A stretch of 64,000 nucleotides of DNA from positions 1 through 64,000 of the forward strand of contig DYJC01000013.1 in NCBI GenBank assembly GCA_020723305.1, read 5' to 3'. Positions within the stretch are counted from its first letter, which is position 1. Each line of letters begins with the position of its first letter. A program made the translations under genes and the position numbers. A model generated the notes under the pieces. It was given only the letters and a program-made list of their open reading frames with translations. It was not told where the DNA came from and did not search any database. Origin of the DNA: Desulfosudis oleivorans. GTDB lineage: Bacteria > Desulfobacterota > Desulfobacteria > Desulfobacterales > SURF-7. This document shows, piece by piece, positions 1-64,000 of this stretch.

Positions 1-1
1 A

Positions 2-590
2 GGATCATGCCATGATTTTATCGGATTGAGAAGATGGGGTTTGTTGAGCGGTTACGAAATAAAGATGAAGCCATTTCATGTTACAGATGTTTTTGTTCTC
101 CAAAAAAATTTGTGTTTTCCTAACGATGTAAGTAGTGGTATTTCGAGATCGGCTGCGTTGTTGCTTCTCAAAAAAAAACCATCCATTATTAAGAAAACGT
201 TGGCCATTATACAGCACCGTATCTACAATATGGGTAAGTCGAAATTGGACGGCTAAACAGACAATAAATTTCATTTTTGATAATGGTTATTGGGGGCACG
301 GTTTAAATGGTATTGACAACGCATCCAATAAATACTTTGGGAAAACACCTGAACAACTAGATATGGAGGAAATTGCTATACTATTAGCTACTGTTTTTGA
401 TCCTAATAAATATGATCCATGGTGTTCTCCTGAAAACACATTGAAGAGAGCAAATATAATTTTAAAAAAATATTCTGCTAAATTGCTATATAAACTACCA
501 CCAACACTGACCTTACCCCCTGAAGGAATAAACCACAATAATAATCAAGCGATAGAAAAATCAGTTACATTAGAAAATAAAGGTTCGTAG
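2..590 (+). pseudogene. Frameshifted GT51 peptidoglycan transglycosylase fragment
   Basis: Two plus-strand frames carry successive pieces of a family 51 glycosyltransferase (the lipid II polymerase domain of class A penicillin-binding proteins). The first frame is open from the window edge to a stop at 254-256 and has an Ala/Leu/Lys-rich stretch ending near NMGKSKLDG. The second frame takes over near 240 and continues with NGYWGHGLNGIDNASNKYFG, then LDMEEIAILLATVFDP and the ENTLKRANIIL segment before the stop at 588-590. These match the family's usual order of YLN-x-x-x-FG, the second helix pair and the P-x-x-a-x-x-R-x-n-x-v-L tail. One frameshift at about 240-250 explains the split. The true 5' end lies outside the window, so an upstream lesion cannot be excluded. 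The family call is fairly sure; the pseudogene call rests on the frame change. Confidence 0.6.
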
Positions 591-688
591 AAAAGGGGGG
601 GCGTCTTACTGGTGAGAGCTTTGGAATTCCGGGGACATGATATGCAATTAAGAAGAATCAATGTGATTGCGAATATGTATCAATCAAT

Positions 689-823
689 AGTTTGTGGTAT
701 GTTGCAGATTTTTTGAACCATCGTATCCGAAAAATCACCCTTGCCGCTTCCTATTCTGATATCCGTAAATCCGATCATATTGTTTTTACCGAACCGAATG
801 GAGTGAGTCATTATTTTACCCAT
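689..823 (+). pseudogene. NHL-repeat-like coding scrap
   Basis: Read from 689, the plus strand gives SLWYVADFLNHRIRKIT. This closely matches the NHL beta-propeller repeat core (Y-V-A-D-x-x-N-H-x-I-R-K-I). It runs on through EPNGVSHYF, similar to the P-x-G-I-x opening of the next blade. There is no plausible start codon or complete repeat array, and the frame is lost near 823. I read it as a fragment of an NHL-repeat protein left beside the transposase remnant that follows. It could instead be part of one chimeric decayed gene. Confidence 0.35.
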
Positions 824-825
824 TT

Positions 826-966
826 AATCCAGTGAAACACGGATTGGGTGACGAAGTAAGAGCATGGCCATATTCAACATTTCACTGTTATGTGAAGATG
901 GGTATTTATCCTGAGGACTGGGGTGGAAGTGTGGAAGCCGGATCAGAAGTTTTTTATGGAGAGTGA
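826..966 (+). pseudogene. C-terminal remnant of a REP-associated tyrosine transposase (RAYT, Y1_Tnp family)
   Basis: The frame from 826 reads [20 protein letters not shown] and then a [13 protein letters not shown] segment before a TGA at 964-966. This is the characteristic tail of the IS200-like REP-associated transposases (NPVKHG-L-V-x-x-x-x-D-W-P-Y-S-S-F-H-R-Y-V). The catalytic HUH and tyrosine regions are absent, so it is inactive. A REP-type hairpin begins 9 bases after the stop, the usual partner of these enzymes. Confidence 0.7.
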
Positions 967-974
967 TCAAGGAA

Positions 975-994
975 GATGCGCTTGAAAGCGCATC
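975..994. repeat. REP-like palindrome beside the transposase remnant
   Basis: Two perfect 8-base arms, GATGCGCT and AGCGCATC, flank a TGAA loop. The flanks (AAGGAA and CTACCTGG) extend the symmetry imperfectly. Its place directly after a RAYT remnant suggests a repetitive extragenic palindrome once mobilised by that enzyme. Only one clear copy was noticed in this window. Confidence 0.6.
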
Positions 995-1057
995 CTACCT
1001 GGCTCATCCACACATAGCAAAAAATGCTATCGAAAAATCTAGTATGCAGCCAAGTAA

Positions 1058-1489
1058 TCACTCCGGTCTGTACTTTCTGATCCGGATAAAAACAAACAGG
1101 AAAAATACCCCAAACAGAAAATCATTGACACCATATACCGAATAGAAAAAACCGGTAAGAAGGTCTCTGGAATAGATGGATGGCAGCGAAGCCAGATTGT
1201 ATTTCATCCAGATAATCCAAACACCGGTATAAAAGAATTTTTCAACAGCAAAGACTGCGGATACATAAGGGGCAAGGTGATAATGGAACCCGAGGGCAAT
1301 GTATGCCAAACCCCAGAGCATGATGATTACAAGGCTCACACTTGAAAATGTGGCCGGATCGATCTCTGACAGATAGGTATTGGTAAAGAATTTGCTGAAA
1401 ATGGGAATACCAATGAAATTAACTCCTCCAGCCAGAAAAAACAGGGATTGAATCCATTTCTCTTTTGGAATATGAAAATGATGATTCAT
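1058..1489 (-). CDS. Hypothetical four-helix integral membrane protein
   Basis: This 143-residue protein begins MNHHFHIPKEKW and shows four hydrophobic stretches, at about residues 14-30, 48-68, 78-98 and 112-136. The C-terminus is short and basic (RIRKYRPE). I recognise no catalytic motif and cannot name a family. Its start faces the AraC-family gene at 1577 across an 87-base divergent gap, so that regulator may control it. Downstream it ends in decayed sequence. Confidence 0.6.
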   Translation of the reverse strand: MNHHFHIPKEKWIQSLFFLAGGVNFIGIPIFSKFFTNTYLSEIDPATFSSVSLVIIMLWGLAYIALGFHYHLAPYVSAVFAVEKFFYTGVWIIWMKYNLASLPSIYSRDLLTGFFYSVYGVNDFLFGVFFLFVFIRIRKYRPE

Positions 1490-1576
1490 GGCAGCGACTC
1501 CTTTTTGTCATGTTTGGCGTTTTTTTAACCGATTCAATCACAGTTTTTCATAACATACAGGTCATTTTCAGCCAAT

Positions 1577-2584
1577 ATGAAAGAACCATCCATAATCGGC
1601 ACATGGATAAATGTTATTACCCAGACCTATGAATCTTATGGTTATGACAAGAATGCGTTGCTTGCGGAAGCAGGTATTGACGTAAGGGATATCCGGTCAC
1701 CGGATGCCCGAATCCCCATCACATCCTATTCACGATTATGGGCGCTTGCTGTTGCCAACACAAAAGATCCATGTATCGGGCTGAACGTGCTTCCATATCT
1801 GAAACCCACCACATTTCATGCCCTGGGAGTAGCACTGATGGCGAGCAGCACCATCAAAGAAGCCATGGACAGGCTTCTCCAGTTTTACCAGATCATTACG
1901 GATGAAGTGGATGTCCGGATCAACGCGGGGGAAAACGTGACGGAACTCTGCTTCAGTCCTTTTCCGGATCGACCTCTGCCGGCTGCCGCTTCCGTTGATG
2001 CCTTCATGGCCGTAACCATAACCTATGCAAGAACGCTCGATGAAGAAAGTCTGAAGCCCAGATCGGTTGAACTGATGCATGACCGGCCGGAAAATACACA
2101 GCGGTTTGATGAATTGTTCAGGGCTCCGATTGTTTTTTCAGCCCCGGACAACCGCATCTCTTTTTATAATTCAGATATCCTAAAACCTTTGCCGGCAGCC
2201 AATTCGGAAATCGCCAGGAAAAACGATCAGATCGCCATCGAATATCTTTCCCGGTTCAGGAAGGACCGGCTGGATTATCAGGTTCATGAGAAACTTATTG
2301 AACTGCTCGCCTTAGGAGAACCATCTCTGGACAAAGTTGCTAGATCCATCGGCATGAGCACCAGAAGTCTGAGCCGATACCTTGGCCGGCGAAATACCAG
2401 TTACCGAGATATCCTGACAGAAACCCGCAAACAACTGGCAGTCCAATATCTTCGTCAGATGCGGTTTTCCATCATCGATGTGGCTTTTCGTCTCGGGTAC
2501 TCCGATTCCAGTAATTTTACGCGGGCTTTCAAACAGTGGTTCGGCCGGTCACCCAGCGATTTCAGGGAGTCGATTGGATTGTAA
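1577..2584 (+). CDS. AraC-family transcriptional regulator with arabinose-binding-like N-terminal domain
   Basis: The product has 335 residues. The first ~190 have the layout of the Arabinose_bd (PF12625-type) domain, including an LPYLKPTTFHALGVALMAS segment as in OruR/ArgR-like regulators. The last ~85 form the double helix-turn-helix: LDKVARSIGMSTRSLSRYL is the first, and SIIDVAFRLGYSDSSNFTRAF then FGRSPSDFR is the diagnostic second. It is expected to bind DNA as an effector-responsive activator. The effector cannot be told from sequence. The divergent membrane protein at 1058-1489 is the obvious candidate target. It converges with the minus-strand receiver protein at 2647. Confidence 0.88.
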   Translation: MKEPSIIGTWINVITQTYESYGYDKNALLAEAGIDVRDIRSPDARIPITSYSRLWALAVANTKDPCIGLNVLPYLKPTTFHALGVALMASSTIKEAMDRLLQFYQIITDEVDVRINAGENVTELCFSPFPDRPLPAAASVDAFMAVTITYARTLDEESLKPRSVELMHDRPENTQRFDELFRAPIVFSAPDNRISFYNSDILKPLPAANSEIARKNDQIAIEYLSRFRKDRLDYQVHEKLIELLALGEPSLDKVARSIGMSTRSLSRYLGRRNTSYRDILTETRKQLAVQYLRQMRFSIIDVAFRLGYSDSSNFTRAFKQWFGRSPSDFRESIGL

Positions 2585-2646
2585 AAAAAACGGCGATGCA
2601 ACCATAATCGTTCTGAAGATATTTTTCAGATCCCCATTGAGAGGCA

Positions 2647-3564
2647 TCAGGATTGCATATTGATGAGGTTCAATTTTTTTAACCGCTGGAATATGGTTTC
2701 CTGATTGAACGGTTTCACGACATATTCATTGCAGCCGGCCTGGAGGCTGGTGAGCACATTTTCTTTGTCTGAATGACCCGTTACCATAATGATTTTGGAA
2801 CAATTCCCGGATGAGATTTTTTCAGCGGATTCAATTTTCCTTATTTGAGACAGTGTTTCCACACCGCTCAATTCCGGCATGGAATAGTCCATTGTAATCA
2901 GATGAAAAAATTTTCCTTGTTTCACAGCCGTTTGAAAAAATGCAATCGCTTCCTGACCGCTCTTTGCCGCTGTACAATCCCCAGTCTCTTCCAGGATGGT
3001 TTCCATCTTCTGTCTGCTGATGTCGTCATCGTCGACGATGAGAATGCGCAAACGCTTACTCTTTACCGGCGGATCATCCATTATCAATGGTGGTTCTTCC
3101 TCTTTTTGGTTTTCCGTGCAATGCTTGGCAACAGATTTGGGAAGGATAAAAGGCTTCCGGCCATCTTTGGTTTCAATCTTCTCCATCTTTTCAATCAGGG
3201 TTGTAATATTGAATGGTTTTACGATAAAACTGTCACACCCGGCCTTCAAGCAGGTGACGAGGCTGTTTTTATCGGATTTTCCTGAAACCATAATGATCCG
3301 GGATCGATTCGATTTTGGAATCTTTTTTTCCTCTTCCATCATTCGGATTTTCTGAAGAACTTTGATTCCATCCAGATCCGGCATATCAATATCCAGTGTA
3401 ACCAGATCAAACGGTTCTGAGTGAGACAAGGCGTCTTCAAAAGTCTTTACAGCATTGGTTCCACTTTCAACCGCTGTACAGGTTCCCATTTCCTCCAGAA
3501 TCGCCGTTATTTTGCTCAGACTTGAGGAATCATCATCCACAATGAGGATTTTCATATTGTTCAT
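2647..3564 (-). CDS. Double-receiver response regulator without output domain
   Basis: The 305-residue product consists of two CheY-like receiver domains. Residues ~4-128 carry the acidic pair in VDDD, the phosphoacceptor in TLDIDMPDLDG and the lysine in IVKPF. Residues ~170-300 repeat this with VDDDD, TMDYSMPELSG and VVKPF. The two domains resemble each other strongly, indicating tandem duplication. No DNA-binding or enzymatic output follows, so it probably acts as a phosphate shuttle or by protein contact. It starts 39 bases after the hybrid kinase at 3604-6645 ends, so the two are likely cotranscribed. MNNMKIL and MKIL are both possible starts. Confidence 0.87.
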   Translation of the reverse strand: MNNMKILIVDDDSSSLSKITAILEEMGTCTAVESGTNAVKTFEDALSHSEPFDLVTLDIDMPDLDGIKVLQKIRMMEEEKKIPKSNRSRIIMVSGKSDKNSLVTCLKAGCDSFIVKPFNITTLIEKMEKIETKDGRKPFILPKSVAKHCTENQKEEEPPLIMDDPPVKSKRLRILIVDDDDISRQKMETILEETGDCTAAKSGQEAIAFFQTAVKQGKFFHLITMDYSMPELSGVETLSQIRKIESAEKISSGNCSKIIMVTGHSDKENVLTSLQAGCNEYVVKPFNQETIFQRLKKLNLINMQS

Positions 3565-3603
3565 CCGGAATTTTTTATGGTAATGGTTTGGCCCCGAATC
3601 TTT

Positions 3604-6600
3604 TTAAACCCATTCTGCCTGTAGGAATATTTCAAGTCGGGAAAACTCATGTTCCATTTTTGACAGAAGTACGGGAGCTTCTTCCAATTGTCCTCTGCTG
3701 CCTGAATTTTCAAGATCAAAGGCGATTGCGGACAGCCTGTCCATGGTTAAATTGGCAGACCCGCCTTTTAGTTTATGCGCTTCCGCCTGAATGACTTTAG
3801 TTTGTTCTTCAGCAATCGCAGTTCGGATGGTTTCCACCTGGGATCTGCCCTGCTTCAGGAACTGGTTGAGGGTTTTGACAAGGATCTCTTTTTTACCCAT
3901 GAATTCCGAAAGAGCTTTTTCAAAATCCAGGGGGGGAATTTCTTCAATCAACATATCACGGCTGGTTTTTCCCGAATCTGATGAACTATCCGGTTTCATT
4001 GTATATGGTGTTGACGGAGGATCGATTTCAGCCCATTCTGAAATCATTGCCATCAGCGTTTTAAAGTTTAACGGTTTGGTAATATAATCATTCATTCCGG
4101 CAGCAAGGCATTTTTCGCGGACACCTTTTAAGGAATGGGCAGTCATTGCAATAACCGGTATCGGTTTTGGTAGATTGTTTTTTTTGTCCGTAACAGTTTC
4201 CTGTTTGTTCTGTTCCAGCTCACGAATTTTTTTGGTGACCTCATAACCATCCATGACAGGCATCTGAATATCCATCAGGATGACGTCATATGGTTTGTTC
4301 ATATATGCCTGTAACGCTTTTTCCCCATCCTCCACATGGTCAACCTGGAAACCGGCTTCCTCCAGATGGAGCAGGGCAATTGTCTGGTTCGCAGGATAAT
4401 CCTCTGCAAGAAGAATCCGGATATTTTTGCGAAAGGTTTCAGCAATGGTATGCCGGGTAACCAGTGTTTGCTTTTTGTCGTAATTTTCCTGCGGAACGTT
4501 ATTGATTACCATCCGGATCATTTTAGAAAACTCATCTGCCTTCAGAGGAGTACTCAGATACCCGTTGATTCCCAGGTCCATACATTTTTTTCCATCTCCT
4601 ATATTCCCAAGATTCGTGATCAGAATGATCGGAATTGATTTCAGATTTTCCATTTTCCGGATTTCCGACGCCAGTGTAAAACCATCGGTATCCTGCTGTT
4701 GATAGTAGATGAGAATCAGATCAAAGGTTTTGCCTGACGGTATAACCATATCAAGATTTGAAATAGTATCCTTCCCGCTGTCCACAATTTCAGGAACACA
4801 TCCTATGCTTTTCAGATGCTCGGCTTGAAGGCAGGGTTCTGAACTGATACCGACTGCAGCCAGGACACGCAGATTGTCAAGAGAATGGAGCGGTTCGTCA
4901 GTTGCCGTGATCGGATGCTCCTGACAGACAAGCTTCAATGTAAACCAGAATGTACTTCCGGAACCCAATATACTTTCCATTCCCATCTCACCCCCCATCA
5001 GTTCCGTAAGATTTTTGGCAATGGTGGTTCCCAGACCGGTTCCCCCGAATTTCCGGGTGGTTGAACCGTCGGCTTGTGTGAAGCTTTCGAAAATATTTTT
5101 CTGCTGTTCCTTTGCAATGCCAATGCCCGTATCCTGAACAGTGAATCTGACTTTGATGTTTTTTTCATGTTTTTCCAGGAGTTCTCCCTGAATACGAATG
5201 CTTCCCTTTGAAGTGAACTTTATCGAATTCCCTGCCAGGTTCATCAATATCTGTCGGATAAGGCCCGGATCTCCGACAATATGTGACGGGATATCCGTGG
5301 AAAGCTGGAAAGAAAAATCAAGTCCTTTCTGCTTTGCATGAAATGAGATACTTTTCATCAGATCATCGACCATCACCCGTAAGTCAAAGGGGATACTTTC
5401 CGGCTCCAGCTTTCCGGCCTCGATTTTTGAAAAATCCAGTATTCTGTTCAGGATCCCCAGAAGGGAACGAGCTTCCCGGTTGATCGTATCTAAAAGCATC
5501 CGCTGACGGTCATCTCTGGCTGTTTTCATGACAACTTCCGCCATTCCAATAACAACATTGAGGGGTGTTCGGATTTCATGACTCATATTGGCGAGGAATT
5601 CGCTTTTGGCTTTGGTTGCCTTTTCCGCGGCAATCTGTAATTGAACTGCTTCCTCTTTTGCTACCTGAAGTTCCTGTGTGCGTTCATCTACAATGGATTC
5701 GATAAGTGAAGTTCTTTTCCGGATATTCATGATATAGGTATTCATGACGATGGCAATGAAAGTTGCGATCAAGGTTATGGTTATTAGAACCGACACCGAG
5801 ACAAACCATGCTGCAGTTTTTCCTTTATTCATAATGGCTCTCGGAACTTCAGCCCGAAGAAGTAGGGCCGGAGAACCTGCCATATCGCGTAATACAGTGT
5901 ATATATGAAGAAGATTATCACTGTGAAGAACGATTTCAAAAGGGGTTTTACTCAGCTTGGCCGCAACATCTTTTTCTTCGGTTGTCAACCCATCATGCTT
6001 GAGGTCTTTCAGGGAAAAATCCACACGGGTTTTTTCGATCAGGCTTTTGATCATTTCCTTTTTTACAAACCTTCCCATGATCAGGACACCCATGGAAGGC
6101 CCTTCGCCGGAGCTTTTTAGAATGGATTGTGATGTGATGAACATCGGCCCTTTATCCGTGATCAGGATTCCGGACCGGGCTTTGTTTTTTTTACCTGGTT
6201 TCAGCAGATGGTGACCTTTTGGAAAAATCGTATCCGGGAATTCCGCCATGCTGATTTTCCCATTCCGGGATGAGTCATAGGCTTCACCCCAGAAAACGTT
6301 TCCATGTAAAGAAACAACGTAGATCAGGTTAATGCTGCTGGCACTTTCAAGTGAATTCCAATGAAAATTGGATTCAATATATTCCGGATTCCGATCCTGC
6401 ACAAAACGATAGGTGTCATCCCATACGGCCCAGTCTCCGGCAATCATTGCCAGGTGATGGATCTCTCCCTGGATGGTATCCACGCAGCGTTCCAGATTTT
6501 TTTTGGCCTCATCATTTTCCAGAGAAGTAAAGCTGGGCAGAATCATAAGATTCTGTAAACCGTAGTTCACGGCAGCATACAGAAGCGCGATGATCGGCAA

Positions 6601-6645
6601 AAGCAAGAGCCATTTGAGTTTTTGTTTGGTTGTCATTTTTTTCAT
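3604..6645 (-). CDS. Hybrid sensor histidine kinase: CHASE4 - HisKA - HATPase - REC(degenerate) - REC - HPt
   Basis: This is a 1,013-residue inner-membrane kinase. A membrane helix (~12-33) and a second one (~278-300) bracket an extracellular domain of CHASE4 type ([14 protein letters not shown] is typical). Then come HisKA with the H-box SHEIRTPLN, and HATPase_c with DTGIGI and FGGTGLG. The first receiver (~595-715) is degenerate: the phosphoacceptor position reads [12 protein letters not shown] and the usual Lys-Pro is Thr-Pro. The second receiver (~745-870) is intact ([17 protein letters not shown]). A C-terminal HPt has its histidine in [13 protein letters not shown] near residue 955. The gene begins immediately after the stop of the kinase at 6646-9543 (TGA directly followed by ATG), so translation may be coupled. 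MKKM or the internal MTTK may be the start. Ligand unknown. Confidence 0.9.
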
Positions 6646-9543
6646 TCACAATTGTTTTTCGATAACCCATGTACGCAAAAGATCATAGAGTTTTTCCCGT
6701 TTCAATGGTTTCGTGATATGGTCGTTCATGCCTGCAGATAGACAGGCTTCACGGTCTTCTTCTCGTGCGTGAGCAGTCAGGGCGACAATTGGGATTTCCG
6801 TGTAGCCTTTTTCCCGGATGACCTTGGTTGCTGTGATTCCATCCATTTCCGGCATCTGAATATCCATGAGGACGAGATGATATGCAGTTGAATTTTTCAG
6901 TATTTCATCCACCGCTTCTTTACCGTTATTGGCGGTTTCCACATGGTAACCGGCTTTTTGAATCATGAGTTTTGCTATTTTCTGATTCATGGGGTTGTCT
7001 TCCACCAATAGTATATTCAAAGAGTGTTTGATTTCCTCCCGTATGGAATATTGATTGGCAATTTTCAACGGCAAAGAGGGCTCATTTTTTGAAACAATGA
7101 CTTTTTCGAGCATTAATAGCAGCCGATCCCTGCGAATCGGTTTAATCAGAAACCCGTTAAATCCGGCTTCCATACAATCCTTGCTGCGCAGTACAGAAGA
7201 TATTGCAATCAGAGGTAATCTCTGGTTATTGGGGATGATATCCTGTTGTCCAGATGTAATGGATCGGATTTCATTCGCAATTGAAAACAGATCCTTCTCC
7301 TGCTTTTTTATTTTGACGATACATGCATCAATCGGTTGGTTTTCTGCAACAGCCGGGTTTGATTTTGATCGTATTTCTTCCATCTTGGAAATTTTGATTG
7401 TGGTCATTTCAGCAGATGATAACATATGGGTCAGAAATTCCAGGCTGTTCCGGCTATCGTCCATGATCAGTATTTTTTTCCCCTTCAAAGAGGTTGTTTT
7501 AAACCGGGATGCTGATTTGACTGTAGTTTTTCCAAACCAGGCGGAGAAGAAGAATGTGCTGCCTAGATTGAGCTTGCTTTCCACCTGGATGTCGCCCCCC
7601 ATTTTTTTTGCTACCTCTTTGCATATGGAAAGCCCCAGACCCGTGCCGCCGAATTCCCTTGTAAATGATCCGTCTGCCTGAAAAAATGGCTCAAATATCC
7701 GGTTGAGAAATTCAGGATGGATCCCAATTCCAGTATCCTGAATCGTGACAATGATTTTAATTTTATCCGTGGTTTGTTCAGATGCCCTGAGGCTGATATG
7801 GATTTCTCCGGAGCGTGTGAATTTTAAAGCATTTCCTAAAAGTTTATTTATAACCTGACGATATCTATTGGGATCTCCTGTTACAATTACAGGAAGGTCT
7901 TCATCAATATGACAAAACAGTTCGATGGGTTTGCCTTCAATCTTGAGTTGATACAATTCACACACATCATAGGCAAGGAGTTCGGGATCAAAATCAATCT
8001 GTTGAAATTCCAGATCCGGGGAATCCACTTTTGAAAAATCGAGAATATCATTAATTATGGCAAGGAGATCTTCACTGCTTGTTTTTATATGATGAATATA
8101 TTCTTTTTGAGCAGCGTCAACTGAGAAATCCAGTAGCATATCCGTGAATCCGGTTATACCGTTCAGAGGTGTCCTGAGTTCATGGCTGATATTGTTCAAG
8201 AATTGGGTTTTTACCTGGTTTGCAGCTTCTGCTTTTTTAATTGCAGATTGCAGGTTTTTATTGCTCTGCGTCAATTCGGAATGTTGTTTGTCAATAATCT
8301 TATAGGCACTTGAAAACCGTTGAGAAAGCAGGAATGCCTGGGAAAAAATAAAAATAAATAATCCGAATGGTACTATAAGAGGCGTTTTTATCGCGTCATT
8401 ATCCACAAGGATATCATTGAGAATTGTGATGAAAAAAACTAGGAAACCACAGATAAAGACAACCGCACCTTCCTTTTTTCTGCGTATTTCTTGAAAGAGC
8501 GCATACAAGACAATCAATGAAGATAGGATAATGACGATCTGGTAGGGGCGCACCAGATGGGAATAAACAATGCGGGGTGTAAAAACTGCAAAGCCCGTAA
8601 ATATTGTGCCAATGAAAATGACAATCTGTACATATCGTCTGGATATAAAGTCCGGAAAAATAGAATGTACGAATTGTATAAAAACCGGAACCGATAAAAA
8701 TAAGGTGATCCCCAGCACTTTAGTGAGAAGTTCCCAGGAAATAGCCGGAAACAGGTGGAGAATGAAATATTGACCGGTTACCAGGATACGCACGGCAATG
8801 ATCATACAGAAAATGCTGAAATAAAGGGAGGATCGCATATTGTTTAAAAGCAGATAGATCCCCATATAGTAGAGCCCGATCATCAGAATGCTGCCGAAGA
8901 GAAAAAGATCCAATGCAATTCCGGATAAATAAATGTTTCGAATTTGTGATTCCGTTCCGAAAATGATCTTTTGGCGGGGGCCTCCCTTTTGATCGTGAAA
9001 ATTGGAGATATGTAAAATGATGTCCATTTTTTCAGAACCGGGTACGGTAACAACGCAAGGATTATAGTATGGCAGAGATGTTTGTGAAGTGGTTCCGACT
9101 GACCCATTGGAGCTTATTTTTTTACCATTGACAAACATTTCATATGCCGTATTCATCGCTGGTATGTAGAAGGCCATTTCCGAAGGGTATTTTTTCAAAA
9201 AGATGGTTGAACGGAAACTGGCATATCCCGTGGACGGAATTCTGATACCATTGAGAAGATGGCGGTTCCATGCGTTTGGGATATTGAAATAGGTTTTCAC
9301 ATTTGTCGGGTCAACAGAAGGGAGCTGTTTTGTTGATATGAACTGCTGCCAGTAAAACTCCCATTCGCCGGAAAGAGAAATGGAGCCTTGTTCTTGGATA
9401 TCCCAGTTTTTCAGGTCCAGCAACCCCTGAACAATTCTGGGCTTGGGTTGATTCGATGGTTTGTATCCGCACCCGAGAATTCCAGCGATCAGAAGGATAC
9501 AAACAACCGTAAACCGATTATTTCTAAGGAAATAACCATTCAT
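6646..9543 (-). CDS. Hybrid sensor histidine kinase: 7TMR-DISM input - HisKA - HATPase - REC(degenerate) - REC
   Basis: This 965-residue kinase has a signal peptide that may end in a lipobox (AGILGC). A 7TMR-DISM extracellular domain follows, with the recognisable LDLKNWDIQEQGSISLSGEW opening, then about seven membrane helices (~205-415). HisKA carries SHELRTPLNG. HATPase_c carries DTGIGI and FGGTGLGLSI. The first receiver (~690-810) has lost the phosphoacceptor (ACIVKIKKQ) but keeps IKPI. The second (~840-960) is canonical (LMDIQMPEMDG, TKPLK). It lacks an HPt; the next gene product supplies one. Carbohydrate-like ligands are common for this input family, but the ligand here is unknown. It is first of a three-gene signalling run. 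Confidence 0.9.
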   Translation of the reverse strand: MNGYFLRNNRFTVVCILLIAGILGCGYKPSNQPKPRIVQGLLDLKNWDIQEQGSISLSGEWEFYWQQFISTKQLPSVDPTNVKTYFNIPNAWNRHLLNGIRIPSTGYASFRSTIFLKKYPSEMAFYIPAMNTAYEMFVNGKKISSNGSVGTTSQTSLPYYNPCVVTVPGSEKMDIILHISNFHDQKGGPRQKIIFGTESQIRNIYLSGIALDLFLFGSILMIGLYYMGIYLLLNNMRSSLYFSIFCMIIAVRILVTGQYFILHLFPAISWELLTKVLGITLFLSVPVFIQFVHSIFPDFISRRYVQIVIFIGTIFTGFAVFTPRIVYSHLVRPYQIVIILSSLIVLYALFQEIRRKKEGAVVFICGFLVFFITILNDILVDNDAIKTPLIVPFGLFIFIFSQAFLLSQRFSSAYKIIDKQHSELTQSNKNLQSAIKKAEAANQVKTQFLNNISHELRTPLNGITGFTDMLLDFSVDAAQKEYIHHIKTSSEDLLAIINDILDFSKVDSPDLEFQQIDFDPELLAYDVCELYQLKIEGKPIELFCHIDEDLPVIVTGDPNRYRQVINKLLGNALKFTRSGEIHISLRASEQTTDKIKIIVTIQDTGIGIHPEFLNRIFEPFFQADGSFTREFGGTGLGLSICKEVAKKMGGDIQVESKLNLGSTFFFSAWFGKTTVKSASRFKTTSLKGKKILIMDDSRNSLEFLTHMLSSAEMTTIKISKMEEIRSKSNPAVAENQPIDACIVKIKKQEKDLFSIANEIRSITSGQQDIIPNNQRLPLIAISSVLRSKDCMEAGFNGFLIKPIRRDRLLLMLEKVIVSKNEPSLPLKIANQYSIREEIKHSLNILLVEDNPMNQKIAKLMIQKAGYHVETANNGKEAVDEILKNSTAYHLVLMDIQMPEMDGITATKVIREKGYTEIPIVALTAHAREEDREACLSAGMNDHITKPLKREKLYDLLRTWVIEKQL

Positions 9544-9652
9544 GGTATATCATCAGTATAGATTAACAGTAATAAAGTAGAGAAAAGTGGGAAAATAAAG
9601 AAATTTTATGCCGGTAATTTACCATATTTTTCAAACTTTGCATACCTTTAAT

Positions 9653-10867
9653 TCAATCCGGTGTCTCACTTTTTCCATCCAGAAGATCGATGGATGGTTT
9701 TCCGGTGATTTCACATAGGATTTCACTGGCAACCGGAGGGCATCCTTTGATAAAGGTTCTGTTTTTTCCGATATTGGCCGTGCAGTTTCCGATACAGATG
9801 GTGTTTTTCGGAATGGTTTCATGACCCTTGCCGATGGCAAATTGGATCAGCTCATCTTTTGGAAAATAGTCCAGAATGACCTTCCGGTATCGTTTTAAAA
9901 ACAGCAGAAGCGTGGATTGGCATGCACTGCATGAATTTTTGTCATGCACTTTTACATTGGGAAATTCGATGGACAGATTTTCCGGTGGAGGAAGAAACGG
10001 TGTGATCCAGTTTTCCCAGTTTTCCGGAGAAACCTGAATCTGAGCAAGATCAATGACCCCAAATCCGCGTTCTGCTCCCATGAAAAGATGAGGGATCTTT
10101 TCTGCGGTTGTGCCCATCAGACGGCAGGCAACTGCATCTGCTGCAAAGGGATCAAGACCCGCCAGGACAACGCCGAAAGGTCTGGCTTTACCGGCACTGG
10201 GCCCCAGACCTTCCATACCCACGGTTCCGTCAATGATGGAAAGGTGAGGGCGGAGAACCGCGGACATGTCCGCTATAGCGATATTGATCGGTTTTTCCTT
10301 ATTGCCTGAAACCGGCGGCAGCATGTGCAGATCCACCTTGCTGCGCCGCCACAGGCAGCCTTTCATGTTTTTGATGGACAGGGACACGCCGGTGTGCATG
10401 TGCATTTTCATCACGGGTATGGAAACCAGGAAATCAAACCTGAAAATCGGATTGCAGGCTTTAAATCCCTTGACTGCAATTCCGTCCGGCGCAGGCAGGT
10501 CCACATACTTTCCCTCATTCAGGTCGATCAGCGAGCACTTCCGCTTGTCAACAACTTCAGTAATCCCTGCAGCATCAAAGGCCTCCATGGTATCCACGCC
10601 TACAATGGGGCTTTCGCCGATCGCTACATCCGCACCGATTTCCATAAACCAATCTATTGCTGCTGCGACAACCCTGGAATCCGTGATAATGCCTTGTCCC
10701 CGGGGAGCGATCCGTCCCACATTGGGTTTGAGCAGAACCCGTTTGTTTTTCAGAAAGGACAGGTCAAGCTGTTTCAATACCGCGCGTGTGTTTTCGTAAG
10801 GGTCATCACCTTTGGCAACATGAACCTTTTGGTTCACTGGAAATTTTTGGGAAAACAGGATGGTCAT
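9653..10867 (-). CDS. DUF362 domain protein, last gene of the aro operon
   Basis: The 404-residue product matches the DUF362 family over most of its length: VLLKPNVGR near residue 45, VAIGESPIVG, the HTGVSLSIKNMKG segment and the DPFAADAVACRLMG helix. The C-terminal ~110 residues carry cysteines in CSACQS, CIGNCTANIG and GCPP, which may bind metal or a cluster. Members are often annotated as Fe-S or iron-regulated proteins, and the biochemical role is not settled. It begins 2 bases after the aroC stop codon, so it is cotranscribed with the shikimate genes. That placement is the only functional clue. Confidence 0.82.
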   Translation of the reverse strand: MTILFSQKFPVNQKVHVAKGDDPYENTRAVLKQLDLSFLKNKRVLLKPNVGRIAPRGQGIITDSRVVAAAIDWFMEIGADVAIGESPIVGVDTMEAFDAAGITEVVDKRKCSLIDLNEGKYVDLPAPDGIAVKGFKACNPIFRFDFLVSIPVMKMHMHTGVSLSIKNMKGCLWRRSKVDLHMLPPVSGNKEKPINIAIADMSAVLRPHLSIIDGTVGMEGLGPSAGKARPFGVVLAGLDPFAADAVACRLMGTTAEKIPHLFMGAERGFGVIDLAQIQVSPENWENWITPFLPPPENLSIEFPNVKVHDKNSCSACQSTLLLFLKRYRKVILDYFPKDELIQFAIGKGHETIPKNTICIGNCTANIGKNRTFIKGCPPVASEILCEITGKPSIDLLDGKSETPD

Positions 10868-10869
10868 GG

Positions 10870-11922
10870 TCAGGATATCACCTTTTGCCGCAGCAGATGA
10901 TCTGCAAGCACCAGGTTGACCATGGCCTCACATACCACATTGATCCTCGGGATGGCCGAAATATCATGCCTTCCCCGGGTTGAAATGATTCTCGGATGGT
11001 TGGAGATGTCGATGGTTGTCTGCTCCCGGGTGATGGAAGGAATCGGCTTGACCGCAACCCGGATCACGATATCATCACCATTGGAGATTCCGGCCAGGAT
11101 TCCGCCTGCGTTGTTGGTCTGAAATCCATCCGGAAGAATCGGGTCGTTGTTTTCCGAACCCAGCATTCTGGCTGCCTGAAACCCGGCGCCGATCTCCACG
11201 CCTTTTACCGCACCGATGCTCATGAGCGCTCCGGCAAGCTGGGCATCCAGTTTGTCAAACACCGGCTCCCCCAGTCCTTTTGGTACATTTCGGGCAAGGA
11301 TCTCCACAATTCCGCCAAGGGAATCACCTTGCTTCCGAACCTCGGTAACCCGCTGTTCCATTTTTTGGGCGGCTTCTGCATCCGGGCATAAAAACATGTT
11401 GTCTGAGATCTGATCCAGGTTCCGATGTTTGGCCTGGATACCGCCCAGTTCAATGGTATAGGCAATGACCTGAATGCTGTTCCGTTCCAGCAGAGCACCG
11501 GCAACCGCACCAGAGGCAACCCTGGCAACGGTTTCCCGTGCAGATGCGCGTCCACCGCCACGATAATCCCGTATTCCGTATTTTGCCTGATAGGTTATAT
11601 CTCCGTGTCCAGGACGATACAGATCGGCGATTTTACTGTAAGCAGATGAATCCGCATCCTGGTTGTTTACAATAATGGTGATCGGCGTGCCTGTAGTCAT
11701 GTTTTCAAAGACCCCGGATAGAATAATGGCCTGATCCGCTTCTTTCCTGGATGTGCTGGTAATGGAACCACCGGGTTTTCTCCGGTCCAACATCTTCTGG
11801 ATCATGGACGCATCAAGGGGTATCCGGGGAGGACAGCCGTCAACGGTTACACCAACGGCTTGTCCATGGGATTCACCCCAGGTGGTGATCTGAAACAGTT
11901 TTCCAAATGTGTTGCCGGACAT
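10870..11922 (-). CDS. aroC: Chorismate synthase
   Basis: AroC converts 5-enolpyruvylshikimate 3-phosphate to chorismate using reduced FMN. The 350-residue length is normal. The N-terminal signature [19 protein letters not shown], the [14 protein letters not shown] segment, the [19 protein letters not shown] signature and the C-terminal RHDISAIPR region are all present. It is preceded by a 280-base spacer holding two palindromic repeats and is followed at 2 bases by the DUF362 gene. Confidence 0.97.
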
Positions 11923-11975
11923 CTTTTCTCCTTATACCTTGATGCTCTCGCAAAAAATTTAAAATATCACCCTTT

Positions 11976-12046
11976 GTCATTCCTGGCTTGACCCGGAATC
12001 CAGTCTTTTAAAGAAACTTCTGGATGCCGGATCCAGTCCGCATGAC
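11976..12046. repeat. Palindromic intergenic repeat, copy 1
   Basis: This ~71-base inverted repeat runs from GTCATTCCTGGCTTGACCC to GTCCGCATGAC, with CCGGAATCCAG and CTGGATGCCGG as inner arms. It is nearly identical to the copy at 17124-17193, and its left half recurs at 18524. It lies between aroK and aroC within the operon, so the transcript will carry a long stem there. Such elements can affect mRNA stability or termination; nothing here proves a function. Confidence 0.85.
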
Positions 12047-12074
12047 GAAAATGGGACTTATTGTGGTTTCATCA

Positions 12075-12196
12075 GAGCCAATTTCAAAAGTCTCTTGTTG
12101 TAGTTCCGGCGAAAACTAAAATCCAGTATTTTCGGCTCTTTTTTGAGCACTGACTTTCGCCGGTGTGACGCTTTATAATCGTTTTGAAATTGGCTC
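12075..12196. repeat. Nested palindromic element (MITE- or REP-like)
   Basis: The outer arms are a perfect 15-base inverted pair: GAGCCAATTTCAAAA at 12075-12089 and its complement at 12182-12196. Inside lies a second pair, CCGGCGAAA at 12106-12114 with TTTCGCCGG at 12155-12163. The core contains GGCTCTTTTTTGAGC. A shortened copy in the opposite orientation occurs at 60020-60073, so this is a dispersed element rather than a chance fold. It sits 7 bases from the aroK stop codon, inside the aro operon. Confidence 0.85.
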
Positions 12197-12202
12197 ATCA
12201 TA

Positions 12203-12712
12203 CTATATTTTTTTTTGGATCAGATCACAGATCTCCTCGATTGTCATCCAGTCCGTATCAATGGAAAAATCCATGGCACTCTCATAAATCGGATTCCGGA
12301 AATTCAGGGTTTCTTCGATTTCATCAAAGATTCCTTTATCTGTCAATGCCGGTCTGTTGTTTCCGGTACTTTTATCATTGGCCATTCTCCGGGCAATGGT
12401 TTCCGGCCTGGCTTTGAGCCAGATCACCTTGCCCGTGGTTCTCATGATGCCGACATTTTCCGGGTCCAGAACAGCTCCACCACCGGTTGCGATCACGTGA
12501 TGATTCAGACAACTGAGTTTCCGGATAATCGCTTTTTCAATGCTTCGGAAGGAATTCCATCCTTCTTTTTCCACAATCTCGGAAATCGGCCGTTTCTGCT
12601 CCTTCACCAGTTCAACATCCGCGTCCAGCATGGGCCAGGAAATCTTCCGGGAAAGAAGTTCTCCCACAGTTGTTTTTCCCGTGCAGCGGTATCCGATCAG
12701 ATAAATATTCAT
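12203..12712 (-). CDS. aroK: Shikimate kinase
   Basis: The product phosphorylates shikimate at the 3-hydroxyl with ATP. From ATG at 12712 it has 169 residues, the usual size. It has the P-loop GYRCTGKTTVGE, the DADVELV acidic motif of the shikimate site, the FRSIEKAII helix with its arginine, and GGGAVLDPEN. A longer reading from 12769 is possible, but the P-loop would then lie too far in. The chosen start overlaps the aroA stop by four bases (ATGA), a classic translational coupling. Confidence 0.95.
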   Translation of the reverse strand: MNIYLIGYRCTGKTTVGELLSRKISWPMLDADVELVKEQKRPISEIVEKEGWNSFRSIEKAIIRKLSCLNHHVIATGGGAVLDPENVGIMRTTGKVIWLKARPETIARRMANDKSTGNNRPALTDKGIFDEIEETLNFRNPIYESAMDFSIDTDWMTIEEICDLIQKKI

Positions 12713-13971
12713 GAGGGGTACAATCCTCCAAATACAACCCAGTAGTTGGGAAATGATTTCCGGACGCATTTTTCATCCTGTATGACAATTCCAGGCACCA
12801 CCAGTCCGGCAATGGAAAAACTCATGGCCATTCGGTGATCGTCATAGGTTTGAATCAAAGTTCCGTGGGGTTTTCCGCCGATAATCTCAAGTCCGCTGAC
12901 ACCGGCCATGGCCTTTATTCCCATCCGGTTCAGCTCGGCAGCAACACAACCCAGACGGTCGCTCTCTTTTTCTTTCAGATGGGCCACATTGGTAATCCGG
13001 GTGGTTCCTGTTGCAAAAGCTGCCACAACCGCCAGGGTCGGAACAATATCCGGCATATCGGACATATCCACCTCGACAGCAGACAGCTTTCCGCCCGTAA
13101 TCGTTATTCCGTCCGGCTCATGCTGAACCGTACAACCCATTTTTTCAAGCACCTCGTAAAACCGGACATCTCCCTGTCGGGAAGCTTTTGTTATTCCGTT
13201 TACCTTGATACTGGCGCCGGTTACTGCCGCCGCTCCCCAGAAGTAGCTGGCCTGGGAACAATCCGGTTCAACCGCATATCGCCCGGATTGGTAGGTCTGG
13301 CCTCCGGGAATGTGATAAAATGTATGACCCTTGCCGGTTACTTCGATACCAAGCCGGTTCAGGATATCCACGGTCATATCAATATAGGGTTTGGATACCG
13401 GACCTTGGGTGATATGGATGGTCAGTCCTTTTTCCAGGCAGGGAGCCATTAGCAGAAGGGAAGAAAGGTACTGGCTGCTGACATGGCATTTCAGATCAAC
13501 AGTGGTTCCGGTTATGTTTCCTCCTGTAATCTGAACCGGCGGGCAGTTGTTGTGGTTCATGGATACGGCCCGGACTCCGATCTGGTTTAATCCGTCCAAA
13601 AGATCGCCAATGGGTCTTTCTCCCATCCGCTGAGTGCCGGTAAGGGTGTAAGTTCCCTGACCCAGAGCGCAAATTCCGGTCAGGAGCCGCATGGAGGTTC
13701 CGGAATTCGCAAGGTAAATGGAATCATCACACGGTTTGAACGTGCCTCCCAGTCCGGTTATTTCGATTTCATCTCCGGAATCCTTTACCGGAATTCCCAT
13801 CTGTTTAAGGGCTGCCAGGGTGAGAAGGGTATCCTCGCTTCTCAGCATATTTTCAATGCGGCAGGTTCCATTAGAAAGCGCTGCCGCTATCAGCAGCCGG
13901 TGGGTATAGCTCTTTGACCCCGGAACGGTGACAGCGGTATTTTTGATTTTTTCCGTTCTGATTGTAATCAT
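12709..13971 (-). CDS. aroA: 3-phosphoshikimate 1-carboxyvinyltransferase (EPSP synthase)
   Basis: EPSP synthase joins phosphoenolpyruvate to shikimate 3-phosphate. The 420-residue product shows the N-terminal PGSKSYTHRLLIAAALSNG motif, LANSGTSMRLLTG, the SSQYLSSLLL segment, KEKESDRLG and DDHRMAMSFSIAGL. All substrate-binding elements of the family are visible. It starts 6 bases after aroE ends and overlaps aroK by four bases. Confidence 0.97.
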   Translation of the reverse strand: MITIRTEKIKNTAVTVPGSKSYTHRLLIAAALSNGTCRIENMLRSEDTLLTLAALKQMGIPVKDSGDEIEITGLGGTFKPCDDSIYLANSGTSMRLLTGICALGQGTYTLTGTQRMGERPIGDLLDGLNQIGVRAVSMNHNNCPPVQITGGNITGTTVDLKCHVSSQYLSSLLLMAPCLEKGLTIHITQGPVSKPYIDMTVDILNRLGIEVTGKGHTFYHIPGGQTYQSGRYAVEPDCSQASYFWGAAAVTGASIKVNGITKASRQGDVRFYEVLEKMGCTVQHEPDGITITGGKLSAVEVDMSDMPDIVPTLAVVAAFATGTTRITNVAHLKEKESDRLGCVAAELNRMGIKAMAGVSGLEIIGGKPHGTLIQTYDDHRMAMSFSIAGLVVPGIVIQDEKCVRKSFPNYWVVFGGLYPS

Positions 13972-13977
13972 CTTTTT

Positions 13978-14793
13978 TTATTCTCCAAGAGCCTTGAGCA
14001 CGACATTCCGCATGATATCCACCGGAGCTTTTTTTCCGGTCCACATCTCGAACTGGGCAACACCCTGGTAGACAAACATGGAAACTCCGTCCACAATCGT
14101 ACATCCGATTTTTACGGATTCCGTCAGCAGTCTGGTGTGCAATGGATTATAGATGATGTCCATCACCACGCGGTTCGGCTTCAGGTCTTTCCGTTCCACC
14201 GGCATTTTGTGAACTTCAGGAGACATACCCACAGGTGTTGCATGAATCAGGATATCATAGTCAAATCGTCCAAATTCGGATAGGGGATAGCAGGGGACAC
14301 CAAGATCCTTTGACAACCGGGCTCCTTCATCCTCCAGAATGTTTAAGATTATCAGTTTCCCGCCATGGGCCAGAATCCCGAACCCGATGGCACGTGCTGC
14401 ACCTCCGGCTCCAATCATCACGACATTTTTTCCATGGACCTTTGTTTTTTCCAGAAGGGCGTTGATTGCTCCCATACAGTCGGTATTGTATCCATACAGT
14501 TTTCCATCCTGGTTCACTACAGTATTGACAGCACCGATCTTTATCGCCATGTCATCGATCTCATCCAGGAGATTCATGACAGCAACCTTATGGGGTATGG
14601 TCACACTCAGGCCTTTTACCCCAAGGCCTCTCACACCGGCAATGGCGGATTCAAGATCCGTAACATGAAAGGCAAGATAGGCTCCGTTATAGCCGGTTTC
14701 CATAAACGCACGGTTATGCATCACCGGACTCAGGCTGTGTTCAATCGGGTTTCCGATCACGCCGTATAATGAGGTTTTTGTGTTGGGTTGCAT
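13978..14793 (-). CDS. aroE: Shikimate dehydrogenase
   Basis: AroE reduces 3-dehydroshikimate to shikimate with NADPH. The 271-residue product carries the substrate motif NPIEHSLSPVMHNRAF, the catalytic Lys region SVTIPHKVAVM, NTDCMGA and the Rossmann loop GAGGAARAIGFG. It lies 116 bases after pheA in an AT-rich spacer and 6 bases before aroA. No 3-dehydroquinate dehydratase gene is in the operon, so that step must be encoded elsewhere. Confidence 0.96.
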   Translation of the reverse strand: MQPNTKTSLYGVIGNPIEHSLSPVMHNRAFMETGYNGAYLAFHVTDLESAIAGVRGLGVKGLSVTIPHKVAVMNLLDEIDDMAIKIGAVNTVVNQDGKLYGYNTDCMGAINALLEKTKVHGKNVVMIGAGGAARAIGFGILAHGGKLIILNILEDEGARLSKDLGVPCYPLSEFGRFDYDILIHATPVGMSPEVHKMPVERKDLKPNRVVMDIIYNPLHTRLLTESVKIGCTIVDGVSMFVYQGVAQFEMWTGKKAPVDIMRNVVLKALGE

Positions 14794-14814
14794 TGGTTAT
14801 TCCTTATTTTTTAC

Positions 14815-14849
14815 ATTAACAATTAGACATTAACAATTGATTATTATTT
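14815..14849. repeat. AT-rich repeat between pheA and aroE
   Basis: This spacer holds two copies of an ATTAACAATT-type word in tandem and shares ATTAACAATTGATTATT with 17060-17076, in the spacer between the first two operon genes. It looks like a low-complexity intergenic repeat, and no promoter could be argued with confidence. Its function, if any, is unknown. Confidence 0.4.
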
Positions 14850-14909
14850 TAAATTTAACACGGATGTTAATAAATAATGGTTAATGGAATGAAGTCACCT
14901 TGAGACTTT

Positions 14910-15989
14910 TCACACTCCAACAGACTTCGGATACGACCCCAGCACCTTCAAAAACAGACACTGCTCCTTCATACGGGCGATGGTCTCCTGCACTTTTTTG
15001 TCCTCCAAATGTCCTTCCAGATCCACAAAGAAAAAATAACTCCAATTCTCATGCTTGCTGGGCCTGGATTCCAGTTTCATCATATTGAGCTGCGCCTCGG
15101 CAATTGGCGCCAGACTTTTATACAAAGATCCCGGCACATGTGCGGCGGCAAACATCAGGGAGGTTTTGTCGTTTCCTGTGGGAGGCATCTCTTTTTTTCC
15201 TATCACCAGAAAGCGGGTGGTGTTGTTGGAATGATCCTCGATCCTGGATGCCACCACATTCAGGTTGTAAATCCTGGCTGCTTCACTGCTGGCAATGGCC
15301 GCAGCATGATACATATCTCCTACTTTCTGGGCGGCAAACGATGTGCTGCTGCATTCCTCCAGCCTTACATTGGGAAGGTTTTTCCGGAGCCATACCCGGC
15401 ACTGAGCAATGGGCTGGGGATGGGAATACACCACCTTGATATCCTCAAGTTTTCCGCTCCTGGACAGCAGATCGTGGGAAATGGTCTGGTATTTTTCCGC
15501 ACAGATCTTCATGCTGGATTCAAAAAACAGGTCCAGGGTGTAGTTGACGGAACCTTCAATGGAGTTTTCCACCGGAACCACGCCAAAGTCGCACCGTTTT
15601 TTTTCCACCTCGATAAACACATCCCGGATGCTGAGCTGGGGAAGGTAGGAAGCAGAACTTCCAAAATGGCTCATGGCTGCAATATGGGTAAAGGTCGCTT
15701 CCGGGCCCAGGTAGCTGATTTTCCGGGGTCGGTAAGCCTCTCTGGACAAACCGAAAATTTCATGAAACAGCAGACGAAGACGATTCTGATCCAGCGGGCC
15801 GGTGTTCTGCCCGGAAAGCCGGTGAATGGTTTTTTCTTCTTCTGAAAGCAGATGGATATCTGCATTGTCGTCAGTCTGTCGCAACAGACCTAGTTTTTCA
15901 GCAATCTCAAGCCGTTTGTTGATCAGTTCCAGAATCCGGTCATCAATGGCCCGGATCGAATCCAACAGGGGTTCATGGTGATCTGTCAT
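14910..15989 (-). CDS. pheA: Bifunctional chorismate mutase / prephenate dehydratase (P-protein)
   Basis: PheA makes phenylpyruvate from chorismate through prephenate. Residues ~1-90 form an AroQ-type chorismate mutase (DSIRAIDDRILELINKRLEI). The dehydratase domain follows, with YLGPEATFTHIAA, VVPVENSIEGSVNYTLD and the catalytic NNTTRFLVIG. An ACT regulatory domain closes it, with ESRPSKHENWSYFFFVDLEG. The ESRP and ACT elements imply feedback inhibition by phenylalanine, as known in the family. It starts 12 bases after dehydroquinate synthase II ends. Confidence 0.97.
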   Translation of the reverse strand: MTDHHEPLLDSIRAIDDRILELINKRLEIAEKLGLLRQTDDNADIHLLSEEEKTIHRLSGQNTGPLDQNRLRLLFHEIFGLSREAYRPRKISYLGPEATFTHIAAMSHFGSSASYLPQLSIRDVFIEVEKKRCDFGVVPVENSIEGSVNYTLDLFFESSMKICAEKYQTISHDLLSRSGKLEDIKVVYSHPQPIAQCRVWLRKNLPNVRLEECSSTSFAAQKVGDMYHAAAIASSEAARIYNLNVVASRIEDHSNNTTRFLVIGKKEMPPTGNDKTSLMFAAAHVPGSLYKSLAPIAEAQLNMMKLESRPSKHENWSYFFFVDLEGHLEDKKVQETIARMKEQCLFLKVLGSYPKSVGV

Positions 15990-16001
15990 CTTGTCCTCTG
16001 T

Positions 16002-16994
16002 TTATTTTTCCGTAATGGTTTCTTCAATCTTATGTCCAAAATGCCGCGCTCCCTGTTCCACAGCAGTCAGGATTTTATCTCCGGGCTTCAAGGAAACTAC
16101 GGATACCGGTTTTCCGGAAGGATCGGTCAACCGGATGGTTTCCGCATTCTGGAGAATGGTGGTGGCCTCTTTGTTGCCTATTTTTGCCTTGAGAAGCATC
16201 ATAGGCCGTTTTTCAATCTTGAGCCGGCCGACAATTCCTACCGTGGTTTTTCCCTGATAATCCGTAATCAGGATCTGATCTCCGGACTCCAGCTCCGACA
16301 GATAGCGTGTCTTTCCTCCGGGAACACGGGTGTAGGCATGAACTGCCCCTGCGTTCACCCGGAATGGGCGAGGGGAGACATACGGATTGGAAATACTTTC
16401 CGCATGAACCAGAAACAATGCTCCGCTGCTGTTTCCCACCAGCATTCCTTCACCGGGATTCATGGAGGTGCAGGTATCCACACATACCCGGTCGCCCATG
16501 CCCACCGGCTTGACTTCGATGACTTCTGCAATCTGCAGCGGAGTTTTTTCTCCTTCTTCCCGCAGACAGGAAAGACATTTTTTCAGTTCAAGGGGATCGG
16601 TCGTATGGAGCAGGAGATGGCTGACTCCGATTTCAAGAATACCGCAGGCGGTTTCCGCTTCTTCGAGGCATTGTACCTGGGTTATGACATTGGCTCCTTT
16701 GGCAATAAGATTTTCAAGAGGAATGATGGTCCAGTCCGTACACTGGAGAATCACCTGCTTGCTTTTGGTAAGCTTGACAATCTCCTCTTCATCTTTCCCG
16801 CTGGTAATGGTGAAGAAAACCACATCCTTGCCCGGCTTCAGGTCTCCGTCTTCGGAAATGGTGGTGATCCGGCCCAGTTCTTTTACCTTGTCCGAGTAGC
16901 CTTTGGGCACCATGATCGCATCCGCGCCGCCTTCCAGGGCGGTTGTCACTAGTTCCTTGTCCCACGGGTCTACCTTTACCCATATCTTTCGCAT
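16002..16994 (-). CDS. aroB': 3-dehydroquinate synthase II (archaeal type)
   Basis: In the ADTH route this enzyme performs an NAD-dependent oxidative deamination and cyclisation of 2-amino-3,7-dideoxy-D-threo-hept-6-ulosonate to 3-dehydroquinate. The 330-residue product has the family opening IWVKVDPWDKELVTTALEGG, the ADAIMVP segment, GDRVCVDTCTSMNPGEGMLVG and FRVNAGAVHAY. I start it at ATG 16994, which has GGAGG nine bases upstream, rather than at 17021. It is unrelated to bacterial AroB. The neighbouring ADTH synthase gene supplies its substrate. Confidence 0.95.
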   Translation of the reverse strand: MRKIWVKVDPWDKELVTTALEGGADAIMVPKGYSDKVKELGRITTISEDGDLKPGKDVVFFTITSGKDEEEIVKLTKSKQVILQCTDWTIIPLENLIAKGANVITQVQCLEEAETACGILEIGVSHLLLHTTDPLELKKCLSCLREEGEKTPLQIAEVIEVKPVGMGDRVCVDTCTSMNPGEGMLVGNSSGALFLVHAESISNPYVSPRPFRVNAGAVHAYTRVPGGKTRYLSELESGDQILITDYQGKTTVGIVGRLKIEKRPMMLLKAKIGNKEATTILQNAETIRLTDPSGKPVSVVSLKPGDKILTAVEQGARHFGHKIEETITEK

Positions 16995-17045
16995 TCTTTG
17001 TTTCCTCCATATATAAAGCACCTTGATAGTGCAGGACTATCTAAA

Positions 17046-17076
17046 ATTGACAATTAATAATTAACAATTGATTATT
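17046..17076. repeat. AT-rich repeat between ADTH synthase and dehydroquinate synthase II genes
   Basis: This stretch is built of AATTGACAATTAATAATTAA and then CAATTGATTATT, and shares 17 bases with the spacer ahead of aroE. A similar but weaker AT-rich tract lies near 28915-28945. It adjoins the palindromic repeat at 17124. I see no function. Confidence 0.4.
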
Positions 17077-17123
17077 TTTTTTTAATTTTGATAAAACCGT
17101 AAAAAGTCAAAAAGCTATTTCTT

Positions 17124-17193
17124 GTCATTCCGGGCTTGACCCGGAATCCAGTATTTTAATAGTTTCTGGATGCCGGATCAAGTCCGGCATGAC
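17124..17193. repeat. Palindromic intergenic repeat, copy 2
   Basis: This 70-base inverted repeat runs from GTCATTCCGGGCTTGACCC to AGTCCGGCATGAC, with CCGGAATCCAG and CTGGATGCCGG as inner arms. It matches the copy at 11976 almost throughout. It lies between the first two genes of the aro operon, in the 229-base gap, and could attenuate or protect the message. The same kind of repeat is common between genes in many proteobacterial genomes. Confidence 0.85.
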
Positions 17194-17223
17194 GACTCAG
17201 AGCTTTTTATGAGTTCATCAATT

Positions 17224-18027
17224 TTATTTGCCCCCTAAAATTTTCAACCCCTCTTCAACCGTCCCGCCTTCATGAACAATATGAGAAATCGCCCGTACCA
17301 TCCTGCTTGGATCTGCATGCTGGAATACATTCCGGCCAATGGAAACACCGGCTCCGCCTGCATCGATTGACCCTTTGACCATCTCCAGGATATCTTTATC
17401 AGAATCCATTTTTGCCCCGCCTGCAATCACTACGGGTATGGAACAACCTTCCACCACTTCCCGGAAGGATTCCGGACTGCCGGTATAGGAAACCTTTACA
17501 ATATCCGCACCTATCTCATCACCGACTCTGGCTGCATGTTTGATCACATCCACCCCATACTCATCCTTGATTTTATCGCCCCTGGGATAGATCATGGCCA
17601 GCAAAGGCATTCCCCAGGTTCTGGCTTCATAGCTGACCCGTCCGAAATCCTGAAGCATCTCTTTTTCCTGACCATTGCCCAGGTTCACATGGATGGATAC
17701 CGCATCCGCACCCAGTTTTAAAGCTTCCTCAACCGAGCATACCAGGGTTTTGGCATGGGGATAAGGGGAGAGGTTGGTGGAAGCGGACATATGAATGATC
17801 AGCCCGATATCATTGCCTCCCCGCCGATGGCCTTCGCCCACAAGTCCCTTATGCTCCACAATCGCGTTTGCCCCGCCTTCGGCAACCTTCTGCACCGCCT
17901 CCTTCATGTTGATCACGCCCGGAATCGGCCCGACCGAAATCCCGTGATCCATAGGAACAATCACGGTTTTTCCGGTGTTCCGGTTGATGATTCTCTCCAT
18001 CCTGATCTGTTTTCCGATGATCGTCAT
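17224..18027 (-). CDS. aroA': 2-amino-3,7-dideoxy-D-threo-hept-6-ulosonate (ADTH) synthase
   Basis: This class I aldolase-like enzyme condenses L-aspartate semialdehyde with 6-deoxy-5-ketofructose 1-phosphate, replacing DAHP synthase. The 267-residue product contains [39 protein letters not shown] and the Schiff-base lysine region [10 protein letters not shown], ending in [14 protein letters not shown] strong AGGGGGG ribosome site precedes ATG 18027. It is the first structural gene after the leader peptide and attenuator. A fructose-bisphosphate aldolase of the same DhnA family is the alternative, but the adjacent dehydroquinate synthase II makes ADTH synthase much more likely. Confidence 0.93.
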
Positions 18028-18093
18028 TTTCTGCCCCCCTTTTTTGATAGTCCATTTTCAATCGTTACTTAATCAATAAACCCGAAAAACGAA

Positions 18094-18127
18094 AAAGGGC
18101 CGCGAAATTTTTTTTTCACGGCCCTTT
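18094..18127 (-). terminator. Second hairpin of the tandem attenuator, upstream of ADTH synthase
   Basis: In the operon direction, AAAGGGCCG (18127-18119) pairs with CGGCCCTTT (18102-18094) around an A-rich loop, followed by TTTTTCG. This is a GC-rich stem with a U-tract and should terminate RNA 67 bases before the ADTH synthase start. Its 5' arm contains GCCGTGA, which can pair instead with TCACGGC, the 3' arm of the first hairpin. The two hairpins may therefore be alternatives. Confidence 0.75.
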
Positions 18128-18144
18128 GTTTTAAAAAAGGAAAA

Positions 18145-18172
18145 AGCCGTGAACTTCGGTCTGCTCACGGCT
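18145..18172 (-). terminator. Attenuator terminator hairpin of the aromatic operon
   Basis: On the minus strand AGCCGTGA (18172-18165) pairs with TCACGGCT (18152-18145) around a 12-base loop, extended by flanking A-T pairs to 18176 and 18141 and followed by TTTTTCC. It begins about 25 bases after the stop of the aromatic leader peptide. The loop contains GCAGACCG (18164-18157), exactly complementary to CGGTCTGC within codons 20-23 of the leader (18224-18217). That is the antiterminator pairing expected of a ribosome-mediated attenuator. Confidence 0.8.
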
Positions 18173-18199
18173 TTTTTGCTTTGTATGTTTTCTATGGAA

Positions 18200-18283
18200 T
18201 CAGTTCATACAGCCAGGCAGACCGGTGATATAATACCACCAAAAATAGCTATAATAAAAGCTGCCTGAAAATATGTTGTTCAT
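18200..18283 (-). CDS. Aromatic-rich leader peptide of the shikimate/aromatic operon
   Basis: This 27-codon ORF runs from ATG at 18283 to TGA at 18200. It has ten aromatic residues, nine of them packed in residues 9-18 (FYYSYFWWYY), plus Phe5. AAGGA lies 12 bases before the ATG, a slightly long spacing. Codons 6-8 hold CAGGCAG (18267-18261), which can pair with CTGCCTG in codons 22-24 (18220-18214). That second segment overlaps the region that can instead pair with the terminator loop. This reproduces the 1:2, 2:3 and 3:4 logic of trp and pheA leaders. Ribosome stalling when charged tRNA-Phe, -Tyr or -Trp is short should expose the antiterminator. Expression of the peptide is inferred. Confidence 0.85.
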   Translation of the reverse strand: MNNIFSGSFYYSYFWWYYITGLPGCMN

Positions 18284-18318
18284 CTGTCCGCTGATTCCTT
18301 TCGACCTTTTGCAAGATC

Positions 18319-18345
18319 CCTATACCAGAATTTTTTCTATGTCAA
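18319..18345 (-). promoter_or_regulatory. Putative promoter of the leader and aro operon
   Basis: On the minus strand TTGACA (18345-18340) is followed after 15 bases by TATAGG (18324-18319), with TG one base upstream giving an extended -10. The short spacer and imperfect -10 are weak points. Transcription would start near 18312, leaving a ~30-base 5' end before the leader ATG. No TrpR- or TyrR-like operator was recognised. Confidence 0.45.
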
Positions 18346-18523
18346 GGCATTTTACGGGAATATGTGCAATTTAATGGGCATCTAATAATTTTTCGATTCA
18401 AGGCCTTTAATAATATATGGAGACTTGCATGTCTGTCCGCAGAAGACCACATTGCTTCACCAAAAGACATTATTCTGTATGCAATGTGTACCGACATTCC
18501 AGTGTCATGTTCAACAGTTATTC

Positions 18524-18552
18524 GTCATTCCGGGCCTGACCCGGAATCCAGT
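18524..18552. repeat. Palindromic intergenic repeat, half copy 3
   Basis: This is the left half (GTCATTCCGGGCCTGACCC, then GGAATCCAGT) of the repeat seen complete at 17124 and 11976. The right half is degraded to TGCCGGAATCGATTCGG around 18572-18588. It lies in the 18346-18890 gap, where I see no gene: the longest open frame there runs through the repeat and has no recognisable protein features. Confidence 0.65.
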
Positions 18553-18890
18553 GCTTTTACCTTGTGTCTTGTGCCGGAATCGATTCGGTTCCAGTTCATG
18601 CTGGACACACAGGCAGCCAGTGCCTTTCAAACCTTCAAAATCTCGCAAAAAATCAACACCGTCAGTTCAGATTACAAAATAGATGCCATGCGTATTAACT
18701 TCTCAAACTCGCTTGACATTTATCACTCTAAATGAAAGATATGCTCCATAGCCTCAAGAGATTTTAGACGATATGTATCAACAGCGAATGTTTTTATACT
18801 GAGAAATAGATTCGCGGGTGTATCCTAAAAAAACCTAACGTACCTGTAAGTTAATGTTCTTCCGAAAATTATTAAGGAATCGGGCTCAAA

Positions 18891-19448
18891 ATGCCAAATG
18901 AAACAATGAATATAATTCATGAAAAACGGATTTTGAACATAATACTTGTTATAAGGGGAGAAAAGGTAATTTTGGACTCCGATTTGGCTATGCTTTACGG
19001 CGTGGAAACGCGACGACTCAATGAACAAGTGCGTCGAAATATAGATAAATTTCCGGAAGATTTTATGTTTCAATTAACCAAGGATGAATTCACAAACTTG
19101 AAATCGCAAATTGCGACATCAAGTTCAGGATGGTGAGGTCGGCGGAAATCACCATTAGTTTTTACCGAACATGGAGCACTGCAGGCGGCGAATGTTTTAA
19201 ATTCATCGCAAGCCAATAAAATGAGCGTTTACATCGTCCGGACTTTTATTCGGCTTCGGGAGATGGCGCTTGCCAATGAAAAACTATCACATAAGGTTGA
19301 ACAACTGGAAATTAGGGTTGGTGATCATGATGAGATATTGATTGAATTGGTTCAGGAAATTCGAAAGTTGGTTGATACACCGAAACTTAAAAACAAGCGG
19401 AACTCAATCGGCTTTATTATGCCGAACAAAAAGAAAAAGAAGTCATAG
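18891..19448 (+). pseudogene. ORF6N (KilA-N-related) domain protein interrupted by one in-frame TGA
   Basis: The single frame 18891-19448 encodes an ORF6N-type protein, common on phages and mobile DNA and thought to bind [23 protein letters not shown], the [18 protein letters not shown] stretch and VFTEHGALQAANVLNSSQA are diagnostic, with a coiled-coil C-terminus after RTFIRLREM. Codon 82 (19134-19136) is TGA where relatives have Gly in the GWGGRR stretch. A single GGA to TGA change explains it, with no frameshift. The remainder looks intact, so inactivation is recent, or rare readthrough occurs. Alternatively two half-proteins could be made, since ATG 19221 starts the coiled-coil half. Confidence 0.75.
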
Positions 19449-19637
19449 AAAGAGGTCACGGGAACTCAATGGGAGTTCGCCAAAAAGCTTTACCACCAGA
19501 ACGAAGGAGAAAAATATTCGCTCTATGTAGTTTCTAATGCTGGTAAATTAAATGCTAAAATTAGAATATTAAGAAATCCAATTAACCTTTGGAAAGATGG
19601 AAAGCTTTATGCACATCCAATTAATTTTAGAATTTAA
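19449..19637 (+). pseudogene. C-terminal scrap of a DUF3883-like protein
   Basis: Immediately after the ORF6N stop, the same frame reads VTGTQWEFAKKLYHQNEG, then EKYSLYVVSNAG and NPINLWKDGKLYAHPINF, to a TAA at 19635. This pattern (end of a conserved beta strand, Y-x-L-Y-V-V-x-N, then a P-x-x-L-W-x-x-G-x-L-x-A-x-P tail) recalls the C-terminal portion of DUF3883 domains, which occur in restriction and helicase proteins. There is no start codon or N-terminus. The assignment is tentative. Confidence 0.4.
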
Positions 19638-19698
19638 AGCAATCGGTATTATGACCTCTATTTTTTCCACCCTATTCAGATTATTGTAAAGAGAATTT

Positions 19699-20448
19699 AT
19701 GTACCGAGGAAGCCGAAAGCACATCCTGGACTGGACGTCATACCCTGATTTTTTGAGACAGCTCGAAAATCTCATTGGATTACCGGAGTGTTCAATTGCA
19801 CATTCTTCTTACTGGCAACCCAGAGGTTACAAAGAACCTGATGAGGCCTGTCTGGAGGACTGCGGAGACAGGTTCATACCCGGCGTTGATTGCTGGAATA
19901 ATCTTGCCTCTTGGTGGCTCCGTCATCGTCGTGGCGCAAACACGCCGAATTGGGATCTCGTAGTCGCTGGGAAACTGTGGGGGCAACCCGGCCTTGTACT
20001 GGTTGAGGCAAAAGCGCATGAGAAGGAGCTTAACAGGAATGGCAAACGTCTTCTTAAAAAAAGATCGGACAACTCCTCTGAGAACCATGAGTATATTGGA
20101 CGTGCGATTGCCGAGGCATCATCCGCACTTGATAAAATTATTCAGGGTGTCCGGATATCGCGTGACTCCCATTACCAGCTTGCTAATCGCGTGGCTTACA
20201 GTTGGAAGATCGCCTCAATGGGAGTGCCGGTGCTTTTGGTTTATCTTGGCTTTACCGGTGACGCAGGCATTGCCAACGTCGGAGTACCATTTAAGGATAA
20301 TGAGCACTGGCAATCTGTGATGAGGATTTATTCTGATGGTGTGCTTCCCGAAGGCTTTACTGAACGCAGGATTCCTTGTGGCAAAGCAGATATGTGTATG
20401 ATCATCCGGTCAATGGATGTTCTGGAGCAGAGCCATGGTTCAGAATAA
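19699..20448 (+). CDS. Hypothetical protein with PD-(D/E)xK-like nuclease motif
   Basis: This is a 249-residue protein that I cannot assign to a named family. The segment NWDLVVAGK, then GLVLVEAKAHEKEL, has the D, E-x-K spacing of the PD-(D/E)xK nuclease core (Asp near residue 85, Glu and Lys near 102-104), flanked by hydrophobic strands. A downstream ENHEYIGRAIAEASSALDKI helix is rich in conserved-looking polar positions. The ORF starts at ATG 19699. It lies in an accessory islet with ORF6N, DUF3883 and toxin-antitoxin pieces, which suits a restriction or defence role. Catalysis is not proven. Confidence 0.6.
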   Translation: MYRGSRKHILDWTSYPDFLRQLENLIGLPECSIAHSSYWQPRGYKEPDEACLEDCGDRFIPGVDCWNNLASWWLRHRRGANTPNWDLVVAGKLWGQPGLVLVEAKAHEKELNRNGKRLLKKRSDNSSENHEYIGRAIAEASSALDKIIQGVRISRDSHYQLANRVAYSWKIASMGVPVLLVYLGFTGDAGIANVGVPFKDNEHWQSVMRIYSDGVLPEGFTERRIPCGKADMCMIIRSMDVLEQSHGSE

Positions 20449-20462
20449 GGCCACTTCTCATG

Positions 20463-20491
20463 TTGACATATGGCACACATCGTGATTAAAT
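20463..20491 (+). promoter_or_regulatory. Putative promoter of the BrnT-like toxin-antitoxin pair
   Basis: TTGACA (20463-20468), a 17-base spacer and TTAAAT (20486-20491) place transcription start about at the ATG at 20499. There is no purine-rich ribosome site between them. The toxin message may therefore be leaderless or nearly so. Confidence 0.45.
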
Positions 20492-20498
20492 TATATAT

Positions 20499-20771
20499 AT
20501 GACATATTATAAATGGAATCATGAAAAAAATGAAAAACTTAAGGCAGAACGTGGCGTCGGTTTTGAACAGATAATCCTGCACATTGAACGCGGCAACCTT
20601 CTTGATATCATTGAACACCCAAATCAATCTAAATATCCGAATCAACAGATGCTGGTTGTCAAAATCAAAGACTATGCCTATCTGGTTCCATTTGTTGAGG
20701 ATGAAGAAGGTAAATTTTTAAAAACAATAATTCCGAGTCGTAAAGTTACTCGTGAGTATTTGGGAGGGTGA
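20499..20771 (+). CDS. BrnT-like toxin of a type II toxin-antitoxin pair
   Basis: The 90-residue product has the layout of BrnT-like small RNase toxins. WNHEKNEKLKAERGVGFEQI corresponds to the family's W/D-x-x-K-x-x-x-N-x-x-K-H-G-V-x-F-E opening. The C-terminal FLKTIIPSRKVTREYL corresponds to the I-R-x-I-S-A-R-K-A-x-x-x-E-x-x-x-Y ending. In BrnT these basic residues act in RNA cleavage; activity here is inferred. The gene ends one base before the antitoxin ATG, in the usual toxin-first order. Confidence 0.65.
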   Translation: MTYYKWNHEKNEKLKAERGVGFEQIILHIERGNLLDIIEHPNQSKYPNQQMLVVKIKDYAYLVPFVEDEEGKFLKTIIPSRKVTREYLGG

Positions 20772-20772
20772 A

Positions 20773-21081
20773 ATGGCTAAAATAAAACTTGATAAGGAAG
20801 AAAAAGATCTCCTTGATAGTTACGAACGAGGAGAATGGAAATCCGTTAAGAATCTTGAAGAAGAAATCGGAAAACATAGAGGATACGCTCGTCAGACTTT
20901 ACTAAAAAACAAGCGTGTCAATATCCGGATTTCATCCATGGTACTTGAAGAACTTCAAGCAAGGGCTGTTGAAGATGGTATGCCTTATCAAACGCTGATA
21001 TCAAGCATCCTACATCGATTTGTAACAGGAAGACTTATTGAAAAACCAAGATCTAAGAAGTCCTTTGAGAATGAGGTATGA
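20773..21081 (+). CDS. Ribbon-helix-helix (BrnA/CopG-like) antitoxin
   Basis: From ATG 20773 the product has 102 residues. The N-terminal half is acidic and helical (LDKEEKDLLDSYERGEW). The C-terminal half carries VNIRISSMVLEELQARAVED then GMPYQTLISSILHRFVTG, the strand-helix-helix pattern of CopG-type DNA-binding domains. It probably neutralises the preceding toxin and represses their promoter. An alternative upstream start at 20752 would overlap the toxin; the chosen start is one base after the toxin stop. Confidence 0.7.
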   Translation: MAKIKLDKEEKDLLDSYERGEWKSVKNLEEEIGKHRGYARQTLLKNKRVNIRISSMVLEELQARAVEDGMPYQTLISSILHRFVTGRLIEKPRSKKSFENEV

Positions 21082-21299
21082 ATGCCTGTGCATTTCCATG
21101 CATCACACAGTAAAAGAAACATGGAGTCTCTTTTGCTTTAGCGCAGCTTGTGTTTTCCTGGATCATGATTGTGTCATCATAGAGGATTTGGAACATTGCG
21201 GTAATTGTAGCTTATTGACTTGATCAGAACCGGCTGTTATTGCACCAAACCAATTAGACAAAGGATAAAAGTTTAAATACTTACCAATGAGGGACGACG

Positions 21300-22094
21300 A
21301 TGTGGCTGGAAATATATCAGGTTGATGCATTCACAGACAGGCTGTTTGCCGGTAATCCGGCTGCCGTGGTTTTATGTGAAAATGAACTTTCGGAAAAATT
21401 GATGCAATCGATTGCAGCGGAAAACAACCTTGCGGAAACGGCGTTTGTAATCAAAACACCGGACAGGCTTGCCATCCGATGGTTTACGCCAACCGTTGAA
21501 GTGGATCTTTGCGGGCATGCGACATTGGCTGCTGCTCATGTTCTTTTCGAGTATCAAGAGGATGCTGGTTCGCTCCTGTCGTTTGAGTCCCGATCCGGTA
21601 CGCTCCGTGTCCGTAAAACCGATGATGCTCTTTGGCTTGATTTTCCGACAGATCGTTTAGTCAGAGAAGGTACCATCCCCGAAGAATTGATCAAAGGCTT
21701 GGGCATTGAACCACGAGAGTTATATCGCGGTCGGGATGACTATCTGGCCATATTGGACAGCGAAGAGTATATTCGAGATTTGTCACCGGATCTGGCTGCT
21801 CTGGATGCTCTGGCTCGTCTGCCGGTGCGAGGAGTAATTGTTTCCGCACCTGGCAATGAAGTTGATTTTATCTCCCGATTTTTTGCTCCCCAGTGCGGCA
21901 TCCCGGAAGACCCGGTAACCGGATCAGCCCACACCACACTGATACCGTATTGGTCTAACCGTCTTGGCAAAAAGGAGATGAAGGCGCGGCAATTGTCAAC
22001 TCGTGGCGGCACTTTATTGTGTGAGGATCATGGAGACCGGGTAATGATCGGCGGGCGTGCGGTCATGTATCTGAGAGGAGAGATATATGTATGA
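21300..22094 (+). CDS. PhzF-family isomerase/epimerase
   Basis: The 264-residue product matches the PhzF fold family: YQVDAFTDRLFAGNPAAVVL at the N-terminus, with NNLAETAFVI carrying the catalytic glutamate in the family-typical position. RWFTPTVEVDLCGHATLAAAHVLF follows, and GIPEDPVTGSAHTTLIPYW is near the C-terminus. Members catalyse proton shifts on varied substrates, and the substrate here cannot be inferred. It overlaps the next gene by four bases (ATGA), so the two are translationally coupled. The 218 bases upstream hold no gene that I can see. Confidence 0.9.
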   Translation: MWLEIYQVDAFTDRLFAGNPAAVVLCENELSEKLMQSIAAENNLAETAFVIKTPDRLAIRWFTPTVEVDLCGHATLAAAHVLFEYQEDAGSLLSFESRSGTLRVRKTDDALWLDFPTDRLVREGTIPEELIKGLGIEPRELYRGRDDYLAILDSEEYIRDLSPDLAALDALARLPVRGVIVSAPGNEVDFISRFFAPQCGIPEDPVTGSAHTTLIPYWSNRLGKKEMKARQLSTRGGTLLCEDHGDRVMIGGRAVMYLRGEIYV

Positions 22095-23449
22095 ATTATA
22101 ATTTTTCCCGTCGTGAATTTTTGAAATTATCTGCTTCCGGGGTTGTTGTATCTGCGGTTTCCGTTTCTACCGGATGCAGCATGTTGAGATCCAGACCGGA
22201 TCTGACAATGAATGAGGACTGCCTGAAAACTATTCTTACAGGCGAGGCAGCGGGCGGGAAACAGGTGTTTGAAGCGTCTGCTATCAGCGGAATAAGGATG
22301 AGTAACCGGATCATGCGATCGGCTACAGCCATGGGGCTTGCCGACAAACAAGGAAGACCCACAGACCTGTCTGTTGAAAAACATACTGAGCTTGCTCAGG
22401 GAGGCGCTGGTGCAATCATTGTCGAAGGAACAGCAGTTCTGAAAAACGGAATGCACGGCTACCTGAATCCACAGCTTTTTGATAGAGATGATTTTATACC
22501 GGATTATCAAAAATTGACAAAAGCTTCTCATCAATACAATACCCCCATGATTATTCAGGCATTTCATGCCGGGCGGCAGACAAGATCTGCTGCCACAGGC
22601 TTGGCAACTGTCGCGCCATCACCCATTAAAGATGTTTACTACAATGAGGAGACACCGGAAGAGTTGACGGAATTGCAGATCCTGGAAATTATCGACAGCT
22701 TTGTCCGGTTTATTGAAAGATCTCAAAAGGCGGATTTTGACGGTGTCCAGCTGAATGCGGCCCATGGATATTTGCTATCGGAATTTTTATCACCGGACAT
22801 GAACCAAAGAGAAGACAGATGGGGAGGGTCTACTGAAAACAGGTTCCGCATCATCAGGGAGATCCTTGAAAAATCGAGAAAACGAGTTGGAAATTATCCT
22901 ATTCTGATCAAGCTCAATGCATATGATGCCCAATCCGGAGGGATGCGTCTTGCAGAGTCTGTTACAATTGCAAAGCTGCTTGAAAATACAGGCTGCGATG
23001 CGATTGAGGTCAGTTGCGGCGTCAGAGATGATGGGTTTTCATCCGTCCGGATACCTGAAATTCCCCTTGAGGCGATCATGGAGTATTCTTTCCGAACCAA
23101 GGACCAACCGTTTATCATAAAAGATATCATGGCAATGATGCTTCCGTTGATGATCGATTTGCATAAACCGATTCTAAATTATAACGTCTGTGCAGCCGGA
23201 ACCATTAAAGAACAGGTGAAAATCCCTGTGATTGTAGTCGGCGGTATCCGGGATCTGCCGACAATCGAACAGTTAATCAGGTGCAATGCAACGGATTATG
23301 TTGCGATGAGCAGACCCTTTATCATTGAACCTGGAATTGTAAACAGTTTTAAATCTCAGCAGCAGACGGTTTCCGAATGTGTATCTTGCGGCCTGTGTGC
23401 AGTCTGCATGGAAATGTTACCGACAGAATGTCAGTACGGTCGCATTTGA
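22091..23449 (+). CDS. Tat-exported old-yellow-enzyme-type NADH:flavin oxidoreductase with Cys-rich tail
   Basis: The 452-residue product has a twin-arginine motif (SRREFLKLSA) and a hydrophobic stretch, followed by a cysteine in STGCSM that might be lipidated. The TIM-barrel OYE domain follows: an HAGRQTRSA substrate loop, FDGVQLNAAHGYLLSEFLSP, NQREDRWGGSTENRFR and a VGGIRDLPTIEQLI phosphate-binding end. The C-terminus carries CVSCGLCAVC then C near the end, suggesting an Fe-S cluster, though the spacing differs from 2,4-dienoyl-CoA reductase. It lacks that enzyme's FAD/NAD domain. Export of such a protein is unusual. The co-operonic PhzF and crotonase genes suggest modification of a small unsaturated acid. 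Confidence 0.85.
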   Translation: MNYNFSRREFLKLSASGVVVSAVSVSTGCSMLRSRPDLTMNEDCLKTILTGEAAGGKQVFEASAISGIRMSNRIMRSATAMGLADKQGRPTDLSVEKHTELAQGGAGAIIVEGTAVLKNGMHGYLNPQLFDRDDFIPDYQKLTKASHQYNTPMIIQAFHAGRQTRSAATGLATVAPSPIKDVYYNEETPEELTELQILEIIDSFVRFIERSQKADFDGVQLNAAHGYLLSEFLSPDMNQREDRWGGSTENRFRIIREILEKSRKRVGNYPILIKLNAYDAQSGGMRLAESVTIAKLLENTGCDAIEVSCGVRDDGFSSVRIPEIPLEAIMEYSFRTKDQPFIIKDIMAMMLPLMIDLHKPILNYNVCAAGTIKEQVKIPVIVVGGIRDLPTIEQLIRCNATDYVAMSRPFIIEPGIVNSFKSQQQTVSECVSCGLCAVCMEMLPTECQYGRI

Positions 23450-23473
23450 ACCATGATTTAAGGATTAATTACC

Positions 23474-24238
23474 ATGAGCTATCAGACAATCGAGTTTGAG
23501 ACAAAAGATAAAATTGCATTGCTGACACTAAACCGGCCCAAAACCATCAACGCCCTGAATCAGAAAATGATCGAAGAGCTGGAGCAGGTTTTGGATGAGC
23601 TGCAATCTCATGCAACAGCCCGGGTGCTGATTCTTACCGGTGCCGGTGAAAAAGGATTCTGTTCCGGCATGGATATGAAAGAATCCATGGTCGCACTTTT
23701 TGAAGCATCTCCTGAAATGATCTACCGGGCGCAGAGCAGGGCTTCCAGATTGTTTTACAGGATGCGGTGCATACCGCAGCCAATCATAGCAGCGATTCAT
23801 GGAGCAGCATCCGGTGCAGGATTCAGTTTTGCCATGGCATCGGATGTCCGCCTGATCACTCCGGAGGCCCGGTTTAACGCGGCTTACATCAATATCGGGC
23901 TGGGAGGTGCGGATCTGGCCGGCAGTTATTTTCTGCCCAGACTGATCGGTTCCGGCAGAGCCAATGAATTTCTGCTTACCGGTAATTTCATGAATGCTAC
24001 GGATGCCATGCAGCTTGGTTTCGCAAGCCGAATGATTCCCCGGGAAAAGCTGATGGATACGGCGTATGAAATGGCAACGACAATGGCCGGTAAAAATCCA
24101 CTTGGCCTGCAGATGACGAAAGAAGCGATCAATCAGAATCTCGGGGTTTCTTCTCTCGAGCAGGCGCTTCATCTTGAAAACCGGAATCAGGCATTCATGA
24201 TAACGGCCTTGAAGGTGGATCACAAGCCTTCCTCATAG
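23474..24238 (+). CDS. Enoyl-CoA hydratase/isomerase family protein
   Basis: This is a 254-residue crotonase-fold protein. Visible features are LLTLNRPKTINALNQKMIEEL, the first oxyanion loop GEKGFCSGMDMKE, the second at IHGAASGAGFSFAMASDVRL and the C-terminal GLQMTKEAINQNL helix. The catalytic glutamates of true hydratases are not obvious (AAYINIGLGGADLAGSYFLP lacks one of the pair), so it may be an isomerase or decarboxylase-like member. It begins 24 bases after the flavin oxidoreductase. Confidence 0.88.
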   Translation: MSYQTIEFETKDKIALLTLNRPKTINALNQKMIEELEQVLDELQSHATARVLILTGAGEKGFCSGMDMKESMVALFEASPEMIYRAQSRASRLFYRMRCIPQPIIAAIHGAASGAGFSFAMASDVRLITPEARFNAAYINIGLGGADLAGSYFLPRLIGSGRANEFLLTGNFMNATDAMQLGFASRMIPREKLMDTAYEMATTMAGKNPLGLQMTKEAINQNLGVSSLEQALHLENRNQAFMITALKVDHKPSS

Positions 24239-24286
24239 GGAGGTTCAGGCAAATGACAGGCACGGAATGAAGCACAACCCCGAAAT

Positions 24287-25222
24287 TCAGGGGATTGTCT
24301 TTTCCGGCATGGATTCGATGAAACGCAGTATGGTTTCGTTGCTGGTCTTCTCAATCAGCTCGTTGAGTTCTTCTTCCATCAAGGTTTCTTTGATCTCGTT
24401 TCCCGGATCGATAGACCATCTGCCGATAAAGGTTCTGGCCCGCCAGTTATAGACATCGATATTCACAACATGAATGCTTAGCACTTTCTGGGATACACCG
24501 CCTATCTTCTGGTATCGTATTGCTTTTCGAAGCTGTTTGCTGATCCGTAATAGGGTGTCGACTTCTCCGGGATTGTCTGCACGCAAGGATCGGCTGATCT
24601 GATACCATGTGCGGTGTATTTCCGGCGGTTCTGTTTTGATTACTTTGGGCATGATGAACAGATCGTGTTCCGGAATCACGATAAAGAGTTTTCCGATGCG
24701 GTAAGGAGTATCGCAGGGTTCAACCGCTTCCTCATCTTCAGGCAGATCCAGTTTTTTGGCACCGAATTCAGCAAGGGTGTTTTTAAAATTTCCGGCAGAG
24801 AGATAGGGACTGATATATTTCAGATAGATTAAAGCACTAGCGATGCATGCGATGACAATCAAGGCAACAGATATGATCGGAAATTTTTTGGGGCGTGCCG
24901 GAAAGTCAGCGATTGTGTTGCGGAGGACATTGTTCGGCCTTGCAGGCTGAATTGTATCATGAACGCCCGGATCATTGCGGGGTTGATGATACTTGGCAAA
25001 AACAATCCCGCATTCAATGCAGGTTTCCGATTTTGGCTGGGAAAAGCCGCATTTGGGGCAAGACATCTTTTTTATCGGAGCTGTCTTTTTTGCAATGGGA
25101 GGTTCTTTTTTAAGAAAAAACCGGTTCTGACATTTCGGGCATCTGGCATTGCATCCTTTTTCTGGAATTTTTGAATCATCAATCTTAAATGATATTTGGC
25201 AGGATGGACAGGTTGCTTTCAT
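24287..25222 (-). CDS. MJ0042-type zinc-ribbon membrane protein
   Basis: From ATG 25222 (AAGGGG six bases upstream) the product has 311 residues. It opens with the zinc-finger/MJ0042 pattern CPSCQISFKI then CPKCQNRF. A second ribbon follows, CPKCGFSQPKSETCIECGIVF. One membrane helix lies at about 125-145, and a ~165-residue extracytoplasmic domain with no recognised fold completes it. An in-frame extension to 25558 exists, but the zinc ribbon normally sits at the N-terminus and the extension overlaps the opposite gene's start. The 25223-25550 gap otherwise shows no gene. Function unknown. Confidence 0.75.
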   Translation of the reverse strand: MKATCPSCQISFKIDDSKIPEKGCNARCPKCQNRFFLKKEPPIAKKTAPIKKMSCPKCGFSQPKSETCIECGIVFAKYHQPRNDPGVHDTIQPARPNNVLRNTIADFPARPKKFPIISVALIVIACIASALIYLKYISPYLSAGNFKNTLAEFGAKKLDLPEDEEAVEPCDTPYRIGKLFIVIPEHDLFIMPKVIKTEPPEIHRTWYQISRSLRADNPGEVDTLLRISKQLRKAIRYQKIGGVSQKVLSIHVVNIDVYNWRARTFIGRWSIDPGNEIKETLMEEELNELIEKTSNETILRFIESMPEKTIP

Positions 25223-25550
25223 GATCAACCCCTTTGCATTGAAATGATTTTTAGGTAATAACAGGGTACGAAAACGAATTTGCTGACAATTGGAAATTTT
25301 TTTACGGATTGGATCAAGCGTCCGGGGGACATGCATGATGTTACCGGACTGTTTGTCAATGATAACTGAAAATATGCCATATGAACATTTTGAAATCAAA
25401 CAATTTTTGCAAACAGTCCCGGACAGGTGAATCCGGATCAGATATCCCTTGTCAATAGGAATGATAGTTTGTAGAGTCAGGCAGTTGGTGGTAATGGCAG
25501 GGAAACAGTATCCGGCCAAAGAACTGATGTCAGGTGAGTAGAGAGTTTTT

Positions 25551-26375
25551 ATGTCCATACGTCCTGCATGGTGGATGACACTTCAGGCATTGATGATGCC
25601 GCTGGTGAACAAGATGCTGCGGGAAACCCGTACGACCTTGTTCGGGAGAATAGCCGGCTGGTTTACTGTGCCGATGCTCAGCGGAAAAAATTTTAATATC
25701 ACCTATCTGCCAATTCATCACCGTATTTCAGATATTGGTGAAACTTTGCTGCCCCAGGCGGTTTTGCGGGAACTGGTCAGACAATCCGCCCATCGGGCCA
25801 TCATCAGACGCTGTACATGCAGGGATGGCGGGAAATGTAAAAATCATGAGGTTGAACTGGGCTGCCTGCTGCTGGGGGCAGGAGCTGCCGAGATCGATAC
25901 CGGTGTCAGCCGGCATGTGAGCGTAAGCGAGGCCCTGGAGCATGTGGATCGCTGTGTGGAAAACGGTCTGACCCCGTTCGCAGGCCGTTTCAAGGCAGAT
26001 GATTATATCTGGGGAGTAAAAAACCGGGGCAAACTGCTGACCATCTGCTTCTGCTGTGCATGCTGCTGTGTCATCCGGAAACATCTGCGCTACCTTCCGG
26101 AGGTATCCCAGGCATCGGTGATCCGGCTTAAGGGCCTTGAGATCGTCACCGATCCGGAACGCTGCAATACCTGCGGACTTTGCACAGATGCCTGTTTCAT
26201 GGAAGCCCGGAAGATAACTGACGGCAAGCTGGTTTATGATCCATCCCTTTGCAAGGGTTGCGGTCACTGTCTGTCCATCTGCCCGGAAAATGCTATCAGC
26301 GCGGATGTGGCGGATATCGGAGATGCAGTGGCCGAAGTCTGGTTAAGGATTGACCGGTTGATTGATTTCCGGTAA
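25551..26375 (+). CDS. Cys-rich 4Fe-4S dicluster protein
   Basis: The 274-residue product ends in two classic ferredoxin motifs: CNTCGLCTDACFMEA and CKGCGHCLSICPENA. Upstream are additional cysteines in RRCTCRDGGKCKNHEVELGC near residues 87-106 and in CFCCACCCVIRKH near 170. These may form further metal centres. The N-terminal LWG-like amphipathic region could touch the membrane. It probably transfers electrons with a partner not encoded here. The start at 25551 is ATG but the ribosome site is weak. Confidence 0.8.
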   Translation: MSIRPAWWMTLQALMMPLVNKMLRETRTTLFGRIAGWFTVPMLSGKNFNITYLPIHHRISDIGETLLPQAVLRELVRQSAHRAIIRRCTCRDGGKCKNHEVELGCLLLGAGAAEIDTGVSRHVSVSEALEHVDRCVENGLTPFAGRFKADDYIWGVKNRGKLLTICFCCACCCVIRKHLRYLPEVSQASVIRLKGLEIVTDPERCNTCGLCTDACFMEARKITDGKLVYDPSLCKGCGHCLSICPENAISADVADIGDAVAEVWLRIDRLIDFR

Positions 26376-26410
26376 AAGTTTTATGGATAGAGCCAATTTT
26401 ATCAAAAAGG

Positions 26411-26761
26411 ATGAAAATGAATCCGGTATTGACATCAATATGCCTGCTGATATGCAGCAATGTTTTTATGACTTTTGCCTGGTATGCTCATTTAAAAGAG
26501 CTGAACAATAAACCCTGGTTAATCGCGGCATTTGTTAGCTGGGGAATTGCGTTATTTGAATACATGTTACAAGTGCCTGCCAACAGAGTCGGGTATCGTG
26601 TGCTGAGTGTCGGACAATTGAAGATCATTCAGGAGGTCATTACACTGTCGATTTTTGTACCGTTTTCCGTAATGTATTTGAAAGAATCACTGAAACTGGA
26701 TTACCTGTGGGCCGGTATTTGTCTTGTCGGTGCGGTTTACTTCATGTTCCGGGGGGCTTGA
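26411..26761 (+). CDS. DMT-superfamily DUF486 membrane protein
   Basis: The 116-residue product has four membrane helices and matches the DUF486 family: ICSNVFMTFAWYAHLK, then FVSWGIALFEYMLQVPANR and the LKIIQEVITLSIFVPFSV segment. Family members are small putative transporters of unknown substrate. It starts 36 bases after the ferredoxin-like gene and may be cotranscribed with it. Confidence 0.88.
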   Translation: MKMNPVLTSICLLICSNVFMTFAWYAHLKELNNKPWLIAAFVSWGIALFEYMLQVPANRVGYRVLSVGQLKIIQEVITLSIFVPFSVMYLKESLKLDYLWAGICLVGAVYFMFRGA

Positions 26762-26770
26762 AAGGTATGG

Positions 26771-26923
26771 TTATTTCAACATGACCAGTCTGCCATACTG
26801 CCCTTTGATATAGATCTTAGTTGAACAGATATTGACGTCAACAGGGCCATGTTTTCCCTTTAGTTTTGCAGGATAGAAATCTTCTGTTTTTTGCCGCGTC
26901 AATCCTTTCACATAGTTTTTCAT
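26771..26923 (-). CDS. Short ORF, probable C-terminal gene remnant
   Basis: From ATG 26923 to TAA 26771 there are 50 codons (MKNYVKGLTRQKTEDFYPAK and onward, ending GQYGRLVMLK). The same frame remains open upstream through PLVETPFLWGQNP until stops near 26970. That composition looks like real protein sequence rather than noise. No family was recognised, and it is likely the tail of a decayed gene. Confidence 0.3.
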   Translation of the reverse strand: MKNYVKGLTRQKTEDFYPAKLKGKHGPVDVNICSTKIYIKGQYGRLVMLK

Positions 26924-27027
26924 GGGGTTTTGTCCCCAGAGGAAGGGTGTTTCGACAAGAGGATTTTATCAAAGCGAATATGATCAGGGAATGGCGATGA
27001 CAGTTTTATTGAATGAAGAGTAAAAGA

Positions 27028-27068
27028 GTAAACAAGGCAGGGACAAAAGGTTCTCCTGCCTTGTTTAC
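27028..27068 (-). terminator. Strong hairpin downstream of the secreted hydrolase
   Basis: A perfect 14-base inverted pair, GTAAACAAGGCAGG at 27028-27041 and its complement at 27055-27068, encloses a 13-base loop. On the minus strand it lies 78 bases beyond the hydrolase stop and is followed by a moderately T-rich tract (TCTTTTACTC). A terminator for the minus-strand gene is likely. Confidence 0.65.
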
Positions 27069-27145
27069 GTTGAATCGGCAAATATATGACCGGCCTCAGG
27101 CACAGGATTTTGGCCGGGTATCTGCCGAAATATTGTATTCAACGA

Positions 27146-27997
27146 TCAGGGTTGATCACTGTCCACATATAGAGTCACCGGCGTGGTCGGGCTGCTGATG
27201 GAAAGATTGCTCTTTGACCAGGTTCCATAAAATGCAGCATCAATAAATTTTTTTACACTGTTGGCTACATCGAGAAAAAAATAATCCGGAGTAGTCATAC
27301 AGTTTGTGCATGCCAGACAGTGACCCTCGCAGAAACTGCAATGAAAATATAAAGGGGAATATCCGCAAGGGCCCCATGTATACACTTTTTTTACCTTTTG
27401 AAATACTCTTTTGCCTGTACTTCGATAGTATGCTGCTTTGGCAGCTTTATTCTTATCAACAAAACAGGAGGTCACATCAAAACCCCAGTACAGGGCCGGG
27501 ATATTGACATTACCAGTACTGCTGCAATCATAAGGATCAATACTGAAAATCGCATCCGCCAGAGTAGCATTGCCTGAAACTGCGTTCTGAGCAGCCTGTC
27601 CACCGGCTGAATGTCCGCCCATGATCCAGTGGGCGATGCGGGTACAATTGGTTCCGGACATCCAGTTTACAAGGTTGGCTTTGACTTCCAGGGCACAATT
27701 TCGAAATTTTGTGGCATCGGTCTTGACCATGTTTCCGGGATTATGATCAACAATAACCACAATATATCCGTATTCATTCAATTCTTCCGACAGGTAGTCA
27801 TAATCATTTCTTGACTGGGACGTTCCGACACCGATCAGTATGGCTTCACAGGATGACGGAGTCGAATCCGGATAATGAATTCGAATCTGTCCGGTTGAAA
27901 TAGTCTTGTCCATAACAGCTGCACTTGCACTATGTAAAAATAGAAAAACGATTGCGATACAAAAAATTCCTGAAACGGCCATTCGACTTGCTTTCAT
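27146..27997 (-). CDS. Secreted alpha/beta hydrolase
   Basis: The 283-residue product has a clear signal peptide ending near HSASAAV. The nucleophile elbow GGHSAGGQAA carries the catalytic serine near residue 150. VVIVDHNPG precedes it, and SIDPYD may hold the acid. The C-terminal half is unusually cysteine-rich (CSFCEGHCLACTNC), suggesting disulfides or metal binding in the periplasm. The overall layout recalls chlorophyllase- or cutinase-like members of the superfamily. Substrate unknown. Confidence 0.78.
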   Translation of the reverse strand: MKASRMAVSGIFCIAIVFLFLHSASAAVMDKTISTGQIRIHYPDSTPSSCEAILIGVGTSQSRNDYDYLSEELNEYGYIVVIVDHNPGNMVKTDATKFRNCALEVKANLVNWMSGTNCTRIAHWIMGGHSAGGQAAQNAVSGNATLADAIFSIDPYDCSSTGNVNIPALYWGFDVTSCFVDKNKAAKAAYYRSTGKRVFQKVKKVYTWGPCGYSPLYFHCSFCEGHCLACTNCMTTPDYFFLDVANSVKKFIDAAFYGTWSKSNLSISSPTTPVTLYVDSDQP

Positions 27998-28033
27998 AAG
28001 TTTCCCCTCCCGTAAAGTTGATTTTATCTGTTA

Positions 28034-28852
28034 TTATGTTGCAATTTTAATATTGTTTTCGCTGGTAATCAGATTGTTTCCAAAACATTTTATTTTGATT
28101 TGATCTGCAATCCGTGTCATGTCCTTATACACTGAGGCTACCCGCAGATATCGATAATACAATGGGTGGTGCATTTTTAAAAATTCAAGGAAGGCAATTC
28201 CTACATCCTTTGGCTCGAAGAAGGGTTTTTTGGTTTCCCTGAGAAATTTGATTAACAGATTGCAAATACTCAGCCGCATACCCTTACTGTTTTTGGGTTT
28301 TTTCCGGATGAGATGATCAATATCCGATATCGGGTATTCATTAGAAAAAATATGCCTGCTGTCGAGCGGAATCCGAGCGTGGTTGAATCCGTCCCACTTT
28401 AGTAATGATGCTGTCTGTGTGATATATCCGACGTTTTCGCAGAGCTGAAAATCATCGGATGGATCAACGCAGATCCATCGATCCAGATAAACCACCGCAA
28501 AAACATGGCTGGATATCGTTCCCACATGTTTGGATATGATTTCAGGGGTTGCAGGACCCCAGTATTTTTGACCATCCACCTTCAGCAATCCATATCCAGC
28601 GGGTATTTTTGCGGATCGGAGCAGGGCAACAAGCAGATTGGCTTTGTTGGTGCAGGTTCCTTCTCTTTCGTACAGTGTTTCCGATGCGGTTCTGTTCCAG
28701 AGGCCCACTCGATACAGGATATTGTCCCGAACCCAGGTAAACATGGCAACAGCCAGCTCCCGGTCTGTATGACATCCTGCCTGGATCTGATGAACCATCT
28801 TCCGATATTTAGAATCGAAGTCAAAAATATTATACAACGCCTTCCTCTTCAC
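28034..28852 (-). CDS. Transglutaminase-like superfamily protein
   Basis: The 272-residue product has the transglutaminase core: the Cys in YEREGTCTNKANLLVALLRS, the His in ISSHVFAVVYL and the Asp in WICVDPSDDF. These give a complete catalytic triad in the usual order, in the first 150 residues. The C-terminal part is helical and unassigned. There is no evident signal peptide. It may act as a cysteine protease or amidase, as other microbial members do. Confidence 0.82.
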   Translation of the reverse strand: MKRKALYNIFDFDSKYRKMVHQIQAGCHTDRELAVAMFTWVRDNILYRVGLWNRTASETLYEREGTCTNKANLLVALLRSAKIPAGYGLLKVDGQKYWGPATPEIISKHVGTISSHVFAVVYLDRWICVDPSDDFQLCENVGYITQTASLLKWDGFNHARIPLDSRHIFSNEYPISDIDHLIRKKPKNSKGMRLSICNLLIKFLRETKKPFFEPKDVGIAFLEFLKMHHPLYYRYLRVASVYKDMTRIADQIKIKCFGNNLITSENNIKIAT

Positions 28853-29026
28853 CGGATGTCGGGCTTGCTCTGGAATTACAATAACAGATTTTTAAAATTG
28901 ACTCGATAAAATATGTATTGTTAATGTATAATTGATAGTTAGTATAATCAACCTTGAACACTCTTCTGCTGTTGTTTCCCGTGAATCCTCTTCTGAATTA
29001 GACTTATAATCGTATATCCGACATGA

Positions 29027-29143
29027 CGGAATTATCGTATTTATTTGCCGGGTGAATATGAAGCGGAGGGAGCGGATATTGAAATGGCGGGATATCATTC
29101 CGATATGCTGAACGGCCTTGAGGTAGTGTTGGAAAAATTATGA
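29027..29143 (+). pseudogene. Possible coding remnant in the 28853-29179 gap
   Basis: The plus-strand frame reads LPGEYEAEGADIEMAGYHSD then LNGLEVVLEKL to a TGA at 29141. The protein-like composition suggests the tail of a lost gene. There is no start codon or family match. The rest of this 327-base gap is AT-rich (28905-28945) and shows nothing else. Confidence 0.2.
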
Positions 29144-29179
29144 TGACTGATTCGTTGTATATTCCCGGGGGATACTGTT

Positions 29180-29773
29180 TCAGGAATGATTTTTCCCATC
29201 GGGAATATATAAAACATCCGCAATATTCGCTATCTTGTTGCAATACCTGGCCAATACAAAAAAATAATCGGAAAGCCGGTTCAGGTATTGTTGAATGATG
29301 GCCATCTGATTCTCCATCTTTTGTTCTGTGATTTTTTCATTCTGAGCCAGTCGAATCACATGCCGTTCAACCCGACGGCAAACAGTTCTGGCCACATGAG
29401 CAGCGGCTGAGGCCGGCCCGCCGCCAGGAAGGATAAACGCTTGAAGCCGGGGTAATGTTTCATCCATCCGGTCAATGGCTTTTTCAAGGACTTCGACATA
29501 GGAATGCTCCAGAGGAACCAGTTGGTGAATGGAATCGGAATCCGGTGTGGTCGCAAGCCAGGAGCCAATCGTAAAGAGTGCTTTTTGAATGGCCTGAATT
29601 TCAGCGGCAATACTTTTTGCTTCCTGTGGAAGTGATGCGGATATCATTCCGACAAAGGAATTCAGCTCATCCATCTCACCGTAGGTTTCAACCCGATCAT
29701 GGCATTTTGAAATTCTTTCACCGCTGAAAAGGCTTGTTTTTCCTTTATCGCCCGTTTTTGTATATACTTTCAT
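29180..29773 (-). CDS. Cob(I)alamin adenosyltransferase, PduO type
   Basis: The enzyme transfers adenosyl from ATP to cob(I)alamin to make adenosylcobalamin. The 197-residue product starts with the family signature YTKTGDKGKTSLFSGERISK, followed by ETYGEMDELNSFVG. The C-terminal helix carries RTVCRRVERHV and the YLNRLSDYFFVLARY segment. Length is normal. It begins 14 bases after the hybrid kinase, leaving no room for its own cobalamin riboswitch, so it is transcribed with the signalling genes. Confidence 0.93.
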   Translation of the reverse strand: MKVYTKTGDKGKTSLFSGERISKCHDRVETYGEMDELNSFVGMISASLPQEAKSIAAEIQAIQKALFTIGSWLATTPDSDSIHQLVPLEHSYVEVLEKAIDRMDETLPRLQAFILPGGGPASAAAHVARTVCRRVERHVIRLAQNEKITEQKMENQMAIIQQYLNRLSDYFFVLARYCNKIANIADVLYIPDGKNHS

Positions 29774-29787
29774 ATTTCCACCTGATG

Positions 29788-31893
29788 TTATCTGTTTTTC
29801 TTCAGGATATCCCGAACGGCAAGACCGATGGTCTCCAGCAAATAAGGCTTTTTAATATAATGTCCTGCACCGAGTTTCTGAGCCTCTTTTACACGTTCCG
29901 ATTCTGAAAAGCCACTGGTGATTAATGCAGGTTGTTTTGGATGGATTTCAAGAATTCGTTTATAGGTTTCCAGTCCATCCATACCCGGATCCATGATCAT
30001 ATCCAGAATCAGCAAATCCGCCTTGTGGGTTTTCATATATTCTATCGCCTTTTCGCCACTTGCGGCAATTGATACGGTATAACCCAACTGAGTCAGTATA
30101 TTGGAGGCGATATCAAGCTGTTCTTCCACATCGTCCACAATTAAAATGGTCTCACCGTTTCCCAGGTAGTCATCAATCGTTGTTTTTTCCTTTATTTTTT
30201 CAATTTCCATGTGAGTCAAGGGGAAATAGAGTGTAAATGTCGTCCCGATATCCTCGATGCTCTGTACGTCGATAAATCCATCATGATCTTTTACCGTTCC
30301 CCAGATTACAGCCATGCCTAAGCCCGTACCACTTCTTCCCATCACCTTTTTCGTATAAAACGGTTCGAAGATTCTTTCCAGAGCTTCCGATGAAATCCCA
30401 GTCCCGGTATCGGAAACATGGAGTGTAACATAATCACCTTCATTGATCTTTTCATAGCCGATGAATGGTTTGTCAATATATCGGTTTTCCGTTGTAATCG
30501 TGATTGTTCCGCCATCCGGCATTGCTTCTGCGCCATTGGAAACCAGATTCATGATAGTTTTTGAAATGTGCACCGGAGAACCGAGAATATTGGCCAGGTT
30601 GCTTTGAAGACCTGTTTTGACAGTTACATTGGTGTGATAAAAAAGCAGTTTATCATATTCGGGACTTTCCATGTAATCAATGATGATGTCATTGAGATTT
30701 ACTACCTCGGATGTGGCAACGCCTCTTCTAGCCATGGTCAATAAGTCCTGAACAATTGCGGCAGCTTTTTGTCCGGAGGTCTGCATGATTTGAATGCCTT
30801 TTCTCATCGGACTGTCTTTGGGAAGTTTCAGAAGAAGCAATTCCGGATAACTTACAATGCCGCTTAAGATATTGTTCAAATCATGTGCAACACCACCGGC
30901 AAGCATTCCGATGGCCTCCATTTTTTCCGCTTTCCTAAATCTGGCTTCCAGTTTTTTTCTTTCTGTAATATCGCGCAGAACAAACAGGGTTCCGGAAGGA
31001 TTACCTTCGTGATCATCAAAGCGGGAGGCACTATAGCTGATATCCAGCAGCCTGCCGTTCTTTGTGAAACGTTTTGTCATAAAACCTTGAGATGGTTTGC
31101 CATGAAGGATAACATTGTTAACAACTGTCTCTGTATCTTCCATCTCAGAGTCAGGGATAAATGGTATTTTTTTACCTTCAAGTTCTTCGATTGTCCATCC
31201 GAAAATTTTCGTGAAAGCCGGGCTGAGGTATTTCACTTTGCCTTCCAGATCATAGATCAAAATTGCATCGGCGGATGAATGGATAAGGGAGCGATAGACT
31301 TCTTCCGCTTTTTTGGATTCTTCATAAAGCTCCTTATATTTTTTTTCACTTTCCATCAAAGCCTGCTCTGCCTGTTTTCTTTCCGTAATATTACGGACAA
31401 TGCACAGAAATTGATCTTCGAGCAGCGGAAGCATCCTTGCCTCATAGTGATTTTTTATCCCCTTGATGGTAAGGGAGTACTCCATGCTTACAATCGAATT
31501 TGTATTTTTAACCTGAGAAATGGCTTCAAGAAATTTTTCCCCGACATCCTGAAATGGGATTCTCTGGATTGGCTTCCCAATCATTTTTTCTATTGGGATA
31601 AAGAGATTGGTCGTGCTACCCTCCTTGCAATCGAGAATAATTCCGTTTGAATCAAACCAGATGAAAAGATCAGGGAATGCTGTAATCAATGCCTGAAGTT
31701 CTGAATTTTTCTGCATCAGCTCATGCGAACTCAACTCCAGTGATCGTTCGAGCATACTGCGGTCTTCATCAAATTCCAGATAAGCGTCATTGACAGCGGC
31801 AATAAAGTTTTTCCATTCCTCCGGGATATCATCTGTATCGCCGGAATACCGCTTGAGTTGCCTTTTTAGAAGGCTGTGGATTTGTTTATTCAT
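29788..31893 (-). CDS. PAS-PAS hybrid sensor histidine kinase
   Basis: The 701-residue product has no membrane helix and so is cytoplasmic. A short helical region is followed by two PAS domains (~65-175 and ~195-320, the second with SADAILIYDLEGKVKYLSPA and a PAC-type FVLRDITERK). The H-box is GGVAHDLNNILSG, then HATPase_c with SNGAEAM, DTGTGIS and GRSGTGLGMAV. The C-terminal receiver is complete (LLILDMIMDPGMDG, IKKPY). The signal is unknown. It sits 18 bases after the FIST gene, so the two products may work together. Confidence 0.92.
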   Translation of the reverse strand: MNKQIHSLLKRQLKRYSGDTDDIPEEWKNFIAAVNDAYLEFDEDRSMLERSLELSSHELMQKNSELQALITAFPDLFIWFDSNGIILDCKEGSTTNLFIPIEKMIGKPIQRIPFQDVGEKFLEAISQVKNTNSIVSMEYSLTIKGIKNHYEARMLPLLEDQFLCIVRNITERKQAEQALMESEKKYKELYEESKKAEEVYRSLIHSSADAILIYDLEGKVKYLSPAFTKIFGWTIEELEGKKIPFIPDSEMEDTETVVNNVILHGKPSQGFMTKRFTKNGRLLDISYSASRFDDHEGNPSGTLFVLRDITERKKLEARFRKAEKMEAIGMLAGGVAHDLNNILSGIVSYPELLLLKLPKDSPMRKGIQIMQTSGQKAAAIVQDLLTMARRGVATSEVVNLNDIIIDYMESPEYDKLLFYHTNVTVKTGLQSNLANILGSPVHISKTIMNLVSNGAEAMPDGGTITITTENRYIDKPFIGYEKINEGDYVTLHVSDTGTGISSEALERIFEPFYTKKVMGRSGTGLGMAVIWGTVKDHDGFIDVQSIEDIGTTFTLYFPLTHMEIEKIKEKTTIDDYLGNGETILIVDDVEEQLDIASNILTQLGYTVSIAASGEKAIEYMKTHKADLLILDMIMDPGMDGLETYKRILEIHPKQPALITSGFSESERVKEAQKLGAGHYIKKPYLLETIGLAVRDILKKNR

Positions 31894-31911
31894 AGGAAAA
31901 AATTAATGGGT

Positions 31912-33051
31912 CTATATCTCAGAAATCGTTGTGATCGTCATGGTTTGGTTATGCAATTCGCATTTGATACCTGGTCTGAAAGGGGAAATTTCACCATAGG
32001 AATAAAAGCCTGTCAGAATAGTTTTCTTACCAAATACTTCATGAACGGCTTCAACCTCTTCTTCTATTCTCTGTTTTAATACCATCTTTCGACCGACACA
32101 ACTGATGAGGATGGCAAGTTCAGGACTAACTTCTCCCAGGGCCAAGCTGCTTGTTTCTGCAGCCCCTGCAGCTCCATCAATCAACCGGTTGAAGTTGGCT
32201 TTCATCAAACGGGCATAAGAACCTTCCGGGAGGTCTCCTGCGAATGTCATGCTTTGAGTTTCTTCATCAACCGAAAGAATGGTTCTCACGAGTCCGGATT
32301 CGCCTCCTTCCGAACGCAGACTGAGCGGGAAAAGCAGTCCGGTAGCCGGCAGCCCCTTTGCATGATCACCCAGATATTTTTTATATAATTCCAAAGCGGA
32401 TTTGCCGTCAAGTTCATACAAAATATTGCCTTTTGAACGGGTTATGAGTCTCTCAGGACCAAAGGGATCCCATCCGCCAAGAGAACCGTATCCGATTTTA
32501 ATGTGATTTCCATAAAATCCAAGAATGGTGATCGAGTCTTTCTTTGCCCTGTTTCCCGACAGAACAAAGGTTTCCTGAAATCGATCTCCATCGCCGGACA
32601 ACCCTCCGGTGATGGTGACATTATCTGGAAGATAGGTACGGATACCGGAAACCAGATCGCTTCCATTGACCTTCAGCCCGTCTGAAAGAATAAAGACATG
32701 ACACAAATCTTTCAAATCAATCGATTGGGCCAATTGCTGGCCGGCATGAAAGCTTTCTGAAGCATCTTTTATATGGATTCCGGATGATTTTAGGGTCGTA
32801 TTCTCAAATTGGACTGCGGTCATGATGAGCGAATCATCCAGCACTCTTGTTCCATAGATTTCTCCGGCAGTTGAACATCCAAACATGACAGCGTTTGGAT
32901 AACGACTGTTAATATCGTTCAAAAGAGCCTGTTGCTGTATAATGGCCGGACTTGCAAAAACAAATACCAGTTGGGCAGAATCACCCAACAGGCTGGTGTT
33001 ATCCGGTTTCCATCCATCGGAAGCAGTCCATTTTTTTTGTTCAATTTTCAC
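31912..33051 (-). CDS. FIST domain sensor protein
   Basis: The 379-residue product has the FIST_N layout: LVFVFASPAIIQQQALLNDI, then NAVMFGCSTAGEI, ILSDGLKVNGSDL and TGGLSGDGDRFQETFVL. A FIST_C part holds GLLFPLSLRS and a C-terminal FYSYGEISPF. FIST domains are proposed small-ligand sensors that partner with kinases and cyclases. Here it lies between a diguanylate cyclase gene (13 bases upstream) and a PAS hybrid kinase (18 bases downstream). Confidence 0.93.
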   Translation of the reverse strand: MKIEQKKWTASDGWKPDNTSLLGDSAQLVFVFASPAIIQQQALLNDINSRYPNAVMFGCSTAGEIYGTRVLDDSLIMTAVQFENTTLKSSGIHIKDASESFHAGQQLAQSIDLKDLCHVFILSDGLKVNGSDLVSGIRTYLPDNVTITGGLSGDGDRFQETFVLSGNRAKKDSITILGFYGNHIKIGYGSLGGWDPFGPERLITRSKGNILYELDGKSALELYKKYLGDHAKGLPATGLLFPLSLRSEGGESGLVRTILSVDEETQSMTFAGDLPEGSYARLMKANFNRLIDGAAGAAETSSLALGEVSPELAILISCVGRKMVLKQRIEEEVEAVHEVFGKKTILTGFYSYGEISPFRPGIKCELHNQTMTITTISEI

Positions 33052-33064
33052 GAATCATTCCTTT

Positions 33065-34294
33065 TCATATACTTGCAATATTGTAACAGACCACCATATT
33101 TCGTCCATTGTTTTTTGCTTTGTAGAGTGCCGCATCAGCTTGTTCAATGAGGTATGATGAGCGCGTCTGGGGCTTTGGTATCGTGCTTGCGACACCAAGG
33201 CTGACAGTGATCTGGTTTGAGATTTCCGAAAATGAATGTCGGATATCCATATTTTCAATATGAATACGGATGTTCTCGGCGATTTGAAAGGCTTCTTCCA
33301 TTTGAGTGTGTGGAAGCAGTATGACAAATTCTTCTCCTCCATATCTGGCAAGAAGATCATGAGATCTTCGAATACTCCGGTTTAATGCCTCACCGATCTT
33401 TTTCAAACAACGATCTCCTGCCTGATGTCCATAATTGTCATTGTAAGACTTGAAAAAATCGATATCGAGAAAAAGAAGGGAAATCGGATACTCATTTCTT
33501 GTCGCAGAGTTCCATTCACGCTCAAAAGTCATATCAAAATGCCTTCGGTTGGCGGTACCTGTCAATTCGTCTGAAATGGAAAGCTGTTCCAGTTTTCGAT
33601 TTGTCTCTTCCAGCTTTATTGTATTGATCCTTTGCAGAAGCGTTAAAAGGAAATCCCGCCGCATTTCACTCTCCAGTTGATAGTTGCCGATCAAGCTGAT
33701 GATTGCCGAAGTAAGCAGAACTAATGAGCTGTTATCTGCTGCTTCAGCCGGCATCTGGGAAACAAGATCAATCGAAAAAATATAAAGCAGAAGGATTGCG
33801 ATCGAAAAACCAAATGCATAAACAAATCGAATCCGCACAACAATATTGCCAAATGTAATAATCAGGATGATACCGGTGTAGTAGTGAACCACATTCGGGT
33901 GTTGGCTCAGGATGAGAAACCACACGATACTTGCTGAAGTCAGAAGAAGCAGGAATCCGGCAAAAAGATCAATAAAACGGTTAAGCTTTTTAATGCGGAT
34001 CAGAACAAGGAAAAAGCACATTGCCGGTGTGACAATTCCGAGTCTGATTTTCCATGCTGTGATGTAAACGTCCGGTAACATGAAACGGTCTGCAATACAA
34101 AAGAGATCAAACAGGATCATTGCACCCAGTCCAAGTAAAAGAATTCTTTTTCTTCGTTTGGGTGTATTCAGTTCTGAAAAATAGGTTTCTAGTTTTTGGG
34201 GGAACTGCAAAAAAGTAGAGGCACGCTCCAGACTCGCATGGATATCCGGCTCAAGTTCAATCAGTTTATCTGCGATGGTGTCTTCAGTAGGCAT
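33065..34294 (-). CDS. Membrane-bound diguanylate cyclase (GGDEF)
   Basis: The 409-residue product has about six membrane helices between residues 50 and 215, then a coiled linker and a GGDEF domain. The active site reads RYGGEEF, with LSISDELTGTANRRHFD at the domain start and FFKSYNDNYGHQAGD for metal and substrate. The inhibitory RxxD site (RSHD) lies five residues before GGEEF, so product inhibition by c-di-GMP is likely. It should be catalytically active. It is first of the tight GGDEF-FIST-kinase-adenosyltransferase run. Confidence 0.93.
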   Translation of the reverse strand: MPTEDTIADKLIELEPDIHASLERASTFLQFPQKLETYFSELNTPKRRKRILLLGLGAMILFDLFCIADRFMLPDVYITAWKIRLGIVTPAMCFFLVLIRIKKLNRFIDLFAGFLLLLTSASIVWFLILSQHPNVVHYYTGIILIITFGNIVVRIRFVYAFGFSIAILLLYIFSIDLVSQMPAEAADNSSLVLLTSAIISLIGNYQLESEMRRDFLLTLLQRINTIKLEETNRKLEQLSISDELTGTANRRHFDMTFEREWNSATRNEYPISLLFLDIDFFKSYNDNYGHQAGDRCLKKIGEALNRSIRRSHDLLARYGGEEFVILLPHTQMEEAFQIAENIRIHIENMDIRHSFSEISNQITVSLGVASTIPKPQTRSSYLIEQADAALYKAKNNGRNMVVCYNIASI

Positions 34295-34330
34295 GAGACT
34301 TATCGTGTTTTTTGTATCCGTTTAACAGAA

Positions 34331-34711
34331 TTATGGAACCATTACTTTTTTTTCAGAAATACCTGTGCTTCCATGCAGGTTGCAATTGGCTTCAGCTGTT
34401 ATCACAATAGAAGTCATAACCGTGAATTGGATTTCCCGAGTGAAATTATCCGATTCAGGAGTTTCAAATGCTCCAAATTGCCATCGTTTGATTTCCTGGT
34501 CATTGATTTTTACATAAACCCAGTCTGTGTGATGGATAAAATTGTTTCCATCATGGGATACATGGAGTTTGATCGTAATTTCCTTTCCTGAAGCAACTGT
34601 TTCCGGGGCTTCGATACGAACTGAGGATTGATTTGCAAATACTGGTTTGCCATAAAATGACAAACCAACAACGGATGCAATACCATAAGAGAGAAAAGAT
34701 CTTCTGTTCAT
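34331..34711 (-). CDS. Tat-exported superoxide reductase (desulfoferrodoxin)-like protein
   Basis: I start this at 34711, where MNRRSFLSYGIASVVGLSF forms a twin-arginine signal, rather than at the longer reading from 34864, which overlaps the upstream gene. The mature ~100 residues resemble the SORL domain: HVSHDGNNFIHHTDWVYV supplies histidines and ANCNLHGS the Cys and His of an iron centre. The canonical E-K-H-x-P opening is missing, so activity is uncertain. An Ig-like or SoxZ-like binding protein is an alternative. Confidence 0.6.
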   Translation of the reverse strand: MNRRSFLSYGIASVVGLSFYGKPVFANQSSVRIEAPETVASGKEITIKLHVSHDGNNFIHHTDWVYVKINDQEIKRWQFGAFETPESDNFTREIQFTVMTSIVITAEANCNLHGSTGISEKKVMVP

Positions 34712-34763
34712 TTCATAATCTCCTTTAGTGTCATTTGCAAAAAAGGTAATTTTTTTCGTGCTA

Positions 34764-36212
34764 TCATGCTTTTCTACGTTTCGAAAAAATAGGTGAAATT
34801 GAATACAGTAATAATTGTATAAAAGCAAAATATCCAAGGTAGGGTGTGAATGAAAAAAGCACAACCAGTGGCAGATCTATACGTCCAATCCATGGATTTT
34901 TATCCATTAACCGGCCAACGTGTACGTATTTAGCCGGAAAAAGGTTCATCAGAAAGGCGGCCGTAACCATGACACCGGAACAGAAATAATACCAGAATGT
35001 GATGCTTTCCGATCCCTGGTCCATGGCCTGGGCAAAAATAATCAGGGGAGAGGTAACAAAGAGGGCTGCTGCCGGTGTAGGCATGCCTTTGAAGACGCCG
35101 GGTATGGGGTTTTTATCCAGGGTAAAGTATACCAGTCTGGAAATACCGAAAACAGCATATAAGATTGCAATGATACTGATCGGAAGACGGGTTGTTGAAT
35201 CTTCAGAGAGGCAGATATAGTAAATCCATGCAGGTGCAATGCAAAAACTGACTGTATCTGCGATATCGTCCATAATTCCGCCAAAGGTGATCTTGCTTTT
35301 TCCGGGTGTTGCTGGAGCGTCATCGGCCAGGCCGAGTTTACGTGCCATTGCACCATCCAGCTTATCAAAAATGGCCGCACCGATCATGATTAAAAACGCT
35401 TCCTTGATTCTTCCCTGGTGGGCAAAAAAAACAGCCAGAAGCCCCATCATTGCGTTCATGACCGTCAATGCATTCGGAAACACCGCCAGAATTTTTTTTC
35501 TGAGGCTATCATTTCCCAGGCAGAGTTCATCCAGGCAATAGTTTCCGTATCTTCTGCAATATCTCGCAATGGAGCCGAAATTGATGATCAGAAATACAAT
35601 TTCAAAGACAAAAAATACACGGATGGGAATATTTCCCAGCCAGGATATCCAGGAGTAAAGCTGTATGGAAGGTCCATCCGGAATGCAGAATGCATGAGCG
35701 TATAACAGCGCACTGAGCGGAGCCGCAACAATCGTCCGTAACCGTGTAAACTCGCTGGGTTCAGGCTCCTGTCCTCTTCGAATTGCAAATCCGCGCATGA
35801 ATGAGGCAAAATTATCCCGTATCAATACGGTAACGCAAATAAAAAGGACAAAAATAGCATGGAGAAATTCAATTTTGGTATATTCCGGCTTGATACGAAG
35901 CATACGCCACATCATGCCTGCGGTAAGAAGCGGGAAAATAATGGAGTATACAATTTTATCCATGATTCGATCCGCTAAATGAGCCAGTGCATTGTTGGGA
36001 TGAAAACGGGCTGCAAACCATCCGTCAACAAGATCAAATGTCATGGAAATAAACAGGCAGGACACTCCCAGTAAATATGGAATTGGATTTTGGGTCAGCA
36101 TGACCGTAATAGCACAAATCATTCCGGTGAATGCAAGAGGTGGCCGGCCATAGATTAATAGGAGTGCTATCTTTTTCGGGAGCTGTTTATGTGATTCAGT
36201 ATTTTGTGACAT
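34764..36212 (-). CDS. Fused double CDP-alcohol phosphatidyltransferase
   Basis: The 482-residue membrane protein contains two CDP-alcohol phosphatidyltransferase domains. The first (~25-215) has DLVDGWFAARF, with HLADRIMDK after it. It resembles the PgsA active site, but the DGxxAR arginine reads Ala and the glycine of the second half reads Ala. The second (~245-450) has FDKLDGAMARKLG and, after an insertion, FGGIMDDIADTVSFCIAPAW, as in phosphatidylserine synthase. The product probably makes an anionic or serine phospholipid with the second domain, while the first may be impaired. No single-polypeptide PgsA-PssA pairing is familiar to me. Confidence 0.82.
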   Translation of the reverse strand: MSQNTESHKQLPKKIALLLIYGRPPLAFTGMICAITVMLTQNPIPYLLGVSCLFISMTFDLVDGWFAARFHPNNALAHLADRIMDKIVYSIIFPLLTAGMMWRMLRIKPEYTKIEFLHAIFVLFICVTVLIRDNFASFMRGFAIRRGQEPEPSEFTRLRTIVAAPLSALLYAHAFCIPDGPSIQLYSWISWLGNIPIRVFFVFEIVFLIINFGSIARYCRRYGNYCLDELCLGNDSLRKKILAVFPNALTVMNAMMGLLAVFFAHQGRIKEAFLIMIGAAIFDKLDGAMARKLGLADDAPATPGKSKITFGGIMDDIADTVSFCIAPAWIYYICLSEDSTTRLPISIIAILYAVFGISRLVYFTLDKNPIPGVFKGMPTPAAALFVTSPLIIFAQAMDQGSESITFWYYFCSGVMVTAAFLMNLFPAKYVHVGRLMDKNPWIGRIDLPLVVLFSFTPYLGYFAFIQLLLYSISPIFSKRRKA

Positions 36213-36352
36213 AAGTAAGATTATCTATCTTGTTTTCACCAATGAGATAATATTCCATTCCTGATTTCAAGAACGAGAAGGCTTGCTCCTACCCATAACC
36301 GAAATGTTACCATGAATCAACAGTTTGTTCATTTCATATAAATGACCGGTAG

Positions 36353-38611
36353 TTAATTTGCATTTTTAATAAACTCATAGAGTTTACGGTTTGTGCATAC
36401 TTCATAATACTTTCGGTTGGTCATGCGAATCACATCCAGTGTATCATCTGAAACCAGGGAAATTTCCGCTTCTCTGATGACAAGCCGTTGATATTTTCCG
36501 GAAATTGTTGGAAACGTCCCGGTATATACAATAAATTTTTCATCCTGTATGTTCGGTGCATGACACCGTATTTTTTGGAGGTTGATCTCTTCTTTTAATT
36601 TATCAAACCCTTCCTGGTTCAACTCAATACCGTTTACATTATATCTGGATAGCTGGTCATCGGAGGAACCATTCATATTTTCATCCGATGCTCTCTGATA
36701 TACATATAAGTTAAAAGGTAATTTTTTCTCGGCAAATTTTTTGCGAAGAGATTTGGTGCATCCGGACAAGCGATCCGCAAGGTTAATGGCCGGTGAAATC
36801 ATAATCTGGTTATCCCCATCAAAAAGGTAGGTGGGTGGAGTGTTACGATAGCAAATGCCGATACCCTGTTCCAGAATGGGGAGTCTGTGTTTTTTGGATT
36901 TTGCATTATATCGCTGCGTGATCATCAGCATATTGATGGCAAGTCCACATGCACGGGCAACTGCATACCAGTCTTTGGGGGTATCCTCTTTTTCAAAAAT
37001 AGAAAGGATGATAGCATCTCCCTCGATAAATACCTTTTCCGCACCATACTCGGCAAGCATTTCGGTGATCGGATTGAAAAAATTAAAACTGAAATAGGAG
37101 GCAGGGTTCAAACCCCTTTCTTTGATTTGATGTGTGATATCCGTAGAGCCGCGAACATCTGTTTTTAAAATAACATGATTGACAACAGGCTTCTCGACAT
37201 CAGTTTGTTCACTTGAGTGCAAAAAATCATAAAGTGTATGGTTGATTCTGGACAATCTCAAGGTGTTTTCATCATCGGTCAGGTTGATCCAGTCCATTGC
37301 CTCTTTTAAGATTTTATAGTTATGAAGGTCTCTGTGATAAGAAACAATCCCCTTGAGATATTGAAACAGATATTGTCTTCTGACCTCATCTTTCGTTTTT
37401 TTCTGTTTTTTTGCAGCCTGGATCAGTGGCTTTAGATTGGCCGCCTTTCCATCTGATCCTTTTAAACGTTTCAGTTTTAAGGCAATTTCGTTCCGTTCCT
37501 TTGGTGAAACCAGATATTTCAATACTTCCAGGGGATTCAGGGGAGGGCAGTAATCCCTGTAAATCTGCTGTATCTCGAAAGAAGCAATGATTCCGTCGAT
37601 CATTTTGATTGTCTTCATTTTTTTAAAAAAATAATTGAGACGGTTCCTTCGAATTTTTGCTTCGTTTTTTAAGCCGAGGATTTCATCCTTGCTTTTTTTA
37701 TTGTGTTTATATTCCTTAATTTTTTTTTCATATTCAAAGTAGTTGAACAGACTATCCATATTGCCGATTTCATTGATCAACCCAGACAACTGTTTCATCT
37801 CTTCCGGACTGGTTGATTCCGTGATTTCCGCTCTTTCATTTTTATGAGAAATCTGGAAATAAAAGTTTTGGAGGAGATCAATGATCGGCGTATATTTTAT
37901 GGGGTCGTTCAAACGGTTACCAAACAACACATACGCTTCGATTAGAAAATGATCACTGCTTGAGTTTTCAGAATTGATAACCGGGTTTGAAAAAAAAGCT
38001 CCGGGCAGGGATATTGTCGATCCAAAATTGGACTCCCGGATATTTTGAACATCCTGTTTTTGAATTTCAACCAGAAGTTGGAACAATTCGCCGGCAACCT
38101 GGCTTATAATGCGTCTGCGATTGTTTAAGAGATCGGACAGTTCTTCTTTCAATAAGATAACGGTTCTGATTCCGGTGCTTCTTGAAACCTCGTTTTTCCG
38201 GATAATGTTTTTGTAATGCTCCACAAGGCTTTCAAATCGATTCCGGATCTCCTCCATGATCAATTTGGTCAGTGCTGCCTGTGCCAGAAAATCAACCTGA
38301 TATTCTTTTTGAAGTTTGGCCTGATTGATTGCATTGAGTAATACATCGACACAAATTTCCTGAAAATCATCCCTTGCATTTGTCCAGCCGGATGTGTTTT
38401 TTCTTATCGATTCCAATTCAGTTGCATTGGAGTGAATCGCAACAAGATATTCAATAACTGTAATTACGGATTTTCGGAGTTTCGGGCTGATATGAACATC
38501 GTGGTGAATATTGTCAACACCGGGTGTTAGTCTTTTTAAAGAAAAATTGACTTTATAAGATTTCAGCTCCGGCAAAGTGTGATCAAATATGTTTGTAGGC
38601 GATAAGAACAA
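36353..38611 (-). CDS. Class III nucleotidyl cyclase-like protein with long helical N-terminus
   Basis: Residues ~1-470 of this 752-residue product are largely helical and charged (KKIKEYKHNKKSKDEILGLK is typical), with no membrane segment. Residues ~475-640 resemble a class III cyclase: TDVRGSTDI and FIEGDAIILSIF supply the two metal-binding aspartates, EQGIGICY the middle strand, and AINLADRLSG the transition-state Asn and Arg. The usual substrate-specifying lysine before GD is not in register, so whether it makes cAMP or another nucleotide is unclear. A ~100-residue tail follows. It stands alone, with 140-160 base gaps on both sides. Confidence 0.7.
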   Translation of the reverse strand: MFLSPTNIFDHTLPELKSYKVNFSLKRLTPGVDNIHHDVHISPKLRKSVITVIEYLVAIHSNATELESIRKNTSGWTNARDDFQEICVDVLLNAINQAKLQKEYQVDFLAQAALTKLIMEEIRNRFESLVEHYKNIIRKNEVSRSTGIRTVILLKEELSDLLNNRRRIISQVAGELFQLLVEIQKQDVQNIRESNFGSTISLPGAFFSNPVINSENSSSDHFLIEAYVLFGNRLNDPIKYTPIIDLLQNFYFQISHKNERAEITESTSPEEMKQLSGLINEIGNMDSLFNYFEYEKKIKEYKHNKKSKDEILGLKNEAKIRRNRLNYFFKKMKTIKMIDGIIASFEIQQIYRDYCPPLNPLEVLKYLVSPKERNEIALKLKRLKGSDGKAANLKPLIQAAKKQKKTKDEVRRQYLFQYLKGIVSYHRDLHNYKILKEAMDWINLTDDENTLRLSRINHTLYDFLHSSEQTDVEKPVVNHVILKTDVRGSTDITHQIKERGLNPASYFSFNFFNPITEMLAEYGAEKVFIEGDAIILSIFEKEDTPKDWYAVARACGLAINMLMITQRYNAKSKKHRLPILEQGIGICYRNTPPTYLFDGDNQIMISPAINLADRLSGCTKSLRKKFAEKKLPFNLYVYQRASDENMNGSSDDQLSRYNVNGIELNQEGFDKLKEEINLQKIRCHAPNIQDEKFIVYTGTFPTISGKYQRLVIREAEISLVSDDTLDVIRMTNRKYYEVCTNRKLYEFIKNAN

Positions 38612-38771
38612 TCTTTTTTCTCCTGATGAATCTTTTTTTTAAACGATCACGATACGAATTTTGGTTTTTGGAAGATAGTTACCACATATTTTTCAAAGTT
38701 CAAGCTTTAATGCATAAAGTAGATTTAAATATCAGGCGGGATATTGTTGTACCGGGGTTGGTGAGGGTTTT

Positions 38772-39194
38772 CTAAAGATTAAACCATTCCGACAGTTTAT
38801 TTCTGATCTCTTTTTTGGAAAAATAAGGTTCTTCATTGGGATAAATTCCGACCCTCAGGGAAATATAGTCTTCATTTCCCCAGGGCCACCAGACAGCAAA
38901 CAGAATCGGTGCGGTTGTTTCACTGGATGTAAATAAAATTTGTCCAGGGATAATGCCGAAGATGGAATTGATGAAATTATCTATAAAATCGGATGCCGTA
39001 TCAATACTGGTGAAATCCCACTGATGCGGAAACTCTTTCATAAGCGCTTCTAAAAGGGGTTTCATCTCTTTTTTATCAAAAACAATGCGAATCACCTGAA
39101 AATCTTCATCCCATGATGAGGTATATGGGGTAGGTAAGGAATTGCGCAGTATATTGCATATCTGTTTGAAATGGGTTAGATCGATTGTATTCAT
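38772..39194 (-). CDS. Hypothetical protein, 140 residues
   Basis: No family was recognised. The sequence is mixed alpha/beta and acidic, with an aromatic FAVWWPWGNEDYISLR strand near residue 105. There is no signal peptide or membrane helix. It lies 103 bases downstream of the TPR lipoprotein gene on the same strand and may be cotranscribed with it. Confidence 0.55.
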   Translation of the reverse strand: MNTIDLTHFKQICNILRNSLPTPYTSSWDEDFQVIRIVFDKKEMKPLLEALMKEFPHQWDFTSIDTASDFIDNFINSIFGIIPGQILFTSSETTAPILFAVWWPWGNEDYISLRVGIYPNEEPYFSKKEIRNKLSEWFNL

Positions 39195-39296
39195 CAGTAA
39201 GATTCAACTCAAAGTATTTAAATTTAAAAGAGAATATAATTCATCGCAAGGATGATGTCAATCCGGAAAATAAATAACCGGGAATTCCGATTCCAA

Positions 39297-40688
39297 CTAT
39301 TTCGATTTTGCACTTTTTTTGTTTGAATTATCCGTACTTTCTTTTTGGGGGAAATCCCGCCATGGTTTGCCGGATTTGTATGATTCTAAATGGTTATGGA
39401 ATTCATCCATCGCTTTTTTGTTTTGAGCTTTGCTTCCGCTCATCAACAGGATTGCTTTTTCTTGAGTTGAAATCGCTTCCTTGAAATTACCGGTCTCTGC
39501 ATAGGCTGCTGCAAGCGTATCCAGTTTAAACGAATCCGGTCTGTTAAGAACCGCGTTGGTACTTAAATTCACTGCCCGTTTTCCATCTCTTGATTTGGAA
39601 TCCGGACATGTTGAGAGTATCCATGCCAGACTGTTATATGCCTCATAATCATACGGATTTATTTCCATTGTACGGGAATAGTCTGCAATGGCTTTCTGGT
39701 ATTCTCCCATGTTTCGCCATGCAATACCGCGATTGTTGAAGGCATGGATATAGTGGGGCTCCAATTCAATTGCCTTGGAAAAATCCGTAATTGCGAACTG
39801 GTATTTGCGAAGAGTAAAATAAAGAATTCCCCGGCTGTTGTATGCCTTGGATAGTTTGGGATTCATCTTGATGGCTTGCGAAAAATCCTGCAATGATTTC
39901 CGGAGGTCTCCCTTTTTAAACCATGCAACGCCTCTGCTGCTGAGCGTTTCCGCATTATGTGAATTCAGTTTCAGTGCATTGGTGTAATCATCAATCGCCT
40001 TGTCATAATCGGTTGTCAGGAAATAGGTCATGCCGCGGTTGATAAAAGCATCTTCATTGTATTGATTGATCTTTAAGGTGCTAGTAAAGTCATCAATTGC
40101 CTTTTGATACTGCCTTTGTTCACGGAATGCGATTCCTCTGCTGTTGAATGCAGCAGTATAACCAGGGTTTATTTCAATGGCTTTATTGAAATCGGAAATT
40201 GCTTTTGTATAATCTCTTTTGTTTTTCCATATGATCCCGCGGCTGTTATAGGCCGATGCTAAAACCGGATTTGTTTGCTTAATAATCGAGTTGAAATCTT
40301 CCACTGCATTATCATAATCGTTCATGATATAACTGGTGACGCCCCTGTTGTTATAAGCCTCGGTATAGGTCGGATCCAGTGCGATGGCTTTGTCGAATTC
40401 AGCGATAGCCAACTCAAACTTCTCCTTTTTTTTCCAGGCAATTCCAAGACTGTTGTGGGCAGGCGCAAAAAAGGGGTCAAGCTTAAGGGCTTCATTAAAA
40501 TCTTCAATTGCGTTGTCGTATAATTCAGATTCTATGAATGACCTTCCCCGGTTATATCTTTCTGTTGCGCTCATTCTGGAAGAGGAATCTTCTGCCAGAT
40601 GTGCATCCTGAATGGTTTGACACCCATACAGGAATGACAATAAAATAAAATAATTGAGACAAAGCAATATGCGTGTCATATTTTTCAT
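39297..40688 (-). CDS. TPR-repeat lipoprotein
   Basis: The 463-residue product has a lipoprotein signal (SFLYGC with Cys near residue 23). At least nine near-perfect tandem 34-residue TPR units follow from ~41 to ~350 (for example YNNRGVTSYIMNDYDNAVED), then two looser ones. The units contain the repeated Y/F-N-S/N-R-G-I motif, indicating recent internal duplication. The C-terminus ends in a low-complexity Lys/Ser tail. It probably scaffolds protein complexes at the outer or inner membrane. Its partners are unknown. Confidence 0.9.
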   Translation of the reverse strand: MKNMTRILLCLNYFILLSFLYGCQTIQDAHLAEDSSSRMSATERYNRGRSFIESELYDNAIEDFNEALKLDPFFAPAHNSLGIAWKKKEKFELAIAEFDKAIALDPTYTEAYNNRGVTSYIMNDYDNAVEDFNSIIKQTNPVLASAYNSRGIIWKNKRDYTKAISDFNKAIEINPGYTAAFNSRGIAFREQRQYQKAIDDFTSTLKINQYNEDAFINRGMTYFLTTDYDKAIDDYTNALKLNSHNAETLSSRGVAWFKKGDLRKSLQDFSQAIKMNPKLSKAYNSRGILYFTLRKYQFAITDFSKAIELEPHYIHAFNNRGIAWRNMGEYQKAIADYSRTMEINPYDYEAYNSLAWILSTCPDSKSRDGKRAVNLSTNAVLNRPDSFKLDTLAAAYAETGNFKEAISTQEKAILLMSGSKAQNKKAMDEFHNHLESYKSGKPWRDFPQKESTDNSNKKSAKSK

Positions 40689-41141
40689 TCATACCCCTAA
40701 CCCGGTTAACCCGGATGTCTGTAAAACAATCTAATTTCAACTTCACTGTTTTATTTTCAACGTCATTATTTTAAAAATGTCTATATTTTTAATTACATCC
40801 ACGATTCAAAACTTCAACCTTTTTCTTGCAGAAAACACAAACTCGATATGTTAAAATATGATTCCGGTTTGTTTCACCATTTACCTTCGATAATATTTCA
40901 AGTTCATAATAGTTTGTTTTCATAATAAAATATTTATATGCTTTCCTGGATTGTCCATCAAGGTAAAAAGCAAGAATCGATATGCATTTTTTTTTCAACC
41001 GGGAGATAGAAGTCGTCCATTTAAACGGAAGGGTATTGACAGACCCTAAAAAACCGGATTGAATACAATTCCACAAGCAAGCAATGTTTGGCAGATATTA
41101 TATGAAACGGACCCGAAAGAGATTTGAAAGGTTGATATGCC
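40689..41141. other. Divergent intergenic region
   Basis: This 453-base AT-rich gap separates the TPR lipoprotein gene (minus) from the envelope operon (plus). A minus-strand frame at 40789-40923 encodes 44 residues with CVFCKKKVEVLNRGC and might be a tiny zinc-binding protein, but it lacks supporting features. A promoter candidate for the plus strand is at 41036-41064. Confidence 0.4.
41036..41064 (+). promoter_or_regulatory. Putative promoter of the envelope operon
   Basis: TTGACA (41036-41041), a 17-base spacer and TTGAAT (41059-41064) lie about 78 bases before the ATG at 41142. The -35 is perfect and the -10 matches four of six bases. Confidence 0.4.
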
Positions 41142-41552
41142 ATGAGCTATGTCTGTAACTTATTTGGTGAACTATCGAACATTTCCATGGAAGATTTTAA
41201 CAAACTCAAGGATCGTTTCGAACGACATATGCATCTTGATGTCTTTGAACATAAAGAAGACAATATTCTGGTAATCGACGCAGGTTTTAACAGCAGAAAA
41301 AAAGTCAGTTGGGTTGAAAAATTTGTTTATCATTGCATTGCAGATTCTATCCAGCTTGGCCGATTTGAAAAATTGTATTTCAAAGAAGGATATACTTTTT
41401 CCTGTGTTTTTTTTGGACACAAACAGTTTGAGATTGTCCGTTACTCTACACCAGAGCAACCTGCCTGGTGGCAGGGTGAATCAACAGATTACATCAATAC
41501 ATTAAAAAACAGGATCATGGACCTTTTGCGAAAAGGAGTGGTTTTGGAATAA
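41142..41552 (+). CDS. Hypothetical protein, 136 residues
   Basis: No family was recognised. It is soluble-looking, with alternating strands and helices (DNILVIDAGFNSRKKVSWVE then FVYHCIADSIQ) and a C-terminal helix after YSTPEQPAWWQGE. AAAGG lies upstream of ATG 41142. It is the first gene after the putative promoter and is 65 bases before the YdbH-like gene, so it may belong to the same transcript. Confidence 0.6.
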   Translation: MSYVCNLFGELSNISMEDFNKLKDRFERHMHLDVFEHKEDNILVIDAGFNSRKKVSWVEKFVYHCIADSIQLGRFEKLYFKEGYTFSCVFFGHKQFEIVRYSTPEQPAWWQGESTDYINTLKNRIMDLLRKGVVLE

Positions 41553-41617
41553 TCAACCGGAATTATAATTATTTCATTACGTAAAACGTAATTTTTTTTT
41601 AAAAATATACTGTTCAT

Positions 41618-44600
41618 ATGAGCGATATGAAAATAAAAAGCCTGCCATTTTTCCGGTTAGGAAAAATCTCGCTGTTGATTTTGTTGTTTTTTATATTTCT
41701 CTGTTCCTCAAGTATCTATTTTATCTTTATTCTTCCATCTGTTCTGACTTTTGAATCGGTTGAAGCCCTTATTGAAAAAAGTTCAAAAAAACTGTTAAAT
41801 ATTTCTCTTGAGATCGATGACATCCAATATGCCTGGCCAGGAAGCTTTCGGATCATAGGACTTGAGATAAGCAGTGACCCGTTGAGCGATCCAGATCCCA
41901 TTCTCCAAATTGATGAATTTGGATTCACTATTTCGATTCCGGACTTATTTCCCGGTAAAATTGATTCCCATATTTTTATAAAAGGGATTACTTTTCATTT
42001 TTTTCGGGATGCCGATGGGAAAACCAATTTGGATTCCCTGATAACATCTCAGAATGAAAAAGGGGAAATTCCCCAGGCTGATGTCAAAAACAACACAAAT
42101 GATGCCCCATTTTCTCTTCCGATCGATATCGGCATAAAAATCGAATTGAGAAACTTCGTCATTTCGGCCAAAGATCAGATTACGGATAAAAAGGTGCTTA
42201 TTGAAAATGGACTGTTCCTCCTGGATGCCTCTTCACTGTTTTCCAATGAAACCAATCTGAAACTCTTTGCGGATGTTGCCTTGAACGATAAAAAGCTGCC
42301 ACCGGTCGATCTGGCTCTCAGGGTTTCGAATATACTGGATCCGGAAACAGCCTCTGTTTTGCCTGAAAAAATAGACGTCTCTTTTCATGGAAAATTACCG
42401 GGAAGTACAATATCTGCGGATGGAAACCTGTTCGGGAAGGGAATTAAAAGTGTTGTAGATGTCGATCTGAAAAAGCTTCATGAAATACTTTTACCCTTTT
42501 CACCGCCCCATATTACGGATTCGAAGGTCAGCGGTTCTCTCCATATGTCAACCATGTTGAACATGAATTCCAAAAAGGAAGTTTTTTTTGAATCTTCCGT
42601 GAAACTGGATGGCATCAACCTGTCCGGACCGGTGATTCAGGATAAAACAATATCAGGGTTTCAGGCCTGTCTTAACAATAACGGAAGCATGAATCTTTCT
42701 AACAGGCAGCTCACGATTTCTTCCGGAAAGCTGAATCTGCTTCGAAAGGGCGAGCTTTCCTATCATGGCACCTTGAAGATATTCGATCATCCGGTTCAGG
42801 ATTCCCTTTTTTCACTGGATAAAACATCTATTGATATTGGTGAACTTCTGACGATCGGCAAACCGTTTTTACCGCCCAGCTTTCCCATAAGCTTCGGGAG
42901 AGATGATAAAGCGCCTGTTTTGAATATCAAGGGTGTTGTCCTGAAAGGAAATTTTTTATCCGGTGTCTGTATCGGAACACTTGAGAGTTTGAATCTGAAC
43001 ATTCCCTATATCGAAATCAGGGACAGAAATCTGAAAATAGCAGTCCATAACACCCATTTTGATATAGACCGGTTTCATTCAGATCTCACCCATTTTTTCC
43101 CGAGGGATATCCTGTTTTCAAGCTCACTGGGAGTGGATGCGGTATCCGTTGATACAAAAGAAAAAATTGATCTGAAAACCATTTCCATTCCAAAATTTCA
43201 GTTTCAGATCAAAGATATTCAGAAAGACCCCAATTCATTGTTTGGTTATTCAGCAACCCTTTCCGGAGAACAGCGCCTTGAAATTCAGAAAATAAAGATG
43301 TCATCCATGGGAGAGATTGCCGGATTCAGCCAGACACTGGATGCTTCCTGTAAGCTACAACAGGGGAAAAAAGCAGTATTGAACATCAAGGGGGTTTCCA
43401 TCGGTGTTTCAGATCTGACCTTGAAAAATGATGCGATCGGATCATTTCAGACCAGTCTGGATGTAAACAGTTCAGATACTTCAGTCGTCATCAGTAGTGT
43501 GAGTCCGCCTGAAATTGATATTCTGGGCATGAAAAACCGAATCCAGGTGGGGAATTTTGCGGAACTCAATTTGTCGGCGGATATCCGGAATCTGGCCCTG
43601 CAAGGAATGGAAACCAAGGGGGATCTGGCTGTTAACCTTGGAAATCTGTTTCAGGAATTATCCAAAAAGCCAAAACAGGTCCTGGCCTTAGATGGAACCG
43701 CTTTTCTGAAATGGGCTTTTGATGGAAGAAGGCCGGAAGCTTCCGAGATAATCAATCTCCAACAGAGATCCATTACGGATCTGCAAAAGGATCTGGCATT
43801 CATCCATCATCTTCAGATGGATCTTTCGCTGAATCAGATTGATGCAAATCTGGCTCTCCATCCTGAATCATTGATTCAGGTAAAAAACTTTTCAGCAGAA
43901 CCTCTTGTTTATTATTCTTACGACGGGAAGAAGGGAAGAGGGGATTACAAAGGGGAGTTTACGCTTCACGATGTTGATTCCAGTTTGATTCCAGCAGGGC
44001 ATAAACCCGTTTCTGCAAAGTTTTCTTTTTCCGGAACTCATGATGGCTTGCAGAAAGTATCGATGATGCAAAATTTTGAAATCGCGTCACTGAACTTCCA
44101 TGAATCAATGCGTTTTGCCCTTTCCGGACTCGATCAATCCATTCTTCAGAACCGGGAGAAAAATCTGCCTTATTTCCTGAAGAAAACCGGCGGAACATTT
44201 ACCGGAGAAATTGCAATGAAAGAGTTGACGGCTGTTCATCAGATCCGGAAAAATCTGACTGCAAGCGGCGCTTTTTCAGCAGGACTGGACTTGTTGATGG
44301 TTCCCGGATCAAGGCTTGGAGCGAAAACCAGGGTTCAATTTATAGATGTGATTCTGAAAAATGGGCGGCAATTTTCCATTCATGGACTTTCCGGCGATAT
44401 CCGTCTGGAAAAAGAGTATCTGCTTGCGGATAACGAAGCAATGGATAAAAGTATTGACAATCCGGGTTCCAATTCAAATTTATCTGTCAATGTGATGAAG
44501 CATCCGGATTTTCAGGAAGAGCTATTACTCGCCCATTTACAGAAGGGAGAAAAGGGGAAGCACTTGTTCCAGGCAACGTATCCGCCCTCGGAGATGATGA

Positions 44601-45298
44601 TCCGTTTTGCCTCTGCAAGCAGTGAAAAGGGATTGCTTCCCATAACCCTGAATCGTTTTCAGACCGGATTGGAACTGGATGCAGGTTTGCCCAAAATTCA
44701 CAACTTCCAGGTAGACCTTCTCGGCGGGTCCATTATCGCTTCCGTTTCTGTTCAGAAAATCGATCAGCGATTTTATCTTCCTGTTACGCTTTCTTTTTCA
44801 GGTATTCAGACGGATCGTTTTTTTGGAAAAACAGAAGAAAAGAAGCAAAAGAAGGATACTGAGGTCAGTGGGCAGTTTTATGCTTATGTTCCGGTGGCTG
44901 ACAATAAAAATGATTTTTTAAACAGTCTCGAGATGGATATACTGTTTACCCATATTGGAGCCAGGGCTCTTGAGCAGCTTTTATATTCCCTGGATCCAAC
45001 GGAAAGCAATGAAAAAATCGTATCCCAGCGGAAGCTGGTTAAAAAAGGATTTCCGCGCTGGATAAGATTAAACATTATGGATGGGACCCTGTCTCTGGAA
45101 GGTGTTGTTTCCATTCAGGGGGTGGATGTTGATATTCCGCAGGTAAAAAGGCTCAATATTTCCGGACTTCCCGGCCTTGATCCTCTGGAAGAGGAATTAT
45201 TGAAGATTTCACCTGTTGTGGATGCGCTCCGGTGCATGTCTGCAAATACGATATGGATGGATAAGAGTAAGAATAATATCGGTTTTATCGACAAATAA
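41618..45298 (+). CDS. YdbH-like AsmA-family intermembrane transport protein
   Basis: The 1,226-residue product has one N-terminal membrane helix (~16-40). A very long beta-rich periplasmic region follows, made of repeating strands with the AsmA/TamB/YhdP look (LKIFDHPVQDSLFSLDKTSI and similar). The C-terminal MDGTLSLEGVVSIQGVDVDI segment and the DUF1318 lipoprotein gene directly downstream point to YdbH rather than TamB or YhdP. In E. coli, YdbH with YnbE and YdbL helps move phospholipids to the outer membrane; that role is inferred here from homology and context. Confidence 0.75.
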   Translation: MSDMKIKSLPFFRLGKISLLILLFFIFLCSSSIYFIFILPSVLTFESVEALIEKSSKKLLNISLEIDDIQYAWPGSFRIIGLEISSDPLSDPDPILQIDEFGFTISIPDLFPGKIDSHIFIKGITFHFFRDADGKTNLDSLITSQNEKGEIPQADVKNNTNDAPFSLPIDIGIKIELRNFVISAKDQITDKKVLIENGLFLLDASSLFSNETNLKLFADVALNDKKLPPVDLALRVSNILDPETASVLPEKIDVSFHGKLPGSTISADGNLFGKGIKSVVDVDLKKLHEILLPFSPPHITDSKVSGSLHMSTMLNMNSKKEVFFESSVKLDGINLSGPVIQDKTISGFQACLNNNGSMNLSNRQLTISSGKLNLLRKGELSYHGTLKIFDHPVQDSLFSLDKTSIDIGELLTIGKPFLPPSFPISFGRDDKAPVLNIKGVVLKGNFLSGVCIGTLESLNLNIPYIEIRDRNLKIAVHNTHFDIDRFHSDLTHFFPRDILFSSSLGVDAVSVDTKEKIDLKTISIPKFQFQIKDIQKDPNSLFGYSATLSGEQRLEIQKIKMSSMGEIAGFSQTLDASCKLQQGKKAVLNIKGVSIGVSDLTLKNDAIGSFQTSLDVNSSDTSVVISSVSPPEIDILGMKNRIQVGNFAELNLSADIRNLALQGMETKGDLAVNLGNLFQELSKKPKQVLALDGTAFLKWAFDGRRPEASEIINLQQRSITDLQKDLAFIHHLQMDLSLNQIDANLALHPESLIQVKNFSAEPLVYYSYDGKKGRGDYKGEFTLHDVDSSLIPAGHKPVSAKFSFSGTHDGLQKVSMMQNFEIASLNFHESMRFALSGLDQSILQNREKNLPYFLKKTGGTFTGEIAMKELTAVHQIRKNLTASGAFSAGLDLLMVPGSRLGAKTRVQFIDVILKNGRQFSIHGLSGDIRLEKEYLLADNEAMDKSIDNPGSNSNLSVNVMKHPDFQEELLLAHLQKGEKGKHLFQATYPPSEMMIRFASASSEKGLLPITLNRFQTGLELDAGLPKIHNFQVDLLGGSIIASVSVQKIDQRFYLPVTLSFSGIQTDRFFGKTEEKKQKKDTEVSGQFYAYVPVADNKNDFLNSLEMDILFTHIGARALEQLLYSLDPTESNEKIVSQRKLVKKGFPRWIRLNIMDGTLSLEGVVSIQGVDVDIPQVKRLNISGLPGLDPLEEELLKISPVVDALRCMSANTIWMDKSKNNIGFIDK

Positions 45299-45374
45299 TA
45301 ACGGAAGACCTGTTAAGGGCAGATAGATAAACTGCCTGGTTTTTGTTCAGACACAAAATTTGAGTGAGGAAACC

Positions 45375-45953
45375 ATGAAAAGAATGATATTGCTTTTCCT
45401 GATAATCATTTCCGGTTGCACCCTGGCCAAGGTTGATGTGGAGGTGTTAAGTGAACGGACTGCCCTGGAGAATCAGGTTCTTGGAACTTATAATTCACTG
45501 GATCGGGAAATGATGCTGGTTGCATCTGTCCGTGGGGTGGATTCGCAGGGAAATATCAAAAAACCTCCGGTGAAAAGCAGAGAAAAGCAGGACGCGATTG
45601 CAGCGATACAATTGATTGAATTTCATTCCGACGATCTTTCGCAGTTCAAAAAATTAGGATGGATTGGAGAAAACAACAAGGGTTTTCTTGAATTGTTTGA
45701 AATGAACAAAAAACAGGTTCCCAAAGAGATGGAGGAGTTCTCCAACCGATTCACACATGAGGAGTTTTCCGCCATCATTCAGCAGGTCAACCAAGCCAGG
45801 CTTGTCATTATGCAGCGGGTTATCGATATGAATGAAAACCTGAAAGATACGGATATGCCCAAGGTTCAGCAGATATTCGCCAAATTGAATGCGGAAAATG
45901 CAGGTGCTGGTGAAAAAATACAGAATGACCAGGGAGAATGGAAGCTAAAATAA
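45375..45953 (+). CDS. YdbL-like (DUF1318) lipoprotein
   Basis: From ATG 45375 (GAGGAAA upstream) the product has 192 residues with a short lipoprotein signal, IIISGC near residue 15. KVDVEVLSERTALENQVLGT follows the cysteine. The C-terminal AGEKIQNDQGEWKLK resembles the ending of DUF1318/YdbL proteins. It may combine the roles of the small lipoprotein YnbE and the chaperone-like YdbL, since no separate ynbE is visible. It overlaps the next gene (TAATG). Confidence 0.75.
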   Translation: MKRMILLFLIIISGCTLAKVDVEVLSERTALENQVLGTYNSLDREMMLVASVRGVDSQGNIKKPPVKSREKQDAIAAIQLIEFHSDDLSQFKKLGWIGENNKGFLELFEMNKKQVPKEMEEFSNRFTHEEFSAIIQQVNQARLVIMQRVIDMNENLKDTDMPKVQQIFAKLNAENAGAGEKIQNDQGEWKLK

Positions 45954-48900
45954 TGAAACATTCATCTGTATTTCAAAAATTGATCTATTTACTGCCGGCT
46001 TTTTTGATCCTTTTGATGGTAAAAACACCTGTATTGGCCGGTAAAAATGATTTGTCCGGAATTCTTCATCCTGTCCAGATTACTTTTGAAACCGTTCCCA
46101 TTCAGAACATGGCAGTTTCACGGGATGGGAAAAAACTGGTTTGTGCAATGGAAAAAAATGGTTTCACAAATCTATGGCTCTATTCGGCGGATCCGCAAAA
46201 AATCGTATTCCCCGTGCAGATCACGGATGACCCCTTTATCGAGTCATCTCCTGTGTTTTCACCGGATGGACGATTTATTGCGTTTACCGGAACCAATGAT
46301 GATGTCAAAGGCGATATCTATCTGCTCAATATCGAAGAAGCCGGAAACCTTCCTGAAAAGCTGACCGGACGGGAAACCAGAGATGGCGGAGCCTGCTTTG
46401 ATCCAACCGGTAAAATTTTGTATTTTCATCAGACATTACCGGGAGAAGCATTACCGAAAATTGTTTCTCTCCAGTTGGATGGAAAACATCTGATCCATCG
46501 TGTCGAAACCGGTTCGGATGGCTCTGATCCGGATCTGTCTCCGGATGGCCGGAAGATATGCTTCACCAGCTATCAATCTGATCCGACCGGTTCTATCATG
46601 GTCTATGACCTTACAACCTCTGAAACAAAAATTCTGACAGATGGACCTTCTTTTGATTCTTCACCAAAATGGTCAACAGACGGCAACACCATATTTTTTA
46701 CCCGAATTTTCATGGATACGGATCAGGATGAAAAAATTACCTATCGGGACAATGCTGTTCTGTTCAAAGTCAGTCCGAATCCGCCGGTTCCGGTATCTTT
46801 TCCCATGACGCGGTTTGATCGTACCGTCCGGAATCCATTGGCGGCGGATGGCAAGCTGTTTCTGATTTCACCTCAGAACCGGAATATGGATAATTGTTAT
46901 GTTATCTCGGAAAAAGGTTTGATCCCTTTACAACAAGATGTCAATCAACAGGTCTCATTTTGCAAAAATCTTGCAGACAAAACCAGTGTAAATCCTTTTT
47001 TGAAAATTCTGGCTCATTCCAAAATAATGGAATTTGGAAAGGTCAAAGAAGCCGGTGCGGCGGCTTATCGGATCGGCCGGATCTTAGAAGAGATGGAGCT
47101 TTTTCAGGGAGCAGTTGTATACTATGAATCGGTTTCAGAAAATTATGGAGGCTTTGAACCGGAAACAACCCTTTCCAGGGTCGCACTGACAGCAGCTAAC
47201 ACGCAACTTAAACTGAGTAAAACAGCACATGCAGATGAAAAAAACCAGATAATTCAATCTGCGGTTGAAAAATTGAAATCCATCTCAAGCCAGGAAACCG
47301 GTATCACAAAAGCAAGGGCTGATATCGAAATCTCAAGATTACTATCCAAGTCAGATACCGGTGCAGATTCTCTGTTTGAAGCCGTCCGGACACTGGACAA
47401 AGTGATTCGTTCTTTTCCGGATCAGGATTCCGATATTGCCGAGGCCACCCTGCTCAAAGCTCAGATATATACTGAACTTGGAAGAAGTGAGGAGGTTTTT
47501 GCCCTGTATAAGTCCATTATACGGAATTTCCCAGATCAAACCAGATGGGTAGTTCTTGCGATTGAAAAATCACTGGATTTTTTTCTTGAAAGCAAGGAGA
47601 ACGTGAGCTTTCAAGAAAAAATCAATCTCCTTGCAGAGCTGTCGAAAAAAAATCATGAACAAATACCCATGCTGTCTGCAGGGGCTTTGAATCGGGCTGC
47701 GGACCTTTATGTTCAGAATGATCAGTGGACTCAGGCAAAGGAACTGTACCGGCTGGTTCTGGAGCGCTACCCGTTTCAGACGGTTCAGGCAGCGGCAGCC
47801 CGGCTTGCTCTGGCAGAGATTCTATACAGAGAGGAACGATTCCGGGAAGCCCTCAACCTGTATGAAGCGGAAATCAACCAACCGGCAGGGGAGGAAAATA
47901 TTATCGAGCTGGCCCGAAGAGGCTATATCCGGAAATCCATTGACTCCGGTGAATACCTGTTTCGTCTGGGTGAGGTACCGGCAGCCATGAGCCGGTTCCG
48001 GGAACTGATCGACTTTGATCCGGGAATTGTAGAAGCCCATCGCGGGTACATTAAATGTGCCGCTGCACAAAATATGACCGACAACACTTTGAACACATAC
48101 AGATCATACAACGTCAAAGATCCTGAAAATCCGATTTATATTTATGGTACAGCGCTTCTCCTTACGTATCTGGATAACAGGGAAGCGATGTCGGAGGCAA
48201 AACTTCTTCTGGAAAAAGCCATTCATCTCAATGGACAGATTGAATATTTTCATCAGACGCTTGGTTATGTTTTTGAAATGCTCGAAACTGCTTATGGAGA
48301 AAAAGGAAATCTTGAAACCGCACTTGAATCCTATAAAAAAGCCTATTTTCTAAACGACTCCCAGCGAAACCCGGACAACCGTTCCCATCTTGCGCTCAAC
48401 ATTGCTAATATCCATTTTCATCTGGGTCAATTCCACCAGGCGCTTCAGTACTACACCATAAGACTGGATTCAAGAACGCCATTTGATAACCCGGATACTG
48501 AAATTTTATTTTATCAGCGGTTAGGAGCCTCTGCCTTTCAGGCAAAGGATAATAAGAAAACCATCACGGCTTTTCAACAATCCATAAAGCTGATCCGGGA
48601 AACGGCTGATCCGTATGAACCGGTCCGGATGTTTGAAAATATCCATCGCTTTGTTATGGATGAGATCATCATGCTGGCCTTCCGTCAGAATGAACTGAAA
48701 CCGGATGCCGAGGTGGCTTCAGACAGACAATCCAGCATCAATCGGACGCTGACAAAAATTTCTGAAAATCTGTTTCCGCCGCCATCCAGTGAGTGGAACC
48801 GGTTTGAAAGTAAGATGGAGGATCTGATCCGCCGACAGGAAGAAATCCTGCCGGATATGTATTCTCTGGTTGAAAAACTTCAGGATACCCAGCTTACCAG

Positions 48901-51900
48901 GGAAGAAGCCGAGCAGAGAACGGAATGGTTTCTCATACGCGTAAGAAAAGCATTACAACAACCATCGCGCATTGTTATGCTTGAAACAGAAATGAGGGAT
49001 CGCCTGGGACTTGCCTTTCAGGAAAATGGAAACTATCAGGAATCTTCGGAGCAATTTGAAACCGCATTCTCCTTGAATCAGAAACTTGGACAGAACCAGA
49101 ATCTTTCCGTGAACCGGAGGTCTGTGGCGTATAATCAATATATGCAGGCAAGCCTCCTTCATGGTGAAGAAAAAAAACAACTTCTGAGAGACGCGGCTCA
49201 CAATTTCAAGGCTGCTGAAAAGCTACTTGATCAATATGGAGTTTCAACACAGAAGCAAAAGGAAAAAGGGCTGTTGGACATCTCTCTTGAGGTCGCTCTG
49301 GATAAAAAGGGAGCAACTCAGGCTTCTCATGGTTTCTCGCTGGTTCAGGAAAAGCGTTTGATTTCAACCTTTCTTGCAAGAATTGGTATTGAACTGGGTG
49401 ATTTGTCACCAGCGGAAAAAGAGATCCGGAAGCAGCTTGCAGAATATCCTGTTACCCGGAAAATTGAAGATAAAGATCTGTACGGCGTTTCTCTCCTGTA
49501 TCATCGGGCGGGATTATTGTCAGCGGCCGGAAAACAATATCAGGAAGCTTTCTCCCATTTTGAGCAATCTGCTCAGATGAGCCATCAGTATGGCAATCCG
49601 ATCAGCACCTGTATCAATGTCATGAATATGGCACACACCTTGTCTAGATTTGCAGAGCATGATGGGGATATTGATTCCGGGGTTACAAGGTTGTTGAAAA
49701 TGGAAAAGAAAGCCGGTTCCTTATTACAATCCTCCAATATTTTTGATCCGGTTTTCGTTGCGGGGTATTATAACACCATCGGGCAACATCTTCTGACAAT
49801 TGCTGATCAACCATCAGAAAATATTAATCATCCCGTGAACCGGTTTTTGCGGATTCAACAAGCGATCCTGTTTCTGAATCAGGGCATCAACCTGCTTAAT
49901 GAAAATTTTCCTACAAATAACAGAGAAGATAGCTCATTGCTTGCGTCACTGCATCTGAACAAGGCCATTGCCGCATCACTCATTGGCGAAAAGGGTCATT
50001 CCGTAAATCATTTTCAGGCTGCCTTCAGAATTTCAGAAAAAAACATTCTGCCTGACTCAGAATGGCGTGCGCTTGTGGGTCTCGGAAAACTGGAAGAAGC
50101 GCTGGCTGTGGTTTCCGATATAACCATATTGAAAGCCGGATGCAGACCGTTTGAGATTACCGGGGCATTTCATCCGCTGGTTCTGAATCTGATTCAATCC
50201 GATGAGAAAGAAGCAGCGCTGAATCTCATTGAAAAAATATCAGAGATCGAACGATTCAACCGGATGGCATTTCTTTTCAGGGATTCACTGGAAAACGGGA
50301 AAAAATTGTTTCAGAGGGCCTACCCTAGAATCGAGCGGATTCAGGCTTTGCGAAACTCCATCCAAAAAAATGTTCCGGAGGAGTTGGCCTATCTGAAAAA
50401 GAAACTGTCTGATGAAACCGCTATCCTTGAACAGAATTTCGGCAAGGAAAACGAAAAACTGCCGGATCTGATCCGCCGGATCCAGGACAAAGAACTGCAG
50501 GAGAATCTGATTTGCCTTCTCGGTATTGCCGAACAGGCGGAATATACGGCTGAGCAGGCTGTCCGGGAAGCCGATTCCGGAAAAGCCTCTATTTTGAGAA
50601 AAGAATATAAAAGTCTGATTGAAAAATACCATAAAAAACGGCTGGAGCTTATTGATAAAAGACCGGATGATATTTCTTCCGATACGATTACTTTTCTGGG
50701 ACCGGAGCCGGCCGAGGCTGCAGATATAATGAATTCGCTTTCTGAAGATCAGGTTCTTGTCAGGCTTTTCAGGGTTGAACCAGACTTTTATTCTTTTTCC
50801 ATTACTTCAGAACAGATCGATATCCGGAAATTCGCTTCTGCAGAAGAGGCTGTGAGCTCTCTTCCGGAGACGGAAAAAACCAATATCGCCTATGAAGTTC
50901 CCTGGGAAATTCCGGGAAAACGGGCATGCAGCCTGAGCGGGACACATTTTTTCCGATCCTATGTCAATCGAAAACCGTTTAAAAATAATGTTGTAGCGGT
51001 TCCGGATAGGCTGCCGGATCAGGAAGGGTATCAGATGAATCAGATAGGGCAGGTTACTCAAGGGCAAGAGGACAGGCTTTCGATTCTTTTATCTGAAATG
51101 AATACCCTGTTTCTGTCCGGAGAAGTCTCTGTTTCCACCACTATCCCGACCCGATCCGGAGAAAAACCGGATCGTTTTATTTCCTTTGAGAATCAGGATG
51201 GCAACCCTGATTCCATCGAACCATTGTTAACCGGGTCTAAAAATCTTTCGCTGGCCCTGATTTCGGAATCTTCCCCGGATGATCTTTACCTGATTGGAAA
51301 TCTGTTTTCGATATATCGTTGTCCTTCCGTATTGTTCCGTAAAACAAAGGGAAATGATTTCCTAAAACAATTTTTCGAAAACTACCGGTCAAAAACGGTT
51401 CTGGAGTCTGTTCAAGGTCTGAAAGGAGCGGTTTCGTCCACTGAACCGGAGCCGGAAATAATCCTTCTGGGATATCCGGGTATGTCGTCTGCAGAGTCGG
51501 ATCTGTTTTTGCAGGATTATTTCGCCCAATCTGTTCAGAAAGGAAAAGCCGCATTTGATGAAGGACGAAATGGGGAAGCTTTTTCCTATTTCCGGAATGC
51601 CCTGGAAATTTCACAAAGGTTTGCAAAGTTTCATTCTCTGTTGCCCAAATTACTGAGTTATTGCCGGGAAACAGCCTATCGGGAAAATGATCTGGAACAA
51701 TCCGCTCTATATGCCGGGGAACTGGTCAAACTGATGGAAAAGGAGAATCCGGATACGGAAAACCATGCGGAATCCCTGCTTCGGCTTGGATTGATTTTAG
51801 CCGCACAGGAAAAATTCGGGGAAGCCATACCACTGCTGGACCAATCGGTTGAGATGCTGGAGAATCTGGAGTTGGATGAAAAAAAAATCCTCGCAATGTC

Positions 51901-54382
51901 CGAGCTTGGAATTTTATTGGAAAATGCCACGGAATATGATCGCGCTTTGACAACATTCCAATCCGCAGCCGAAATCAGCAATAATCTCGGTAAGGATGAA
52001 CTCCTTGCAGATCAGTATCGGAATATGGGAAGAATCTATGATCTGAGAATGAGCCAATATGCTTCCGCCATTCAAAATTATCAAAAAGCGCTTCCGATTT
52101 ATCAGGATATGGATGATGTTGAAAAATCAGCCCAGGTTTTTCTGGATATCGGGAGATGTTACAGGCTGCTTGGCAATTTCCCGAAAGCGGAAGAATCCTT
52201 TCAGACCGCGATTGGAACGATCGACAACAAGAATGACAAGATGAAACTGCTTGAAGCAAAAATTCTGATCGAGCAGGCAAACAATGCCTGGTTTCAGGCG
52301 CGATACGAGAAGGCGTTTATGCTCCAGCGAAAAGCATATGACATCTCCACAACCTTCGATTTTCCTTTCATGAAGGTGATCTGCCTGAACACATCCGGTT
52401 TGATCTGGTGGACGCTCGGTGACCATCGGAAAGCACTATTTGAACTTGAAAAAGCCCTTGAAATTGCAAATTCAAATCCGAACCGGAAGGATGAAATCGC
52501 CAGCACGCTGAACAATATCGGTCTGGTGTTACGGGAAACCGGAAGGTATCCGGAAGCAATTGATACATTTGACAAGGCGCTTTCAATTGATGAGAAACTG
52601 CAATCCAAATGGGCGATTGCATATGATCTCCGGAATAAAGCCCTGACCCTTTTAAAAATGGACAAGGTCAATGATGCAATTCCATTATTTGAAATGTCCG
52701 CCCGGATATCAAACGAAATCGGAAATAAAATCAACGAAGCCAAAGCCCTTCTTGGGCTTGCAGATGCATTCCGGACAGCGAATCGGCCGGGTGATGCCAA
52801 AAAGGCATATGAACAAGCCTTATCTCTTGCCTCTGAAATGAATCTTCTGGAAACCCAATGGAGGACGCTCTATGGCCTTGCACTGCTCAACCTGAGTGTC
52901 GATCCGGTAACAGCAGAGAAACAACTCCGGGACGCAATTGATGTGATTGAGGTCATGCGGGCGGATATCAAGATCGAGCAGCTCAAGGAGTCATTTTCGG
53001 ATAATAAGTTCATGGTGTATGAGACACTTGTACGGCTATTGGCGGACAGGGGAAAAATAGAGGAATCATTTGAAATCGCAGAGCGATCCAGGGCCAGGAG
53101 TTTTATCGATCTTCTGGGAAACCGGCCGTTGACCCTTCATCAGAAAAAAGACCAGCAGCTTTATGACAAACAGAAACAGGTCCGAACCCGTCTGGATGAA
53201 ATCAAATCCCTGATCGCACAGGCGGAGGAAGCTCAGGAGCGGGAGATTTATCAAAAAACACTTGGGGAACTTGAACATGAATACCGGAATGTACTGCTTG
53301 AAATGCAGTCCAAAAATCCGCAGCTATCCTCCATGGTTTCCGTAACACCTCTGAAAGCAGACCAGTTGCAGGAATCCCTTGATCCGGGAACTGCTCTTCT
53401 TTCCTACTATGTTCTGGAAGATGAAATATTCTGCTGGCTGATTCAAAAAAAGGATGATCCAACCCTTACGCCATCACCCATTATGCTTTTCCGTCTGCCG
53501 GTAAACCGAAAAAAAATGGGAGAGGATATACTGGAATATCGGCGAGCCATTCAAAACCTGGAACCGTTTGAATCTTTGTCCAGAACCCTTTATTCTCTAT
53601 TGATCGAACAGCCGGTTTCACAAGTTAGCGGTATTAAAAATCTTGGAATCATTCCCCATGGCCCATTGCATTATCTGTCTTTTGCAACACTCTTTAATGG
53701 AAAAAAATATCTGATCGATGATTATTCTCTATTTTATCTACCAAGCGCCAGTGTCTGGAAGTATACAAAGGAAAGACGGCAACCACAAAAGAATGTCAAT
53801 GTGCTTGCGATTGGTAATCCGGACCTTGGTGATCCTGTTCTGGATCTCCCATTTTCAGAGTATGAGGTAGGATCGATTCAATGGAGTTTCCCCAATATCA
53901 CGGTTTTGACAAAAGAAACAGCCTCCGAAGAATGGGTTGCAAAAAATACCGGAAAATTCGGGATTATTCATCTTGCTTCTCATGGAGAGTTTGATCCGGT
54001 GAATCCATTATTTTCCGCCATTAAGCTATCCAGGTCCAAACAGTTTGATGGGAATCTTGAGGCTTCTGAGATTTTCGGATTGCAGATCAATGCGGATATG
54101 GTTGTACTAAGTGCCTGTCAATCCGGACTTGGAAAGGTGACCGGCGGAGATGATGTGATCGGACTGAACCGGGCTTTTTTCTATGCGGGAACCCATACGG
54201 TGGTTTCCAGTTTATGGCGGGTAAGCGATGTATCCACTGCGCTTTTGATCAAAACATTTTACCGCCGGTATACCACCTACAATAAAGCGGACAGTTTGCG
54301 ATATTCAGCACTGCATGTCAGGAACCGGTATCCCCATCCTGGTTATTGGGGGGCATTTACCCTTGTGGGAGATTACAAATAG
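45953..54382 (+). CDS. Giant exported TolB-propeller / TPR / CHAT caspase-like protease
   Basis: From ATG 45953 the product has 2,809 residues. A signal peptide ends near KTPVLAG. Residues ~40-330 form a TolB/PD40 beta-propeller (SPVFSPDGRFIAFTG, DPDLSPDGRKICFTSY). Residues ~370-1500 are TPR-like helices. Residues ~1580-1850 look like a decayed CHAT domain. TPR repeats follow at ~1865-2380 (for example NNIGLVLRETGRYPEAIDTF). A C-terminal CHAT domain occupies ~2430-2809, with its catalytic His2677 in HLASHGEFD and Cys2722 in LSACQSGLG. CHAT proteins are caspase-like cysteine proteases gated by their repeats. It should act in the periplasm or at the surface. It is cotranscribed with YdbH/YdbL-like genes and followed by SH3 and M48 genes. 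Its substrate is unknown. Confidence 0.9.
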   Translation: MKHSSVFQKLIYLLPAFLILLMVKTPVLAGKNDLSGILHPVQITFETVPIQNMAVSRDGKKLVCAMEKNGFTNLWLYSADPQKIVFPVQITDDPFIESSPVFSPDGRFIAFTGTNDDVKGDIYLLNIEEAGNLPEKLTGRETRDGGACFDPTGKILYFHQTLPGEALPKIVSLQLDGKHLIHRVETGSDGSDPDLSPDGRKICFTSYQSDPTGSIMVYDLTTSETKILTDGPSFDSSPKWSTDGNTIFFTRIFMDTDQDEKITYRDNAVLFKVSPNPPVPVSFPMTRFDRTVRNPLAADGKLFLISPQNRNMDNCYVISEKGLIPLQQDVNQQVSFCKNLADKTSVNPFLKILAHSKIMEFGKVKEAGAAAYRIGRILEEMELFQGAVVYYESVSENYGGFEPETTLSRVALTAANTQLKLSKTAHADEKNQIIQSAVEKLKSISSQETGITKARADIEISRLLSKSDTGADSLFEAVRTLDKVIRSFPDQDSDIAEATLLKAQIYTELGRSEEVFALYKSIIRNFPDQTRWVVLAIEKSLDFFLESKENVSFQEKINLLAELSKKNHEQIPMLSAGALNRAADLYVQNDQWTQAKELYRLVLERYPFQTVQAAAARLALAEILYREERFREALNLYEAEINQPAGEENIIELARRGYIRKSIDSGEYLFRLGEVPAAMSRFRELIDFDPGIVEAHRGYIKCAAAQNMTDNTLNTYRSYNVKDPENPIYIYGTALLLTYLDNREAMSEAKLLLEKAIHLNGQIEYFHQTLGYVFEMLETAYGEKGNLETALESYKKAYFLNDSQRNPDNRSHLALNIANIHFHLGQFHQALQYYTIRLDSRTPFDNPDTEILFYQRLGASAFQAKDNKKTITAFQQSIKLIRETADPYEPVRMFENIHRFVMDEIIMLAFRQNELKPDAEVASDRQSSINRTLTKISENLFPPPSSEWNRFESKMEDLIRRQEEILPDMYSLVEKLQDTQLTREEAEQRTEWFLIRVRKALQQPSRIVMLETEMRDRLGLAFQENGNYQESSEQFETAFSLNQKLGQNQNLSVNRRSVAYNQYMQASLLHGEEKKQLLRDAAHNFKAAEKLLDQYGVSTQKQKEKGLLDISLEVALDKKGATQASHGFSLVQEKRLISTFLARIGIELGDLSPAEKEIRKQLAEYPVTRKIEDKDLYGVSLLYHRAGLLSAAGKQYQEAFSHFEQSAQMSHQYGNPISTCINVMNMAHTLSRFAEHDGDIDSGVTRLLKMEKKAGSLLQSSNIFDPVFVAGYYNTIGQHLLTIADQPSENINHPVNRFLRIQQAILFLNQGINLLNENFPTNNREDSSLLASLHLNKAIAASLIGEKGHSVNHFQAAFRISEKNILPDSEWRALVGLGKLEEALAVVSDITILKAGCRPFEITGAFHPLVLNLIQSDEKEAALNLIEKISEIERFNRMAFLFRDSLENGKKLFQRAYPRIERIQALRNSIQKNVPEELAYLKKKLSDETAILEQNFGKENEKLPDLIRRIQDKELQENLICLLGIAEQAEYTAEQAVREADSGKASILRKEYKSLIEKYHKKRLELIDKRPDDISSDTITFLGPEPAEAADIMNSLSEDQVLVRLFRVEPDFYSFSITSEQIDIRKFASAEEAVSSLPETEKTNIAYEVPWEIPGKRACSLSGTHFFRSYVNRKPFKNNVVAVPDRLPDQEGYQMNQIGQVTQGQEDRLSILLSEMNTLFLSGEVSVSTTIPTRSGEKPDRFISFENQDGNPDSIEPLLTGSKNLSLALISESSPDDLYLIGNLFSIYRCPSVLFRKTKGNDFLKQFFENYRSKTVLESVQGLKGAVSSTEPEPEIILLGYPGMSSAESDLFLQDYFAQSVQKGKAAFDEGRNGEAFSYFRNALEISQRFAKFHSLLPKLLSYCRETAYRENDLEQSALYAGELVKLMEKENPDTENHAESLLRLGLILAAQEKFGEAIPLLDQSVEMLENLELDEKKILAMSELGILLENATEYDRALTTFQSAAEISNNLGKDELLADQYRNMGRIYDLRMSQYASAIQNYQKALPIYQDMDDVEKSAQVFLDIGRCYRLLGNFPKAEESFQTAIGTIDNKNDKMKLLEAKILIEQANNAWFQARYEKAFMLQRKAYDISTTFDFPFMKVICLNTSGLIWWTLGDHRKALFELEKALEIANSNPNRKDEIASTLNNIGLVLRETGRYPEAIDTFDKALSIDEKLQSKWAIAYDLRNKALTLLKMDKVNDAIPLFEMSARISNEIGNKINEAKALLGLADAFRTANRPGDAKKAYEQALSLASEMNLLETQWRTLYGLALLNLSVDPVTAEKQLRDAIDVIEVMRADIKIEQLKESFSDNKFMVYETLVRLLADRGKIEESFEIAERSRARSFIDLLGNRPLTLHQKKDQQLYDKQKQVRTRLDEIKSLIAQAEEAQEREIYQKTLGELEHEYRNVLLEMQSKNPQLSSMVSVTPLKADQLQESLDPGTALLSYYVLEDEIFCWLIQKKDDPTLTPSPIMLFRLPVNRKKMGEDILEYRRAIQNLEPFESLSRTLYSLLIEQPVSQVSGIKNLGIIPHGPLHYLSFATLFNGKKYLIDDYSLFYLPSASVWKYTKERRQPQKNVNVLAIGNPDLGDPVLDLPFSEYEVGSIQWSFPNITVLTKETASEEWVAKNTGKFGIIHLASHGEFDPVNPLFSAIKLSRSKQFDGNLEASEIFGLQINADMVVLSACQSGLGKVTGGDDVIGLNRAFFYAGTHTVVSSLWRVSDVSTALLIKTFYRRYTTYNKADSLRYSALHVRNRYPHPGYWGAFTLVGDYK

Positions 54383-54468
54383 AAGGTATTTTTGTTTGAA
54401 TTAATCGGGATGTTATTATATAGTGCCTGAAAAAAATAATAAAACAGTCAATTGAACGAGGAACTCCA

Positions 54469-54996
54469 ATGAAAAAAATAGGTATTCTAACACTGTTTGG
54501 TTTTCTTTTTATCTCGACTGTCATTTTTGCCAGTCAACCTCCTTCCACCATATGGGTCGCTTCGGATAATGCAAAACTCAAAACCGATCTGAAATCATCT
54601 TCTGCTACCGTTGCCGAGCTTCCCAAAGGCACAGCGCTATCCGTGCTTGCCTATCAGGAAAAATGGTATCAGGTAAAGCTGCCCAACGGAAAGACCGGAT
54701 GGATCTATCGTGGAAAGGTTTCTGAAACCGAGGTTCAAAAAACGCAAGGGAAAGAAGAGGGCAGTTCAGTTGGAGGTCTTCTGGGAGACCTGTCCGGAAG
54801 CAATATCCGGGCTGATAATACAGATTCATCCAGAAGCATCAGAGGACTGTCCCCGGAGGCAACCGAGTATGCAAAACAGAATGGAACACCAGAGGTTTAC
54901 AGAAATGAACTGAATAAAGTGATTGATAGAAAAGTGTCTCCCTCGGAGATTGATCAGTTTTTAAAACAAGGCAAAATCGGAGAATATCAGGAGTAA
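54469..54996 (+). CDS. Secreted SH3 (bacterial SH3_3-type) protein
   Basis: The 175-residue product has a signal peptide ending near IFASQ. A bacterial SH3 domain spans ~30-90 (TIWVASDNAKLKTDLKSSSA then PNGKTGWIYRGKV). A Gly/Ser-rich linker and a small helical C-terminus (EYAKQNGTPEVYRNELNKVI) follow. Such SH3 domains bind peptidoglycan or proteins. It starts 86 bases after the CHAT gene and ends 7 bases before the M48 peptidase gene, suggesting a targeting or accessory role for one of these proteases. Confidence 0.85.
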   Translation: MKKIGILTLFGFLFISTVIFASQPPSTIWVASDNAKLKTDLKSSSATVAELPKGTALSVLAYQEKWYQVKLPNGKTGWIYRGKVSETEVQKTQGKEEGSSVGGLLGDLSGSNIRADNTDSSRSIRGLSPEATEYAKQNGTPEVYRNELNKVIDRKVSPSEIDQFLKQGKIGEYQE

Positions 54997-55003
54997 ACCA
55001 ATC

Positions 55004-55930
55004 ATGATTAAAAAACAATTTACGCATCCTGACGATAGAATCAATCGAACCCGGCGCAATTTGTTGAAGCTTGCCGGTCCGTTTACCCTTTTCATGGCTT
55101 GCCCGGCTTACGCGCTGGATCTTTTCAAAATAATCGATCCTGATGAGAAATCAAAGGACATTCAGCGGGCAAAAACCATATTCGAAGGGGTTGGAAGTAT
55201 TGCAACCAGTGCGACAGACCTGGATTACAAGTCCGAATTCGCAATTGGAGAAAGTCTTGCACTGGAAGGGTTCCAGAGATTTGGATTACCTTCCAAAAAC
55301 CAATTGGTGCAGAAATATGTCAATACCATAGGCAATGCGGTTGTTCAGAATTCAATGAGATCGGATATCCCGTATTATTTTGTCGTTGTGGAGAACAATA
55401 TTTATAATGCCTTTGCCTGTCCCGGAGGAATCATTTTCGTCAGCTCCGCCCTTCTTAAGTCCATGAATAATGAGGCCGAGCTCGCTTGCGTTCTGGCTCA
55501 TGAGGTTGCCCATGTCGGCCACAAACATGCCCTGCAGGCGATTAAGAGGGCAAAATTTTTTGAAGGTGTCGGAAAGATTTCAACAGCAAACATGAAGGGT
55601 GAAGAAGGAAAGAAGTTTCAGAACATGATTGGTGATCTACAGACCGTATTGTTTGATCATGGTCTGGATCAGGATATGGAGTTTGAAGCAGATCTTTCCG
55701 GGATGTCATTTGCATACCAGACCGGTTACAATCCGGAAGGATTTATAAGAGTACTGGATATGCTCAAACAAAAGGAAGCAACTGCGGTAAAAGAAGGATC
55801 CTGGTTTTCCACCCACCCTCCATTGACCGATCGAATTCAGAAATGCAATGAAGGAATGGCGAAATATCCGGATGCTGCCTCGCTTGCAGTTGTCAGCAAC
55901 CGTTTTGTTGAATACCGGAAATTGTTATAA
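55004..55930 (+). CDS. M48-family zinc metallopeptidase
   Basis: The 308-residue product resembles BepA/LoiP-type periplasmic peptidases. The twin-arginine-like NRTRRNLLKLAG and a hydrophobic run give an export signal. The zinc motif is HEVAH in VLAHEVAHVGHKHALQ near residue 170, with the third ligand in FEADLSGM near 230. The C-terminal STHPPLTDRI is typical. Unlike BepA there is no TPR domain. Relatives degrade misassembled outer-membrane proteins, which suits the surrounding envelope genes. Confidence 0.92.
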   Translation: MIKKQFTHPDDRINRTRRNLLKLAGPFTLFMACPAYALDLFKIIDPDEKSKDIQRAKTIFEGVGSIATSATDLDYKSEFAIGESLALEGFQRFGLPSKNQLVQKYVNTIGNAVVQNSMRSDIPYYFVVVENNIYNAFACPGGIIFVSSALLKSMNNEAELACVLAHEVAHVGHKHALQAIKRAKFFEGVGKISTANMKGEEGKKFQNMIGDLQTVLFDHGLDQDMEFEADLSGMSFAYQTGYNPEGFIRVLDMLKQKEATAVKEGSWFSTHPPLTDRIQKCNEGMAKYPDAASLAVVSNRFVEYRKLL

Positions 55931-56012
55931 AAATTCCGGTACATTGTGACATTATCTGACTTGTTTGTTACGGATACCGATTGTGACAAATTTCTCATGA
56001 AAGGGGAACTGG

Positions 56013-56411
56013 ATGCTGAGCCGGAATGTACTGATTGTTGATGATGACAATATGGTCATTGATGTGTTTAAAAAAGGTTTTACCAAAGCTGGATATACAG
56101 TTCGACGTGCAACAAGCGCAGAAGAAGCTTTGGCGATCCTGGACAAGGAAAAATACCCTGTCATGCTTCTGGATTTGAAACTCCCCAAAATGTCAGGTGT
56201 TGAGCTATGCCGATTAATCCGGAATAAGTACCCTTTATCCATATTGTTTGCCGTAACCGGATATGCTTCTCAATATGAATTTGGCGCTTGCCGCAGAGCT
56301 GGTTTTGATGATTATTTCATAAAACCGGTAGACCTTAAGATACTGTTTCGTGCAACCCTTGAAGCCTTTGACAAGGTCGAAGACTGGCACAAACGCAGCC
56401 GGAATATATAG
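56013..56411 (+). CDS. CheY-like single-domain response regulator
   Basis: The 132-residue product is one receiver domain: IVDDDN, phosphoacceptor in MLLDLKLPKMSG, TGYAS and IKPVDL. There is no output domain. AAAGGGG precedes the ATG. It lies 82 bases after the M48 gene and 44 bases before the beta-helix gene. The cognate kinase is unknown. Confidence 0.92.
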   Translation: MLSRNVLIVDDDNMVIDVFKKGFTKAGYTVRRATSAEEALAILDKEKYPVMLLDLKLPKMSGVELCRLIRNKYPLSILFAVTGYASQYEFGACRRAGFDDYFIKPVDLKILFRATLEAFDKVEDWHKRSRNI

Positions 56412-56455
56412 CGGCGGATTCCTTTACAACTTTGTGTATTTAACGAGTAATCCTC

Positions 56456-57688
56456 ATGGAAAATATGCTTCGCAGATTGGTCGAAAAAGGAGTTGCCATA
56501 CCCAATCCGGAAACCATTATGATTGGTGGAGAGGTAGATATTGACCGGATATCAGGAAACGGGACTGTAATTTATGCAGGATGCAAAATTTTCGGTGAAA
56601 AAACACTGATTCTAGACAATGTCAAACTTGGATATGAAGCACCGGTGACTGTTGAAGATTGTCAAATCGGACCTAAAGTTCATTTGAAAGGCGGTTTTTT
56701 TAGTCAGTCCGTTTTTTTACACCAGGCTAGTTTGGGAAGCGGCGCTCACATTAGAAAAGGAACCATTCTGGAAGAACAGGCCTCCGTAGCCCACACAGTC
56801 GGACTAAAACAGACCATTCTTTTTCCTTTTGTTACGCTTGGAAGTTTAATCAATTTTTGTGATTGTTTTATGGCTGGTGGAACCAGCCGAAAGAATCACA
56901 GCGAAGTTGGCAGTTCGTTTATTCATTTCAACTACACACCCAACCAGGATAAGGCAACTCCTTCCATGATGGGAGATGTTCCTCATGGTGTCATGCTGAA
57001 TCAAAATCCAATATTTTTAGGCGGGCAGGGTGGAATTGTCGGTCCTGTAAGGCTGGCATACGGGACCATTACAGCTGCGGGTACAATTTACCGAAAAGAT
57101 GAACTCAGAAATGATCGCTTGTTGCTTGCCGGATTCCAAAAGGATATTAATATTCCTTTTTCAAAAGGACATTTCCCGAATATAAAAAGAATTGTTCTGA
57201 ACAATCTGTTATACATTGCAAACCTGATCGCCTTGAAATGCTGGTACGGAAATATCCGGACAGAATTTATATCGGAGAGTTTTCCACTTGAACTACTACA
57301 AGGATTGCGGGAAAAGCTGGATATGAATATCACGGAAAGGCTTGATCGATTGAAAGAATTTTCTGCAAAAGTCACTCAGAGTGATCCGGGGGATTTAAGA
57401 TCCAGAGAACTTTCCCGCGAATTGCCGGAAATTGAATCTTTGGTTATAAACAATAAAACCGCATCGGAAAGTCAGGAAATATTATCTGAATTCAAGAAAA
57501 TTGTTTGGAAAGGAATTCAGAAAAGGGGACAGGATTATATCCGAGTGATTCAAGGGTTGAGTCCGGAAGATGCAGCCATTGGATCAAGATGGTTGCAACA
57601 CATTATAGATGAAACTCTTTTGAGGGTTTTTGATTGTCTGCCTTCCTTTGGTTTTTCAAAAAAAATGGAGCAGGGGATAGATGGGTAA
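56456..57688 (+). CDS. Left-handed beta-helix protein, GlmU C-terminal-like
   Basis: The 410-residue product starts with hexapeptide-type strands (GGEVDIDRISGNGTVIYAGC, then VTVEDCQIGPKVHLKG). A conserved loop HTVGLKQTILFPFVTLGSL and the GGQGGIVGPVRLAYGTITAAG segment follow, together forming a left-handed parallel beta-helix as in the acetyltransferase end of GlmU. No nucleotidyltransferase (uridylyltransferase) motif is present. The last ~150 residues are helical. It overlaps glmM by 8 bases, so a role in amino-sugar nucleotide synthesis is likely. Substrate and catalysis are inferred. Confidence 0.78.
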   Translation: MENMLRRLVEKGVAIPNPETIMIGGEVDIDRISGNGTVIYAGCKIFGEKTLILDNVKLGYEAPVTVEDCQIGPKVHLKGGFFSQSVFLHQASLGSGAHIRKGTILEEQASVAHTVGLKQTILFPFVTLGSLINFCDCFMAGGTSRKNHSEVGSSFIHFNYTPNQDKATPSMMGDVPHGVMLNQNPIFLGGQGGIVGPVRLAYGTITAAGTIYRKDELRNDRLLLAGFQKDINIPFSKGHFPNIKRIVLNNLLYIANLIALKCWYGNIRTEFISESFPLELLQGLREKLDMNITERLDRLKEFSAKVTQSDPGDLRSRELSRELPEIESLVINNKTASESQEILSEFKKIVWKGIQKRGQDYIRVIQGLSPEDAAIGSRWLQHIIDETLLRVFDCLPSFGFSKKMEQGIDG

Positions 57689-59039
57689 ATTATTTGGAAC
57701 AGATGGTGTGCGGGGGAAAGCAAATCAATATCCCATTACACCGGAAATGGCTGTTCGGATCGGAAGGGCCACAGCACATCTGTTTTCCGGTTTTCAAGAT
57801 AATAACCAACGGCAAACAGTAATCATTGGCCGCGATACCCGGATTTCCGGTTCTATGCTGGAACTTGCCCTTGCATCCGGAATCTGTTCCATGGGAATGG
57901 ACGCAACTTTTGCAGGCGTTCTGCCTACACCGGGAATTGCTTACCTGGCTGCATCTTCCGGCGCAAATGCAGGCATCGTTATCTCCGCTTCCCATAATCC
58001 TTTTTTTGACAATGGAATTAAGATATTTAACAATAAGGGTTTTAAGCTTTCCGATGAACAGGAAAACAGAATTGAAGAACTGGTTCTGGATGAAAACAAT
58101 GCAAAGCGGTCGGAATCAATTCAGCATACCGGACGTGTAATACAGATGAAAAATCCGGTCCAGTTATATCTGGATTTTTTAAAACAAGGCCTTCCGGTTC
58201 ATTTCTCTCTTAAAGGCATGAAGATTGTCATCGACTGCGCCAATGGAGCAACCTTTCAGGTAGCAGAAAAAATTTTCAGGGAACTCGGCGCTGAACTGGT
58301 CGTTCTGTTTTCTGATCCGGACGGGATCAACATCAACCATGGATGTGGTTCCCAGCACCCTGAGGTGCTGGCAAAAACCGTTCTTGAAAAGGATGCGGAT
58401 ATCGGGCTGGCATTTGACGGTGACGGTGACCGGTTGATTGCCGTGGATGAGAAGGGTTTTGTCGCAACCGGAGATCAGATCCTGGGAGCCTGTGCAGTTT
58501 CCATGAAAAAAAAGGGGATATTGACAAACAACATCCTGGTGACCACCATCATGAGCAATATCGGGCTGGGTGTTGCGCTTGAAACCCACGGGATTGATCA
58601 TGTTAAAGCCAATGTGGGCGACCGGTATGTTATGGAAGAGATGATCCAGCATGGTGCAGTTATCGGCGGAGAGGATTCCGGGCATATGATTTATCTGGAT
58701 CAGCATACAACCGGTGATGGCATCCTGGCTGCCCTTAGATTGATCTTATGCATGAAACAGGAAAACAGATCTCTTTCAGAATTATTATCCGTCGTGTCTG
58801 TTTTTCCACAGAAACTGATCAATGTGGATGTGAAGGGAAAGCCTGAGATCAGCTCCTTGCCGGATATTGTCAGGGTAATTGAAACTGCGGAAAAAGATCT
58901 TGGGAAGAAGGGAAGGGTACTGGTACGATACTCAGGAACCCAGCCGATGTGTCGAGTAATGGTTGAAGGCCCTACGGCGGAAATCACTCAGAAACACTGT
59001 GAAAAGATAGCAGATATTGTAAAAGAAGTACTTGGATAA
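57681..59039 (+). CDS. glmM: Phosphoglucosamine mutase
   Basis: GlmM converts glucosamine 6-phosphate to glucosamine 1-phosphate for peptidoglycan and lipopolysaccharide. The 452-residue length is typical. It has KLFGTDGVRGKAN at the start, the phosphoserine loop ISASHNPFFDNG (Ser104), the metal loop FDGDGDRLIA, GGEDSGHMI and the C-terminal phosphate-binding RYSGTQPMCRVM. It is translationally coupled to the beta-helix gene upstream. Confidence 0.97.
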   Translation: MGKLFGTDGVRGKANQYPITPEMAVRIGRATAHLFSGFQDNNQRQTVIIGRDTRISGSMLELALASGICSMGMDATFAGVLPTPGIAYLAASSGANAGIVISASHNPFFDNGIKIFNNKGFKLSDEQENRIEELVLDENNAKRSESIQHTGRVIQMKNPVQLYLDFLKQGLPVHFSLKGMKIVIDCANGATFQVAEKIFRELGAELVVLFSDPDGININHGCGSQHPEVLAKTVLEKDADIGLAFDGDGDRLIAVDEKGFVATGDQILGACAVSMKKKGILTNNILVTTIMSNIGLGVALETHGIDHVKANVGDRYVMEEMIQHGAVIGGEDSGHMIYLDQHTTGDGILAALRLILCMKQENRSLSELLSVVSVFPQKLINVDVKGKPEISSLPDIVRVIETAEKDLGKKGRVLVRYSGTQPMCRVMVEGPTAEITQKHCEKIADIVKEVLG

Positions 59040-59050
59040 ATTAAAAAATC

Positions 59051-59090
59051 AACACCCCCTTCCCCATGAGTGCAAATGGAAGAGGGTGTT
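59051..59090 (-). terminator. Hairpin between convergent glmM and the Bax-inhibitor-like gene
   Basis: AACACCC (59051-59057) pairs with GGGTGTT (59084-59090), with CCTTCC and GGAAGA continuing the stem with one mismatch. On the minus strand it is followed by GATTTTTTAA, a good U-tract, so it should end transcription of the minus-strand gene. It may also stop glmM transcripts less efficiently. Confidence 0.75.
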
Positions 59091-59119
59091 GCGTGTCAAT
59101 CGGATCGTTCTTTACATAA

Positions 59120-59827
59120 TCAGTCTCGGCTACCACCAAAAATATGTAGTAAGAACAAGAACATATTAATAAAATCAAGATACAGTGTCAGGGCTCCGAG
59201 TATTGCACCTTTTCGAACTACCGCTGCATCCAATCCAGCAGGCTGGGTCATGGCCATATGTTTCAGTTTCTGGGTATCATATGCGGTTAATCCTACAAAA
59301 ATTAATACACCAAGATAACTGATGATCATGCTGAGACCGGAGCTTCCAATAAACAGGTTCACCAGGGAAGCTATGATGATCCCGATCAGTCCCATAAACA
59401 TGAATTGTCCGACACCGGTTAGATCTTTTTTGGTGACCATGCCAAAAACACTGGTGATTCCAAAGGTTAAAGCGCAGATAAAGAAGGTGGATGCAACTGA
59501 TGACATGGTATAAACAAGAAGAACACTGGACAGCGTAACACCGTTCAGAATTGAATAGAAAGCAAAAAGGGCGGTTGCCGTTGATGCTTTCATACGTTCT
59601 ATTCTTGCACTGATGGAATATACTAATGCCAATTCACCAATGATCAATCCAAAGAAAATGATCTGGTTTCCAAATATCAATTCAATAAGAGTCCGGCTGC
59701 CGGCTACATAAAAAGCTGCAAAGCCGGTCAGGCCAAGTCCAATGGCCATCCAATTATATACGCTCCTGATAAAACTGTTTACAACAACCTGGGTTTGTTG
59801 TCCCTGATAAGAAACAGATCGTTCCAT
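59120..59827 (-). CDS. Bax inhibitor-1 / YccA family membrane protein
   Basis: The 235-residue product has seven membrane helices and the family features RSVYNWMAIGLGLTGFAAF, GITSVFGMVTKKDLTGVG, then GLTAYDTQKLK and ALTLYLDFINMFLFLL. The two aspartates near the C-terminal helices match the pH-sensing pair known in BsYetJ. Members are leak channels for calcium or act in membrane protein quality control with FtsH. The 59828-60094 gap upstream holds the repeat at 60020 and no gene. Confidence 0.93.
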   Translation of the reverse strand: MERSVSYQGQQTQVVVNSFIRSVYNWMAIGLGLTGFAAFYVAGSRTLIELIFGNQIIFFGLIIGELALVYSISARIERMKASTATALFAFYSILNGVTLSSVLLVYTMSSVASTFFICALTFGITSVFGMVTKKDLTGVGQFMFMGLIGIIIASLVNLFIGSSGLSMIISYLGVLIFVGLTAYDTQKLKHMAMTQPAGLDAAVVRKGAILGALTLYLDFINMFLFLLHIFGGSRD

Positions 59828-60019
59828 GTTTTATTACCTCCATTTGGCTGATGTTGATCAATAAGGTTGATTTCTATTTTCTTTTGTATAAAACATAACA
59901 CAGTTTTCGGAATTATCAAGGACTAAGCTGTCCCATGGGAAACAGTTAAATTAATTTCGGCGTATTTACATTTTTTTGAAATAAATATATAGAGGCAGCA
60001 TTCTACGTATAAACCAAAC

Positions 60020-60073
60020 ACCGGCGAAAGTCAGTGCTCAGAAAAGAGCCGAAAGAGACTTTTGAAATTGGCT
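60020..60073. repeat. Internally deleted inverted copy of the 12075-12196 palindromic element
   Basis: ACCGGCGAAAGTCAGTGCTC and the following bases to 60054 match the reverse complement of 12164-12130 with one mismatch. AGAGACTTTTGAAATTGGCT (60054-60073) matches the reverse complement of 12095-12076 exactly. The ~35 bases between these parts in the first copy are missing. It ends 21 bases before the next ATG and may contribute to that gene's 5' untranslated region. Confidence 0.85.
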
Positions 60074-60094
60074 TCAATTTGTTGAGCTTCATCC

Positions 60095-60409
60095 ATGAAA
60101 CTTGAACAGCTATATAACAGCCTGAAAGAACTAGCGGAAAAACTGGGAATTACCGTATCGGAGTTAAGTTTTAAAAATACGGGAATCAAGGTAAAGAGTG
60201 GTTTATGCAAGGTAAAGGGACAGCAGATGCTTATTGTGGATAAACACAAAAGCATTTATTCTAAAGTTGACATTCTTGCATCACTTTTATCTGATTTTAC
60301 CCTCGATGATGTTTATATTGTTCCTGCTGTCAGGGATGTTTTAGATAAGCATAAGGCTAAAATAAAAAAAGCAGTTGAGGTGGATGACAATATTCAAAAA
60401 AAAGATTAA
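60095..60409 (+). CDS. Small conserved-looking hypothetical protein
   Basis: The 104-residue product is helical at both ends (LYNSLKELAEKLGITVSELS) with a central strand pair holding KSGLCKVKGQQMLIVDKHKS. No family name is known to me. It lies 107 bases before xseA on the same strand, with an AT-rich gap. ATG 60095 is preceded by no strong ribosome site. Confidence 0.65.
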   Translation: MKLEQLYNSLKELAEKLGITVSELSFKNTGIKVKSGLCKVKGQQMLIVDKHKSIYSKVDILASLLSDFTLDDVYIVPAVRDVLDKHKAKIKKAVEVDDNIQKKD

Positions 60410-60516
60410 AAATATTATAAAGTTTACATAATATATCTTATCAGACGTTATAGGCTATGCCGGATATTCATGATATCTGGTTTCTCAGTCTCTCATGAGG
60501 TTTTCTCAACAAAGCT

Positions 60517-61890
60517 ATGAATTCATCGCATCCAGGCAACTCCATTCCAATGCATATTTTCAGTGTTACCGAATTGACCTCAAATATTAAAAATTTACTT
60601 GAAGAAAATTTTTCATTTATTTGGATTAATGGAGAAATTTCAAATTTTTCAAAACCTTCATCCGGTCATTACTATTTTTCTCTCAAGGATAGCCGATCAC
60701 AAATAAGCGCTGTGATGTTCCATGGTCAAAACCGGAAGCTGACTTTTTTACCGGAAAATGGAATGCAGATTACGGCATTAGGCCGTTTAAGTGTTTATGA
60801 GCCCAGAGGTACGTATCAGATTATCATTGAACATCTTGAACCAAAAGGAATCGGCGCGCTGCAGATCGCATTTGAACAACTCAAGGAAAAATTAAACAAA
60901 GAAGGGCTTTTTGACATTCGGCATAAGCGCCCTATTCCATTATTGCCCAACCAGATAGCGGTCATCACTTCTCCAACCGGCGCTGTGGTTCATGATATCA
61001 TAAATGTCGCAACCAGAAGGTTTCCAAATATTCGCATTACCATTATCCCTGTATCGGTCCAGGGGGCTGGTGCTGAAAGCGAAATAGTCCATGCCATCAA
61101 CCTTTTAAATTCCAGGCAGGACTCTGATCTTGCAATTATCGCAAGGGGTGGCGGAACACTGGAGGATTTACAGGCTTTTAATTCAGAGTCTGTTGCAAGG
61201 GCTGTTTTTTCCTCCAATATCCCCATTGTTTCCGCAATTGGTCATGAGACGGATTATACGATTATTGATTTTATTTCCGATCTTCGGGCGCCGACACCAT
61301 CCGCAGCTGCCGAGATCGTTGTTCCGGATAAAACCAAGCTGCTGAGTCTCATTAAAGAAAAACAAAAATTTCTTGAGGTTTTTTTCCGTGGGTATATTGA
61401 TAAAAAACGATCTGTTGTCACACAATCAACGGACCGGCTGATTGATCCAAAACATAAAGTTCAGGATTTTCGAATCAGGACAGATGACCTGCTGAATCGA
61501 ACGATCCGATCTTTTTCCTATAACACCCAACGCCTTTACGATAAGCTTGAATTTGTAAAGAAAAGGTTGTATTCAAATCCACTGGCGGTCAGGCTCCATT
61601 CGAATCAACTATGGATTGATGGAATGAGAGCGAATATAAGAAAAAATTTATTGAATTCTTTACAGAAAAAACGATCGGGTCTTCAGGAAATTGCCGGGAA
61701 ACTGAATGCTTTGGGTCCGGTATCCATCCTGAATCGCGGATACAGTATTACCCGGACAAAGATGGATAAGAAAATTGTAAACGATGCTGCTCTTGTTTCT
61801 ACAGGACAACATCTTGAAGTCATTCTCGCCAAGGGAATGCTCAATTGTATCGTGGAAGGGAAAAAACTCCATGTCGAAGAAGACGTTTGA
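60517..61890 (+). CDS. xseA: Exodeoxyribonuclease VII large subunit
   Basis: XseA with XseB degrades single-stranded DNA to short oligonucleotides. The 457-residue product has the OB-fold N-terminal domain (FIWINGEISNFSKPSSGHYY) and the catalytic core with TSPTGAVVHDIINVATRRFP. ARGGGTLEDLQAFNSE and GHETDYTIIDFISDLRAPTP follow, then a coiled-coil C-terminal part. Start 60517 or the internal ATG at 60550 are both possible. It overlaps xseB by 20 bases. Confidence 0.97.
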   Translation: MNSSHPGNSIPMHIFSVTELTSNIKNLLEENFSFIWINGEISNFSKPSSGHYYFSLKDSRSQISAVMFHGQNRKLTFLPENGMQITALGRLSVYEPRGTYQIIIEHLEPKGIGALQIAFEQLKEKLNKEGLFDIRHKRPIPLLPNQIAVITSPTGAVVHDIINVATRRFPNIRITIIPVSVQGAGAESEIVHAINLLNSRQDSDLAIIARGGGTLEDLQAFNSESVARAVFSSNIPIVSAIGHETDYTIIDFISDLRAPTPSAAAEIVVPDKTKLLSLIKEKQKFLEVFFRGYIDKKRSVVTQSTDRLIDPKHKVQDFRIRTDDLLNRTIRSFSYNTQRLYDKLEFVKKRLYSNPLAVRLHSNQLWIDGMRANIRKNLLNSLQKKRSGLQEIAGKLNALGPVSILNRGYSITRTKMDKKIVNDAALVSTGQHLEVILAKGMLNCIVEGKKLHVEEDV

Positions 61891-62107
61891 AGAATCATTA
61901 AAGCAGCTTGAGCAAATTGTCGAAGATCTAGAATCCGGTGATCTCCCCTTGGAGAAAGCTCTTGCCAAATTTGAAGAGGGTGTAAAACTGAGCAAATCAT
62001 GCACTTCAAAACTGGATGAAATAGAACGGAAAATAACCATCTTGCTGAAGGATCCAATCGGTGAAATCGATGAAAAACCGTTTGTTTCCGATACAGATGA
62101 ATCATAA
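61871..62107 (+). CDS. xseB: Exodeoxyribonuclease VII small subunit
   Basis: The 78-residue product is the regulatory helical subunit of exonuclease VII. MSKKTFEESLKQLEQIVEDL then LESGDLPLEKALAKFEEGVK is diagnostic. I start it at ATG 61871, inside the xseA end, not at 61784, which would add residues with no family match. Confidence 0.95.
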   Translation: MSKKTFEESLKQLEQIVEDLESGDLPLEKALAKFEEGVKLSKSCTSKLDEIERKITILLKDPIGEIDEKPFVSDTDES

Positions 62108-62220
62108 TTCCCCTGCCCTCCAAAGAGATAAGGTTTTTAAATGTAACAGGTTATGTGTTTCAGACATCGATTATTACAAATATTGCGTTATCGTGCCATA
62201 ACCCTTTTTTAAAGGATAAC

Positions 62221-63120
62221 ATGTTTAATCTCAAAAAGTATTTAAGTCAAAAACAGGCGATAATTGACAAAATGCTGGATGAAATCATTAACCATAATGC
62301 ATCCGGCCTGTCATCCCGTATTGTTTCCGCCATGAATCACTCCATTATGGCCGGCGGAAAAAGACTCAGACCGATATTGTGCATATCTGCTTGTGAGGTT
62401 GTTGGAGGAAATGAGGAAAAATGTCTGAAAACAGCTTGTGCCATTGAAATGATACACACCTACTCCCTTATTCATGATGATTTGCCGGCAATGGATAATG
62501 ATGATTTACGGAGAGGAAAACCAACCTGTCATATCGCATTTGATGAGGCAACTGCCATTTTATCCGGAGATGCATTGCTGACACTGGGTTTTCAAGTGCT
62601 TTCCCAAAAAAGCAATGATCTGCAGGAAGAGGATGGTTTCAAAAGATTGGATATCATCCATCAAATTGCTGTTGCAGCAGGATACAAAGGCATGATCGCC
62701 GGTCAGATGCTGGATATTTTATCGGAAGGGAAAAAATTGAATCTGGAAGAACTCAAACAGCTTCATCTGGCGAAAACAGGTGCTTTAATTGAGGCGTCTA
62801 TCTATTCGGGAGCTGTTTTGGGAGATGGGACAGAGTTACAGATCGCAAAATTGTTGGAATATGGGAACAACATCGGTCTGGCCTTTCAGGTAACGGATGA
62901 TATCCTCAATATTGAAGGGGATTCGGATGTGATGGGCAAAGCGGTTGGTACGGATCACAATCGTGATAAATCAACCTATCCAGCTCTTATAGGGCTATCG
63001 GCTTCAAAACAATTTGCAGCAAAATTAATTGAAAGTGCAGTAAAGGCACTGGAAGTATTTGATATGGAAGCGGAACCTTTACGTGCCATTGCACGGTATG
63101 TGATTGAACGGAAAAAATAA
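62221..63120 (+). CDS. ispA: Polyprenyl (farnesyl-type) diphosphate synthase
   Basis: The 299-residue enzyme elongates isoprenoid diphosphates. It has GGKRLRPILCISACEVVGG, the first aspartate-rich motif DDLPAMDNDDLRRGKPTCH, then QMLDIL and the second motif FQVTDDILNIEGD. The residues before the first motif fit the short-chain FPP/GPP class, but chain length is not certain. ATG 62221 follows AAAGGATAAC and is preferred to 62155. Dxs follows at 17 bases. Confidence 0.94.
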   Translation: MFNLKKYLSQKQAIIDKMLDEIINHNASGLSSRIVSAMNHSIMAGGKRLRPILCISACEVVGGNEEKCLKTACAIEMIHTYSLIHDDLPAMDNDDLRRGKPTCHIAFDEATAILSGDALLTLGFQVLSQKSNDLQEEDGFKRLDIIHQIAVAAGYKGMIAGQMLDILSEGKKLNLEELKQLHLAKTGALIEASIYSGAVLGDGTELQIAKLLEYGNNIGLAFQVTDDILNIEGDSDVMGKAVGTDHNRDKSTYPALIGLSASKQFAAKLIESAVKALEVFDMEAEPLRAIARYVIERKK

Positions 63121-63137
63121 GGGAGAAAGGGAAGACA

Positions 63138-64000
63138 GTGAGTATACTGGAAAAAATTGAATCCCCAAAAGATATAAAGCATCTTGATATTAGTGAACTT
63201 GGCAAGCTTGCTAAAGAAATACGTAAAACCATCGTAGATGTTGTTTCTGTTAATGGAGGGCATCTTGCCTCCAGTCTCGGGGTTGTAGAATTGACGATTG
63301 CTCTTCATTTTGTATTTGATGTGCCGAATGATAAATTGATCTGGGATGTCGGGCACCAGGCATATGCTCATAAACTCCTTACCGGACGAAGAAGCCAATT
63401 TCATACTCTCCGAAAATATAATGGCCTCTCCGGTTTTACAAGGATAAGCGAAAGCGCCTATGATGCCTTTTCCACAGGTCATAGCAGCACCTCTATTTCA
63501 GCCGGACTCGGTATTGCCTGTGCCAAACAATTAAAAAATGAAAAAAATAAGGTCATTGCTGTGATCGGTGATGGTTCTATGACATCCGGGATCGCTTTCG
63601 AAGGACTGAATCAGGCTGGATATATACATAAAGATAAGGATCTCATTGTTGTGTTGAATGATAATGATATGTCCATCACACACAATGTCGGAGCATTGTC
63701 TTCATTTCTCAGCCGGAAGTTTTCCTCAAAATATTTACAGGAATGGAGAAAAGAATTTGGAGAGTTTTTGAGGAATCTTCCCAAAATTGGTGATGATATT
63801 TATCAGTTTGCAAAGCGTTCTGAAGAGTCATTCAAGGCTTTTGTCACGCCGGGAATGTTGTTTGAAGCCTTTAATTTTGATTATTTCGGTCCGATAAACG
63901 GTCACAACCTTGAGCATATGATAAAGATCATGGAGAATATACGCAGCATCAATGAGCCGGTTCTCCTTCATGTTACGACCAAAAAAGGGAAAGGGTATCC
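63138..64000 (+). CDS. dxs: 1-deoxy-D-xylulose-5-phosphate synthase, N-terminal part (cut by window edge)
   Basis: Dxs joins pyruvate and glyceraldehyde 3-phosphate in the first step of the methylerythritol pathway, using thiamine diphosphate. From GTG 63138 (GGGAGAAAGGGAAGACA upstream) about 287 codons are present. Visible are GGHLASSLGVVELTIALH, WDVGHQAYAHKLLTGR, the ThDP motif GDGSMTSGIAFEGLNQAG with NDNDMSI, and FEAFNFDYFGPINGHN. The transketolase pyrimidine and C-terminal domains lie outside the window. Confidence 0.96.
   Translation, partial: MSILEKIESPKDIKHLDISELGKLAKEIRKTIVDVVSVNGGHLASSLGVVELTIALHFVFDVPNDKLIWDVGHQAYAHKLLTGRRSQFHTLRKYNGLSGFTRISESAYDAFSTGHSSTSISAGLGIACAKQLKNEKNKVIAVIGDGSMTSGIAFEGLNQAGYIHKDKDLIVVLNDNDMSITHNVGALSSFLSRKFSSKYLQEWRKEFGEFLRNLPKIGDDIYQFAKRSEESFKAFVTPGMLFEAFNFDYFGPINGHNLEHMIKIMENIRSINEPVLLHVTTKKGKGY

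Follow-up and report, generated by a model that had tools for sequence, protein, structure and literature searches.

The trpL, pheL and hisL leaders of E. coli are ribosome-mediated attenuators, as is the ilvGMEDA leader (Ile/Val/Leu), in which several related amino acids are sensed together. Attenuated operons of this class are listed in PMC1183508. Ahead of aroF, the aroR leader of C. glutamicum (Neshat et al. 2014, as cited in the available part of PMC11802643) carries Phe-Tyr-Phe and responds to Phe and not to Tyr, while the uORFC-13-1 motif holds at least one Phe (PMC8632094, available in part). An attenuator before Desulfovibrio vulgaris aroA'-aroB'-pheA appears as a computer prediction of 2005 from the Merino database (PMC1173090, Table 7, available in part), and the available text of PMC3641672 describes tandem attenuators with two separate leader ORFs in Salmonella mgtCBR. 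No described Phe/Tyr/Trp leader was found in the literature, for which only open-access papers were considered. The minus strand of the window (the whole 64,000-nucleotide stretch of Desulfosudis oleivorans DNA analysed here) contains what is very probably, in the absence of expression data, a ribosome-mediated transcription attenuator reading charged tRNA-Phe, tRNA-Tyr and usually tRNA-Trp jointly and controlling a common chorismate operon.

Leader ORF, RNA segments and downstream operon

The earlier note had described a 27-codon minus-strand ORF with the run FYYSYFWWYY at 18283-18200, and direct reading confirmed both the ORF and its coordinates. The features of the leader region and of the operon are as follows, all on the minus strand.

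18319..18345, minus: promoter-like site, TTGACA (18345-18340) and TATAGG (18324-18319), read by eye; weak
18296..18300, minus: Shine-Dalgarno-like AAGGA of the leader ORF, read from the sequence
18283-18200, minus: leader peptide ORF (ATG 18283-18281, TGA 18202-18200), 27 aa, MNNIFSGSFYYSYFWWYYITGLPGCMN, with order-level homologues
18261..18267, minus: segment 1, CAGGCAG, directly 5' of the aromatic codons; 87% of cells paired with segment 2, with covariation
18230..18259, minus: putative regulatory codons FYYSYFWWYY, frame-locked in position relative to segment 2 in 64/64 aligned relatives
18214..18226, minus: segment 2, ACCGGTCTGCCTG, containing CTGCCTG (18220-18214); alternative partners are segment 1 or the hairpin-1 loop
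18157..18164, minus: segment 3, GCAGACCG, in the hairpin-1 loop; antiterminator partner of segment 2
18141..18176, minus: hairpin 1 (terminator 1), 14 bp stem and U-tract; from folding, terminator scan and covariation
18115..18122 with 18153-18146, minus: proposed relay helix, hairpin-2 5' arm GCCGTGAA with hairpin-1 3' arm TTCACGGC
18094..18127, minus: hairpin 2 (terminator 2), 14 bp stem and U-tract; from folding, terminator scan and covariation
17224..18027, minus: ADTH synthase (2-amino-3,7-dideoxy-D-threo-hept-6-ulosonate synthase), first operon gene; NCBIfam TIGR01949, 363.6 bits against a cut-off of 299.45
16002..17021, minus: 3-dehydroquinate synthase II; NCBIfam NF002627, above cut-off
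14910..15989, minus: chorismate mutase / prephenate dehydratase; NCBIfam NF008865, above cut-off
13978..14793, minus: shikimate dehydrogenase; NCBIfam
12709..13971, minus: 3-phosphoshikimate 1-carboxyvinyltransferase (aroA; EPSP synthase); NCBIfam
12203..12769, minus: shikimate kinase-like; best NCBIfam match below the curated cut-off
10870..11922, minus: chorismate synthase; NCBIfam

After chorismate synthase, a 404-aa protein of uncertain function (9653-10867, minus) matches NCBIfam only below threshold (Npun_F2552 family). No convincing gene was seen at 18364-19699, which covers some 1.3 kb ahead of the leader. The promoter-like site has a spacer of only 15 nt, with a TG ahead of the -10, and is absent from the output of the promoter scan, which requires 16-18 nt. 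AAGGA lies 12 nt upstream of the leader ATG, so that a short ORF with a ribosome-binding site stands ahead of the operon, although its translation is inferred. Among the 2,394 ORF tails of the window the leader ORF was the sole one with at least eight aromatic residues in ten, and windows simulated with a first-order Markov model (86,905 ORF tails) gave one tail with 8/10 and none with 9/10. The aromatic-rich leader ORF is far above chance expectation.

Folding of the leader RNA, which the earlier note had proposed as a check, gave -83.9 kcal/mol for the 252-nt RNA, far below the shuffled mean of -53.2 kcal/mol (z = -6.9). The scan found two terminator-like hairpins in the leader region, against 0.2 expected in shuffled sequence, and both sit ahead of the first structural gene, ADTH synthase. 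The U-tract hairpin of the earlier note is indeed present (18176-18141), but it is not single, since a second terminator (18127-18094) had been overlooked. The two complementarities claimed for segment 2, with CAGGCAG at 18267-18261 through CTGCCTG at 18220-18214 and with the hairpin loop at 18164-18157, were correctly placed, and both pairings covary among relatives. Because hairpins 1 and 2 have arm sequence in common, a helix can also form between the 3' arm of the first and the 5' arm of the second.

Minimum-energy folds of the growing window RNA passed from the antiterminator at 78-84 nt to hairpin 1 at 90-114 nt, then to the antiterminator together with the relay helix at 120-132 nt, and finally to both terminators after the last arm had emerged. 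In the full-length RNA the terminated fold is the more stable, by a mean of 9.8 kcal/mol; thermodynamics by itself gives no preference for the antiterminated state in these full-length folds, and antitermination must therefore be kinetic, as in classical attenuators. In three relatives (L011, L029 and L066) the minimum-energy fold after the leader stop is the pair formed by the hairpin-1 3' arm and the hairpin-2 5' arm rather than the two terminators.

Conservation and covariation among relatives

Orthologs of the window ADTH synthase were located in genomes of the same order, giving 30 loci including the window's own, and an aromatic-rich short ORF was present ahead of ADTH synthase in 30/30. 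A second set, partly overlapping the first, comprised 80 ADTH-synthase loci from named genomes, nearly all of them Desulfobacterales-type MAGs with few isolates (e.g. Desulfatibacillum alkenivorans and Desulfobotulus alkaliphilus). The leader was found in 73/80 of these loci, or 73/78 of those with enough upstream DNA, two misses being at contig ends; the five loci without a detectable leader that appear to be real misses are L056, L067 and L107-L109. The earlier note had held that homologous loci without the aromatic run, or without the paired segments, would refute the attenuator. The run was present in the 30/30 and 73/80 loci, and the segment 2/3 and 1/2 pairings covary in 64 relatives; the attenuator interpretation came through this check.

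The leader peptide can be recognised throughout the order. Of 92 distinct leaders, 91 contained Phe and Tyr codons and 65 contained Trp codons; all three kinds were combined in 64. The claim of the earlier note that Phe, Tyr and Trp are read in combination is supported by comparative sequence as far as the attenuator is concerned, but Trp codons are in just 65/92 leaders and the invariant part is Phe plus Tyr. Leaders used TTT more often than the adjacent gene did (91% versus 55%), and likewise TAT (82% versus 64%), a bias to which local AT content could contribute. When ADTH synthases of the whole phylum were considered, additional and more diverged F/Y/W leaders were found in several families (e.g. 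FFSWYYFAYF and GFYFWYWF), while no leader was visible to the scan before the others.

Covariation was counted in an alignment of 64 sequences (A2) built without structural input. The pairing of segment 2 with the hairpin-1 loop was kept in 87% of cells, with changes on both sides in 6/8 pairs, and hairpins 1 and 2 were paired in 95.5% and 95.8% of cells, respectively, with 12/16 pairs doubly changed. The relay helix was paired in 94.6% of cells and showed double changes of its own. The opposite-arm combination, used as its control, was paired in 89.5% of cells, with a covariation of 0.167 as against 0.250 for the relay pairing. In each of three counts (antiterminator plus relay, hairpins 1 and 2, and segments 1:2) the covariation score exceeded every one of the 500 shuffles and every slid control; the shuffle test can be inflated by relatedness, and the slid controls weigh more. 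The mutually exclusive 1:2, 2:3 and terminator helices are thus all backed by compensatory changes.

Paired changes can be read in individual loci, such as CCGATCTGCC/GGTAGATCGA in L042, CCGGCCTGCC/GGTAGCCGG in L049, TCGACCTGCC/GGTGGGTCG in L031 and AGGTCCGCCC/GGGCGGATT in L110. In distant lineages (Desulfobacca/Syntrophobacterales-like; L091, L100, L103 and L104) segment 2 and the hairpin loop are altered jointly, both sides being swapped together (GTGCGCC with GGCGCAG). Swap tests pointed in the right direction but were weak, both for segment 2 and the loop (-19.2 kcal/mol with the own partner versus -16.2 kcal/mol with that of another species) and for the relay arms (-13.8 versus -12.4 kcal/mol), because the consensus is common to most species; counting by alignment column provides a better test. 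A further, inner helix close to the stop codon (GCGCT/AGCGC), attractive by eye, is not claimed; it was paired in only 34% of cells in A2, a value partly due to an offset in how it was placed there.

The spacing of the leader follows the same pattern across the alignment. Segment 2 begins in reading frame 0 in 64/64 sequences, the aromatic run extends from codon -12 to codon -3 ahead of it with Trp mostly at -7/-6, and the stop codon most frequently ends 21 nt past the segment 2 start (39/64). From the known footprint, segment 2 would be covered by a ribosome that has reached the stop codon and would stay free if the ribosome stalled within most of the run. The leader has the geometry expected of an attenuator, with the stop codon near segment 2 and the regulatory codons over or after segment 1.

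Proposed mechanism, rival readings and the second terminator

The sequences show the ORF with its codon run, alternative helices that are conserved and covary, a frame-locked geometry and two terminators. Stalling, termination and its dependence on amino acid supply are inferred, as is the relay step, there being no transcription, ribosome or expression data. With all three amino acids in ample supply, the ribosome would pass the aromatic codons and halt about 21 nt past the segment 2 start, where it would cover segment 2, allowing hairpins 1 and 2 to fold and transcription to end before ADTH synthase. If any one of the three were short, the ribosome would stall within the run, masking segment 1 and leaving segment 2 free to capture the emerging hairpin-1 loop, so that hairpin 1 could not close; the freed hairpin-1 3' arm would then pair with the hairpin-2 5' arm, and both terminators would be lost. 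Without translation, segment 1 would hold segment 2 and the terminators would be expected to form.

It is possible, though unlikely on balance, that Phe and Tyr are the main signals read by the leader and that its Trp codons are incidental. A pheA gene sits in the operon, Trp is missing from 27/92 runs when Phe and Tyr are in 91/92, and the Phe-Tyr-Phe leader AroR responds to Phe alone of its two amino acids in the available part of PMC11802643; yet Trp, a rare residue, is in 65/92 runs and concentrated at -7 and -6, the window run holds two Trp codons, and Trp is also found in the leaders of other families of the phylum. A small, aromatic-rich and membrane-like peptide that is itself functional, with the hairpins as ordinary terminators of its own transcript, would agree with a peptide sequence that is recognisable across the order. 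We consider this very improbable, as the conservation tracks the RNA (segment 2 encodes GLPG), F, Y and W substitute freely for one another while the helices covary, and the trpE leaders described below are unrelated peptides with W blocks that nevertheless match the same hairpin model. The strong structure ahead of a biosynthetic operon could also suggest a metabolite riboswitch or a T-box, the ORF being a chance frame, but this is barely credible: an Rfam search of the window, which included amino-acid leaders (e.g. Trp_leader and Phe_leader), T-box and riboswitches, gave no family above its gathering threshold, and a run this aromatic, absent from simulated sequence, is frame-locked in 64/64 relatives. 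The joint reading of the three charged tRNAs by an attenuator remains the preferred interpretation.

Within that interpretation, the role of hairpin 2 has to be considered separately. The U-tract of hairpin 1 is absent in L026, L031, L088, L095 and L096, though hairpin 1 itself is kept, and is also missing by eye in L027, L118, L121 and L126; in the lineages whose hairpin 1 has lost it, hairpin 2 is the only predicted terminator. The two hairpins probably act as a relay, in which segment 2 opens hairpin 1 and the freed arm opens hairpin 2; the relay step is inferred from the interchangeable and covarying arms, the retention of hairpin 1 without a U-tract and the growing-chain folds. The surplus of relay covariation over the opposite-arm control is only moderate and could partly reflect homogenisation of the arms. 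The attenuator could instead be real with a leader that switches hairpin 1 only, hairpin 2 being an independent back-up or fixed partial terminator that owes its likeness to a duplication without any relay. The U-tracts on both hairpins in the window, the frequency of tandem terminators in general, the possible homogenisation of direct repeats and the occurrence of hairpin 1 alone in Desulfobacca-like lineages are all compatible with such an arrangement. We regard it as rather doubtful, because the relay helix, paired in 94.6% of cells in the 64 relatives, has its own double changes and lies above the opposite-arm control, because the conservation of hairpin 1 despite a lost U-tract is sensible if hairpin 1 governs hairpin 2, and because the operon would stay off with an unswitched hairpin 2. 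Hairpin 2 could still be a simple back-up terminator. The several lineages whose hairpin 1 has lost its U-tract provide a natural test of the ability of one hairpin to switch another.

The element before other genes and in relation to known systems

A covariance model running from segment 2 through hairpin 2 recovered the window's element from its own genome at 2.5e-22 and gave matches in 189/194 genomes of the order at E <= 1e-3, about 140 of them at E <= 1e-10. Since the antisense strand of the window element scores 8e-6 and ordinary tandem terminators may match, weak matches (E about 1e-8 to 1e-3) were not counted as evidence; only strong matches, or elements whose leader was read individually, were used. 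Forty elements were examined, picked for the most part from second matches and from genomes lacking a close ADTH-synthase ortholog, so that the counts are not frequencies. Family checks placed 18 of them before DAHP synthase, 18 before trpE, two before ADTH synthase, one before pheA and one before aroE. Of the last two (L239 and L219), the pheA leader has Phe and Tyr codons and no Trp, and the run before aroE is decayed.

The leaders before DAHP synthase are mixed F/Y/W (e.g. MQTSWGRYYFYFWYYFNTGLPGVR), and the loci with such an attenuator are L211-L218, L220-L224, L227, L228, L230, L238 and L250. ADTH synthase and DAHP synthase, two first enzymes without homology to each other, thus share one predicted RNA element. 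The earlier note had tied the leader to an archaeal-type shikimate operon; this link did not hold, as the same element precedes an ordinary DAHP synthase where there is no close ADTH-synthase ortholog. The 18 trpE elements, from other genomes of the order, have leaders with W blocks (mean 3.3 W). In the genome of the window, trpE (G000:C45:172084-172220, L174) has a WWW leader, MRRNRNITVTCFHWWWRTCFRKLACGTIPV, also with tandem hairpins, while ilvD (G000:C36:99639-99772, L176) has an Ile/Leu/Val-rich leader, MKNSVIINLVLILIIILVVRVVPYCEEKG, with a single terminator. A second ADTH synthase of this genome (G000:C45:200124-200897; L172, L002), accompanied by its own prephenate dehydratase gene, lies behind a separate aromatic-rich leader, DYLYSCYCFFGFFSWL, and one terminator; this second synthase outscores the window copy on TIGR01949. 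The mixed F/Y/W leaders of ADTH and DAHP synthases, the W blocks of trpE and the I/L/V of ilvD indicate that codon content follows the place of the gene in its pathway. We lean slightly towards a phylum-wide device, in which a three-amino-acid leader with a two-step RNA relay would have been retained at the aromatic commitment step while ADTH synthase and DAHP synthase were exchanged, with a Trp-only sister before trpE.

Such a device would explain how aromatic flux is set in a large group of sulfate-reducer type, with either the usual or the archaeal-type pathway entry. The trpE genes of the same genomes, with a Trp-only leader of similar design, offer a natural series for testing codon content as the setter of the signal, and the covariance model of the element can be used for annotation.

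The leader resembles the E. coli ilv, trpL, pheL and hisL class in having an ORF rich in end-product codons and exclusive 1:2, 2:3 and terminator pairings, and differs from the ilvGMEDA leader in carrying an aromatic rather than a branched-chain trio, in its two terminators with exchangeable arms and in the absence of an Rfam match. With the D. vulgaris prediction it shares the same first genes and a delta-proteobacterial host; the available portion of PMC1173090 is silent on any leader peptide or its codon content, on comparative support and on a second terminator. Like Salmonella mgtCBR it has more than one attenuation element per leader, but mgtCBR has two leader ORFs and another operon and signal, and no two-terminator relay is described in the available part of PMC3641672. 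As with aroR of C. glutamicum and uORFC-13-1, a short aromatic-codon ORF precedes the first enzyme of the aromatic pathway, with a terminator downstream; unlike the window leader, aroR has Phe-Tyr-Phe only and uORFC-13-1 at least one Phe, and Trp is unmentioned for both in the available parts of those sources. The known aromatic leaders that were found respond to one amino acid (trpL and pheL) or hold codons for Phe and Tyr only (AroR), whereas the window leader joins the codons of all three end products before the pathway that they share.
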